DNA of 64,000 bases from Inonotus obliquus (Eukaryota; Basidiomycota; Agaricomycetes; Hymenochaetales; Hymenochaetaceae), in the NCBI GenBank assembly GCA_032164295.1, contig JAJHTX010000001.1, positions 2,108,001 to 2,172,000 of the forward strand. Direction: 5' to 3'. This document shows positions 1 through 64,000 of the stretch, piece after piece (the stretch's first letter is position 1; each line of letters begins with the position of its first letter). The notes under the pieces are model-generated. The model had not been told where the DNA came from, searched no databases, and worked only from the letters and a program-made list of their open reading frames with translations. A program made the translations under genes and the position numbers.

Positions 1-822
1 CTGGCACGGCCTATGTAATTTCCGTGACATTCCCACGGTCCCTCCCATGGCTAAGCGGCGATCGACGCACGGATTCACCTGTTTCACTTTTTGTTTTGAG
101 ATTCGATGGCTTGTCCTGTCCTCCACCACACTAAATAAAATCCGAAAAAATATCCAAAAATTATTTTTTGAGATTCTGAGCAAGACTGTCAAAAAAAATC
201 AAAAAAAGTACCTACCAAATGTCAAGATATGGCGATTTTAGATGCATATATAAATAACTAAGACATTTCTACAAAATTTTTTTTGTACAAAATCTTTATT
301 TTTCCTTAAGATTCAGATATGTGAAAGAAACACAATGAAAGAGCACGAATTCATTGAGCTATTAAGCATATATGCTGCTGTGTCTATTGTATATGCTGAT
401 CTCCACACCAGTAAGTCGATTTTTTTCGCAAATTGTTGACAGGACTACCCTAATACACTCATACATAGTGCACAAGCAGTTTTAAAGGTGTTTTATAAGT
501 GTTTTCAGAGGAAGATATGGTCGTGCAAAAAAGCCAAAATAAGATCACGTGACACATAAACGAAAACAAGCATGTGTATTCTGCTTGAACATCACCTACA
601 ATAGACTTGTACTTGATATATTTCACATTGGATAGCTATTCTAAGCCTTTTTGTGTTGAAAGAAAGGGACAAATAACTCGAACTCTGTGGAACTACATAT
701 TCAAGGGATTTAGTGGGGGACGGAAAGTGGTCCATGAAGATCGACGCAAGCTACCATAAATGGAAATTATGTAAAACTCCGACCGGGTAAAAGTGTCACG
801 GATTTTTCACAGGCCGTGCCAG
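1..822. mobile_element. Probable non-autonomous TIR DNA transposon (MITE-like)
   Basis: The first 12 bases (CTGGCACGGCCT) recur exactly as the reverse complement at 811-822. The similarity continues inward: about 25 of the first 29 positions match, including a shared TCCGTGACA block (near 22-30 on the left; seen as TGTCACGGA on the right). The interior is AT-rich and has no convincing protein, so a transposase must come from elsewhere. The left end coincides with the window edge, so the true boundary and any target-site duplication cannot be seen. I do not recognise the superfamily. Confidence 0.6.
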
Positions 823-1543
823 GCACCACTTAGAACGAGTCCGGATCTGCCCGGCTGTTGTAAATGTGATCTACGAGATCTGCCTAAATAAGGAGAATTG
901 TCAAGCTCCGACGAAAATACCGCGCACTGGTTGAACTTTGGGATTGCCGACCCCCATGAATCACACCTATGGGACTCTTCTTGATCTTCGAGCATAGCAT
1001 CTCAAGGTGGCTGCTGCGCTAGACGACCATGACCGCAGAATGTGGCGTAGATTTGGAAGAAACCTACAAAGTCATAACACTCTTTTCCACGGTGACAGTC
1101 CCAAGTCCAGGATGTCTAAGGTTGCTTTCAGACCCTAGGAGAGTGTTGCCATACAACCCTGGTGTCTTACAGGAAAGATTCAGAATTTTTGCTTGAGCGT
1201 GTTGTAGTGATCTGGCCACCATTTGTTTCTCTTCTTTTGTAAGTAAGCTTTGATGAATATGAATGTATCATTTCTGAGAGAGTCAAAAGTCTGGCTGGTG
1301 GGCCACCTGAGAGAAAACTTATGAGTTAATGCCATAAATATCAGAGTTATCAGTGGCGTTACGAAACGTGACGAGTATAATATTAGAATCACAAGCGGCG
1401 TAGGATGACGCACTGAGTGCCTATTCCCATATACCTTGGAGACCGGCGCGCCTCCCTCATCACTCATTCTACTCAGCCTCCATGCGTGGCGCTCCCTCTT
1501 TCTGTCCTATAGTCATCACACTAGCATAGTGCGTAAATAAATC
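823..1543. other. Intergenic, upstream of VPS13
   Basis: No recognisable gene. A 95-codon open frame on the minus strand (1180-1467) has no family resemblance and low-complexity composition; I treat it as chance. This stretch should contain the VPS13 promoter, but I see no clear TATA box. Confidence 0.4.
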
Positions 1544-4500
1544 ATGGACATATTCGCCAGCTATGCAAAGCCATGGGTGCATCGAGTTCGTGGGCGTTTC
1601 TCGCACATTTCCATTTCCATTTCACTGAAGGTGGCGCTCTGGTAGCTCTTGATGAGCTTTATAGGTGCATATGTAGAAAACCTATCGCCCGACCAGTTGT
1701 CAGTCGGTATAAACAATGGTCCGTGCTCGCGTCACTCGCGAGGAAACCAGTTCAACTCATTTATGTCCTGAAGGCAACATCGATTTGAGGAATCTCTCTC
1801 TCAAGAATAGTGTCCTGGATAAACTCAATCTACCGTTTACTGTAGTCGAGGGTCTGTAGACATTCATTCTCAACGATATAACTCTTATAACGGCGGTTTT
1901 AGGTCGTATTGGACGCTTCAAGCTTTCCATAAACTGGGCGAGGAGGGAAACACCCGTTACAATTGAAATCGATGACGTGCAAGTCCTTATAGCCGCGTCT
2001 TCCACAACGGAGTATAGTCGGGAAGACGAAGAAACTAGGGAGCAACAGCTAAAGATGGAGCACCTTGAGAGAGCCGAGGCCATGCGCATGGGAGAAATAT
2101 CAGGTGCGATCCGTACTCGAAATAGCAATGTGTAAAACAATTTCTGAAGACGAAATGCTCGTATAGATCAAGCTTCTGTTAGCTCGTCCTTTTTCGACTC
2201 CTTCATTGCGAGAATAGTCAACAACGTGCAAGTAAAAATCACGAACATACATTTGCGGTATGAGGACAGACAGACCGTTCGCTCTGTGGGTCACCCCATC
2301 CTTCTGCAGAGTATGCATACTCAAATCTGTCTAGCACCCGTTCGCAGTCGGTGTCACGTTGGCCAGTTTGTCGGCTATATCCGTTGATGAAAATTGGAAG
2401 CCAAAGTATCTGGATGCTCTTGAACAGTCAATTCATAAAGTGCGTGATTCCCTTTGACGTATGCAATCTTCTTAGCCAACATCAAAGCAGCTTGTCAGCC
2501 TCGATTCTCTGGCAGTATACTTTAATACCGACTCTAAGAGTATCGCTGGATTGCCATACGAAGAGTCAAAAAATATCTTCAGAGATCTGGTTCGGTCATA
2601 CATCATCTCTTGATAGTGGATATTTCGCTTTAACTTGGTCGTAGATATCCTCGGAAGCCCATCCCGTGGACCATCAGTTTATTCTGAAACCTGTCTCCGG
2701 TGAAGGACGTGTATGTTTAATTTTTCCTTAGGTTAGAAAAAATCTTAGCTGACGGTGGATGCCGCAGATCATCCTCAACAAACGCTGGGGAAAGAATGAG
2801 CTGCCACATTATGATGCCCAGTTGCTATTCAATGAGCTAGGCTTCGTGCTGGACAGACATCAGTATCGTGACGTGATCTCGTTAGCAGACCAGTATCACA
2901 TTTTTGCCAGGCAGCACAAGGTGAGTCACTCCAAATCTCTTTTCGTCTGCTACTTATCACACACCAGTATCGCCGGTATCGTCCAATTGAATCTGAATTC
3001 GAGTCGAACAGACCAAGGGCATTCTGGAAGTTTGCGACAACTGCTATACTGGAGGAAGTCCACGACAGGCATAGCAGATGGACGTGGGATCACTTTCGAA
3101 AGCGTCGCGACGACCGACATCGGTATGTCGAGTTATTCAAGCAAAAGGAGCTCGCAAATAAATCTGAGGTGCGTCAATGTCTTGCGCTTCGCCCAGAAAG
3201 TTAGCTCACGAACATCCAGGACTTGTCTGTTGAGCTAGCGAATTTAGAAGGGAAACTGTCTTATAACGACATACGTTTTTATCGGTCGATTGCTCGCTCA
3301 CAGCTGAGGAAAGACAAAAACTCGGCGAAGACACTGGAGCAGAACAAGAAAAAGGAACAAACTTGGTCATCGTGGCTATGGGGTGCATCGACCGAGTCGT
3401 CACCGAAGACGCTCGGTCAGATGACCGAAGAAGAGAAGAAGGGCTTGAACGAGTTTCTGGATTATGATGAGAAGGCGGAGATAGCTGAGGCATTTGACCC
3501 TTCCCGAGAAACCATCTCCACGCGCATGAAAATGCACCTCAAGCAAGGTTCATTGAGATTGAAAACAGATCCTGGGGAAACGTCTGGCGATGTCGTTTCT
3601 GTCGTCTTTGACTCGTTGAATATGAACGGGGTGCAACGTCGTGACAACTTTGAGGCTGCGCTTTCGCTCGGCAACTTCAAAGTTTTCGATGGGACGGCTA
3701 CAAACGAAGCTTACAAACAAATCGTACGCGTCAAGGATAGCGAGGACCTAAGCGACGGAAAAGAAATAATGAGGGTGACCGACGACGCGGACGATGATGC
3801 GTTTTTCTACGTGAAGTTCGAATATAAACCTTTGGACGAGCGGGCCGATAATGCCTTGACCGTTAATCTACGTTCAATGGAGATACTCTACCAGAGAGGA
3901 TACGTAGAGGCAATAATCGAATTCTTCAGACCTCCAGAGAGCCAGCTTCAATCCGTAGAGGCTTTATTGGTGAGGGATATTCTTCTACTTCAACCAAGCT
4001 CACTCTGACAATCGCGCAGAATGTTGCCGGCGAAACTTTTGAGGGCATTCAGAAGGAGACCCGTGCAGGGCTCGAATATGCTTTGGAGACTCATAAGACT
4101 ATCGACCTCCGCCTCGACATGTACGCACCGATCATTATTATCCCGGAAAGGTTAGACGGCCCTTAAATATACTATGGCTATTTTTGTATATTAACACTTC
4201 GTAGTGTGACTTCAGAGCATTCTAGCCACTTGGTCATCGATGCTGGAAGGGTGCTCGTAGAAAGCGCTCTCGCGAGCAAGGAAACAATTCGAGAGATAGA
4301 GAAAAAGCGGAACACCCAATATACGGACGAGGATTACAGGCAACTGGAGTCGATGATGTACGACAAGTATTCAGTAAAGCTTGTCGCGGCTCAGGTTAGT
4401 ATGCTCGCTAGTTCCCCGGACGCTACTGACATTTTATTAGTTTGTAATTGGCAACAGCCTTGAAGCGTGTCGGCAAGCCCTTCAGTCGGAAGAACCGGAC

Positions 4501-7500
4501 CCTAAACTTCACCTCTTAGAACGAATCAATGTTGACTTGAAGGCACAAAACTCCATCGTTCCCTCCGCGCGAAGTCTAAGCCGTTTCAAACTGTCTGGGA
4601 GACTACCCAGTCTACACATAAATTTCTCTGACAGCAAATATAAGACGCTTATGCGTTTGATTGACGTTGCTTTACCTCGGCTTGGGAATGACCATGAAGA
4701 ATCCCAGCCGAGTGGTCGAGGGAATCCTGCCTTTCAGCCTTCGGTTAGACTATTTGGCGCTGGGCAAGAAGAGTATATAGTGGATGACGTAGACTCTAAA
4801 GGCTCGGTCGAAGAAGTGGAATCATCAAGTAGAAGTGTGAGTCCATCGACAGTCTACCAGACTGTCGTATTAATATTTGTGTTTCTTTATAGTTGTCGGA
4901 CGTCCGGCAACACCAGTTTGAGTTTTTGTTTCAGGTTGATTCACTCCGGGCGACTGTGTCACGAACGGCTGCGGATGGTTCCGAGTTTGCGCTGGGAAGT
5001 CTCGTGTTAGACAAGTTCCTCCTAAACTTTGCTATGGCTAAATTCGAAATGAAGGTCGATATCAACCTCAGGTCGGTCTTTCCGGCAATCATTTTCCGCA
5101 AATTACTTATCATCCACTCAGGGCTATAAACTTAAGGAGCTCTCCACCGAACCTTCAACCACTCCCTCTTGTTTCAACAGAGTCTGATGAGTCGACAGAG
5201 GCAAATCTGATGAAAATTACCTACCGACGCGCACAGCAAGCTTCTCCCGACTTCCTGTCTAAATATGATGGATACAATCAATCCGTTGACATCGGATTGT
5301 CGACCTTCGTTCTGCATGCTGTGCCAGAGCACGTTCTCGCCCTATATGATTTCATAATGTCAACTTTCGTCCCCAATAACGATAGGGCGACATTACAGCA
5401 GGCTGATGATCCTTCGTCTCATGGAGCAGCCGTAGATCGACCTTCTGTGCAGCGGTCTACTGACCGCATCCGAGTACGTTCCAAACTGGCAAAGTTCCAA
5501 GGTGAGGGTCAAGCTTATCTCGACTGGCTGTTTATCTAATGCTTTATTAGTCCTGCTGCTCGATAACGCTGCGACTTTGGCCACGCTGTCCCTCTCAACA
5601 GCTAACGTGGACGTCGACCTGGGAGAAAACGGCATGGTCGTGATCGCTCGACTCGGAAACCTTCAGCTTACTGATGACTCTGCAATCCGAACGAAGTCTC
5701 CTGACTTCAAGCACCTTCTCTCTATCGAAGGGGACGAATTTGCCGAACTGCGATATGAGTCGTTCAATGCGGAACAATCCTCACAGAAGGGCTTCAACTC
5801 CTCCGTCAGTTTAAACACAGGCTCACTCAAGTTGCACTTCCTTGAGGCTCCTCTCAACAACATGTATCTTTTCTTGATGAAGCTCGCGCGCCTGAAGGGC
5901 CTCTATGATGCAGCTGCTTCGGTGGCTGCCCAGCAAGCATCAAAGGTTGAGCGAATGGTCTTCAAGTTGAGCGTACGATCTCCAATAGTGATTCTCCCTG
6001 TCAATCCGACTCAGATGGATGATGTATTCGTCCTACGATTAGGCGAACTTGTGGTCCATAACAACTATGAAGGCCCTAACCAACTCATCGAGGGCAGCCT
6101 GACCGGAATCCGACTCTCGTCCCTCTTCTATGTGGACGACAGGGCTGAGCTGAAGATCATCGACGATGTGAACGTTTCCATGGAAGCCGCTCAGTCACAA
6201 CCTGCCGAGTGCATGCGTAACCCAGGGACACCGGAGTTTCAGGTGAGAAGGTTCTGCTACTGATCGTAATTACCATTGACTTATATTCACCAGGTTAAAG
6301 TCGGCATATCAGATGTCAAACTTCGACTTACGGAGATTCAATACTGTCGCGCCGTCGTTCTGGCCCAATCAGTTCCTGCCGTATTCTCTGGTCCCACACA
6401 AGTTGACACTGATGTGCCTAAACCCCTTATGAAACCACTCCAGCCTCAGGGAGACCCACAAACCGACTTACTTCCAGAACTTAGCCCCAACCTGACTACT
6501 TCTGGGCAACCAGTATGGAAAAAGGTCGATCTAGCATTGTCCATGGAAGTAGTGGATTTGCATTTGTATGGTCAAGGAGCAGTTTCCGAGGGTGATCTCA
6601 AGAACCATGGGATCGCTAAGTTTGCCCTTTCTGGCACGACAATGACACTCGATCTGCGCACCAATGGCGCTCTACAAAGCCAACTTTGGATCAAATCATT
6701 TACCATGAGTAATACCAAGCCGGGCACGTCGAGATTTCGAGAAATCATCCCCGCTGTGGACCATGGTCGGGATCAGTTCCATTGCCTATTCACATCGTCT
6801 GAGGGTCCGGATGCGGCATCGCAAGTCGTAGCTACTCTCGATTCCCCGCATATTATATTCTCGGTTGATCCAATATTCGCTCTGTCCAATTTCTTCTCTG
6901 CTCCGTTCAAGTCGAATGAAGACGCCACTGCTCCTGTGCTCTCTAAGCAAGGCAATGAGAAAACCGTGGATGAGGATTCCTCTAGGCCTTTCTTGGGCTT
7001 CCGTTTTGATCTGTATGATGCATCCGTTAGTCTCCTAGAGGACGATCAGCGAAGTGATGCACAGGCCATTAGACTGTCATTGCCCCGGCTCTCGCTTTCC
7101 AAGCAGGTATGAACATTTATCTTTCGGCGTTCTCGTATCTAAATGCATGGCTCCTTAGAACGCTGTCATATTGGACATGAACCGAGTAGGGATGTCTCTG
7201 ACGCGCATGAATAAGCAGACCGACGCTGTCCGTTTCATGGACGATGTTGACATAAAATTGGCGATGGAAACTCGGTCTGAATGGAACCGAATATTTACTG
7301 GGATAGACATATCTCTCGAACAAGAGCTGGTCTTCAGGACGTCGTATCGCGACATTCTACTCATCCAGGCAATCGCCAACAGAGCCACCAGTTTATTCTT
7401 AGATTCCACCGGTGCTGAACTAAAGGTTGCGAAACAAACTGCCTTTGACAATGCTGCAAATGAGGTCGTGTCTCGGAGCAAGCATGACGGACAACTGAGT

Positions 7501-10500
7501 TCTAGGACCTCTGTGGGACACTCTCAGTCACGAACAAAGTCCACTCTGGGGGCTGAGCAGCCGCCAGAGGTTATCGTGACTACGGAGGAGGTTAGTCATT
7601 CTTAACGACCTTCACTATAACTGCTGACGTGCATCACAGCTGGGAGTTGCGCTTAAGGGCATTAGATTAGTTCTTATTGGCGACCTGCATGAGGCGCCGA
7701 TACTCCAGCTTATATCCAATCCATTTTCCATGTCTGTTACTAATTGGTCGTCGCAGGCAGGTTCCCTCACTGCTCCCAACAGAATATTCATCAACTGACA
7801 TCATTTCATTTTTAAAGCTTCAGGCGAAGACAACAATACCAATGTCAATCACTTACTGGAATCTGAAAAATTCCCATTGGGAGCCTTTAATCGACCCGTG
7901 GGATTTCAGTATTTCCGTGAGTCTAATAATGTTGAAGTTGCCTCAGTTTCTCATTATTCTAACTTGTACAGATGCAAAGGATTGTCTCATCAGCTGGTAT
8001 CGCTCTCAATATCACTTCTGACAAACTTCTCGATGTCAATATAAGTTCAACATTTATCGAGCTCGCCTTCACTACGTTCAATGTATGGGAAACAGAAGGC
8101 GCACATGTTCTAGAGCGAGCAAGGGGAAGTTATGCTCCGTATCGGATATGTAATAGAACAGGAATACCCGTTCATGTCTGGCCGGATTCCAATCAAACGA
8201 CCACCATGAACTCGGCTGCTTCTGTCAAAATTGACCAGGGTTCTATCATAGATTGGCGGTTCGACGACTGGAGAAAAATGAGAGAAGTAAGATAGTCCAC
8301 TTGTGTTTACAAGTTGTACATGAATCCTCACGCCTTTTTATAGGATGGGCTATCATCCGGCGCTAATTCTATCGGAATCAAGTTCGATACGAAGCCCTGG
8401 GATAGTTTGCGCAATGTTCCTGTTGACAAGGAAGGAGCGTTCATCTACTCTCTGCGACCGCGGTCGAAGTCGGGGAATATCAAAATCATGTGCGAGATCG
8501 TCATGAAGGACAACGTCAAACTTGTGACACTTCGCTCATCGTACAAAGTCGACAATCAGACCTTTTACCCTTTGGAGGTCACACTTGTCGATGATACTGG
8601 ACATCCCGTCTATCCTATCGAAAAAATAGGTGAGGCGAGGACTAGCGCGTGAATTGTTTGCATGACTCAACTTTTTGTAGTTCCGGGCAGCGATTTCGTC
8701 CTGCCAATTGAGGCAGTCGGTCAGAATAGGGTTAGGATCCAGCCTGATAGTGAGTTCATGGGTGTGATGAGCCTGTAGCAGCTATTGACTTGGGTGTTTG
8801 AAGCCGGGTTTGGTTATAGGTGGTCACAGCCAATAAAATGGGAGGATTTACGAGATGTCAAACATACAAGTAGCCTGTCGATTCGATGCCCACATATGGA
8901 TAAGAAGGAAGCACCGTTTCATTTTGCTGTTTCCCCCGTTTGGGCCTCGCAGACGAGGTATGTAGAACCTTGTTCTCCTCTTTTAGAGCGGCTGACACAT
9001 TAGGACTCTTATCAGGGATTACCCTCAGTTGACCTTAAATCTCCGAGCGCCGATTGAACTTGAGAACCTCCTTCCCTTCGACATCCAGTACAAGATCTAC
9101 GACAAAGATACAGGCCACAATTGGAATAGTTTTCTTCGCAGGGGCGGGAGCACCCCTGTACACTCTGTGGAACTAAGCCACTTGGTTCTACTCAGCGTAA
9201 CAGTATCGGACACAGGCGAGCATCTCGCGTGATGAATTTCAGCTGACGATTAACGTATGCCCATAACAGTGTATAAACCTAGTGACTTCACCATTGTAAA
9301 TGCTGACAAGCGATCCGAGTTTGGCCAGGAGCATCAGCTCTCCTTACCTGATCCACAAGAAAGAAGGTTGAACTTGATGCTGAACTATGTGTACGTATAG
9401 AGACGGTCGTGTGGGCGAAGATCAGCTCACAACTTCTCCTAGCAAATTCCCGAACGCCGGGGGAGCCTTCAAAGTTCAGTTGTATAGTCCGTTCGTCGTT
9501 GTCAACAAGACAGGCCTCCCTTTCTCTGTAAAGTGTGTTCGATCTGCTGGCTTGTATAAAGACGTGTCTGGGTCATCGTCAAAAGGTACGCCAAAGTATG
9601 GATAGCACAGTGGTACTTGCTTGACGTCTGCACTTAGACGATTTGTCGAAAAGCACTCCCTTTCGTAGGTTTCATAAGTTGATTTCGCTGCTGTATGTTC
9701 TGAAGTATGCTCCTGGACAGTTCTCTCCCATATCAAAAAGAAAGGAAACGACTTCGTCTTTAAAGTTGGTGACTCAAACTGGTCTCAGGTGAAGTTACAT
9801 TTGGTCGAGGGTGCGACCTGTGCATTAACCATATCCCATAGACAATCAGCTTCGAAGCTCCCAGTGCTGAGACCGCGATGGTCATTCCGCACATGAGTCA
9901 GAAGTCAGAGATTCACGTTGGTCTTTCCTGGTCTGAAGGAGGCGGAAAATACAAGTTATGCAAAGTCATTGAGCTGGCCCCTCGATTCTTCATCTATAAT
10001 AAGCTGTCTCAGGCTGTTCGATTCCGTGAGGTAGCTGCGCCTCCATCAGGTCACTCAGAAGTAAACCCAGGAGACCGAGCTCCACTGCACTTCATGAGAA
10101 TTGAAGAGCGTAGATTGCTGAGAGTCGCATATCCAGGCCTAGACGCCCAATGGTACTGTGCACCTCGCTTCTCTCAGAATGCTTGTACTTACATCTATGC
10201 TATGTTTAGGTCGGCGCCTATTGACATGGAAGCCATTGGCATGGCGCATGTTCGCATGTCTCCTCCAGGGTTGACGGCGAGAGAGGACGCCCACTTGATC
10301 GATGTGAATGTTATCCTTCAGAAGGCAACAGTCTTCGTGGTTCTTTCTGTCCATGAGGGGCCCTGGCCCTTCGTGATAGAGAATAAGAGCAACTACGACG
10401 TCTCCATCGGGCAAGTTGTACGTTGCACCTTATCCTTAATATGCTATAAAATCTAAGCTCCTTGACTTTCGTACAGGATGAAGCACACGAAAGGCCCGAT

Positions 10501-13182
10501 GGTGATTACGTATACAAAGTAAGCGCAGGCGGTCGTTTCTCCTATGCATGGGACTTCCCGGCCGTGGAAAGGAAGAAATTATATATCAGCTGCAACAAGC
10601 GAGCTAGAAAGATTGATATCATGGAAATTGGTGTTTTGCCGCCGTTAAAAGTGCGTAATGGTCCACCTGTATGATCACCTCCTCATACCATTAATTCTAG
10701 CACAACTCCGGGGCCATCTCCTTAGATGTTCGAGCGGAAGGACCATCACAGCTCCTAACTGTCACCGATTATCGCGAAGAGACAAGCATTTACAAGCTGA
10801 GGCGTCGCAACACCGGGGAAAGTATTTCTCGCAGCGACTCTATTGCGTCCACCCTAGAATTCGAGGCGATCCAGGCAGAAGTCCCTCCTAACTTCTCTGT
10901 TAGCTTTGATCTGAAAGGTCTTGGGATTTCCCTCATGAATAAGCATCTAGTCGAAGTCGTCTACCTTTCGGCACAAAATCTTAAGCTAGAATATCACAAT
11001 AGCCCCGTTGCGCAATCTGTTAATCTATCATTCGGAGCGTTGCAGATAGACAATCAGATTCACGACGCGTATTTCCCGGTACTTTTACAGCCAACACCCA
11101 TTTCAAAACAGGAAAAGGGCCTGGCAGCGCTACCAACTGTCCAGGCGTCCGTGATAATCCTAAATGACAGCAGTTCGTAGTTCGTTTATTATCACGGGTT
11201 TCTTGTTCTCATGGATTATGCAGCCCACGGTGTTCTGTTCATTAAATATGCTTCCTTATTGCTTCAAGCACTAACAGTGCAGATCGAGGAGTCATTTTTG
11301 TATGCAATTACAGATCTACTAGAAGGTGTCAGCTGGCAGACAGAAACAGTAAAGTGAGTTCATCCGGTTCTTTTGTATCATTGCCAATCGACTAGCTCGT
11401 CCGTCCAGTGTGTTGATACGTGATGCGGACAAAGTTCCTGAACCAACCCCTCCGCAACCTGGACAAGACGTTTACTTTGAAGTCCTTGAGCTGCAGCCGA
11501 TGATTCTCTCCGTTTCCTTTGTGCGAAACAGTACGATATCCGATGACGAAGTTCAAGTGTAAGTAATGATATGATGGCTGAATAGTTACGCGTGCTTACT
11601 TCCGGAACTGTGTAGAATGAGGAGCAGCAACCCTCTGACATTTGCTTTGAACACTGTGACTATGATGCTTATCAACGTCGAAGGGATTGTTCTCGAATTC
11701 AACGCGCTCGGGATAACCGACGTTCGACTGACACTCCCGGAGATCCAATCTCGGATTCTGTATCACTATCGACAAGAGGTGTTGCGCCAAATTTACCGTG
11801 TTATAGGCGCTGTTGCATTCTTGGGGAATCCAGTGGGGCTGTTCACAAACGTCAGTTCCGGTGTGATGGACATTTTTTATGAACCATGGCACGGTGTTGT
11901 GCAGCACGGAGGATCGGAATTGGGTATAGGCATAGCCAAGGTGAGAAAGTTCCGGGCGCATATTTCTAATTCGCTAAGGCGGTAATACCAGGGAGCGGCG
12001 AGCTTTGTGAAGAAGACGCTATTCGGCCTTTCAGATAGCATGACCAAAGTAACGTCGAGTATTGGGAAAGGTAATGGGATCTTACGAGGCGTACTGATTA
12101 TAATGAAAGTCTGATACCCTCTTTCTAGGGCTCAGCGCGGCAACACTCGATGACGACTTTCAAGCTAGACGACGAATGAACCAACGTCGAAACAGACCTA
12201 GACATGCTCTGTAAGTCTTTCCTCGTTTGGAGTTGATTACTCCTGTTTATGCAATTTAATTTCTTCCTTCCTATCAAGCATTGGAGTGGCTTCGGGGGCA
12301 GAAGCATTGGCCACTAGTGTTGCCAGCGGGGTTGAAGGTGTCTTGGTGAATATCACTCACTTTCTTTCGTAGATCATGCACTAACATTCCACAGATGAAG
12401 CCTTTGGAAGGAGCCGACGCGGAAGGTGCGCTAGGCTTCTTCAAGGGAGTAGGCAGAGGTTTTGTCGGGTGCGCACATTATTCCCTTTCGTAACAAGCGC
12501 TGTCTAACATGCAGCTTACCAGTGCCGTTACAAAACCTGTCGTTGGGGTGTTTGATCTAGCGGCGAACGTCACTGAAGGTAAGACAGAGCTAGTCTATGC
12601 GGCAATGACTAAGGAGCAAACCATTCTCAGGCATTCGAAACACTACCACGGTCTTTGATGCCCCGCAACGAGATCGTGTTCGCAAAGTGAGTCGTGATTT
12701 CGATGTCGTTGGCACTGGTGTTGACAACATTACAGCCCCGTCACGTCCCAGTGGCCGGTGTACTAGAACCTTACTCTCAGCGTAAAGCCATTGGGCAGGC
12801 TTGGATGCGAGACCTTCAAGACGGTATTTATCGGAAGGACTTTTACATTGCTCACATTGGTATGTGAGATTGGAACTGCAACCGAAACGCGGCTCAGCTC
12901 TTCTTCTCTTTAGACCTCCTGGGGGCTGATACTGTTGTATTGATAACAAACGCAAGAGTCGTCTCATTCTCGTCAAGGGGCTTGAGATTTTATTGGGAGA
13001 TGCCCTTGACGACTATTGCAGGAGTCCAAGGAGAACATACAGGGATCCGATTCGCCGCTAAAGCTGGACGGGAATATGACAGATTCGTCGTTATTCAGGA
13101 TTCTGGCTCAAAGGAGTGGTTCTTCGAGCAAGTCAAGGCGTGGGTTATTTCATTTAACGCACGGCGTAGGCTAGAGCGATGA
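1544..13182 (+). CDS. VPS13: VPS13, vacuolar protein sorting-associated bridge-like lipid transfer protein
   Basis: Vps13 is a very long rod with a hydrophobic groove that moves phospholipids between organelles at membrane contact sites; it also serves vacuolar sorting and sporulation. The whole protein, about 3,000 residues, can be read through roughly 30 small introns. The chorein N-terminus is clear: GAYVENLSPDQLSVGI, then LDKLNLPFTVVEG and a following GRFKLSI. Next come TNIHLRYEDRQTVRSVGHP and HQFILKPVSGEGR near 2.2-2.7 kb and RPRAFWKFATTAILEEVHDR near 3.0 kb. The VAB (SHR-BD) repeats follow, with APYRICNRTGIPVHVWPDSN near 8.1 kb and VVVNKTGLPFSVKCV near 9.5 kb. The C-terminal ATG2_C-like helices (FLGNPVGLFTNVSSG, EPWHGVVQHGG) and the PH-like end (12.9-13.2 kb) complete it. 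The start is inferred: ATG at 1544 with a first intron ending at the AG before LLMSFIGAY puts the chorein motif at the usual distance. An ATG at 1653 is the alternative. No frame break was found. It is convergent with the DENN gene. Confidence 0.93.
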
Positions 13183-13466
13183 ATAGATATCTAATGTAAC
13201 GCTTATTTATTTCCTTATTTAAAGAGCCATTATATCCACAGCAGAAGCGAGAAATTAGATAGAATAGATAGTCCCTGAAGGTGGGTGGGTAATGCATCGA
13301 TCAATTTGAATCATGCAGAAGACCAAGAAATAAGGAAACGAGCGAACGAAGTGGATATGAAGCTCAGAGAGCGGAAAAAAGGGATATCAACAAAATCAGG
13401 ATGTCAACTTTCGCAAGAGGTAATAAAGACAGATAAAATAATGTAAAACGAGGGTACGGGGAAAAC

Positions 13467-16400
13467 TCAGGACTCAGCGATTACCGATTGTGCGACGCGC
13501 ACACGTCCTCCCTTCTCAGTGACTTCGCTTGCTGCTCTCTCCCTCATGCGGTTTGCGATAGAAGGGGGGTCCTCGAAATTGAAGCTCTCGTCGCTGAGTT
13601 CGTTGGATACGATGTCGTCCTTCTTGGAGTTAATTAAATCCTTGATGACCCCATTATCGTCAGAATCACAATAACTTCCGCGAGGACTAGCAGAATACGC
13701 GCTCTGGAAATCAGTATCAGAATCTTCTGTTGGAGCCACGGTAACTGATGGGGTTGTTGGGACGTCTGAAACTGCTGGACTGAGAGTAGCCGGCGAAATC
13801 GGACTTTTCTCGTTGATTTGTTTGACCTGGTCTGGTGCGACAACTGACTCGACTTTGTCCTTGGCGATTGTGGCTTTGGCCATCGAATCCGCGGCTTTGG
13901 GAGTCATGGATTTGTCACGTTTGGTGGTGTTCGTATGCTTCTTTGGCCTACTTGTTCGCGTAGACGTCTGCGACGAAGAAACCGTGTCACTGCGGGGTCT
14001 ATTTACGCCGCTTTCGTAACCGATCGACCGGCGTTTCTTTCCACGTTCCCGGTCGCTACCTTCCGTTTCACTGTCAAGGGAAGGACGCCACTGTGCCACG
14101 CGGGGATGGGCCAAGGCCTCAAGCTAATTTCTCAAGAAGTTAGGGACACAGCCGATCATAGTGAGAAATTCAGGAACACTACCTTCTGTTGAATCTGGAG
14201 CACGGACTGCGCAATACGATCGGTATTGGAATGGATGCCTTCGTCGACAGCAACCATAGCGTCCTGAGAGCGATCCACAGCCGGTCCAGTGGCGTCAATA
14301 TTCATTGTCGTAGAAACCGGTTCTTCCTCTTCTTCAGCAATTGTAGTTGTTTCGAGGGAGTGCTTTGAATGTTCCTCGCTTTCCGCGGTACCAGCAAGAG
14401 TGGCAGAATCAATACTCTGCGCGCGCATTGGAGAACGAGCTGCGTTGCTTGACCGTCTAGATCCTAGACGGGACGAGGTTCTCGAAGAATTGTTACCGTC
14501 AAGCTGTGAGCCGTCTTCTTCTGAGTCGCTCATTTCAATCGACATCGACATTGAGTGCAATGCGCGTTCGATCTGAAGTTCAACTTCGGCAACCAGCTTG
14601 TCACGCTCATCTTCCATCTTCTGCATCGCAGAACGCATGTTCTCCAATTCGATCATGGCATCTTTGTGAGCAGCCTCTGTCTCACGAAGCTCTGTTTACA
14701 ATAATGCACGGTTAGATCACTGTTTGGTCAGGAGCACTAGAAAACTTACGGCTCTCCAACTTAGTTTTCTCCGCCGCAGTCAAGGAGACCAATCCTGTCA
14801 AACGCTTGCTCTCGCGTTGTTCCTTGTTGATCTTGTTCCTCAGGTCAGTCGCCTCGTTGCTGAGCTTCTCAGCAAACTGTTCGAAGGATACAAACTTGTC
14901 GCGCCACAAATCGGACTCGGTCATGAGGAAGTTCAGGCGTCGTGACAGACGTCCAATCTTCGTCTCAAGGTCGTCGCGAGCATCAACGAATGCTGTGGCT
15001 CGCTTACGAATCGAGTGTTGGACTTGTTGCTCAGCGCCGCTCAAGCGCGGCGGGCGTCTGTATTGACCAAATGAAGATATCCGCTTGAAGAGTGATGGTT
15101 TCTTGTACTGCAAAACAGAAAAATTGTGAGCGAAATCAGAACACCCGATCAACATGATGCACTACCTTGTCCTGCAAGACCTGATCAAAGGCCTGAATGA
15201 TTCTCGTTGAGTGCCACCATTCCGGCGCTTTGATACTCTCTGCGATGACTGATGAAGAGGCACCCCTCTTCGCCTGGATCTTGCAAATCGGGCGGAAACG
15301 ACCTCCGGGGAAGGCCTCCTTGAATTCGCTGCACAAGTAATCAGAATTCTGAACTTAGTAAGAGTCAAAAGTTCACTCACATAGGTACCGAATGATCGGG
15401 GTGATAATACTCTCCGAACGCGGCAAGAAGTTTTTGCCTGTACCTGTCTCTCTGCTGCTTCACTGACAGACAACCCGGAGCAGGTGAAGCACAGTTCAAG
15501 TAATTGATGTCCCTTCGATACAATCATCCAATGAGTAAAGATCAATCTTTGAAGAGAAAAACACGTACAAATCGCAAATGCAAACTTCCGGAGGTGGCCG
15601 GACAACATAGCGCATCTCGGATGCCATACCAATAATCCATGGTCCTGGATCTTCAATGTAGATACGTGCGTCCCTCGAATGCACAGCTGGGAGCGCGATG
15701 CCACTCCATCCACGTAGTTCAACAAGGTACTTGATAGTAGCCACTGCAATCTGCATTCCATGTTAGCACTTCCACCGACATCACAGGGGAATTCTGAGAA
15801 ACACACTCCAAGCATTGCGGGATGACGCGAGAAGAATAGGACACGGCCTGTGGGTGCGAGGGCGATTTCGCATATGGTTAATATGTTGTCAATATTCAAG
15901 CATTTGAACAGCGGCCACATCGTGAACTAGGAGGGAGTCATTATCCACCAAATCCCTAGAGAGTTATTAGAAACGCACATTAATGTCAACAAGGCCTCTT
16001 CCAAAGTCGAGACCACCAGGGAATCGTGCAACAACCTCAAGACTTCCGTCGCCTTTTTCGCCGCCTTCCTTCGGAGAGGCGTCGAGGCGTACTATGTCTC
16101 CTGCTCGAGGTGCAGGGTGTGATAGGATCTTGGATATCTGAAGGGTGTGTGATGCAACATCCTTGCTAAAACGCGCCCAAGAAAGGGTGAGATAGTCTCG
16201 CATGAGATCATAGATCGGATGTCTAGAAACCAAGGCTATAGCGGATTGTCAGAACGGAGACAAATAGAAAGCAATGGTTCATTCGTACTCAAAGCATAGG
16301 GTAACCAAAATACGGTATCGCCAGTCAAGAAAAGAGTGGATTCGCCTGGACCGTGCGCAGTGCTTGCGACCTCAAACTCGCTCTCGCTAATCGCGTCTCC

Positions 16401-17878
16401 AACTTCAGACTCTCCATCAGTTTCACCATCCCCGACGCTCCACGGTCCTTTACGGCCACTGCGCACGGTGCGGCGGGCTAGTTGTGCCGGATCCATGTCA
16501 ACACGCAGCGCCTTTAGACGGCTGGCAACGACACTCTGTGCACTTTCCTTGCGGGAACGGCCAGTTTCAAGAGTACGTCGGATTGCAGCACTGCGCTCTG
16601 CATCTGCGTGCGACCATACGGTAAGACAGACACCGTGATACGTGATACTGCCAGCCCCCCGACCCTCAGTTCCTGCACCACCGAGATCCGGAGTCGCTGC
16701 AGACGCGCTGACATTCGTATCTAACGCAGAAGTGCTACTGGGACCGAGGTAGGCCGAAGAGGGGCGTGCGTTTGCGTCCGCATACGAGTAGGGAAACGTG
16801 CCATAAGACGTGAGAGCATTTGAAAACCGGTTGTCGGACGTGGAAGAAGTTAGGACGGAGTTTCGGAGACCGGAGAGGGCAAGGGTGGACGGCGGAGCCA
16901 GAGGGGTAGACGGCGCGGGAAGCGTGAATGTGAAAGTATGTACAGTTGATGCCGGCTGCAGAGTGGAAGCGATGATCTCAACTTCGCGGGTAAATGAGAG
17001 CTGCGAAACACGGTAGCAGTAAGATAAGTGTAAAATTCGATTAAACACATTCTATTTCTCGCGTACCTTCAAAGTCTTGCTCAGCATTTTTGCAGTCTCA
17101 TGTTTTGAAAGTGCACCCGGTCCCTTGGTAGTCTCTGTGCCCTTCATCGTTTTCTTTTTTTTCCCACCGCCAACACCGGGACTGACGGTGCTCCCAAGAA
17201 CCTCAGCTCTCCACCAGCGATTGACAGCACCATCTGAATGCGTGAGTCCCGCGACTGCATCTGGGTCAGCGAGCGTCCACGTCTGGGGCCGCTTGGGTAG
17301 ACCGCTGACGACGTAGAGACTAGCTAGAGGCATTGTAGGATTAAAAGAGGGCGAAGGTGGGGCTGCACCCGCAGAGCGGGTGGACATGATAGAGCTTCGC
17401 TTTCGGACTGGGACTGGCTCCATGGATGGACGGTGTGGGATGCCGAGTACGATGGATGCCTTGTCTCTGCGGGGGACGTGTGTGACCTGGTTAGCGACTA
17501 TGTATAGTAGACAACCCGAGCGATAGTTTTTTTAGCACAACACGACGCGACTTGATTACTCGCGCAATACTTACGAGCTAGATCACTGTCTTCACGCTTG
17601 TGCCTACCACCAGCACCAGCACTAGTTCGTCCGCCCCGAGACCGGTCAGACTTGATAGACTTTACCTCCTCTACTACGTCGTCTTCAAACTCTTCAGTTA
17701 TCCGTCGGTTGGCAGTCGCCCACGCGTCAAGCACTGATTTGTGCTGATTCGCCCTTCCCGAGTGTTTGCTGTGGGGCTCGGGGGACGTATGGGGTCGAGG
17801 TGAGGGGTCGACTAAGGCGGGATTGGTGAAGGAGGAAAAGCGGAAACTGGCGGAGGGGTTGGCATTAGCAACACTCAT
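13467..17878 (-). CDS. DENN domain-containing protein (Rab GEF-like)
   Basis: DENN proteins act mostly as guanine nucleotide exchange factors for Rab GTPases in membrane traffic. Read on the minus strand from ATG at 17878 (MSVANANPSASFRFSSF). After a disordered basic and serine-rich leader comes the uDENN part (MPLASLYVVSGLPKRPQTW, then TYHGVCLTVWSHADAERS and FWLPYAL). The cDENN core is at about 16.2-15.5 kb, with LVSRHPIYDLMRDYLTLSWA, GRVLFFSRHPAMLG and VELRGWSGIALPAVHSRDA. The dDENN-like part carries DPGPWIIGM and REKQ-type helices. A long coiled coil at about 15.1-14.6 kb and a serine/acid-rich tail finish the protein, roughly 1,100-1,200 residues. Eight or more exons are needed. Which Rab it serves cannot be told from the sequence. 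The exact exon edges are approximate, but the first junction (17.58 kb to 17.47 kb) reads in frame only with the acceptor at the second of two adjacent AGs. Confidence 0.8.
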
Positions 17879-18491
17879 TATGAAAGAGCGCTATGCAGCT
17901 TTTAATAATCCTCGGCGGGTCCTGATGGCCGTGTTACTGGCGCTAGGCACTGGGCTCGTCAGTTGTCGCGACGACGCGGTAAGAGAAGGGAGTGAGAAAA
18001 ATAGGAGAAAAGAGGCGGAAAAAAGTAGACGATGGGTGGGGAGAGCTGTTGTTAAGTAGGGGGAGCCAGTCGGCATACAGGGATGGGGAAATATTTGTAT
18101 AAAATGTGTAATAAATAAAATGATGTTCGAGTGGAAATTCCAAGGATTCTGAGTTTGCATGCATACGGATTAGCCGTCGCCAGGAGGATTCAGTCGTTCC
18201 TTCCCGCCCTATCATAAGCATTTCATATCTATACAACTCCCGCAACCTTGTCAATTCATATCTGGAATAAAGCACATATCCAACAAGGAGTGTCCATCTC
18301 ACCACAACATTAGGACGACCAACGAAGGGCTGTATGTGGCCTTGGCCGATCATCGCAATCTCTCCGTTGATCCACAGAGATCACCCATACATTATGTAAT
18401 CACCCGTTGCCATGTTCGTCACAAGTCGTGTCACTATTTGTCGGCCGTCACACTCACAGCCATCCCATCCGCCTCTCTTTCTGGCACCGGC
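17879..18491. other. Divergent intergenic region between DENN gene and magnesium transporter
   Basis: Contains both 5' regions. Open frames here lack an ATG that would extend either neighbour convincingly. The frame of the transporter is open upstream to 18336, but only from a GTG. Confidence 0.4.
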
Positions 18492-20547
18492 ATGTTATTG
18501 CAGCCAGTCCACCTTGCTGGAGAGGCGGACTCCGTTGCGCCCCTCTCCATCACTTGGGGTATCGTGGTCGGCCTTCTCGCTTCCTTCATTCAAAGTCTTG
18601 GTCTTACTATTCAGAGGAAGAGCCATGTCCTCAACCAACAACTCCCTGACAATCATCAGCGCCCTTACTATCAGAGACCGTAAGTGGTAGGGTTCAGCTA
18701 ATTCACAAGACTTTTCTGATGGACTTTCTCTCCTAGTCTATGGCTACTTGGATTTGCCATCTTCATATCTTCCAACATCCTTGGTTCTTTATTCCAAATC
18801 GCTTCTCTACCAGTCGTAATCCTCGCCCCTCTTGGGGCAGTCTCTCTCCTCTGGAATGCTTTCTTTGCAAGATTCCTTGTGCGTCTCGCCAATTCTCGGT
18901 CCTGCCGAAATGAATTACTAATGTCCAGTTAGCTTGGAGACGTATTTTCACTGTGGATGCTTCTAGGCACTCTACTCATTGCTGGTGGTGCAGTCCTAAT
19001 TGCGATATTCGGCATCGTACCAGAACCTACGCATTCTATTGAAGATCTCCTTTATTTATTCAGTCGTCCAACCTTCATTGCTTATTTCACTCTCCTTGGG
19101 TCAATTCTTCTAATATGCTTGATTATCGTGAGTACTATCAGTGTTCGTTTCGTTTCGTTTCGTTCTCAAACTATCTCGTAGACGCACATCACCGAGTTCT
19201 CCCTACGGAGAGACTCACCAACGCCTCCGTTATCCCCAAGCATGACTCCTGTATCTCCTGGTCCATTAGAATCCACCGTGCCTCCTTCTTTCGCGCCACC
19301 ACCCGCCCATCTCCTCTCAGTCTCCGAGAGTACCCCTCTTTTGGACCGAAAGCATCCGCAGAGTAGGGCTTCGACCCCCATCCTATTTAGCAATGGCAGG
19401 AAGGCACGAGTTCGACTACTTCTTGCCATTTCATATGCATCCGCATCTGGTATACTGAGCGGAATGTGCCTGCTCTTCGCAAAAAGCGGGGTTGAACTCC
19501 TTGTGCTCACTATCGCTGGGAAGAATCAGTTCTGGCGGTGGGAAGCATGGGCCTTGCTTCTGGGCCTCGGAGTTTTCGCGCTGCTACAGCTATGGTATCT
19601 TCATAAGAGTCTAGTCTATGCAGATCCGACAATCATATGCCCACGTAAGTACTTTGAGCTCTATTACTCAAATAGTATTGTTCCATGCTCATATCATTAA
19701 ACTTCTGCTAGTTGCATTCTGCTTTTATAACGTTTCATCCATCGTAAATGGACTAGTATACTTTGACCAGTTCTCGCTTCTGTCGTCCCTTCAACTATCT
19801 CTCGTTTCGCTTGGAATGGTCATCCTTCTCGGAGGAGTGTGGCTTGTCTCATTCCAAGCGGGAGATGGTAGGGTAGACATCGGCACATGGCAAGAGGGTG
19901 ATGATGACCTAGAAGAAGAGGGAGAAGAGGTGGAAGAAGAAATTAGTCGACCAGAAGTCCACTATTCTCCATTACTCGCGCCGTTAGGCCTCCAGCCTAC
20001 ATCATCCGATTCAGAAGCACACCACGTTGCCACGCTTTCGCCGCATACTATAGCGTTCCCTACATCACCCGAATTTCCAGAGCATGGCCTCGAACAACCA
20101 GGTTTAAGCTTGGAGGGTGGCATGAGCCAGTCACTCACACTTTCACCTTCGACGTCTCGTGTGAGATCGCCAACGCAGCGCCGACGATCTCGTCGCTTCT
20201 CTATTTTGCAGCCTTCCGAAGTAACGATGCCGGGAGGGAGTATTAGTATTGGTCTATCGCCCGCTAGTCCAGGGTTTGCTATCGTTCCAAGACGTCGTAT
20301 TGGTGGAAAGTTGCGGCGCGTTGTTCAACGTGCTACGATGCGCCGGACGTTTAGCGAGAGTGATGTAGACCAAAATAGGACCTCTGTCATCGCCCAAGGA
20401 AGCGACGCTAACGCTTCTGGATTGCCCGACAGACCCGTACTTCCAACATATACTGCCAATGGTGGTGAGAATGATCGCGGCCACCATTCCGGAGCTTTAG
20501 CACGTTGGAAGTGGTTACGAAACCTCTTTTCAGACAGAAAGTCCTGA
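18492..20547 (+). CDS. NIPA-like (DUF803) magnesium transporter
   Basis: Multi-pass membrane protein of the NIPA/DUF803 family, whose studied members carry Mg2+ across the plasma or endosomal membrane. The family signature is plain: ITWGIVVGLLASFIQSLGLT for TM1, LWLLGFAIFISSNILGSLFQ, then SLPVVILAPLGAVSLLWNA and a further LGTLLIAGGAVLIAIFG. After a serine/proline-rich loop of about 80 residues, two more membrane segments follow (LLLAISYASASGILSGMCLL and WALLLGLGVFALLQLWYL), then ADPTIICPLAFCFYN and a last pair ending SLGMVILLGGVWLVSFQAGD. The C-terminal about 230 residues are cytosolic, with a very acidic stretch (19.9 kb) and basic, serine-rich segments. Start chosen at the first in-frame ATG. 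Four short introns lie at about 18.68, 18.88, 19.13 and 19.65 kb. Confidence 0.85.
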
Positions 20548-20713
20548 CATGATATAGATTCTTCGTTCTCTTTATGTACACTGTACACTACTCATTGCAA
20601 TTACTACGATATATCCTCTTTCTGATGCAGCTTGAAGTGATCGACGCATGTCCAAATGGGGAACATATGAATTGCGAGCTTCGTCGCGACCTAACACTCA
20701 TCGTGCAACGACC

Positions 20714-21660
20714 ATGCTTCGCCTAAGCAGAGCCGCCGTCCGCGCAGGGCGCGCTACGAGGTCTCTTGCCGCCACTCGCAGCCTTTCTTCCCAAGCCTCG
20801 TCCTCATCTTCTTCCACTTCCACTTCTACCGTTCCTGCAGAAGAGACGCAAGCAACAACTGGCACGGCTCTCCCCGCAACGAAGCAATCTCCCAACTACC
20901 CAACGGCGTGGTCAACAAACCAGTATCCTCGCGCATCAGCGTACCAAGATGCCCGGTTTGAGCAGACGATTTTGGAGTTGCAGCCTCAACCATTGAGTGC
21001 GATGGAGCTTATTGCGCAGGAGCCTGTGCACCTTGTCCATGGAAGGATTGCGGAGTGTGATGGTGGTGCGTTTTGGCAATGATATTGCGCTACTTTTGAG
21101 TTTCAATGACTTACCACTCATCTTAATTTCTTGATTACTCTCCGCGTTGTCTGCGTTAATGTCCGCACTATGAAACATTATATGATACAATGGCAGGCAA
21201 AGGACCGCTCGGCCACCCCAAGATATTCATAAACCTCGTGCGTAGACTTTCTTTCTTACAAAGGATATCGGAGAATAAGACGACCATGCAAATAGGATCA
21301 ACCCAAACCGAAAGCTTGCGGGTACGTCACCCCGCTCCCTAACTTTATTATATATATATTTTGACTGGCTGACCGGGGTCTCTCTTTCCTCCCCTCCACC
21401 CAAAACCTTCTTTTTCGCTTTCCCATCCCGGTCTTTCTAAATTCAACCTCGCTTCCGCCACGGACCAACACACACGTCTTGACTCTTGACCCGGGCTTGT
21501 CCATCATTGCCTCTAGATACTGGTGAGTTATATTTATGGCTTCGGTCTTTCACTCACCGCTCATGGGATCTATCGTTCGCATTCCAATTGACTCTTTTCC
21601 ATGTCTTTCTCTTGGATCTTCAGTGGACTTCGATTCCAGCAAGCTCCGTACGATCATTAG
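20714..21660 (+). CDS. NDUFS6: NADH:ubiquinone oxidoreductase NDUFS6-type zinc-finger subunit
   Basis: Accessory subunit of mitochondrial complex I that binds one zinc through a CHCC motif and is needed for late assembly of the peripheral arm. The N-terminus MLRLSRAAVRAGRATRSLAA is a typical basic matrix-targeting presequence. The conserved end is spread over four small exons: ECDGGKGPLGHPKIFINL, then DQPKPKACG, then YCG, then LRFQQAPYDH and the stop at 21658-21660. All four zinc ligands (C, H, C, C) are present. The downstream exons are easy to miss because the last introns are long relative to the exons (21327-21514 and 21525-21623, approximately). An upstream in-frame ATG at 20648 would add 22 residues ahead of the presequence and is less likely. 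Confidence 0.9.
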
Positions 21661-22238
21661 TAGAGATAGCACGTCTTGGGGCCAGCCAAAGCATGTTTGT
21701 TATCGTGGGATCAATACACGACAAGTGCACAAACTATTCTCATTCCGCATTAGCGTTGACAAAATCGGATCTTATGACTTTAGATCGCTGGTAAGGACAG
21801 CCACGGTACGATACTCTTTTCGATCGATTGATACATCACAAAAACCAACCTTTGTCTTCATACAATTATTTTAAATCAAAATATCAGTCCAGTGAGAGAT
21901 AGAAATACATTACATGTCTACTATGTCTCGCTCCAGGATCTCAACACTTGAGCTTGTTAACAAGATAAGTGACAGAAACTCGCAAAAGTTTACGGACACT
22001 GAACGAAACTTGGGGGTGTAAAGTAAGAAATGCAAATACTAATACTGCAGAATTGGAAGCAATCCATGCACGAAGGAGCAGAGGACGATGCACGTAAAAA
22101 CAGAAAGAGAGAATCAGGACAGTGCCTATTGCGATTAACGAATAAGAGAATTAGAAGAGGAACAAAGGGAAAAAAGAAGAACGACTGTGAGAGTAATAGC
22201 ACGCAGAAAGCATAAAGGAAAGTAAGGACCGTGGGATG
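21661..22238. other. Intergenic between convergent NDUFS6 and kinase genes
   Basis: AT-rich 3' flanks of two convergent genes. No coding or RNA gene recognised. Confidence 0.4.
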
Positions 22239-25200
22239 TCACGACTCTTCAGTCTGACCTAAGGGTGGCAGTGGTTCTGCAATTGACTCCAGTTGTGAGA
22301 AGGGAGGCAGAGGACTGTGCTTAACACCGTCTCCTGTTTGGGGTGGCAACGGCTACAAAGGGAGTTTAAGTTTACATCAATATGAACTCAAGAATATAAA
22401 CTCACGACTTTGAACATGGGATTTATGGCAGAGTGTGGTGCAATTGCCGGGCTTGGCGGCTGCGCCTGTATTTGTCCATATTGCCCATATTCGTAGGGAC
22501 TGCCTGGAGTGGGAGCACGGAAGTGTTGATGTGGTACCGGTGGAATAGGAGATGGCAACGTTATGAAGGGATGTCGATTTATCATCTGTGTATGTTGCTG
22601 TTGCGGACTGGAAAGGGATAGGGAATGTAGTGGCAGGGGTGAGCTTGCTTCAGACATCGATGAGCGAGCAGCATCGTAAGAAGACATAGACGCCCTCGAA
22701 TCGAAATCGCTGACAAGCTGTTGCTCAAACGATGGTGAGTTAGACGAGCGAGCCGAAGCAGAGAAGTCATCGCCAAATGAAGTGCGAAGGGAGGATGCAG
22801 ACTGCATACGCGTAATCCCAAATAGACTTGGTCGGTGTCGTAGCCTCGCTGCCACTGGATCGCTCTCGACAGTTGCGAAAGATATGACAGATAGTCTGCT
22901 AACACTTTGCAAGTCAGACGAAGACATCGAATGATCATCGTCGAGATCACGTCGTCGTGCTTTTGTCCGGTGTTCGGCTTCACGGAAATTGTCGTAATCC
23001 GATGGATTAGGGGGTTCATTTAGACCGCGGAACCGTCCTCCGGCAGCATTGATGGTTGCAGATGACGATGATGCCTGGGCGATATTAGATCGCTGCTTAG
23101 ACTTCGGCTTCTGGACCCCAAGTAATTGGGTTGCATTAGCCGAATCCCAGTCAAAGTCAGAGCCGTGCTTCTGCTTGATCATCTGGTTACGCTTTTGCAT
23201 GACAGCTCTAGCCTGTTCACGACTGCGTTTCTCAGCCAGAGCTCGCCGAGCCTTTTCTGCCTCAAGCGCAATGCGATCTGCCTCCTTTTTGCGGGTCTTA
23301 GCATCCATAGGCGCTGGGGGTGGCTCGACCACAATTGGCTCGCCAATTGATGACATGTCCGAAGCAACGTGACTATCCGTACTTGATGTCTGCGTACGCT
23401 TAAGTGAAGGCGTCGATGATGAGGATGCAATGTTCTCGTCCACAGGGGGTAGAACGTGCTGTTGCCCTTTCTCCGCATTCCCGAACATGAGGCGTCCCAA
23501 TCGTCCGGGTCGTTTGAACAAATGGTTCAATTTAGAGTTACTCTGCGGCTGTTGGGTGGAAGGCACCGGCATTGGCGGTTGTTCCGGTACAGGAATATTC
23601 TTAGGTGGTTCTGGACCCGATGGAGATACCTCCATAGCTTCATGTAAATGTCGTTCAGCGTTTTGTGGAGATGGAGGCGAAACATCCATGGCTTCCCCAT
23701 ACTGCGCCTGCGCGTTACCATCGACCCAAGTGCCTTGAATATGATTCGCTCCCGTGAATACAGAGCTCGGAGCAGCTGAACAGTGCGACGACACGCTGCT
23801 TTCATTTTGGATCTGCAGCGCCTCGAGCAAATCCGGAGACGGCGCTGTGAATCCTGTAGTGCCATACTGTTCCGCTATTTGAGAGAAGAACGGCTTCCTG
23901 TGCGGATGAAGATTGCCGTTAAATGCTGGTTTATTGCTTGCTGGAGAATGCGAATGCGAAGGAGGGACACTGCGAGGGGAAACAGAAGTCATGCTCGGTG
24001 TTGGCTTGACCGCCAAAAACTCTGTGCTGATCTGCAAAGGGACTTGTGGACCAGGCGGAATGTTGCCCGGCATTGTCTCCGTAATGTATGGATGCTCCAA
24101 GCAGTCCCGACATGTCAATCGAGCGTCAGGATCGTACTTGAGCAAATCCGATATGCATTGGATTAAGTTGCGCGGAATGTTACGGTCAAACAGGGAGTGG
24201 AATGGCACGGGCTTGAGCTGAGGGTATAAGTAGCTCATGAGGACTCAATAGATCAACCAAGATTGTTAAACATACCTTTGGAAACTGATACCCAACAGCA
24301 CGAGCCATCTTAATGCCCCGCACCCACTTTCCTCCTCCGTTGGGAACACCGCGCGAGTCTACTCCATACTCATCCGAAGGATCGCCTAGAATTTCGCAAA
24401 TACGCGCGACTTGATCGATCTCAGTTCCTCCAGGAAATAAGGGCTTCAGATTGACGAGCTCCGCCATGATAGTCCCGAGAGCCCACGTATCCACAGGATT
24501 TGAATAATCACGGCTCCGCAGTAATACTTCAGGTGCACGATACCAGCGTGTGGAAACGTATTCCGTGTATGGAGGTTTACTCCTCGTCTCCCGCGCCAGA
24601 CCGAAATCTGCAAGCTTAACAATGACGACAACATCCTTCTCTGGTGGCGCATTAGGTGCCGCCATCGGTGAAACATTTCGGTAATCGAATAGGCCGGTCG
24701 TTGTGACGAGCAGGTTTTCAGGTTTCATATCACGGTGAAAATAGCCGTGAGCGTGAATGTGATGAAGTCCAGACACGACCTGTCGAAAGATGCACGAAAC
24801 GAGACCGCCGGCGAGAGGACGCCCCTTTCTCGATTTTATCAACTGGTATAGGTTGCCCTCCATAGACTCGAAAACGAAGTAGAGCTCCTTAGTAGTGGGG
24901 AGCAGAAAAAAATCGTATAACGGGATAATATTAGGGTGAAATGGTATGGCACGCAGCGACTAAATGCAAGCAATATGCTAGTCAAAAGATCTGACATGGG
25001 CATGATGTCGAATATCATACGCACCTCCAACTCTTTCAATTTCTTGCATTCATCCCAACCTCCTTCCCACCGTTTTTTCATTCGTTTCAGCGCGACCAAT
25101 CTCTTCCCCGTCCACTCTGGTCTCGCACCAGCGCCACACTGCATAGGGGATAGCGGCGTGTTCGGTGGGAGCGCCGAATGCCAGTCGACGAGCCAGACGG

Positions 25201-25573
25201 TGCCAAATGAGCCATCGCCCACAACCTTAATCGGTGTGTAGGAGCGTTCGGAGCCTGAAGCGAAAAGAAGGCGCTCGTCAGTCGGCTAAACATAAGAGGA
25301 AATATGCGCTCAACACTAACTACTCTGGGCATCTCCGTGAATAAGGCGAGTGCCATCGACGACGATGGCTGGGATAGCTTGGACACGAATGGGCTCCTTC
25401 GCCGCCGATGCGGCAGCGGCTGCTCTGTGGGAATGCGCCGGATGGGCTTGTGGACCACCATTTGGCTGCTGGTGGGGATGATGGTGGTGCTGGTAGTGGT
25501 GGTGTTGGTTGAGATGACCGTTCTGAACTGACTGGTGGTGCTGCTGGTTAACATTGGTAGAGGACGCGTACAT
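22239..25573 (-). CDS. Ime2/RCK (MAK-like) serine/threonine protein kinase
   Basis: CMGC-group kinase of the Ime2/MAK/RCK type, related to Ustilago Crk1 and fission-yeast Mde3/Pit1, which link nutrient or morphogenetic signals to development and meiosis. ATG at 25573 opens a His/Gln-rich leader (MYASSTNVNQQHHQSV and a run of His), then the kinase domain: VVGDGSFGTVWLVDW (glycine loop), VALKRMKKRWEGG (catalytic Lys), FVFESMEGNLYQLI, HRDMKPENLL (catalytic loop), ADFGLARET and the activation loop TEYVSTRWYRAPE, with the T-x-Y pair typical of this family. An insert of about 20 residues (TTTGLFDYRNVSPMAAPNA) lies between the catalytic loop and DFG. The domain ends with LTCRDCLEHPYITE. The remaining about 650 residues are disordered, rich in Ser/Pro/Gln, with one Lys/Glu/Arg-rich helix near 23.25 kb. 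The last exon is small: after an intron following MFKV, PLPPQTGDGVKHSPLPPF and the stop at 22239. Confidence 0.87.
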
Positions 25574-26232
25574 GATACTGCTGGATCGCCGAGCATTGCA
25601 CTTGGTGCGGGAGCGGAAAGACAGGTGGGGATTGGAAAGAGGGAATGAGAAAAGCTAATCAGACATGAAAAAAGAGAGATAAAATATAAAAAAAGTGGAG
25701 GAGAATATACGGAAGAAAGAGAGAGGGTGAAGGACGACAACTGCGGTCAAGTGAACTATAAGCGAGAAATAGGCGGGAAGGGAGCTGGAGACGACGACCG
25801 CAGATGAAGGGAGAACGGGGTCAATACAAGTGTCGGGTCGGCTTAGCACCGGTGACCGGGGTCGGACCGGGGCGCGTTGACTTGAGACGAGACGCAATAC
25901 GATGCGGCAGCGATGATTAGATCGACGAGCGGGAAAGGATGCTGCTCGTTGTCGCCGACGAGGATGAGACTGGGAGGAGCGTCGAGGAAGAAGGAGTGTT
26001 GAGAGCCTGAGGACCCGCTGGCGAGTGATTTCCAAGTTTGGAATGGAAGGTGGAAGAAAAAAAAACAAATAAATTCATTTTCCGGCCGAGGCTTCTTAGC
26101 GTGACAATCGCGTCGATCCGAACGATCCAAAACCTAACTCTCAATTTGTAAGCAGTGGGACTACAGACACCCCCGGCTAAATTATTCTCGGCCCGATTCT
26201 TTGCCGATCATTGTACTACTCTACGCTACCTA
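25574..26232. other. Kinase 5' region and PRPP synthetase 3' flank
   Basis: Strongly purine/pyrimidine-skewed sequence (long GA-rich plus strand, CT-rich on the transcribed strand), as is common for fungal promoters and 5' leaders. The long minus-strand open frames here are compositional and not supported as genes. Confidence 0.4.
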
Positions 26233-27594
26233 TCAGAACGGCACTTCATCAAACAACTTCGACACACTTTCGCCATAGTGGCTCCGTCGGATAACCTCCC
26301 CAAGCACAACACCAACGTCTATCACCTCAATCTTGGAGCACGCCGCCTGGTGCGCCTCTTGAGGGATCGTGTTGGTCACAATCAGCTTCTCAAGCGTGCT
26401 TTCCTCCAGGTTCTTGAGCGCATTCCCGCTCAAAATCCCGTGTGTCACAATCGCAATTACCTTGGTCGCGCCTGCTTCAGTCAGGTGCTTTGCCGCAAGC
26501 ACCAATGTCCCACACGTATCTGCCATATCGTCCACCAAGATCGCCGTCTTGCCTTTAACATGTCCCACGAGAATCATCCGCGATACTTCGTTCGCCTTCT
26601 TGCGCTCCTTGTGGAATAACGCGAAATCCACGCCCAACCGATCGGCAATCGATGTCGCACTGCGAGAGATGTACAAAAATGAGCAAGCGTTGCGCGCTGA
26701 TGTAAACCAGGCGGTCTAGATCCGCACCGTTTCGCTCCACCCGCATCCGGACTAACGATTACGACATCGTTCAAGTCGTAATGCGTTTTGATGTGTAGAA
26801 TGGCAGATGGCTCTGCATATAGCTTAGTTGTTGCCGCACGGATACATGCGTGTGATTTTCAGCCTAAACGCGTATAACCTGACAGCACTCACACTGCGAG
26901 CGAGAGCATTGTCAATTTCACTTCGCCATGTTTCAGCACGAACGCGACTCACTTGTCTACGGGCACATCAAAGAATCCCTGTATTTGAGACGCATGCAAG
27001 TCCATTGTCTGCCCGTAGGTGGTGTCCACGGAAACTCGGTTAAATCGCCATTCAACCGAAAGGAATGCTGGTGACGTACAATGAGATGGTCACAACCACT
27101 CTTCTGCAACATGTTCGCGACGAGCTTTGCCGTAATCGGCGCACGGCTCTTGTCCTTCTTATCTTGCCGCGCGTACGGGAATAACGGCAACACCGCGGTG
27201 ATGCGCTTCGCACTCGCGATTTTGCATGCATGGATCATGATACACAGCTCGATGAGTGATCCATTCACTTCGCCATACCCAGTGTTTACTATGTATACAT
27301 CGTGCTCGCGAACAGACTCCGCGATACGCACGGAAGTCTCGCCGATTCCGTTACGGGTTATTTCTGCCTTGGAAACAGGCATTCCGAGCCTGCATGAGCA
27401 GGTTAAAACGGCGCGTGATGAGCACCGAAGCGGTTGTACGGTAACAATAAGAATTAAGCATCGCACCGACGCGCAATAATTTCCGCGAGTTCAGGATGAC
27501 TTGTCCCTGTGGGTATTAGTATGAGCTTATGTTCTACTAAACAGAGAGGTGCTTATGTACCCGAGAAAATTTTGAGTCCACCAGCAGACAGCAT
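26233..27594 (-). CDS. PRS: Ribose-phosphate pyrophosphokinase (PRPP synthetase)
   Basis: Makes 5-phosphoribosyl-1-diphosphate from ribose 5-phosphate and ATP, the precursor of purines, pyrimidines, histidine, tryptophan and NAD. ATG at 27594 gives [20 protein letters not shown]; then [52 protein letters not shown] (ATP-binding flexible region), [51 protein letters not shown], and the PRPP loop [14 protein letters not shown]. About 320 residues, the normal family length. At least six introns. The stretch 26823-26952 cannot be removed as one intron without losing frame. It reads correctly if split into two canonical introns of 59 and 70 nt around a single-nucleotide exon at 26893, which completes the Asn codon of NLYAEP (see findings). 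Introns elsewhere join in frame, and I regard the gene as functional. Confidence 0.92.
26893..26893 (-). other. Proposed one-nucleotide exon of PRPP synthetase
   Basis: On the minus strand the context is CTCGCAG|T|GTGAGTG: a consensus acceptor directly followed, after one T, by a consensus donor. The upstream exon ends GTAGACAA before GTGAGT (donor at 26951-26952) and the downstream exon starts CTATATGCAGAG after AACTAAG (acceptor at 26823-26824). Joining AA + T + CTA gives Asp-Asn-Leu-Tyr-Ala-Glu-Pro, the conserved PRPP synthetase motif. The two introns are 26894-26952 (59 nt) and 26823-26892 (70 nt). Confidence 0.7.
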
Positions 27595-28288
27595 GTTGAC
27601 GGCAAGAGGTCCTTGGAACAGAAACAAAAAGAGAATAAAATAGACTATCGGCAGCCGAGGAACGATGCAAGGAAGTTGTTGGAAGCCGTCAGAAGTCGTC
27701 CATGTAACGAGAGAAAGGGAAGAGGAATGAGAAAGAGAGGAGGGGGAGGAGACCAATTTGCGGAGCGGAACAATATTCTCGAGGTGTCGGTGAATTACGT
27801 CATCAATAAATCACGCACGTTCTTACTTATGACTTTGACGACTGGAGTGGGATATATTCTTAGCACTAATTTGATTCGCAATGCTGGTCAGGCTCGGGGA
27901 CAAAACTGCTGCTACAAGACTACAAATGCACGTACGACTGAGGTGAGGTAGAATGGTTCAGGCAGAAGAGAGGGATACTGGTCGACCTCATGAAATGTAC
28001 ATAGAAATGATGCTCAAGTAATCGGCGGATAACACGATAGGGAAAGGTAAGAAGCTATAACAAGTAAGGAACAACATGAGTCTGTGGTTCGCGAAAGACG
28101 ATGTACAGAGTAAGTCAAGAAGGAATGCAACCAAAGACACGAAGATGCGACAAAGGGGACATAACAGGTAAGGATCGCTGTTGCGGCAGCGACCAATAGC
28201 CGATGGCAACGGAACAGGCGCGAAGAAAATGTACACAATGAAGATAGTTTGACAGAGAATCTAATATTGCACATTGATGATTGATACA
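27595..28288. other. Intergenic between PRPP synthetase and DCP2
   Basis: The promoter of the PRPP synthetase gene and the 3' flank of DCP2. No gene recognised; the open frames on both strands are short and have no family features. Confidence 0.4.
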
Positions 28289-30778
28289 TCAGTTGGAAGG
28301 CGCGGCTGGGCTGCCTGTCGAGAAATTAGGCCGCTTGGCGTCCGGGAATAACGTAGTTGGTCTTGCGCTAGTGTTTGAGTTAAGAAGCGAGAGGAGTCGT
28401 CCCGCATTAGGTGAATATGGCTTATGCGTATCGAAGGTCTTTCTTATTCCATTGTGGGGAAACGACGGGTGAGATTGCCCCGGAGAAGCTGCCAACGGAG
28501 CGGTTAAAGGACCTGGGTTGAGCTGGAAAGAGCATGGAGGTGGCGGCATAACCCTAAGTGGTTGGGGTGCCAATGCATGCGCTTGAATGGGTGGCACATG
28601 GGGAGCCTGCAGTACTGGACCCATGGCAGCGTATGGAGCGGGAACATGACCATTGACGGGCCCGAGGGATTGCATTGGCCGATACGGAACGGCGCTATTT
28701 CCGACACCATTCGGACCACTCAAAATGGATAACAAAGAATCTTGATGCATGTTCGTATTAGGGCCATGTCGGCGAACGGATGAAGGAGGAAACAGCGCCT
28801 GACTCGTCATGGGCCGCACCGTGAATGGATCATTCAAACCAGCAAGTGCAGGTCGCCCTGAGGCAACGTATGGAGCTGGTTTGTTGATACCGACGGACGA
28901 CAAAGGAGCGCCGGGAACGTAAGCACCTTCAGTGTTGAACAACATGGGCGGAACAGACGATGGAGGGCCAGGGTGGACAAGCTGACGCAGACCGGGGGAA
29001 GGGGTCGAAGTGGCTAGCTCCTGGGCAACGGACTCGAGGAGTGCTAAATGTTTTAGGTGGCGTTCGGAAGGAGCTGCTGGCAGGGAAGTCGTCGAAAGTG
29101 TTGGCGGCATCCCATGGAGCTTGACAGTCGCTATGGAATTGTCTGACCTGAGAGAAGCTGACGGAGACCTCACGCCAGACGACGAGGAGCTTGTATCGAC
29201 AGGACCGGATAACTGCTCCTGGGGCGAACTTTCAGCATTGAGGATAGACCCCTCTGCAATTCTAGCAGAAGGCAATGTGTTCGTCGCCGAAGTCGGGGTG
29301 ATCGAATTCGATCGACCTTTGGTATTACCATTTAGTGCCGGTTTACTGGCAGAAAGCGAAAGTCCATCCAGTAGACGTGCGAAATGAGGGTCCATTGGAA
29401 GATCAGTCTTGCTTTCGGTAGCAATCTCGGTCGTGATAGGTAGAGCCTCGGTGGATTGTGGTGACGGTGTTTGAGGTTCACCATTATCAACAGACGAAGA
29501 ACTGTAGCCATGCACATCTCTATCAAGGTCAACAGCTCTAACCAACGTTTTGTGCTGGCTCATCTCGCCATTCTGAACATCATCTTCCGCTTCAATATCC
29601 GTCTGGAATGACAGGTCCGCAGTAGAATCATTGCCGTTCTTTCGTCGATTCTGGCGTCGCTTTGATGCTTTGTTTACACGAATGAATTCTTTGAGAGGGC
29701 TATGTTCTCCATGAGGCGGTGAAAGCACAGATCGTAGATTTTGACTCACTGGACAAACGGCGAAATTAAGTAAAATTTGCCGGGAACTTGCTTATTTCGC
29801 TTCCAAGAAGGGAGATCAGAAAGCTTAAACCATTGGATTTTCTGGATGTGCGAGATATCAGCGACGATTATACATATCGTAGAACTGCTCAACGTACGCT
29901 GATCTCCTTCCTTGTGCGAGTATGGAACGGGTAATCCTCAGGAATCCCCCCAACAATAAAGAGTGTTACTCTTTGTTCCCTGATTGTCATCTCGATGTAG
30001 TCCTCGGGACGAATGTATGAGCTAATATTGAACCCCGTTTCTTCAGCAACCTTATGACAGATAGACAGATTAAACGACACGAAAGCACGAGAACAGGACG
30101 TTCATACCTCGCGAGCAGCACATTCATGCGATGGTTCGTTCTGATTAATCTTCCCTTTAGGGAACCCCCAGCCAGCAGAAGACTTCCAACCCTTCACTAG
30201 TATGCACTGTATTCAACACAATGGGGTCAGTCTCCGCACACAGACGCAACCACGCAAAATGCTGCACCTTGTCCCACTTGTCGTTGAGCATGATCGCGCC
30301 ACAAACAGGGACGCGGACCTTGTAATGCATGAAGTGGTTGAATAACTGCTCGTGTTCGGCGCTCCATTGCCGCAGTAAAGGACACGAATTGAAGAAGATG
30401 GAAATAAATTTCTTAAGACTAAGGCTGGGCAGTTTTGGGTTTGCTTCCCGCATAAAATCTTCATAATACCAATGCCTGAAGGAATGCGGTGTAAGGATGT
30501 CGATTAGCAGTAAGTAGACAATGACAGTGGCTCACGCTTGTTCAACCTGGAAACACATCCGCTCCACAGATGTTAGTTCAGTATCTGGCAAATTCATGAT
30601 GAACCGGCTAGTGGATATTATCATGAATTAGAAACATAAATGCCAGAAAGCACCAGAAAGCATACGTGGAGAGTTCTTCAAGGACATCGTCAAGAGAGGC
30701 ATATGCGAAGAAGGATGGGTCGAAAGCAGGAGCCGAATGCGATATCTCTGGAGAGGAAGAAGACGATGAAGACTCCAT
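28289..30778 (-). CDS. DCP2: mRNA-decapping enzyme Dcp2
   Basis: Nudix hydrolase that removes the m7G cap from mRNA in the cytoplasm and P-bodies, committing it to 5'-3' decay. From ATG at 30778 the Dcp2 box A domain reads [40 protein letters not shown] and [15 protein letters not shown]. The Nudix fold follows, with [39 protein letters not shown] and the Nudix helix REVAEETGF; the catalytic glutamates are intact. Box B is seen in [16 protein letters not shown]. After an intron near 29750 the last exon (about 480 residues) is a low-complexity Pro/Ser tail with several short hydrophobic leucine motifs, the usual place for binding of Edc3, Pat1 and other decay factors. Five to six introns. Confidence 0.92.
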
Positions 30779-30950
30779 AATTGCATGCGATAGAGGGAGA
30801 GAGAGGCGGTAAGGGAGGTATACGTAGATGTTGTCTGGATGTTGTCGAGTACGCACAGCGCTAGTGACCCCCTAGCCTAACGCATCTCCCGCGTGATGTG
30901 ACATTGTTGAGAGTGACGTGTAGTCACACCTCGTGATCAAGTAGAATCGG

Positions 30951-31027
30951 GAATGTTCTCTGCGTCACTGGTTTGCTCGAGACAAAATAATACCGCATAT
31001 AGCCAGCATAAAACCACAATATATAAG
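30951..31027 (+). promoter_or_regulatory. HSP104 promoter: heat-shock element and TATA box
   Basis: GAATGTTC at 30951-30958 is a perfect GAAnnTTC dyad, the core of a heat-shock-factor site, with a further GAA seven bases upstream of it (30944). A good TATA box, TATATAAG, lies at 31020-31027, 62 bases before the ATG. A CCCCT stress-type motif occurs at about 30867-30871. Together these fit a heat-inducible chaperone gene; the 310-bp region is shared with the divergent DCP2 gene. Confidence 0.55.
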
Positions 31028-31088
31028 TGACCCTCTAGTCTCGTCCTGCTATTCTATGCCTTTCTCATAGCTTATCCCACTTCCACCA

Positions 31089-34000
31089 ATGTCGAACTTT
31101 GAATTCACAGACAAAGCTCAGCAGTCCATCGCGGCTGCTATCCAACTCACAAAGGACCACGCAAACGCTCAAGTTAATCCCGTTCACTTAGCCTTCGTCC
31201 TGCTAAACGAGGGAGCTGGCGAGGGCGCGGGTCAGCATTCTCTTTTTGCTTCCGTCATTCAGAAAGTCGGTGGTGAACCTGTATGTCCCTTCCATCGTTC
31301 TTTCTACCCTTCATATCGTACTCACCTATTTGTTTTTAGAATCTCGTCAACCGAGCGCTCCAGAAGCATATTGTCCGTCTTCCAACCCAGGAGCCTCCTC
31401 CGGATGACATCTCCTTATCTTCCGCCACCCTCAAAGTTCTTCGTGAAGCTCAGTCTATTCAGAAGAATATGCATGATGCCTACATTGCGCAGGATCACAT
31501 CCTTCTTGGTCTAATCAAAGACTCTACAATTTCGTCTATCCTCAAGGAATGCTCCTTGAACGAAAATACCATCAAAACCGCGATCCAACAAATTCGGGGA
31601 GATCGCCGCGTCGAGAGCAGACAAGCAGAACAAGGGTTTGATGCTCTACAAAAGTATGCCGTTGATCTGACGGCCCTCGCTGAAGAAGGGAAGCTCGATC
31701 CCGTCATTGGTCGGGATAACGAAATTCGCCGAGCGATTCGCATTCTTTGCCGAAGGTATGCTGCAAGTGTTCTACGACGAGTATCTTTCACGATGCTGAT
31801 CAGTTTCTTCTGCTAGAACAAAGAATAATCCAGTTCTGATTGGAGAGCCTGGTGTTGGAAAGACTGCAATAGCTGAGGGCTTGGCCCAGCGCATCGTTAA
31901 GCGCGATGTCCCGGCCTCGCTTTTCTGCCGACTATTCAGTCTAGATATGGGTGCATTGATGGCAGGTGCAAAGTACAAGGGCGAGTATGAGGAGCGTATA
32001 AAGTCCGTCTTGAATGAGGTCGAGCAGGCTGCAGAAGAAGGTCCTGGCGTTATACTCTTCATTGACGAGCTTCACCTTATCATGGCTGGAAGCGGCAGCG
32101 AAAGTGCTGGAATGGATGCCGGTGAGTTATCTAGATTTTTATTACATTCCAGGATACTGTGGCTAATATCAATTCAGCGAATCTCTTCAAACCTCTATTG
32201 GCTCGCGGGAAGCTGCGTTGTATCGGTGCGACCACACTCGCAGAATACCGGAAGTACATCGAGAAAGATGCCGCGCTCGAGCGGCGATTTGCTCAAGTCA
32301 TCGTCAACGAGCCCTCCGTACCCGAAACAATCTCGATTCTGCGTGGAATTCGCGAGAAATACGAAGTACACCATGGTGTTAGAATTCATGATGGCGCCCT
32401 TATCAGCGCCGCACAGCTAGCACACCGCTACCTTACTTCAAGAAGACTCCCAGATGCGGCTATTGACCTTGTTGATGAGGCATGCGCAAGGTAAGCCTTT
32501 TCCATTAATATCCTTATTCCATGTTCTGACTTGTTTATTTCAAGCGTCCGCGTTACTCGCGAAACTGCTCCCGAAGAGATTGATAAACTTGAACGGCGGA
32601 AGCTCGAACTTGAAGTCGAGATACATGCTCTTGAGCGCGAAAAGGATGAAGCAAGCAAGGAACGTCTCGTAACGGCACGCAAGGCCATTGCCGATGTGGA
32701 GGAAAAACTTGCTCCTTTGAAGGCTCAGTACGAAAACGAGAAGAAGCGAGGTGACGAGATTAATGAGCTTCGCCGGAGGATTGACGAGTTGAAGGCCAAG
32801 GCCGACGATGCAGAGCGAAGGTAAGATGGTCTATGCAGATTGTTGGTAGCGAACTATTCACTGACCTACTGTCTCTACAGATACGATCTCGCGACTGCGT
32901 CCGACCTTCGGTATTATGCTCTTCCAGACCTAACGCAGCGCCTCCACCAGCTTGAGGCTAAGAAGGCGGAGGAAGACCCTAGAGCTGGTGGTGGAAGCGA
33001 CACTGTGACCTCAGAACAGATCGCTGAGATCGTGGCTCGCTGGACCTCCATCCCTGTGACAAGGCTTATGGCAACAGAGAAGGAGAAGCTTCTCAGAGTA
33101 AGTGAGACTCGACAATGATTGACAGAAGCATATATTGATGTATCGATATTCTGTAGATGGAGAAGATCCTATCGCAAGAAGTCGTGGGCCAGCCCGAGGC
33201 AGTCAAGGCAGTGGCAAACGCAATCAGACTCTCAAGGAGTGGACTAGCCAACGCTCAGCGTCCAATCGCAAGCTTCCTCTTTGCTGGTCCCTCGGGTACT
33301 GGCAAGACCCTATTGAGCAAGACACTTGCCACGATCTTGTTCGACTCAAAGGATGCGATGATTCGCATTGACGCATCTGAGTATTCTGAAAAGCACTCGA
33401 TCTCTCGTCTCATTGGTGCTCCGCCGGGCTACGTTGGCCATGATGCAGGAGGACAACTCACGGAATACATCCGTCGCAAGCCTTACTCTATTGTTCTGAT
33501 TGACGAAATCGAAAAGGCTTCGCGCGAGTTCGTTACGCTATTCCTGCAAGTCCTTGACGACGGACGCCTGACTGATGGTCAAGGTCGTGTTGTTGACTTC
33601 CGGAACACGGTCATCATTATGACTTCGAACCTCGGTGCATCATATCTTCAGGATATGGGCGATGGTCCTGTCAGACCCGATACGCGTGCACTTGTCATGG
33701 GTGCCATACAGGGACACTTCCCACCCGAGTTCATCAACCGAATTGACGAAGTTGTCATTTTCCGTTCGCTTTCCCGCCGTAACATCACCAAGATTGTGGA
33801 TATTCGTCTCAGGGAAGTCCAGGAACGTCTTAGCGAAAGAAAGATGTTCGTTAACGTTTCCCCGGAGGCGAAGGAGTACCTCGCTTCGGTTGGGTATTCA
33901 CCTGTTTATGGTGCCAGGCCACTCAACCGCGCAATCCAGCAAGAACTACTCAATCCTCTCTCTATCCTCATTCTCGAGAATGCTGTGCGTGATGGTGAGA

Positions 34001-34125
34001 CCATTAACGTGCAATTCGACGGACCGCATAACCGTCTGGTTATCGCGCCCAATCATGAGAGAATCGGACAGAGCATGGACATCGACTGGGACGATGCTGA
34101 TATCGAGATTGAAGAGATGGACTGA
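31089..34125 (+). CDS. HSP104: Hsp104/ClpB-type protein disaggregase
   Basis: Hexameric AAA+ chaperone that threads proteins out of aggregates with Hsp70 and Hsp40, in the cytosol. N-domain: [20 protein letters not shown] and [14 protein letters not shown]. First nucleotide-binding domain: [19 protein letters not shown] (Walker A), [17 protein letters not shown] (pore-loop Tyr), [12 protein letters not shown] (Walker B). The middle-domain coiled coil runs at about 32.55-33.0 kb ([20 protein letters not shown]). Second domain: [67 protein letters not shown], and the sensor region [19 protein letters not shown]. The C-terminus is acidic, as in cytosolic Hsp104. About 900 residues in seven exons; every junction I checked is in frame. 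Start at 31089 gives the standard family N-terminus. Confidence 0.96.
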
Positions 34126-34447
34126 AGTATTCCTCCTATTGCTTGGCGAACCCCATTTCATGAAAACTCCTTTAATTTCTTTCTTCGTCTTTCTACAAGT
34201 AACAAGTAGTTGTGTATTAATAGATTTACGCACCAATCAATGTACAACAGAGTCGCAATACAAATGATATGATTCTAGTGAGCTCGATATTAATCAAAAG
34301 GGCTCGTTAGCACAGCGCACATGAAAACATGAGAGGATAGAAGTTTGTGTGGTGTCGTAGATACGGCTACAGAATGTAGGGATAAGATCGTGAGCAGCAC
34401 CGCAGCATCGAGTACAGAGACAAGGAAAGCAGGAAAAAGGAATGAAT
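34126..34447. other. Intergenic between convergent genes
   Basis: AT-rich 3' flanks of HSP104 and the uncharacterised gene. Nothing else recognised. Confidence 0.4.
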
Positions 34448-36159
34448 TCAATGATGGCGAGGGTTGATCCACTCGAATTTGAACTATCAAAAGGAGGCTG
34501 AGTATCGACATGTAATTAGAAACATTGCATCCTTACTTGATCGTACTCGGGTTTAACCTGCCTCGGACCATCCAGCTCAATGAACTGATACCGAGGGTTG
34601 TTTAAAGCATCCCGACCTACAAATAGACGGGCCACATGTCGAATCCCAGCCATTTTTAGATGCTGATAGAAATGCTCCTCAACAATATCGTTGAACAGCT
34701 CGATAGCCCTATCATTCGTCGGTCCCCAGAGTCCCGAACGAAGAAAATTCTTATCATCATTGTCCATCCACTCAAAGTTCATCCGGTGGACATTTCGGAG
34801 GACAACGACATAATCGCAGGAGTCGACTGGACAACGCCACACAGAACTTGTGGGGAATTCGGGTTCTTGGGATATTAATGCTTTCGGTACGGCAGCGAGG
34901 ACGTCGGCCCGTGTATACAACTTCGTTTCTTCGTTTTCAGCAAGTATTTGACCCGATGCAATATCGCTTGCTTGGCCGACTCCCACTTGACGATACTATC
35001 AGAGGGACGAAGGTTATATCAGTACAACAATTAAGAGACGATATCGGAGACTTACAGTATGTTGAAAGTCGGGCTCGTGGTATTCAGGTTCGGCTTCCAT
35101 ATCGTCCGCATGTGGGGGCTGATCCTCGGCCTCCAACTCGTCTTCCTCTGGCCATCTTTGATCCACATCGTCGCAACCGTCAGCATCCCGCTTCTGAGTT
35201 TTACGCACGCGTTCCTCTACCAGGAGGACAAATTCCCTCCAAGACGGTCTATCGAGTAACGTCCGAGTCTTGGAAATCTTCTGTTCGAGCCAACGGCAAT
35301 GCCGAGCGAGCGTGTTGTAAACCTCAGCGCGGTGTACGTTTCGTGCAGCGAGGGCAGGATTCTCTCTATGTACTTGGAAGTGCTGGGAATTGGATTCAAG
35401 GTACTTGGAGACAAGCCACCTGGGTGTTCGACTTCCTATAGGTGTCCGTTCGTGCTGTTTCGCTATGGAGATTATCTGTCTCAATAGCTTCCATTTCAAG
35501 ATATAATTTCTTGAAAGGGGAGAAGTCGAAACATGCAGTGATTGAACGACAAATTCGTGTTCAATCATTGTTGGTCTACGGAAGAGTCAGCTGCTGCGGT
35601 CTCGCCGAGTCAGTGAGAGTTACCAACGTATCACGAGCCACAATGGTGAAATCATCGGAAGCTAATGAAACGCCATGAGAAACGCCATACACAAGATGAA
35701 CAAAGCATACTGACAATTCAAACCAATAGGTTCAGCGAAGAGTTCTCCGCATACCTTCACCTTCAAAGTAAAACCTGTTCGATCAAAGTGCTGTTCGCCT
35801 AATCTTCCAAACCGCCGAGATAACTCTTGACGCAGGCGTCGAGAGCCTTCTCTCGTGAGGCAAGCTCGATTCCCGTCCGTGAGCTTTAGGACACCCATAA
35901 AGTAGATCGGGCCCCGGTCTCTTTCTCTTCCATTATCCAGTATATCAAAACTAGATGGACGTGACGAGTTTGTCGTGAATATTGGAATGGTCCTGACATA
36001 CAAATCCGAGTCGACGCACCCGACAAATTCATTTCTTTGTTTCAATACTACAGTATCAAGGACCAAGGATTTCCTTAGTCCTTTCCTCGGCAGTAGAAGG
36101 TCGACTACGTTGAAGGGGCCCAGCGGGTCTTGCAGCCTTTCAGATAAGTTATTCGACAT
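34448..36159 (-). CDS. Uncharacterised protein
   Basis: I do not recognise the family. From ATG at 36159 (MSNNLSERLQDPLGPFNVVD) a first exon of about 150 codons is followed by small introns near 35.7, 35.63, 35.0 and 34.53 kb, which join in frame to a total of about 480 residues. The middle holds a very acidic segment (DDVDQRWPEEDELEAEDQ) and a basic helical part (WLEQKISKTRTLLDRPSW). The C-terminal 150 residues look globular, with a possible metal or redox pair in VWRCPVDSCDYVVVL (C-x4-C) and the line FNDIVEEHFYQHLKMAGI. The last residues are FKFEWINPRHH. No signal peptide or membrane segment. The intron between the second and third exon uses a GTTGGT donor and is the least certain junction. 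Confidence 0.6.
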
Positions 36160-36298
36160 GTTCAAGTATGTATGTGAATGACCTACAGCCACAGCTTTAT
36201 TTATACTGGCTGGGCGCCGATCCTCAGAATTAGTCATCGTGCCCAAAGAGGACACTACGCATTTAAACAACATGCACAAACAATAAATTACATTTGCA

Positions 36299-37435
36299 CT
36301 ACCAAAACCCAAGTGCAGTGGCATGCCACCCTGAAGCCCGGACATTGTCTAAAGCACTATCCACCTCGTCTATCCACGGGTGCGACTCTTCGACCCCATT
36401 CAACGCGTGACAATGTCGCTGCGATACGTGTAGGAAGTAAACATCGTGGAATGGACCACCTTCAGTCGACGGTCTTCGGTCCATGCGTAGAACCGGAAGA
36501 TTAAGTTGTACCAGTAGCGACGACAGATCGCAAGACTCGTTTTCAGGGCATGATATCCGAAGAAGTGTATTGCGTGCATTAGCGGGCGTCGGACCTATCG
36601 CAGACAATGTCAACGGGTCTGTAATAATCCAGAACTTCGTATAGTTATCTATACAATCTGCATCAGCATGTATACCAATGTTGTGTAATTCAACATACTA
36701 TTCTCATTCTGTACCCCTTTCTCAAGCAACTCGAGATCAGAATAGAGTCGTGAACAGCCTTCAGAGCAAATCGCCGCGCAACTTTCTCGAGCATCTTGGG
36801 CTAGAACGGCCTCGGCAGCTGCAGCTGTCGATGGCATTTTCGTCACTTTGGCAACGGGTAAATGATTCTTCAAGAAATCGCTGCATTGACCTAGAGCCTG
36901 AATTTTCATTAGTTATCCATTGAATATCGTCTTCAAAAAGCGTGCAAAGCACGAACCTGCTCATGGCTCAGCACGTTCTTGATATCGCTCAGTCGCGTGC
37001 CCCGAGCAGCTACGAGGCAATGCTGAATTTGCAAGACAATTTCTCCTGCGATTACTTTATCCTTTCCGACTTCTGGTAGACGCAGCAGGTCGAGTGTTTC
37101 AACAACAGGTCCGTAGGTAGAGTTCTCCGCAGGAATCACAGCTATCGAAGCCTCCGCAGGAATAGCACCAAGAGTATCTCGTTGCGATATCCCGTTGTTA
37201 GTATACGCGGAACGTGGATGGAAGAAAAGATTCACCTGCTATAGTTTCCTTCCGTACATATTCCGCTCCAGCACCAAAACGGTCGAACGCTGCCTTCCAA
37301 GAAAGCAAATATGAGCACGTCCCAGGATGCTTGCACCAATTAGTGGCCAACCTGGTGAGTATATGTTCCACATGGACCCAAGAAAGCTACTCTATGCGAG
37401 CATTTACTGCTGTCACCGGATGATATCGACACCAT
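36299..37435 (-). CDS. PHA2: Prephenate dehydratase
   Basis: Converts prephenate to phenylpyruvate, the penultimate step of phenylalanine synthesis. From ATG at 37435: MVSISSGDSSKCSHRVAFLG, PCGTYTHQAAFDRFGAGAEY, then IPAEASIAVIPAENSTYGPV (the conserved ENS), VETLDLLRLPEVG, GEIVLQIQHCLVAARGTRL and VLSHEQALGQCSDFLKNHLP. The Thr-containing catalytic motif seems to be KMPSTAAAAEAVL (STAAAA). A C-terminal ACT regulatory domain follows (LLRISCPENESCDLSSLLVQ, then LPVLRMDRRPSTEGGPFHDV), expected to bind phenylalanine. About 300 residues in six exons. The short exon spacing makes the gene easy to miss in single-frame translations. Confidence 0.88.
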
Positions 37436-37791
37436 AAAGTTGAGCGTCTCTCCCAACGGCAATTAACAGTATCTTTGGCCGGCTCTAATGTCGCGATGCA
37501 GTCGTCGAAAGAGAGAAGTCGGAGAGTTGTTCCAGAGACGGTTTGTGATACAGGCTACAATCATGGCGGCCGCAACAACATGGGATTGCTGGTGATTTGA
37601 AAGCGGACTTGGTTCCCGTTCTTAGCACTCCGACCTGGACGGCAGAAACAATGACAGTAGTTGACTACCAAGTTACGAAGTACACCATTTCTCCTTTACA
37701 AACAAGTGACGGGTAGAAGCCGGGGAGCAAAGCATCCGGAACGTAATTAGTTGGTAAAATACATTGGCTCACTAAAAACCCTAAAGAAACT
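37436..37791. other. Intergenic
   Basis: Promoter of the prephenate dehydratase gene and 3' flank of Zn2Cys6 regulator A. Nothing recognised. Confidence 0.4.
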
Positions 37792-40700
37792 TCAATTAAA
37801 ATTTAAAGTTGGAACTCCAACTCCCATGAGAAAGTCGAAGTTATCCTGTAATCCGTCCTGAGATGGAAGCGTCGAGAATTCCGGATTCGTCGGGAATGAA
37901 GGATTCTGGAAATTGGGTAATACAATGTCATCCAAGATTCCTACCGATTGCAAGATGATATCGTCCAGCATTTTCGCGTAGCGATCTAAATAGCACGTCA
38001 GTTGATCGGAAAAAAATCTGGAGTATGCAGGATGTACATGCTAGAGGTAAGCGTGACCCAATCTTTGCTAGAGCAATCCTGCAGGAAGGTGGTCGGATTA
38101 CGATAAAGGGGGGACGAAAAGAGTATCCATACCGAATGTACTCCAATTCTGTTCGTACCGTCTGACCTTGGACTTGATCACCCGATTGTTTCGATTCTTG
38201 TAAGAAACGAGTGAGCACCCTGCCGGCCATGAAGAAAGCAAACTGTAGAAAGGTGTGTATTTGAGCTTTGATACGAAGCACCCAACCAGTCACTTACACA
38301 ACAGAAGTTATCTAGTAGAGTTAGGTCAAAGCTTGTTGACCATATCTCATATAGTTGATCAAGAATTGCCCTGGATGCTTCTAGGATTCGTCCCGAAGAT
38401 ACGCATCCTCTACGCTTCAGATCGACGTGTGGGTCATGAAGCAAAATCTTAGCGCTAGATTCGAGATTAGCAGAGGAAGGTGCGTGGCCTTGCGGAGTAA
38501 CTGACACGTTTGGTGTGAGAATAGCCACAAGTAGGTGGACATCAACAATGCCATCTCGCGTCGCACTTTTCAGCCCTTTCGGGAAGCTTGGAATAAATTC
38601 GGAGACCAGATGGTCTGCTTTCTTGAAACCTACTGTCTCTCGTGGGTCAACATACTGGACAGTCGCGCAGTGCTCGCCAGTCGAAGAACCAGGAGGAGGA
38701 ACCATCTCTGGAACTCCTGCGAAATTCTTGGCCCTGAATCGCAAGTTGAAATTCTTTACGTATGACATCACCTGTTCCGCAAACACATTGAGAATTTCCT
38801 GACGAGCAAAGAATAAAGAGTTAGCTATACCATCGACGCCTTTATGTACAGCACAAAAGAATCAGTTTGCTCCGGCGGGTGGTTGAGTAAGACGCCGGGG
38901 CTATGTGCCCACTGCCTATCTTTTGGAGGAACGAGGACCTACACAATCGTTATTGAGCAAGATGCAGCCCCCAAGCGTAAGAAAAAAAGCATACGCCTTG
39001 TTCAAACTGGTCGGCCCTGACCGGTAACAGTTGTGAGACGTCTTGGTCGTCTAAACTCATAGCCCATCCATTTCCAGATGAGTAGAGTCTCTCGGTTGCA
39101 TAAGTTAACCAAAAAGTATTGCGCCGCATCTCATCCTCGATCACCGTTCGGGCGGGTGGAATTATAGATGGTGCCCGAAGCGATTTTGATATCGAGTGGA
39201 ATGGTGGGCACATGTTCAAACCAATTGGAATAAGGTATCTGATGATGGTGTATTCGTCAAAACCGCGAAGGATAGCATCACGACGCAGGAATATACCACG
39301 CACCTCATTGCTCGTCCAGTTGTCAGAAACATCTGAAGTTGAATGTCTTAATACAATTCCTGCTTTGAATTCAGCGACGTACATCTGCCCATCTGTGATG
39401 ATGTCAGCACTGGAAAACAAGCGTAGACATAACTACTGACTTTGCATGCGAATGATAAAACCATGTAAGGATGGTCGTTGCTGTGACAAGCGGTTACCAC
39501 TAGAAGGACCATCAACTGCAGAATAACAAACCTTGCTGGCACTCAAAAAGACGTTCGCCTAGGCTTGTACTTTCCTCTATAGCCGCCATTGCATATTTTG
39601 CGTGCATCTCGCCGAACGAGTCCGGGAGAGCTTTTCGACGCTTGTATGCACTCTGAAAAAGGTCGTCTATTCGACTTCAGTAAACGGCACACGGGTGGCA
39701 CAGTAATACAGACTAACCTGCTGGAGTTTCTGCGAAGTTTGGCAATGGTGGAGCGGGGACAGCGGCCGTATACAAGCTACCTACTGCGCACATTGAATGC
39801 AATATCGCTGCATATACATGAGTCGCCGAGTTTCTGCGTCTCGAAACAGGGCGTACCAATATGAGGGAAATGAGCATGTGTTACCGGCAAATTCAATGAC
39901 GCGAGAAACGTTGGCGCGTGAAAGATTCGACCCGCATGATGCTGGAAAGCAAAAAACACATCCACTCTATAGTACGGTGCTTAGCAGTTGCTCAGCTTTG
40001 GGTAAAGTTTCATCACCTACAGATGCTGCAGGAGCTCAAAGGAAGGCAAATCATGAGGCCAATTCGGCCAAAGGATTTGAGTAGCATTGTTTGTTGTGGT
40101 CTGAGCATCACCTGAACCGTTGCCCGAATACGTCAATGGAGGTGTATTGACCGGAGAAATGTGAGCAGGTATCAGTGGAGAAAACGGCGGTGCAGTTGGT
40201 GGGACATAGGGCAGGCTCTGGTTACGGTTAGACAGTGCTGTGGTTGAAATATTGGGTAGATCGCTGTAAGTCTGCCTTTCTGAAGTATTCGGAGCGACGG
40301 AGGAAGAGTCGGACGGTGAGCCAGAAGTCCGCGAGTGTTTGTTCTCTTCCTCCTTCTGCCGCAGAAGTGCTTCGAGCTCGCCTGGATTCAATAATGAATA
40401 TCACAAAATTGGTTCTTAGCATATGTGAAGCGCACTTATCCGGTTTTCAAGCCTTTCATATCTATTCTTCGGGGCCGCGTGTAGCTGAGAGCCGTTTTCT
40501 GTCGGTTCATCAAACGTGCACTCAAGGGGCGGTACCTCAACGCCTGGCGGTGCGTGCGAAACGGTGTTCCTATGAGATCGTACACAGGTTGAACATGGAC
40601 GGCGAGCGTCACTAATAGAAAATTGAGAATTAATAAGAACAGCCTCGGGCACGGGCATCGGGCTTCAACTTGCCATTTCTGCCGATCATATTAGTGCGTA

Positions 40701-40920
40701 AGGGCGCATGATAGTATAGGTCACTCACAAGCTTTCTTCGTCTACACTGGTGACACGCCTAAACGAAGCAAGCGACGACGGTCAGAGACCGAAAGCATGA
40801 CTCAGGTCGCTTATTTCGACGACTGGGACTTGCCTGGTTGCGTTTGAGGATAGGTGCCGAGACCGTTTGCCCTGCTGTACCCGAGTGATTGGTGAAGGTC
40901 TCGCTGGGTGCCTTGGGCAT
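37792..40920 (-). CDS. Zn2Cys6 fungal transcription factor (regulator A)
   Basis: Nuclear DNA-binding regulator with a binuclear zinc cluster and a fungal-specific transcription factor domain; target genes unknown. From ATG at 40920: MPKAPSETFTNHSGT, ILKRNQACHQCRRRKLKCDA, RRPCSTCVRSHRNTV, ending with LECTFDE. Five cysteines have standard spacing (C-x2-C-x6-C-x5-C-x2-C) and the sixth follows after 21 residues, which is long. A short coiled coil (KNRYERLENRI and ELEALLRQKEEENKH) and a Ser/Pro linker lead to the middle homology domain (DEMRRNTFWLTYATERLYSS, NGWAMSLDDQDVSQLLPV). The C-terminus is MGVGVPTLNFN, stop at 37792. The first exons are unusual: exon 40834-40920, GC-AG intron 40759-40833, exon 40729-40758, intron 40679-40728, a 5-nt exon 40674-40678, GC-AG intron 40612-40673. 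Regulator B at 53.8-56.8 kb is the same type. Confidence 0.82.
40674..40678 (-). other. Five-nucleotide exon of regulator A
   Basis: AAATG on the minus strand, preceded by GATCGGCAG and followed by the GC donor GCAAGT. It supplies Lys and two bases of the third zinc-cluster Cys codon; the third base comes from the next exon (TGACGCTCGC). Without it the KCDA motif cannot be formed. Confidence 0.75.
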
Positions 40921-41279
40921 ACCGGTTAGTCCAAGAGCTTAACGGCTCGCTGCCACGGCGGGGTGCGGGCAGGAAACGACTTGAAACAGTCACCGTCGTC
41001 TGTTTGACGGGCGGCAATAAAGCGCTGACATAAGACAGGCAGGCCAATGACCTATACCTAACGGAATCGTGTCCTTCCCTTGCATGTAAAGTGTGATGTT
41101 CAGCCAGACTATAATCGGCGTTGCAGATACATGTAGAACTATTTGCACAGACAAGCAGGTACAATTAAACATTGCATTGCCAATGCTAGCTATCCTTCCC
41201 AAGATAATCGATCCCCCTCAACCACTTTGCCAAACATTCTTCACATCATTGTCACCATCTATCCCCAGAAGAAGAGAAC
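40921..41279. other. Intergenic
   Basis: Upstream of regulator A and downstream of importin alpha. A minus-strand open frame crosses the regulator A start in another frame; it is not supported as a gene. Confidence 0.4.
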
Positions 41280-43164
41280 CTATTGACCAAAGCTGAAACC
41301 ACCTTGTGGGGCAGCAACGTCTGAGTGGAACTGCAAACGACTCTTAGCAACTTTCGTGCAAATAAACAATTGTTACGTACAGCAAACTGGCCAGATGCAT
41401 CAACAGCCGCGGGCGCGATGTTCGTATCTTCCTCCTCGTCGGCGAAATACTTGTCCATGATATTGAATGCCTTCTTGTAGATTTCCAAATTATCGTGCTG
41501 CTGGAGGTTGTGGATCATATACATGCCACCGCACTCCTCAACATATTGCGCATATTGATTGGTCGCGCCCGCACCAGCAGCCTGTTTGTCCATCTCCCCG
41601 ACCTTCAAAATATTATCCAAACCATCGAGCGCCACCTGGATGATTTTGTTGTCCATAGTTTGGAGCAAGTCACACAGAGGTTTGATGCATCCTTGGCTGA
41701 CGAGGTAACGGATTTGTGCTGGCTCCTGTAGACCCCCTGACGTAGCGTTAGAAATCGCCCAGCAGGCCTCCTTCCTTGTCTTGAAATCGGCGTTCTGAAG
41801 GATGTTGATAAGGGGAGGAATTATGTTCGCATCTACTACTGCCTGAATCTGATGCGGCGAGCCGGCGGTGATGTTGGATATCGTCCAGCAAGCCTCCTTA
41901 CGAATGCCATCCTTAGGAGAGGATAGAAGAGATAACAAAGCTGGGAGGGCACCGGAAGCAATTACGACTTGGGTCTGCAAATCGTCGCCTGTCACAATGT
42001 TTCCGACCGAACGCAATGCAGGAGTTTGAACGGAAGTCGAGCTATGCATAAGGAGATCAACGAGTCTCCTGCAGACACCCGATTCGATAACAGCCTGGAT
42101 CTTGTCATTCGAACCATCTGATAGATACGAGATTGCCCAGCAGGCGTCGATGAGTACCTCGTCATCCATTGAATAGATGAGCTTGGTGAGTACAGTCAAA
42201 GCAGGCGAGATCTATCAGAATTGTAATCCTCTTCAGATTATCCGCTGAATGGCAATTCGAGATGACTCACCAATTCCCAATCCGGCTGAGGATTCTTGCC
42301 CCTGCAGAAGTTGCTGAGTGTCCAAGTTGCATTCCGCAGCATACTGATCTTGTGATTTTCGCTCAGGAGAGCGAGAAGAGGACGGAGAGCACCCTGCTGA
42401 AGGACATAATCTCGGCACTGGGGGCTGTCACCTGCAATGTTTCCTAATGCCCAGACAGCTTGTTCTCGAACGTCCAGGACGGGAGAGGACAATAGGTTGA
42501 TGAATTCCGGAACCGCACCAGCTTTGATCACAACTTGTGTATGGTCCGCAGTACCAGATGCGATATTTGTTAGCGCCCATGCGGCTTCAAACTACCAATA
42601 TACCACATTAGCGTCCCATCCTTATCCTGCAGACATCATTCCTACCTGGAGCATAGAGTGGTTGCCGCGGAGGAACTCGACAAATCGCGGTACAACACCA
42701 CATTCAATGACTTTTTCGATCGGCGGATTCTTCTCTTTTGAAAGAAGCTTGCGGAATTTCGTGGTAGCGTCAAGCTGGCGGTCTGGATCATCTGAGAATA
42801 CGCCAGCCACTAGCTCTTCAGCGAGCTGCATGATTGAGCCACATGGTCAGATTTCCAAACGCATATACTGATAATATAGGGTGACCTACAGGAGCCTCCC
42901 AGTTGCTTGACCCGGCCTCGTCATCAGAATCAGGCGTGGGGGCAGGAAGGAAGTTCCTTCTCTTCGCTATGTTTTCTTCCCTCTTTTGACGTCTGATTTC
43001 AACCTGCTGTTCCTCCCGGCGGCGGCGTAGATCGTCCTGTTTGAACCCGCCCTTGTTCTTGAAATCTTTTAGAAAAAATACGCTTGGCATCAGTACGTAG
43101 ATAGATGAATAACAGATAGCAAAGACTGACTAGCTCTGCGATGGTCCAAAGTTCGGGACTCCAT
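41280..43164 (-). CDS. SRP1: Importin subunit alpha (karyopherin alpha)
   Basis: Adaptor that binds nuclear localisation signals and docks cargo to importin beta. ATG at 43164 ([11 protein letters not shown]) is separated by an intron from the IBB domain ([20 protein letters not shown], then [12 protein letters not shown]). About ten armadillo repeats follow, with the NLS-binding Trp/Asn ladder visible in [65 protein letters not shown] and [14 protein letters not shown]. The acidic [10 protein letters not shown] region and a final GGFSFGQ complete a protein of about 530 residues. Six exons. The start sits 152 bp from the divergent LSM5 start, so the two genes share a promoter region. Confidence 0.95.
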
Positions 43165-43316
43165 GGTTTAAAAGCGGCAAGCTGTGAGATGTAGGATGAG
43201 AGTAAGATGGACGCGTCGATGGATGGCACGAAACAAACTGGGCAAGGGGGTGAGAAAACGTGACTTGAGGTCACAGTGAACCACCACTTCAACCTAAGCC
43301 ATACTCACCATTTGCC

Positions 43317-43797
43317 ATGGCCTCACAAGTGTTACCGCTAGGTGTCTTCTATTCGATATTCGTGCGCCATATCACGGACTAACGAATTCTGATACAGAAT
43401 TGATTGATACTTGCATTGGCTCGCGTATATGGGTCATCATGAAAAGCGACCGCGAGTTTACAGGAACACTGCTAGGCTTCGACGACTTCGTTAGTAAGTG
43501 AAGCCATTGTCCTTTATTGTGTTATCAATTGAAGAAATTCTCAAAGATATCATCTTGGACGATGTAACAGAGTAGTAAGAAACCCAGTTGGCTCTATTGC
43601 CCTTCACTTGATTTACATTTATTTTGAACAGTGAGACTACTCCTGAAGGTCGAAAGACGACTAAGCTCCGGCAAACCCTACTCAATGGAAATAACATCTG
43701 CATGGTGTGCCAATTGCGTTATTTCTTTTACACGGTTTGTGGCTCTGACTATTGTTTCTAGCTGATTCCAGGAAGCTCAGGGCCTGAGGGTTCGTAG
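43317..43797 (+). CDS. LSM5: U6 snRNA-associated Sm-like protein LSm5
   Basis: Subunit of the Lsm2-8 ring (U6 snRNA 3' end, nucleus) and the Lsm1-7 ring (mRNA decay with Dcp2, cytoplasm). Five small exons: 43317-43341, 43398-43493, 43547-43574, 43632-43704, 43762-43797, totalling 258 nt (85 residues plus stop), exactly the family length. Sm1 motif: [19 protein letters not shown], then [20 protein letters not shown]. Sm2 motif: [14 protein letters not shown]. All introns are GT-AG. It is too fragmented to appear as one open frame. Confidence 0.95.
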
Positions 43798-44507
43798 AGT
43801 GATGCTTCATTCTGATCATCATTTCCGTCTTCGGACACCGTGATACTTTAGCACTGAGTAGAAGCCACCTAATACCTAATATCCCTCTAAATCGGATATA
43901 TTCACCACATTGTCCTCGGGTACTCGGGTAGCTGCCTAACTTCGACATCTCTGAGCAAAAAGGAGTAGAACGTATGATGATTGCTATATGCTATATAATT
44001 GATACATGACGTCTCGACTCTACCAAGAAATACTGTGCTGGTAACTCACCTGGCATCCGTCTTTCCGCGCCACGAGCCACAATCTGTCAAAAGGACACTT
44101 AATCCTCACTTTTTATTGGGAGACGTATCGTAGTCTCAGATGACTTCTCCAAATAGACTCTTGACAGACAGAACAAGAGATTGAGAGTGTTCCGGCCATA
44201 CCGAACAAGATGCGTTACATTATAAGGATAATCATCATATCAGTTCGGTAAAAGGCATCGAATATCATGAAAATCACGTAAGAGTTTGGTACAATCTATT
44301 TAGTAACAAAATGTCAAGTCTTGAAGTGCATGGCCGAACTGACGAAGAATCTAAGCTCCGAAGGCTGAAATTTGAAGCGGAGCCAGAAAACACGCGACAC
44401 AATTTCGATCACGGGATCGGAAAACCCTCACAGAGGCAAGTCAAGTCCAGCAAGCAGAATACTTTACAGTGTCCATACCATACCACTCCTTACAAAACCC
44501 AGTAATC
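43798..44507. other. Intergenic between LSM5 and bS16m
   Basis: No gene recognised. A 64-codon open frame at 44311-44505 (+) ends just before the bS16m ATG and has charged, unstructured composition; it could be chance or part of the 5' leader. Confidence 0.4.
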
Positions 44508-44938
44508 ATGGTCGTCCGCATACGCTTCTCCATGCACGGCCCGCGAAATAACAAGTTCTTCCACATCGTCGCTATGAACGCCAAACAAGGACGAGACGCC
44601 AAACCTATCGAAACACTAGGCGTCTACAGACATAAAATCGACCCAGCTAAAGACCGAACACAAAAGTCGGTAGAATGGAGTGTTGCACGAATAAAGTATT
44701 GGCTTAATGTTGGTGCGCAACCGAGTAAATCAGCGGTTAGGCTTTTTACGCAGGTACGTACATTCGCTGGTGTTTCGATATTTCGAAAGATAGGACTGAG
44801 AATTGAATTTGTCTGTTTAGGGTGGGATTATACCTCCAGATTCGAAGTATCACACTCCGGAGGAGAGACTACGAGAAGCTCAAAGAAGAAAAGCTAAAGC
44901 CGAGGACGAGGAAACTCACGAAATCATCGACTCATAAA
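44508..44938 (+). CDS. MRPS16: Mitochondrial small ribosomal subunit protein bS16m
   Basis: Component of the mitochondrial small ribosomal subunit, binding 12S/15S rRNA. Starts MVVRIRFSMHGPRNNKFFHI, then PIETLGVYRHKIDPAKDRTQ, the standard S16 core (ERLGYY-like segment is LGVYRHK), VEWSVARIKYWLNVGAQPS, and after one intron (GTACGT...TTTAG, about 44753-44820) GGIIPPDSKYHTPEERLREA. About 120 residues. The N-terminus has no separate presequence, which is normal for S16, whose own first residues can target it. Confidence 0.93.
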
Positions 44939-45125
44939 CCTACCGCACACCTAGTCTAGATGCGATGCTCTGACTTGGGGAGGACAGGCGTTGTTACTTT
45001 TGGGAAACTTTTTCATCTTTATTTCTATAGTTTCTGCATTTATCCTCTCCAATACAACCACACGACATCATACACAACCAAGCGTGCTTCAGCGAAGATC
45101 AGCCCAATGTTCACGCAGACTAGAG

Positions 45126-46047
45126 TTATGGCGTATTTCTCAACAGCTCTATAACACCCTCATGACTCGCTTCTTTCGCCAAGTCAAGTGCAGAAAGCCC
45201 ATCACTATCCTGCAACTTCACAGTTAGGCCGGTCTATATCCGCTAAATTCAACCGGCGTACCTTCGAACTTGCATCAGCTCCTTTACTCAAGAGCAATCT
45301 CACGACCTCCGTGTTCCCGCGATCGGAAGCAAGGTGTAGAGCCGTGTAATCCTTATTCCGTGCACAGTTGATTTAAGTTAGAGTACTTGTGTGCCTCGGA
45401 ATGCAGGTAGTAAAGAAGGAACTCACGTATTCATCCCGAGCATTCACGTCTATGTCCGCATGAGAATCAAAGAATGCTTTTAACTCTTTGACATCTCCCT
45501 TGATCGCTAAATTATGCAAGGATGGCGCTTCTTCGTCCTCTTCATCTCTACGCACTTTACTAACAGCCGATCCCATTCCACTGCCAATACCACTTTGACT
45601 CTGAGGAGGGTTGTCATTCGAATCTCGTGCTAGTAGTTCCTCGGCAGTAGGTTCCTCATATGGTTTGGGTGGTTCTGCAATAGCACTACCAGGCTTCCAT
45701 CCCAGACTCTTCGCAATTTCAATGTAACGTTTCTCTGCTTCAGACTCCTTTCCTCGCCAAGTTGCCCCAGTGGATTTCCACGCATCATACTTGGCGCGGT
45801 CCTTAAAAGAGAAAATGGATGGTCTTGTTGTCGTCGGTTCCGGTGACACCGTTAAGAACTTGAATATCCCATAAATCTACAGAAACGTAATTAGGGCTCC
45901 TCATCTTCTTTCATATTTTACAGGGGTAGAGATGACCTCAAGTAATGTCTCCTGTGGGACAGTGGTTTGGCTTGATGTATTTGTTGATAGAAACGCCTTA
46001 GCTTCATGAAAAAGTGGTGTTGGTGTATACGCAGGTGCTTCAGGCAT
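45126..46047 (-). CDS. Acyl-CoA-binding domain protein with ankyrin repeats (ACBD6-like)
   Basis: Cytosolic protein expected to bind long-chain acyl-CoA and, through its ankyrin repeats, protein partners such as N-myristoyltransferase, as described for ACBD6. The ACB domain is FHEAKAFLSTNTSSQ, LLEIYGIFKFLTVSPEPTTT, RPSIFSFKDRAKYDAWKSTG and EAEKRYIEIAKSLGW, with the usual Tyr/Lys ligands. After an acidic linker come ankyrin repeats (PSLHNLAIKGDVKELKAFF, DYTALHLASDRGNTEVVRLL, DGLSALDLAKEASHEGVIEL). Introns near 45.86, 45.40 and 45.25 kb. ATG at 46047 is preferred; the frame is open further, with another possible start at 46083. Confidence 0.88.
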
Positions 46048-46211
46048 GATGGCCTTGGTCAAGATGTAAAGTAGTTGTGGCAATTGTGGCGCAGATCAAT
46101 TCCAAATCCCAAATGGTAGAAACGTGCCATGCGTGACATAAATGGAGTCCATAAAGTATGGTCTAGGGTCTATGATACTTGCACAGTCTACTCAAGACAT
46201 AATGTAGAAAA

Positions 46212-47663
46212 CTAAGCTAGACCCGCCTCCTTCATTGCCTGTGAGAGAAGAGCAGAACGGACTGTTAGTTCGTCAGTTCGTTCACAGGTGATTCGCCACG
46301 TACATTCAGCATAGTAATACCAATCTTCGCCGGGCTGTCGGTAACAATGACACCAGCCTTTTCCAACGCAGCGACCTTATCTGAGGCCTTGCCTGATGAT
46401 TCCTTCCAGTCAGAGCACATTCTCACCACATCGCTTATAACTCACCTTTTCCACCAGCGATGATCGCTCCAGCATGACCCATACGCCTTCCAGGAGGCGC
46501 GGTACGTCCGGCGACGAATGCCACAACGGGCTTGGGATTTTTCCTCGTCTTATTATATTTCTCCAAGTATTCCGCAGCTTCTTCCTCCATAGACCCACCG
46601 ATCTCACCAATTAAAACGATACCTATACTAACGTGTCAATGGAAGAAAAATGCTTTCTGGAATGAGGCATCTTACCTTCAGTCTCTGGTTGATCGAGGAA
46701 AATCTTTACCACGTCGAGATGCTGAGTACCGGGGAACGGGTCACCACCGATGCCGACACATAGCGACTGCCCAAGACCAACATCCGTCGTTTGGGCGACA
46801 GCTTCGTATGTAAGAGTACCCGACCTCGATACGATACCTGCAACGTGACAGCCTTGAATACGAGTGCGAAAGCCCAGAACAAACCAAACCAACCGATCTT
46901 GCCAGGTTTGTGAATATGACCAGGCTGAATTCCCATTTTGCATCCTAATGGGTTGATGATACCTGGGCAATTCGGCCCTACAAGTCTTGACTTTGATTGA
47001 CTCCTCAACGCTGACATGACCTGCATTGCACCATCGTTAAGTACGTCCATCTAGGAGCGAAAAAAGCGCGACACTAACGCGAATTTCGTCTGCCTGTGGG
47101 ATGCCCTCCGTGATACAGACAATGAGCCCAATTTCATTCTCAATTGCCTCAATAATTGCATCTGCAGCTGTCGGTGGCGGGACATAAAGGACAGTCGCGT
47201 CGGGCTTGGTTTCTCGGACGGCCTGATGATGCACTAGTCAGGATATGGGAAACGGATTGATGGTACCCAGAATGCTCACCTCTCTAACTGTACCAAAGAT
47301 AGGAAGACCGAGGTGTGTTTGACCAGCCTTCTTAGGTGAGACGCCGCCGACCATGTTTGTCCCATATTGTAGTGCCTCCTTGACGTGGAAAGTACCCTGA
47401 CAAACGGCCTATTAGAAATGGTGACGAAGCACACCGTACAGCCATAATATTACAGTCTTCCCAGTCAGGCCCTGACAGAGGACCTTCGTGTCCTTGTGGA
47501 TTAACAGGTTGCGCGCAGAATCCGCATATGAAAGACGAGCAGCAGAATGCGAGAAGGACCTGGCGGACGCTGGACAGGATGTTGAACGTGAAGACGTGTT
47601 AAACGAAACTTTGCGTATAAGCTTACCTTTCTTTGCTACAGACTCCGCTGCACGCCTGTACAT
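46212..47663 (-). CDS. Succinyl-CoA ligase [ADP/GDP-forming] alpha subunit, mitochondrial
   Basis: TCA-cycle enzyme of the matrix: the alpha subunit binds CoA and carries the phosphohistidine. A 37-nt first exon (47627-47663) and a 57-nt intron interrupt the presequence [20 protein letters not shown]. The mature part has [111 protein letters not shown] and [20 protein letters not shown]. The active-site His lies in [14 protein letters not shown]. The protein ends NAMKEAGLA, about 330 residues. Six or seven introns. Confidence 0.94.
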
Positions 47664-47955
47664 TGTGGGATGTAGGAAGTGAAGGGTATAGGAGAAAGAG
47701 AAATAAGAGTATATGATAGAGTGAATCGTTGACTGACAACTCTACTTTTGACGAAAGGCCGAGCCGGAATATGCCGACGGTGTGTCTTCTCGAATCGGCC
47801 AATCGGAGTCGGAGTCCCGCACACAAAACTTGCGCAGGTAATGCGCAGTGGAGATTATCGGAACCCGTACACTAAAACACATCCTATTTCTGACTCGTAG
47901 TACAATGCTCAAAGTATAAACCTTCATTCCTACTCCCATCCATCACAAGCCTCTA

Positions 47956-50900
47956 TCACTCGCCACCACTTAATGGATTGGCTCGTTGTCTGTCTTTCGT
48001 CTTCATTGCAAACCGATGGAATGTAGTGATTGCACGCTTCACTTTGTCGAATTCACTGCTGTTAATGGACCTGTCCGCGGAACCTTCAGTTGTCGGGCTT
48101 AAAGAGGACGAATTAACTCCCTCACCTGGTCACATCGTTCAATAGTTGTTGTTTCGCAGGACCGAACGATGCGGGCATCGGAACACTATTCACTGCATCG
48201 GGAAGCCAGCTCAGAAGCTGCTCTGGCCACAGTACCGCCAGCATACGGAATATCGTCACGACAAGGGACACGGTCGTCTCCGGGAAGTCGTTGATGAGCC
48301 CTCCGAGAAGCTTCGCAGTCATCTCTATTCCTTCACCGGTAATAACCTGTCGAATCGCAGCTGCATACCCTGGGAACTTCGGGGGTGGGTTCTTCAGTGA
48401 CGGATCCAAAGAATCATGTGTGACAATCCCTCGCAGAAGGTCCAGAGCAGCATAAATGATATCACTATGGATGAGCTCGAGTGACACGATCGCAATGCGG
48501 AAGGCCGTCGGAAAAGCCGGAGACTCAATGAAGGCATCAGGTCGCTTTTCGAAGAGTTGGAGGAGCATCTGTAAGTAATCCTCGATGACTTCGTGCGAAT
48601 GTTAGTAACGGTACCACGGATGAAGAAAAATCACTTACCGTCTGGAATATCACCGATAGCTGTATGTTGCAATAGTGAAACCACCTTTGATGTCGAGCGT
48701 TCGTATACATCCTTGACTGCCGATAGCATATCTGTACCGTCTTCATCTCCAAAATGAGAAATCGCTTTACCAGCGATCCAGACGTAGCTAGCAAATCCGG
48801 TTGCCTCGAAAGCAATAGACATCCGGCTCACAATTGAAGGAATAATTGGTAACGCTGCTGGACCGAAAAACCTCAGTCCACGACGCAACACGCGTGTTGA
48901 TCTCTCCGCAATGTCATATTGTATCCCGAATTTCGAGAGAAGAGCGTCAATTATGGACCAAGACTCTTCACAAGTGCCACGGCACGCGGAGGGTAAGTCC
49001 TCTCCAAAAGTGTCCACGACCGCCAACATGGCTTCGAGATTCTCGAGGCCATCTAGGTGAGACAATCAGACACGATCCAGAACAAATCAGAACTTATTGA
49101 ACTGACCTGTGATGGTCTGCAAATCTGCCTTTGTTAGAGGGGCGCTCTTGACCATCAGCGCATGGATCTTGCTTAGAGTGTCCGCCGCGAATGATTTAAG
49201 TGACGTAGCAGCTTGCTCCATGGGCATGGCAGAGATGACGTGAGCAACGGCCTCATAGATACGTAGTCTGTCGTCCTGAACCAGTTTGGTTTCCAACGAT
49301 GTCAAGAATGAATGAAGCTGAGGAAGGAATGGAATCATGTCCTGTATAGTATTTGTAAGTAATGTTCCATTCAAGGTTTCGCTGCAATTCACCTTCTTGC
49401 AATCAAGACAAAGATAGACCATTGCCTGACTCGCCGCTGCTGCCGCTTCACTATCAACGTCTTGAAATCCGCTAGAGATGAATTGCAGTTGGAACGGAAT
49501 ATAGTTCGGATGGCGACTGGTCCACTCGGTATACCTAGACATGACCATAATCGCAGAATATTTGATTCTTGGGTGGTCTGGTAGAAGAGGCATTATATCC
49601 ATAATCTTTGGGATGACAGTGTCATCTGTGAGATCTATCTCAGCACCCATAGAACGCAACGAAAATAACGGGGCTTCGATCTCTTGCCAGGACACCGCCT
49701 TTCCGGTGTTCGCTTCGGCCAACGCATGAGTTAAAGTGTTCAAAACTTCCGTCAGGCAACTCTCCGCTCCCAGAACGTAGCAACAGTCCTTGAGTGTGTC
49801 CCCCATAATGTGCCTGAATGATCTGAAATCATCCGCCTCCTGCGGAGGCATCTTGCTAGGGTCCTCTGGGAAGTAAAGATGCTTGATCATGACGCGCATC
49901 AAGGATCTGTACGCATCGAGGAATAATGGTGATACGGATGGCTTCTTCCCAATGCTTAGTGCGAGGCGCATCCAAAACGGGAAAGTTATAGGAACAATGT
50001 CAAGATCGTGATAAGCAGAACATTCGCCTATAGCCTCGACAATCGGGAAGAAAGTCTCGGGATGCTGAAGAATAAGCATTCGATATACTTCTCCAGCTTC
50101 GCTGAAGATCTTCGCGAGTCCCTTCACATTCTCGGAGTCATCCTCGACCATCGATATCTTTGGCTTGAGCTGCACCAATTTTGGTACAATGACCTGGATT
50201 ACGGACATATTGTCGTCAACCTCCTGTGTCTCGTGGATAACTTCGCAGAGAACGTCAACGGCGACGTCGAAGAGCTCTTCCGACTCTAATGCCTCAAAAG
50301 CAAAACCTAGGAGCGATGTTTCAGCCACAATGGACGGAAGAATCTCCCCTACAACGATCCAGCTTCGCAGACAACGGAAAATCTGATTTTGTACAGCAGT
50401 AGTGACGCCTAAGGGACAATAACGGTTATTCGATTCATAGTATGCATATACGGACAGACACATGCCTGGTGCTGTCAAGTACATCGCTAAAAGATTGGCT
50501 ACCGCCTGTGCATTTGCAGTGAGGAGTTTTGCAGATCCATTCTCATATTCGTCAGGCTAACAGGACTGGCATTTAGTGTTAAGAGGGAGACGATGCATTC
50601 ATTACGTACTGTTACTGGTATTTTAGTGTTGCCTGTAATCTCCTCAGGTAAAACGGTCAAGAACTCCAGCAAAGTTGGCACTGTTGCTGGATTCTGACCG
50701 AATTTGTCGATCACCGACTGAACTGCGGTCTCTTGCCAAGCAGGAGACTGAAGAGCGAGTCCAGCTAGAGCGAGACAGAGTTGAAGGATGATAGTTTTTG
50801 GACTTCCGGTCAGAGACTCGAGTGCGGTCAATAGGGAGTCTCGGAGCGATGGAATGAATGAGGGATCCAGTTGGTGCAGATCGTATGTAACCTTAGAACG

Positions 50901-51216
50901 ATGATGAGAAAATTGCGAGATGGTAGAGATACATGGATGATAGGACGTACCTTGGCCCGAAAGGTCTGAGCGGCAAAGATTTTTGCTAGTAGAGGCATCT
51001 CTGGGTTGAGGAGCAACGTATTGCACGTTGCCCAAGCCTCATTCTGAGGGCGATCGAATCAGTCGTTGTTTCGTGGACGCGACCATGGGCGAAATTATTT
51101 ACGGAATGCTGGAACTCCTGAAGCCAATTATTTGCATTCATAAACGAAGCCTTATCCGACGTCGGTTGGCCCAAGGCCCCCAAAGCAGAAAGAACGGCCT
51201 GGACGTTGTTTGCCAT
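47956..51216 (-). CDS. MTR10: Nuclear import receptor Mtr10/transportin-3
   Basis: Importin-beta-family karyopherin that imports SR-type RNA-binding proteins and, in yeast, affects tRNA traffic. ATG at 51216: MANNVQAVLSALGALGQPTS, then LQEFQHSNEAWATCNTLLLN and IFAAQTFRAKVTYDLHQL (the Ran-binding N-terminal HEATs with the family's ...A...FAAQTLR motif). Alpha-helical HEAT repeats continue over about 900 residues, including FRCLRSWIVVGEILPSIVAE, EVYRMLILQHPETFFPIVEA, FPFWMRLALSIGKKPSVSPL, YSAIMVMSRYTEWTSRHPNY and QTIVTIF-type C-terminal helices (PETTVSLVVTIFRMLAVLWP). The last exon is small: after an intron, SINSSEFDKVKRAITTFHRF with the stop at 47956. About ten introns. The gene is head to head with YTH1, with 146 bp between the start codons. 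Confidence 0.9.
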
Positions 51217-51362
51217 GGTAGTTACAGAGTGGCGAGGGGAGGAGAGGAGAGGGAAGGGCAAAGGAGAACGGGCGCAAGTCAGTCATCAACGACCGCCACT
51301 AATAAGTCACGAGCCTGCCAATCTTCCCAACATGTCAACCGACCACTACCACCACCACCACA

Positions 51363-52463
51363 ATGCAGGACCCTTTGGCGAGTGCTTCTGCTTTGAAGGA
51401 TACAATTCGACCGCAGTTTCATCAGGTCAACCTAAGTGCAGAGAATTTCATTAAGAACACTATCGGTCTCAAGCTAGACAAAGGTGCCGTCCTTACTCAG
51501 CCACTTCAACCATTTCCTCAACTCAACTATAGTTTCTCAGATGACCAGATTTGCCGTCTGGCGCTAACACCGGCGGGTTGCCCATTGGGTCCCCTGCACT
51601 GCCCATTGCGCCATACAAACCCATCTCCGCAGAATTTTCAACCACCAAAGCAATTGTCAATGCATCCTCGAGATCGCGAACGACTGGCGACGGTTTGCAA
51701 GCATTGGCTTCGCGGACTATGCAAGAAGGGTGACGCTTGCGAGTTCTTGCATGAGTATAATCTGAGGCGTATGCCCGAATGTTGGTGGTATGCAAAGTTT
51801 GGCTATTGTCAGGCAGGTGATGAGTGTCTCTATGCCCATCCGAAGGAAAGAAAGATTGAGTGTCCGGATTACAAACGTGGATTTTGCAAACTCGGTACGT
51901 GTCTGATACTCGCACACGTGAGAGATTTCCTTTACCAACACCTCATCAGGACCCAATTGTCCTAGGAAGCATGTTCGCCGAGTTGCGTGTCAAAACTATT
52001 TAACTGGCTTCTGTCCTTTGGGGCCAGATTGTACCCGCGGACAGTAAGGAAGGGTAGTCATACTGTATTATATACCTGGCTGAACAATCTCTAGTCCAAA
52101 ACCTGACCTTCCGACCCAGAAGGATTACGAACCCCCGTCTCCCGCGTCGCCGAAGGATTTGGGGCCTCCACCACCTGGATATGGGAGGTATACCGATTTT
52201 GATCGTGGTGCAGCGTTCCAACCGGCCCAGACGAACCAAAATTACCAAGGCGGAGGATACTCAGGGCCGAGGAGAAATCTGGACGATGTGTTATGTTTCA
52301 AGGTGAGCCTTAGATGATATGTCATCTGGCATCTGGCATCTCAGTCTGTGCTTCCGTGTAGTGCGGTGAGAAGGGACATTACGCTAACCATTGTCGAAAT
52401 CGGAACGTCCCAGGTTTCCGTGGCGGGGTTGAACGGAGAAGATACGGAGGTAGTGAGGATTAG
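51363..52463 (+). CDS. YTH1: mRNA 3'-end processing factor YTH1/CPSF30
   Basis: Zinc-finger subunit of the cleavage and polyadenylation factor that recognises the AAUAAA region of pre-mRNA. From ATG at 51363: MQDPLASASALKDTIRPQFH, then five CCCH fingers (ALTPAGCPLGPLHCPLRH; VCKHWLRGLCKKGDACEFLH; ECWWYAKFGYCQAGDECLYAH; ECPDYKRGFCKLGPNCPRKH; ACQNYLTGFCPLGPDC). A Pro-rich linker follows, and then a C-terminal CCHC zinc knuckle (CFKCGEKGHYANHC), which animals and basidiomycetes have and budding yeast lacks. Ends RRRYGGSED. Introns at about 51895-51950, 52044-52094 and 52302-52361. Confidence 0.93.
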
Positions 52464-52711
52464 ATTTCGTAACTATTACTTACTCCCGTTTGCTTCCTGT
52501 GATTCTCACTACTGGTTCTTTTACTTCAATCACAATTTTATGTGCAGTGGATGCGAGCATACCCACTTGTTTATCGCCTAACACCTAGCGTTCTCCACGC
52601 TGCTTGGTCAGCCCGACATGTCCGTTGAACAGATGATAGAGGCTCAATGATTATAATAACCATCAGGATCAATACAAGCCAAGCACTTGCCATAGACCAA
52701 TAATCCTTTCC

Positions 52712-53311
52712 ATGTCTCCGCTACTAAGCACCTTCAAAGCTGTTGAGTTGGGGATCCTATGCTTTCTTTGTCCTGTCGGCTTGACTTCGGCATTACGCTA
52801 GTTTCTTGTCCTGGACCAAACAAAGAATGGGCCACTGGATGTTCAGCCCAACAACAATGAGGTCTTCGTTAAGGTGTACGCGTCTGGAATCTGTGGTTCT
52901 GACCGTCTCGTACAAAATGGATCATGGTCTGTAAGTATCCTCAAGTTCAGATATTGACTACGCGGAAGGCCCGAACTTGATTATCCACGAATCCCAGGCC
53001 ACGAAGTCATTGGACGGGTAGTTGTTACAGGATCTAACACCAATTCCAATCGTTTGAAGACCGGTTCTTTGGTCGGAGTCCAATACAGCGTGTCCGCCTT
53101 TGATGGAGGGCATGGGGAGCATATATACGCTCCAGAGACAGGTTTGTATCGTTCTGAACCTTTTACCCGGATACTATATTCGATTACTGACACGTAAACG
53201 GAAAACTCAGCTGTCATACAGATTCCAGAAGAAGCTCTCAGGGCGAGCTCGTATGCGGAGCTTGCGCCGTTGGTCGAAATGGAACGATTACTCTTGTCTC
53301 TGCGGCTGTAG
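52712..53311 (+). pseudogene. Truncated zinc-dependent alcohol dehydrogenase (MDR) gene
   Basis: Four exons read as a clean N-terminal half of a medium-chain dehydrogenase: MSPLLSTFKA (52712-52741), FLVLDQTKNGPLDVQPNNNE, VFVKVYASGICGSDRLVQNG, SWPELDYPRIPGHEVIGRVV, VGVQYSVSAFDGGHGEHIYA and IPEEALRASSYAELAPL. The catalytic-zinc Cys (GICGSD) and His-Glu (GHE) are present. After AELAPL the homology stops: a TAG follows within about 13 codons (53309-53311). The NAD-binding Rossmann half, about 200 residues, is missing and I find none of it downstream, nor the structural-zinc lobe. The product would be about 143 residues and not an active dehydrogenase. The introns are intact, so truncation looks recent. 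A short expressed product is possible. Confidence 0.65.
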
Positions 53312-53802
53312 ATGGTAATATAGAAGTTTCGAACTTGCTACTGAACACGAATAGATCTACTTTGTGTGGTTGTTCCTGCGGTGCCGAGTTCGAATCAGAT
53401 GAATGCATTTAACTTTCTGTCCTGGCAGGTAAGTGAGCAATTTAACTTCCCTTTCGATCATGCTTAAAGCTGTTCCTAGGCGTAAAATAGTAAATACACA
53501 CTCCCTTGACCAGTCTGAAGGGGCATACGAGGATCTCGTAAAAGGACGACCGCAACTCCGTAATGTCCTAGTCTTTCCAAGAGTAAAGTACATTGTCCAG
53601 TCCATAAAGCATTATAACATCTAGCATCGGCAATATGTCCATAGTGAAATAACAGAAACGAGAAGGAAAATGAAAAGAGAAATGACAAAGAAAGAACGAT
53701 AGTACTAAATCCCTTGCACAGATAGTTGGACTACAGTTATGAACAAAAACAAAAGTAAAGTAATCAGGTCCCGAATTCTATGAAAGAGCGCGCCGAATGA
53801 CT
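53312..53802. other. Intergenic, flanking the truncated MDR gene
   Basis: Where the missing 3' half of the dehydrogenase would be expected. I see no recognisable remnant of it, no mobile element end and no other gene. Confidence 0.4.
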
Positions 53803-56769
53803 TCAAGCCATGAATGAGCTTGATGAAGAATGGGAAGTGGGAGATCGAGAAAGGTCGCCATGTTGTGCATGCCAAGGAGTCTGGACACTTGGATGATACG
53901 AGGATCCCTGTACATGAGCGTGAATTCCAGACATCCCGAGTGGCGAAGGCTCGACTGTCCCAAAGTGCTCCATCGGGGGTGAGGCAGGAAGAGGCGCACT
54001 TACGCCGTCTGCATTCTGGAAGGCACTCTTTGCGGAGTGTGGATAAAGTCGCGAACCAGTACCACTGATTTCGTACCCACCGATCTCGAGAGGTCTATCT
54101 TGTGATGTGGATCGAACAATTTCAGCCATGAGTGTCCCTAATAGCTTCTCTTGGCGTGCTTTAGAAAAGAGTCGCCATCAGTGATTGCGAAGTACAAGGT
54201 ATCATGTGGACTCACTTCCAATTGGCGATATTGCTCCGAAATCCAACATTGCATGCCTGAAATAAATCAGTGATAGATATACAAAAGCTTAATCAAAGGG
54301 CCTGCCTCATAGCATTGATTTCACCCCAAACAGCAATCTCCTCATTTTGTTGATTGCTGTCAATCATGTGCTTACATACTTGGATCTTAACGACGGCCGC
54401 TAAGTACCAGCAGATCTGATCAACAAAATCAGCAACGCCAGATACTACTTAAGAGTCAGGAGTACGTACGGTGACAAACGGATGAAGTCTGACAATCGGT
54501 GGATATGTCATATAGTTGGACGTGAATGCTGTAGCTTTACTAAAGGCATAATATGCCTCCAAAATGGCATTAGCCGCTGAAATGCAGCGATTTGTCGATA
54601 AAGAATGAGGATCGTTAAAATCCAAGTATGGGTTATGAAGCGTAATTGATGAGCTTATGCACAGCAGCTTAGATAACGTCTTGGAAAGCGAGTAGATCAC
54701 TCACGCGTGAGGGATTAGATGTACCATATACATATCTGTATCAAGGTTAGATTCTGTCAAATTCTGCAGGTAGTCCTTGTATTCCGTCGGCAGACGCTGC
54801 AAGAAGTCGACCGCAACGAGCTTGTCCAAGTTTTGAAACGAAACGTCCCTGTGGTGCATTGTCAGTATCATGAAAGTTCTTCTGGAAAAAAAACGAACCT
54901 GAGAGGCGAAAAGGTATCGATTTTGTTTAGCTGCGACTTTAGTTGTACATCTGTGTTGAAATCCGTCACGAGCCCGAAGAGCATTACGGCTTTGATGAAC
55001 AACAGAAAAGGATCTGTATATCCTGGTGGGTGTGTAACGTAGAAATTCTCGGTATGGAGATTTTGTGGGTTACTCGCATACGGAATCTGAAGAAGGAAGG
55101 TTTATCAGGTACCAGCCGGAGATGGACAGTGCTTGAACCTACGTCAGCTTCAAAGTCGACGCGTCGAAGAGGTAATTCTGTCGCGATGTTCTTGTATTCA
55201 ACTCCGTGCAACCAACCTCCAACGGATACTATGCGATCGAGCACAACGAGCATCCACCATGTTCTTCTCCGCATCTCTAATTCTAATTGATCCTTGGGAG
55301 GAGGTAAATAGGCGCCTGGTGAGCCGGCGCCGTGTGTCGAGAATGTGCCCTTATGATTCAAACGAAGGGGTACCGCTACGCGAGTCTGAAATCCAGAAAA
55401 GATCCAGACTTCCACCCATCGGCCTTCGGCATAGAAATACCAAGAAAGGATGATGCAAGCTTGAAGGACTTTGAAGATATGAGCACCACTGGCCATCGTC
55501 CGGTCAATGTATTGTCTGGTCTTCCCAGCGTGATAATCTGTCAAGGAGATGAAAGGAGGGTGACACATTAAATATACTCAATATGCCGAGAATGACATAT
55601 ACTTACCAGCAAAAGTGTCTCGGCGTATCCCATCGGGGGTCATGAAGGACTTTGTTGAAGTCCAACGCGAAGCAGAGGCGCACTAAAGAAAAATATGTGA
55701 AGTTTCATGAAATAACAGAAACTACAGAAACAACTGACAATTGCATGCAATATTGCCGAGTGCGGAAACCGAGGATCTTTCGGACTGAAGTCCATAGAGA
55801 TCAAGAATGATGGCATATGCAATATTCGTGAGCCACACGGATCATGCATAAAGAATATCTCAATTCTGGGAATAGAGTATCATCAGATAAGTTCTCCACA
55901 GCATAGTCGGAGTTACACTTACAGTCGTTTCATCTCCGCCGGATCAGGAAGATCAGGATTCCAGCCAAAGGCGAACAAGCTCAGCAGAGATTCCGCGCTT
56001 TGGTCATTCATGTCTGGAGAGCTTGTTCGACTGCGCGGCAATGAAGAAGGACTAGAACTTCCGAACCTAGCCACATCAAGTCCGGCTCGTGGAAGGGAGA
56101 TGTCCGGTCGAAGATGCGACGCGGTCGAGGTCGCAGTGACGTTGTATTGAGGAGGGGCAAGCGAAGATAGACGCCTTTCGGCAGGCGAGCTGCTCGTCCC
56201 ATTTGGGTACTCTGAAGGTGAAGGCGAGCTAGCAATCCCAGCTTCTTGAAGCTTTCGCTTTAATTCGGCTGGAAGCAGGGATACAAGGAACAGAATTAAT
56301 GTCTGTAACAGTTTCTAATTATGCAAGGTTACGCTTACCGATCTGGTCCTCTAGTTGTCGGATTTTCTCACCCGGATTAATAGAATCGGCAAGCGTAAGT
56401 CCTTCGATAGGGTCGTATGAGCACTGAGGTTCCTCAGGATGCCTACGAATAGTGAAGAGTTTGTAATAAGCTATTTAATCAGAATTTCAAACAAACATAC
56501 GCGTATCCTTCAGGAGGGGGTACGGAAATGATACCCTTCCAGTGTTTCACGCACTGTCCGCAGTGGGGTCGCGCAGCATCGCATTTCTAAAGCCCGAACG
56601 GTAAGTTAGGGTATGTAAAGGTGAACAGGTATGCAGAGACGCACCAGTTTCTTCTTCCTACACGTGCGGCAAGCCTGAAAACTAATTGGTGGATAGACCG
56701 AGCTCTAGAAGTCAAGGCACCTACCTGATTTCTACGTAGGGTAGGAGTCGAACTGGCTGCACGAGGCAT
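53803..56769 (-). CDS. Zn2Cys6 fungal transcription factor (regulator B)
   Basis: Nuclear regulator with zinc cluster and fungal-specific transcription factor domain; targets unknown. ATG at 56769: MPRAASSTPTLRRNQ, intron, ACRTCRKKKL, intron, KCDAARPHCGQCVKHWKGII, ending EEPQCSYDPIEG. The sixth cysteine comes 23 residues after the fifth, as in regulator A. A coiled coil (PGEKIRQLEDQIAELKRKLQ) is followed by a Ser/Pro linker and the middle homology domain: IFFMHDPCGSRILHMPSFLI, QACIILSWYFYAEGRWVEVW, LELEMRRRTWWMLVVLDRIV, GGWLHGVEYKNIATELPLRR. The C-terminus is disordered (SRSPTSHSSSSSFMA). About 13 exons; those at 54.0-54.8 kb are only approximate. The intron between the L and the K of the zinc cluster is at the same place as in regulator A. 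Confidence 0.82.
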
Positions 56770-57745
56770 TGCTTTGGAGGGTGTACTGGGTGGTTAGGCG
56801 GCGGAGGTGATGGAACGTCGAAATGAAGTCGTAGTTACTGAGGTGATTGTTAATATGGCTGTAGCCGGCCGGCATGAACCGTAGAAGGCTATCGGACGGG
56901 ACTTCGGTCTCTATCACGGCACGGCATAACAACGTGGCATCCGTACCTCATTTGCCAGATCTCCGGCAACAACCGTATCCATACTTTTCACCCGCAGCGG
57001 AATTTCATAAACAACTCCTCTTCCTCCATCAAATCACAACTCGACCCTCCTCGATCTCCCTTCTGAAACGCAAATATCATCCCTTCTCCCGGCCATGTTC
57101 CCGCAGCTGCTCTTGTATTTTTGCTCCTTCATCTCCGTTCTCTGTCCTTCTAAGTCTGTTTCAATCCCCGAAGCTCTTCATCCATCTATCCTGAATCTAG
57201 TCCTTTCATAGGGTCTCCCGACCTTCCTGGTTTACTGTTGGTGACGGCCTGGTACTGAAACCCCTGCGCACGGGTTAAACTGCAGCTTAGAGAGGACTTC
57301 GATTATGTTATCAATAAGAACTCTCTCTCTATGCTTGTGTACTCTGGCAAGCATTCCCTTACTTTCTCTCTTCGATCCAAGTATCAAATTTAGTACGGTG
57401 TTCTCGTGTCTCTTTGCCAGTGGCACTCCAAGCTCATTCCTTAGTGAGCGCCTTTCATATCGGAGCTTCCGGATCGTCCGTGCCTACATTGGCATGGTCA
57501 AGAGAAAGCCGAGATGCCCGAAAGACAAAAAGTATTCCGTCGCAACCAGACGATCGCTCATTCCAGAAAGTCGGCGTCAGTCAACTCTTACGTTTGGTCT
57601 CAAGTGCAAAAATCGGATCCTTTATACATTGCGGCGTATTGGTACACCGATAGGGAGAGATTATGCCGCTGGAAGCAACTTATGGCCTAAACGGATGCGA
57701 AGAGTTAACGGGCGACTCTAATATGAACGTGAGGAACTAAAGTAC
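56770..57745. other. Intergenic with unassigned open frames
   Basis: About 1 kb with a CT-rich stretch on the plus strand at 57000-57200. Two overlapping open frames compete: plus 57305-57721 (138 codons) and minus 57232-57483 (83 codons, AG acceptor-like sequence directly before it). Neither resembles a family I know, and at most one can be real. Left unassigned. Confidence 0.35.
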
Positions 57746-58580
57746 TCACAAAACTGTCGCGACGACCCTGCGAACGTGAGGTAGACGACGAAACTCGGTG
57801 AGATAGATGCCTAGAATATGTAATAGATGACCATGAGTTGTGCGAGTCTACTAGAGGCAGGAGGGATGTTCTCTGACCTTGCCATTGTCCGAGATTGAGG
57901 CGACCGTCGGTTATGGGAATTTGTAGAGAAGTTCCAAAGAGAGATGTCTTCGTGTGCGATGCCCTAGATTACGAATTGTTGTTTTGAGTTACACAGAGTT
58001 GAAATGCGGTGATTTCTTACGAGTCACTACGAGTTACCGTCAATTTGCTAGTAAAGTATCATTGTATTTCTTCACTTACTCAGAGCCTTCAGCTCGATGC
58101 TGCCAGTTTAAGGCTTCGGGGACGATGTTGTCGAGAGCCATGTCCATGTCTGGTCATACGTGAGCATGGAAATTGTTGGTAGATCGATAAATCTACGCAC
58201 CCTGTCGGACATCTTTGGGAATGTGTCAGCTTTAGGAAAATCTGCATCCGCGGAGATCAACCCACCTGGGTCCCAATTCTCGTTTATAGTGAGGCCTGCT
58301 GATGTATGCTGTCTATTTCAAGCACGCATTGAGATCTGGTTTCGCGATACAGGTATGCGTTGTAATCCATACATGAAGAGATAGAGAATCCCGATCTGTA
58401 GATCACGCATGGGCAGCGTAGAAGGTTCCTTTTGTCAACTTCTTGGCTCGCAGTAGATTGATCGAAATCACTGACCTTTACATCCTGCAATCCAGGTCGT
58501 ATATGCGTAATGATCTCGTCCGTAACCAGATGGCAGCCCTTAGAGTGCTTCGAAAGCGAAAATTCCTTCTGCCACGGCAT
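57746..58580 (-). CDS. UPF0047/YjbQ family protein
   Basis: Small beta-barrel protein of the widespread YjbQ family, for which a weak thiamine-phosphate synthase activity has been reported; the true role in fungi is unknown. Eight exons sum to exactly 414 nt (137 residues), the normal family length: MPWQKEFSLSKHSKGCHLVT, DEIITHIRPGLQDVK, IGILYLFIQHTSAGLTINEN, WDPDVRQDMDMALDNIVPEA, LNWQHRAEGSDDSASHTKTS, LFGTSLQIPITDGRLNLGQW, QGIYLTEFRRLPHVRRVVAT, VL. The conserved His-Thr-Ser, Glu-Gly-x-Asp-Asp and TDGRLNLG motifs are all present. Exon sizes are 105, 23, 47, 12, 70, 6, 86 and 65 nt. The exons at 58201-58212 (12 nt) and 58021-58026 (6 nt) are needed to keep both frame and motif. All splice sites are GT-AG. 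Confidence 0.9.
58021..58026 (-). other. Six-nucleotide exon of the UPF0047 gene
   Basis: TGACTC on the minus strand, flanked by CTCGTAG (acceptor) and GTAAGA (donor). It gives the last base of one Asp codon, a full Asp, and two bases of Ser in the conserved EGSDDSASH motif. Confidence 0.8.
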
Positions 58581-59267
58581 TGCTGATATAGCTGGGAATA
58601 GAGTCGGTCACTTAGGTCTGTATGATGCTTGTACTTTGGCAAGCTACAGATGGGACGTCATTGGTGTTAGCTCTATTTATATTTTATTTTACAAGCACGG
58701 CTCCTCCCGGACTCCGTCTTGTCCCGCACTATGTGGGAGGGCACGTTCAGGCAGGAGGCCAAGCTACAATACAATACAATGGCTGAAGCTTGGGATTCAT
58801 CACTGTAGCCTGACTGCGATTCAATGAGTGTAAGACATGAATGTCTGAGTCTAAAAAGAATGGCATATGTGATGTTGATAAACCACAATGTAAAATACCA
58901 ATAAAATGTGGTAGTGAACTTGTCAGCAACAGTACAGCTAGTATATAGATTACCATGATCCCCGGAAATTACGGCATATAAAATCATGCCTTCCAATTTA
59001 CCCATCCTCATCTCCATTCGCTTAGATTTACAAATGAGGGAGACTACATATAGCAAGGGATCCGTTCTGCAAGCTTTTGCGAGCGGTATCTAGATAGATA
59101 AACACATTTGATCCCCGTCATATCAAACTTAAGGAGAGCCCCGGGAAGAAGCACTCCTTGATCCGTCAGCATTCGGTCGAATGGTGTGCACGGAGTCCCG
59201 CAACTCTGGTGAAGGGTCGTCTAGCACAGCTCCATCTCAGACTGCATCACTTCAAATCTTTCATCAA
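58581..59267. other. Intergenic
   Basis: Upstream of the UPF0047 gene and downstream of the TTL-like gene. A small ACAAT tandem (about 58768-58782) is the only structure seen; no gene recognised. Confidence 0.4.
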
Positions 59268-60783
59268 TTAGCCACGTAAACTAATACTCAAACACTTTCT
59301 TAACGCGCTGAACGATCGAGAAGATGCATCCGCTTCCTTGACTTTGCTCCCGTTGAAAAAGGGTTCCACGCAAGTCTTTGCAATAAGTTCGAATAGATCC
59401 TCGAGGATCCACCTGAGTCTGCTTCCTGTCATTTGAATCGCAGGCTCCGAGTTGAATTCTAACAACTTCACCAAGAATCGTCCAGCGGTAGTGCCAGGTG
59501 GAGCGTGGCTTACTAGAAAGTCTACGCCGTATAGTTCAAATGCATTCGGCAGGGGCTTTGAAGAAATACGCATGAGATAACGTGGGTCCGAGGCTTTAGG
59601 AGAAAGGCGAGGTGTACTGGTATACGTACTTGAAAGTGAACTGGCATCTGCAGAACCGCCTTGAAAGTTTCGGTCAGAGCATCTACCATTTGACTCATGA
59701 TCGAAGCTACGTCTTCATCGGAAAATTGTGGCTCCCGGGCATGATCATTACCGGATAAAATGCTACATCCAACAAGCTCATGCAGCAAACGGACATTCGC
59801 TTCGCCCTCGGATCCTTGGAGGCAAGTGTTGGTCAGATGCGGGCGGAGATCAAGATCTCCTAATACATCAGAAGCTCGGGATGGCTCCGTGTATTTCTCC
59901 GAGGAGAAAAGAGCAAGAACTCGAGGATACAGATAAACAGAAAGCGCTCCTGATGCGATGCAGTAAACGCGAAGATGGAACTGGAACACAATTGTGAGCC
60001 GGTCTTGAACTTCAAAGAAATACTAACACGGACCTTTCGCCCCTCCAGCCCTTTTTTCATTTGAGCTGCGCCTTCCGGACTAGCGTACGCTTGGAACGGA
60101 TCCATGAGGACAGGTTCGGCCAGGTATTCCTGGACAAGAACAATCAGTCTACGGATGGAAATAGAAATAAAGGAAAGGACCTGAATGACGAAGTGACGAA
60201 GCTGAGATAGTAAGACGTTGGTATCTTCCCCTGCAGCAGATTCCGTGTCGCTCTCGTCGGAATCGTGTTCCTCAAATTCCTCAAAGATGCGTTGCAGGGC
60301 CTCTTTGGATTTGAAGAGTCGGATTCCCATTCCTCGATCTGCCATCCCTGGTTTCAATATCCACCACTTGTCCGGGTACTGCTCAATCTCATTGGCTAGA
60401 TCCCAGAGCTCGTCACTCCATAGTTCATCTAATTCATCGGCGTATGAAATTTCAATGTCCCATGTTCGTGGTACATACTGAATGAGGGAGGAATCAGGAT
60501 ACTTTGTCGTATAGGCGCGGATACAACGATGGAGAAAGTGTTTCCGGATGAGAGCTTTTCTGATAATGTACGAAGACGAAAGGACAGAAGCAGGTCTTGA
60601 TAATGTGAGTTCATGGTCGATGGAGTCGTACGTCGCCCACTGGAGGAGAGGTTTCCCATCAGAGGCTGAAGGCGATGGTATGAATGTTGGAATTGAGCGT
60701 TGAGAAAGTTTTTCAATCGCTCTGTGGACGAGTGATCCCGTGAGAGGAGCTCCGGGCCAGTCTGCAAAGATATCGAGTTCCAT
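59268..60783 (-). CDS. Tubulin-tyrosine ligase family protein (TTL-like)
   Basis: ATP-grasp enzyme of the TTL superfamily, members of which add tyrosine or glutamate to tubulin tails; the fungal members (yeast Pby1 type) are associated with P-bodies and their substrate is not settled. From ATG at 60783: MELDIFADWPGAPLTGSLVH, LQWATYDSIDHELTLSRPAS, YIIRKALIRKHFLHRCIRAY, ATP-grasp motifs WWILKPGMADRGMGIRLF and FVIQEYLAEPVLM, GRKFHLRVYCIASGALSVYL, and the metal-binding end PNAFELYGVDFLV and VKLLEFNSEPAIQMTG. Ends LRKCLSISLRG. About 430 residues, three introns. An in-frame ATG at 60831 could add 16 residues. Its start is 276 bp from the divergent MMM1 start. Confidence 0.88.
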
Positions 60784-61059
60784 CACTAGTATAAGAGTTA
60801 GAGGGCAACTTTGAGTTGCAGACCAGGTCATCAGAATTTTCGTTTCAGCAGCGGACTGATCTACGGCGATCGACGCGCACGAGCGGCGTTACGGACGGAA
60901 ACTGGCACGCGCGTCGTGAACATGTTATTTATTGACACTCGCCATGACCACCCACGGACGCGTATGACAATTTTTCCAAGTCTTACGTTCCGAGTCCTAC
61001 GTTGTAGAGAGCCGCTACACGCAAAATAATCGTTCCTACCAGCAGTTTATGTCATATTC

Positions 61060-62196
61060 ATGGGCTCGAACTACCTGTTTTCTTTAACGCCGACCTTCAC
61101 CCAAGGCCTGTTGCTGGGACAACTGTCCATCCTCGCTTTGCTCACCCTCATCCTCAAATATCTTTTCCTCGACTCTGAGCCCCAAGAAAACTCGCCACCT
61201 CTGTCCTACACGGCTCCATCATTTGATCAAGAACGCTCTCGCAAGACTCGAGCGAGCTTCTCTCTTGATTCTGACCCCGAGGAAGGATCCGAGTCTGCAG
61301 CGTGGTTCAATTTAATCCTCAGGCAGGTGAATGACGCTCGTTGAACTGTAGCCAATCGTGCTCTGACTCTGTAATTTTGGTCGGCTTCTAGGTTGTTGAA
61401 ACATACAGGTCAAAACTCCGGAACGACCTACCTGGACCCGAAGGAGATGAAATTGCACGCCGTAGGATAGAACGTTATGCGAACACAATTCGTCCCACGA
61501 GCTTCATAGTGGGTATCAAGTGGAGTCTGCTACCTTGTCTCATTAATCTCGTCTACTCTAGGACCCTATACGCATTCTCTCTGTCGACTTGGGTTCATCC
61601 GCACCTCGGATCTTAAATCCCAGAGTTAAAGATCGAAACGTCAGGCTCAAGGAACCAGAGGTGAGTAGTACTCACATGGTATCTCTTGTGTGTGCTCCGT
61701 GCTCATTGTCTAACAGCAGGCTATATTCGATATGTCATACGTTGATACCCTGTCCGTTTCGCTTTCGACCTCAGTGCTGTTCCATTATCCCCTACCTTTC
61801 TTCGTCCGACTTCCAGTAACCCTGAACGTCTCACTATCAATATTTTCGGCACCCGTAAGTGTGGGAAATTCCCTATGAGCTCGCTTCCCTCTAATCACAC
61901 ATTTGCGTTTTGTATCCCAGGTCACAATAACTCCTCCTGATCCCCTTTCATCAAACCCAACTCTCACAATATCTCTGCCTAGCAACTTCACATTGGAGTT
62001 GAAAACAACATCATTAATGGGAAGCCGTGCCAAATTGGCAGATGTCCCTAAACTTCACGAGATGATTCAGGCTCAGGTTCGACGGGTGCTTGCCGAACGT
62101 GGAACATGGAAGGTGGTAATGCCTTGGCTGACGACCGTCGAGGAAGTGAAGGAAGAACTGTCGAGGGAAGAATCTATTATGTTTGATGTGGATTGA
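61060..62196 (+). CDS. MMM1: Maintenance of mitochondrial morphology protein 1 (ERMES subunit)
   Basis: ER-membrane anchor of the ER-mitochondria encounter structure, with an SMP domain that moves phospholipids. MGSNYLFSLTPTFTQGLLLG and the single membrane segment LSILALLTLILKYLFL open the protein, with no cleavable signal. The SMP domain starts at SAAWFNLILRQVVETYRSKL and includes SFIDPIRILSVDLGSSAPRI, DTLSVSLSTSVLFHYPLPFF, VRLPVTLNVSLSIFSAPVTI, SNFTLELKTTSLMGSRAKLA and ends IQAQVRRVLAERGTWKVVMP. About 310 residues, shorter than ascomycete Mmm1, in six exons. VPS13, at the other end of the window, acts in a parallel lipid-transfer route; the linkage is probably coincidence. Confidence 0.93.
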
Positions 62197-62331
62197 ATTT
62201 CCTGTGTAGTTTACTCACATAATTTTAATTATTGATCACTGCTGTTGGCGTCACGTGAATCGTGGACTTGACGCGGTACCCGGAATGTTTTTTGACCATC
62301 CCATCAACGACTCTCATCACCAGAGCTTAAC

Positions 62332-62961
62332 ATGACGACAACAGCGTCAAACGTAGTATTTGATGACCTCTTCACGATAAATGCAATCGACAAAGACGGC
62401 AAAAAATTCGATAGAGGTACTCCCAAGATTCACCTAGACGTGACTTGAGCTGACTTTACGCAGTCTCTCGTCTCTTTGCGCATTCATCAAACTACGATAT
62501 GGACTTGACACTCGATTACAACACGGAACTCTATCCGTTGAAAAATGGGGAGAGCTTCTCTCTTGTTCTGGCTTCTTCTTTAGTTCGAGGTATCGAGGGT
62601 GGTGCAGTTAACGGGGCCGATGCCGACGAAGAGAAAGACACGCACATATGGCGACCGGATGGAAAGGGCCGGAGAGGATTGGAAGAGGATTATGAATATG
62701 TGATGTACGGCAGGGTGCGCTGTCTACCTACCTTGTTGCGATGCTGAGACTGACCAAGATTCTACAGGTATACAAGTTTGACGGAGTAGCTGCAGAAGTC
62801 GTGTAAGATTGTGTTTATTTTCATTACATTGTTTCGCTGATAAAAGTTTAAGGACTGCATACATGTCTTTTGGTGGACTACTCATGACGCTGACTGGTTC
62901 ATACCGACACATGACTGGCATTGTTCTGGGTGATCCTATCTATCTGTTGCTGAGGAGATAG
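62332..62961 (+). CDS. RPB8: DNA-directed RNA polymerases I, II and III subunit RPABC3 (Rpb8)
   Basis: Small OB-fold subunit shared by all three nuclear RNA polymerases. MTTTASNVVFDDLFTINAID, KDGKKFDRVSRLFAHSSNYD, MDLTLDYNTELYPLKNGESF, SLVLASSLVRGIEGG, then DYEYVMYGRVYKFDGVAAEV, TAYMSFGGLLMTLTGSYRHM and the end GDPIYLLLRR. About 155 residues, with the usual acidic loop enlarged (NGADADEEKDTHIWRPDGK). Three introns, all in frame (near 62.42, 62.74 and 62.83 kb). Confidence 0.95.
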
Positions 62962-63192
62962 ACTTCAATATTACCAAATAATTGCATGTCACAGTTGTTA
63001 TCACGCGTGGCTCAAGTGTCGCCACGTCCGCATGTGACCTGGAGGCGGAACTTGATGCCTAGACAGTGTCGTGGACGCGTACACGCACATGACTTCTCGA
63101 AGCAAGGACATAACGTAGGTTGTGCATCAATTCATGGCTCTACTATAATTGAACAGTACAAAGAATGTTCATTCCGTCGCAGCTCTACAAGG

Positions 63193-63638
63193 TTAGATGG
63201 CGTTGTTCTCCTCCAGAATCGAACGAGAGTGATTCTTCGCATCCTCTGAGACATTCGGGTTCTTCAGAGTAGCCTACAAAGGGGATTCAACACAAGGTCG
63301 GATTTTCATACTATTTTCCCCACCTTATGGCCACCAAGGAAATTGCCAGAGTTCTTGCCAGCCTGCGAGTCGGAATCGTTGGACTGGTTCGGCAGTTCTC
63401 CCCTCTGCTCCAACTCGTCGAGCGCCTGCTGAGAATTCTGCTTCGCCTCATCCGAAACCTTTGGGTTGGCCAAGGTGGCCTCTGAGTAACCGACGGTTTA
63501 GTAAGCGAAAGAAAGGACAAGTCGTCGACATACTGTGACCACCGGCAACCTATCGATATGTGTAAAGTTATGTTAACGCCCGTCTGGCTCTGCGGAGGGT
63601 CATGTACTCACGTTTCCAGAGTTCTTCTGAGCTGACAT
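63193..63638 (-). CDS. CON-6 (conidiation-specific protein 6) repeat protein
   Basis: Small hydrophilic protein of the CON-6 family, first found in Neurospora conidia; its molecular role is unknown. Two tandem copies of the domain: SGNVAGGHKATLANPKVSDE with AKQNSQQALDELE, and SGNFLGGHKATLKNPNVSED with AKNHSRSILEEN. Read from ATG at 63638 (MSAQKN) over four exons: 27, 16, about 158 and about 81 nt; 93 residues in all. The 16-nt exon lies at 63534-63549. An intron falls between the Lys and the Ala of GGHK-ATL in both repeats. The end, NNAI, has its stop at 63193. Confidence 0.9.
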
Positions 63639-64000
63639 GTCGACGAAGTTTGAGTGAGATTGTTTGAGAGGAGGTAAAGTAGGTCAAGTTCTTTTTCGTA
63701 TCCAGTACGAATGAACGGGTTTATATACTCCTTGACCAGCGCAACTGCGTCATTATCTTTCGTCATGAAAATCGTCAGTATTTGCATCATAAAGAGGACC
63801 GGCATCGAGAGGCGCTGGATCGGTACAAGTACACTAACACCATAAAAGGACATACAGGAGCTTCCTTTGACATATGCTTCTCTCTGATCGACAGCCGAAA
63901 AATAGTATGATACTAGTCCATCATTCAGTATTCTATAGAATTATACCACTTCAACGCGCATGCAGCATACCTGTCGAACGAATGCTGGACATCTCAAACA
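63639..64000. other. Upstream region of the CON-6 gene
   Basis: No gene recognised up to the window edge. The 81-codon minus-strand frame at 63608-63853 overlaps the CON-6 start in another frame and has no support. Confidence 0.4.

What the first reader, a model, noticed from the sequence alone, without database searches (positions are those of the whole stretch)
26823..26952. A single-nucleotide exon in the PRPP synthetase gene
Removing this stretch as one intron (GTGAGT...CTAAG) gives GAC AA + CTA, which breaks the frame and leads to a stop soon after. Inside it, on the minus strand, CTCGCAG|T|GTGAGT appears. If that T (26893) is an exon, the two introns are 59 and 70 nt, both normal for this genome, each with a GTGAGT donor and an AG acceptor, and the protein reads VDNLYAEP, the family-invariant motif. 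The single-intron reading would be 130 nt, unusually long here. One-base exons are extremely rare; a case in a plant APC gene has been reported.
Basis: partly seen in the sequence, partly recalled or inferred. Interest (0 to 1): 0.9.

Follow-up and report, generated by a model that had tools for sequence, protein, structure and literature searches.

The report
One-letter exon in a mushroom enzyme
A wood-rotting fungus appears to build the mRNA of an essential enzyme, PRPP synthetase, by splicing in an exon of one single nucleotide, and protein records suggest that many mushroom-forming fungi do the same while their genome annotations get this spot wrong.

Summary
Positions 26952-26823 (minus strand) are 130 nt that break the PRPP synthetase frame if removed as one intron. 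Split around the T at 26893 they give two GTGAGT...AG introns (59 and 70 nt) and an intact 320-aa protein reading VDNLYAEP. Of 116 canonical in-frame splicing solutions only this one gives that motif.

The strongest evidence is in relatives. Among the 120 best-listed homologues, 68 of 69 proteins from short, transcript-like contigs read VDN here, but only 5 of 51 annotated on named genomes do. Every internal indel of those 51 lies at this junction. The annotation errors decode as a donor directly after GACAA: in all 15 models with one residue added after VDK, that residue is C, W or Y. Four models expose a second donor after AAY. A Sanghuangporus vaninii model translates part of our intron B.

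I conclude that the single-nucleotide exon is real and probably conserved across much of Agaricomycetes. One-nucleotide exons are known in plant APC11 and VPS55 and Fusarium CYP621A, so this is a new member of a known kind. My searches listed no earlier basidiomycete case. RNA of this species and DNA of relatives were not available.

The parts
26233..27594 (-). PRPP synthetase gene, coding region from ATG (27594) to TGA (26235-26233): 7 coding exons, 6 introns, 320 aa
   Evidence: Spliced translation; Pfam Pribosyltran_N 164.6 bits and Pribosyl_synth 138.6 bits; 91-93% identity to Sanghuangporus and Phellopilus proteins; ribose-phosphate pyrophosphokinase 1 structures at E about 1e-127
26953..27008 (-). 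Exon upstream of intron A, 56 nt, ends ...GTA GAC AA (phase 2)
   Evidence: Sequence and frame
26894..26952 (-). Intron A, 59 nt, GTGAGT...GCAG; candidate branch site TTGAC 18-19 nt from the 3' end
   Evidence: in a noisy heuristic set donor at the 97th and acceptor at the 16th percentile
26893..26893 (-). Single-nucleotide exon T: third base of the Asn codon (AA|T) of VDNLYAEP
   Evidence: Only canonical solution giving the motif; junction pattern in relatives
26823..26892 (-). Intron B, 70 nt, GTGAGT...TAAG, phase 0; no YTNAY branch consensus (CTGAA or ATCAC are candidates)
   Evidence: from 26863 it reads, after AA, KLKITRM, identical to the insert of the S. vaninii model P0004
26728..26822 (-). 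Exon downstream of intron B, 95 nt, begins CTA TAT GCA GAG (LYAE)

Best explanation
The T at 26893 is a constitutive single-nucleotide exon of the nuclear PRPP synthetase gene. It lies between a phase-2 intron (A, 59 nt) and a phase-0 intron (B, 70 nt) and supplies the third base of the Asn codon of the conserved VDNLYAEP motif. Mechanism: the two short introns are most likely recognised one at a time by intron definition and removed in sequence. U1 on donor B (AGT|GTGAGT) would lie on the acceptor AG of intron A, so the two sites should not be usable at once; either order leaves a normal substrate for the second step. Skipping the T or retaining either intron gives an early stop, so only full removal makes enzyme. 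The same arrangement is inferred to be conserved across much of Agaricomycetes and to be mis-modelled by gene predictors. Shown: sequence, frame, uniqueness of the solution, protein pattern in relatives. Inferred: splicing in this species, order of splicing, DNA of relatives.
For: Geometry and frame exact. Unique among 116 canonical in-frame solutions. Chance of such a split site in 130 nt 0.0023 or less. Transcript-like homologues read VDN in 68 of 69, genome-annotated ones in 5 of 51 (Fisher p = 2.8e-26). All internal indels of those 51 lie at residues 145-158, none at the gene's other intron junctions. In 15 of 15 models with one extra residue after VDK it is C, W or Y, the only residues that TGN or TAN from a GTGN or GTAN donor can encode. 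VDNVSD (2), VDNVS (1) and VDNVG (1) can be read as the donor after AAY. S. vaninii KLKITRM equals our intron B translation. PRPS1 structures align as pvdnlyaep, and the paralogue in this genome is uninterrupted there and reads VDN with codon AAT.
Against: No RNA of this species and no DNA of relatives could be examined (searches found none; those collections are viral and prokaryotic, so none was to be expected). Five named genome proteins read VDN normally (P0011, P0014, P0017, P0072, P0075). Acceptor A scores low (16th percentile), donor B has T at -1, acceptor B is AAG, intron B lacks a YTNAY site. Several insert types (VDNLYYS, FGYS, RGYYS, VDNWSMLNIRPQ and others) were not decoded. AGNGTRAGT alone is common.
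Confidence: 0.93

Rival explanations
1. A single 130-nt intron with a boundary shifted by one base (non-canonical), giving AAG = Lys: VDKLYAEP. Many public gene models read this way.
For: 26 of 103 named proteins read VDK directly before LYAEP or LFAEP, and one more VDK before CYAEP.
Against: None of 86 transcript-like proteins has Lys there (85 Asn, 1 Ser). Both neighbouring bases are G, so a one-base shift can only give AAG, and the intron would lack GT or AG.
Confidence: 0.03
2. A single canonical intron from the alternative donor GTAGAC (26960) to the same acceptor (138 nt), deleting VDN in frame: FFDVP-LYAEP.
For: Canonical, in frame and stop-free; 42 of 103 named models lack VDN (two of the three searches used VDN-less queries and favour them; 7 of 51 alone).
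Against: None of 86 transcript-like proteins lacks this three-residue segment. V and D are invariant in the 69; PRPS1 structures have VDN. A GTGAGT donor lies 8 nt downstream.
Confidence: 0.02
3. A base missing from this assembly at the donor, or a true frameshift, so that AGTGTGAGT inside the intron is coincidence.
For: Only one assembly was seen; AGNGTRAGT occurs 8 times in the window.
Against: The rest of the gene is intact. 98 of 103 named genome proteins deviate at the same junction. VDKC, VDKW and VDKY models imply GACAAGT without an extra base in other genomes.
Confidence: 0.01
4. A nested spliceosomal twin intron (stwintron), in which an internal intron interrupts a splice signal of an external one.
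For: Two adjoining introns in a fungus with sequential removal likely (stwintron papers seen as a listing with abstract starts only).
Against: A nested scheme removes one contiguous stretch, so it could only leave G (Lys) at the codon, not T. All four splice sites are complete before splicing.
Confidence: 0.01

Closest known systems
CYP621A one-nucleotide exon, Fusarium (PMC12940212)
   Same: Fungal nuclear gene; one-base exon between two short GT-AG introns (139 nt in all in F. graminearum); supplies one codon base inside a conserved motif; public models wrong there; supported by RNA reads
   Different: Ascomycete genus, P450 of unknown function, exon G as middle codon base (AGGGT). Here a basidiomycete, a primary-metabolism enzyme, exon T as third codon base, inferred across much of a class; no RNA reads seen here
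APC11 single-nucleotide exon, Arabidopsis and land plants (PMC4674806, PMC8831610)
   Same: Constitutive one-base exon; conserved across a large clade; missed by annotation; sequential removal of the two introns proposed by the authors
   Different: Plant; exon base A after a longer upstream intron (position 333 of 422); tested with GFP constructs, which is not done here
VPS55 1-nt microexon, plants (PMC8831610)
   Same: Conserved 1-nt microexon with a GTRAGT donor, absent from reference annotations
   Different: Has retained-intron isoforms in some plants; no isoform evidence here
Stwintrons (spliceosomal twin introns) of fungi
   Same: Two adjoining U2 introns removed by consecutive reactions in fungi
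   Different: No splice signal is interrupted here, and one base stays in the mRNA

Membership tests
Single-nucleotide exon | One genomic base flanked by AG (upstream acceptor) and GT (downstream donor) | tested here: met
   CTCGCAG|T|GTGAGT at 26893; the only AG[TC]GT in the 130 nt
Single-nucleotide exon | Omission breaks the frame; inclusion restores a conserved motif | tested here: met
   motif conservation
Single-nucleotide exon | Mature mRNA of the same species contains the base joined to both neighbours | not testable with these tools
   No reads available. In relatives 85 of 86 transcript-like proteins read VDN
Single-nucleotide exon | Same arrangement in the DNA of related species | tested here: inconclusive
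   Only protein models were available; they point to it strongly, but no DNA of relatives was seen
Stwintron | Internal intron interrupts donor, branch or acceptor of an external intron | tested here: not met
   All four splice sites are complete in the genomic sequence
PRPP synthetase (ribose-phosphate diphosphokinase) | Pribosyltran_N and Pribosyl_synth domains, full length | tested here: met
   Pfam above cut-offs; ribose-phosphate pyrophosphokinase 1 structures, E about 1e-127 over residues 6-319

The most novel reading that the evidence does not exclude
The one-base exon has been kept across Agaricomycetes because it works as a splicing checkpoint: the two introns cannot be recognised at once, every incomplete product stops early, and the fraction fully spliced sets the supply of PRPP synthetase, possibly in response to growth or nucleotide state.
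Probability: 0.1. Interest if true: 0.85.

Novelty: new member of a known kind. Interest (0 to 1): 0.7.

Why it matters
One-nucleotide exons mark the lower limit of what the spliceosome can define, and few are reported: nuclear cases that I saw are APC11, VPS55 and CYP621A. This one lies in a primary-metabolism enzyme and appears to be shared by much of a class of fungi. That would give dozens of natural replicates and tractable laboratory species in which to ask how such an exon is spliced, in which order, and how it arose. It also means that most named Agaricomycete PRPP synthetase records seen here (98 of 103) are probably wrong beside a conserved motif: VDN deleted, Asn turned into Lys, or intron translated. 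It offers a ready test of annotation pipelines.

Tried and rejected
Relatives' DNA: the search for related loci in viral contigs gave two loci at 42% identity.

Splice-site matrices: a first ORF-pair heuristic took false introns inside coding exons. A stricter set of 58 chosen from 237 candidates is still noisy and serves only as weak support. On it donor A is strong (97th percentile), acceptor A weak (16th), donor and acceptor B ordinary (53rd, 57th), and the branch site of B below average (21st).

Nested twin-intron reading: rejected because it would leave G, not T. A GC-AG alternative with T at 26887 (AG|T|GC) gives the same protein but has a poor donor (GCTGTC) and was set aside. Tandem intron duplication as origin: introns A and B share CGCGTTnnnGCTGAAA, but 24 of 1000 shuffles score as high, so it is a hint only.

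Rows and biases: the Sinocyclocheilus protein P0134 (VDN; a fish, from memory) was left out of the named counts. Each protein search listed only the best 120 of 7992, 6343 and 7993 hits, clustered at 90% identity. Searches used VDN-less queries and favour VDN-less hits; the fair comparison is alone (5 of 51 against 68 of 69). I assigned named or unnamed by hand from the listings; unnamed means a jgi or lgn source without an organism name. P0014 and P0017 have lgn sources besides their names and were counted as named. Some named species appear twice. The indel control covers the 120 only; several later proteins (for example P0128, P0130, P0139, P0143, P0152, P0181) have lengths that imply differences elsewhere too, which I did not look into.

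Full report
What is there. The minus strand of 27594-26233 codes for a ribose-phosphate diphosphokinase (PRPP synthetase). Spliced with six GT-AG introns it gives 320 aa without a stop, with Pribosyltran_N and Pribosyl_synth above their Pfam cut-offs and ribose-phosphate pyrophosphokinase 1 structures (human PRPS1, from memory) as solved relatives. The window lies in a 36.07-Mb, 30-contig genome (G000:C1:2108001-2172000). Its best named protein relatives are Sanghuangporus and Phellopilus (91-93%), so the organism is probably a Hymenochaetales fungus (order of Sanghuangporus). A second PRPP synthetase on G000:C2 is uninterrupted at the site and reads IPVDNLYTEP with Asn codon AAT.

The observation. 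26952-26823 is 130 nt, GTGAGT...CTAAG. Upstream reads GTA GAC AA, downstream CTA TAT GCA GAG. Direct joining frameshifts and stops after [19 protein letters not shown]. Retaining A, or both introns, stops immediately; retaining B stops 22 codons after VDN. The T at 26893 is flanked by GCAG and GTGAGT, making introns of 59 and 70 nt; the gene's other introns are 54, 77, 71 and 68 nt. I enumerated the GT-AG solutions with introns of at least 40 nt across the two exons: 6 one-intron and 110 two-intron solutions are in frame and stop-free. Scored against the transcript-like relative P0001, the one-base exon is best (244; next 233) and the only one with VDNLYAEP. In 200,000 random 130-nt stretches of this genome 0.23% hold AG[TC]GTRNGT and 0.09% AG[TC]GTRAGT with both halves at least 45 nt. 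The bare motif AGNGTRAGT is not rare (8 in the window against 3.5 expected).

Relatives: the main evidence. I split the 120 listed homologues into 69 from unnamed contigs (longest contig under 3 kb in each) and 51 named ones. A contig of about 1.1 kb coding 320 aa of a gene that here has six introns is most likely a transcript; this is inference. At the junction the unnamed read VDN in 68 of 69 and VDS in 1; the named read VDN in 5 of 51 (Fisher p = 2.8e-26). In an alignment of all 120 with the query, every internal gap or insertion of the named proteins falls at residues 145-158 and none at the other intron junctions; the unnamed have no internal indel. Residue 147 deviates from Asn in 42 of 51 named; six further positions nearly invariant in the unnamed, outside 145-147, deviate in only 4 to 6 named. 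So predictors handle the other introns of this gene and fail at this one.

What the failures say about DNA (103 named proteins from the three searches, P0134 left out). 5 read VDN. 42 lack VDN, which fits an in-frame join from the GTNGAY codons; in our gene that is the solution FFDVP-LYAEP. 26 read VDK directly before LYAEP or LFAEP: one base too many placed on the G of the donor or acceptor. I think this comes from RNA-guided models, but that is inference. 15 have VDK plus one residue, and it is C (9), W (4) or Y (2) in all 15. If a predictor ran four bases past the donor in GTGN-GT or GTAN-GT, the extra codon is TGN or TAN and can only be C, W or Y; a random codon would do so in 5 of 61 cases, about 5e-17 for all 15. 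This places a donor GTRN-GT directly after GACAA in those genomes, one base out of frame with CTNTWY. The remaining 15 carry other changes.

Four models can be read as exposing the second donor: VDNVSD (Lyophyllum, Tricholomella), VDNVS (Rhizopogon) and VDNVG...FQ (a Moniliophthora roreri record, 25 residues of apparent intron). Each reads AAY followed by GTN and then a codon that may be AGY or is GGN. Our own third-best alternative is VDNVSA, the same kind of error. Two other VDN inserts (VDNLYYS, VDNWSMLNIRPQ) and several further inserts I could not decode. S. vaninii (P0004) has VDK-LKITRM-SRSK-LYAEP; our intron B from 26863 reads KLKITRM after AA, so a homologous intron B is there.

Breadth. 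Deviating records include Hymenochaetales (Sanghuangporus), Auriculariales (Exidia), Sistotremastrales, Hysterangiales, and genera that I place from memory in Agaricales, Polyporales, Russulales, Boletales, Atheliales and Jaapiales. I did not sample outside Agaricomycetes, so the age of the exon is open.

How it probably works. Two short introns, each with its own donor and acceptor, are removed by intron definition. One base between acceptor A and donor B leaves no room for both to be bound, so removal should be sequential, in either order. [quoted passage not shown] For this gene it is inference. Weak points: acceptor A scores low, donor B has T at -1, acceptor B is AAG, and intron B has no YTNAY site.

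Known kinds. One-base exons are reported for Arabidopsis APC11 (PMC4674806, passages), plant APC11 and VPS55 (PMC8831610, passages) and Fusarium CYP621A (PMC12940212, parts 1 and 2 of 3 read), whose authors call it the first for a fungal gene. Mitochondrial cases differ: group II introns in Ophiostoma (PMC12308204, passages) and placozoan cox1 (PMC5436844, listing only). Longer micro-exons in a basidiomycete are mentioned for Phanerochaete P450 genes (PMC12940212; PMC1184071, listing only). Searches for single-nucleotide exon, single nucleotide exon, one-nucleotide exon, 1-nt exon, and microexon or micro-exon with fungi and 1 nt, basidiomycete, Agaricomycetes or PRPP synthetase listed no basidiomycete nuclear single-nucleotide exon. 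The library is open-access only. Hence: new member of a known kind, notable for its gene and its inferred breadth.

Limits. No RNA of this species, no DNA of relatives, protein records clustered and capped at 120 per search, and two of three protein searches biased towards VDN-less hits.

Noticed in passing
L017 4432-5496 (G000:C2:4207432-4208496): Second PRPP synthetase paralogue, uninterrupted at the site, reading IPVDNLYTEP with Asn codon AAT
   Followed up: partly
window 26823-26952: Introns A and B share CGCGTTnnnGCTGAAA (24 of 1000 shuffles score as high), a hint that one intron may be a copy of the other
   Followed up: partly
window 26845-26863 (minus strand): Part of intron B (GCTGAAAATCACACGCATG) has the same amino-acid reading in the S. 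vaninii gene model P0004; it may hold the branch site
   Followed up: partly
protein records P0001-P0190: 98 of 103 named Agaricomycete PRPP synthetase records deviate from VDN at this junction, probably gene-model errors
   Followed up: yes
window 3205-60888: Neighbouring genes by Pfam: VPS13 (ORFs between 3205 and 10453, +), protein kinase (24189-24959, -), Clp_N/AAA/ClpB_D2 ATPase (31340-34122, +), Arm-repeat protein (41255-42211, -), ribosomal S16 (44376-44894, +), transportin-3/importin-13-like (49090-51038, -), tubulin-tyrosine ligase family (59525-60888, -)
   Followed up: no
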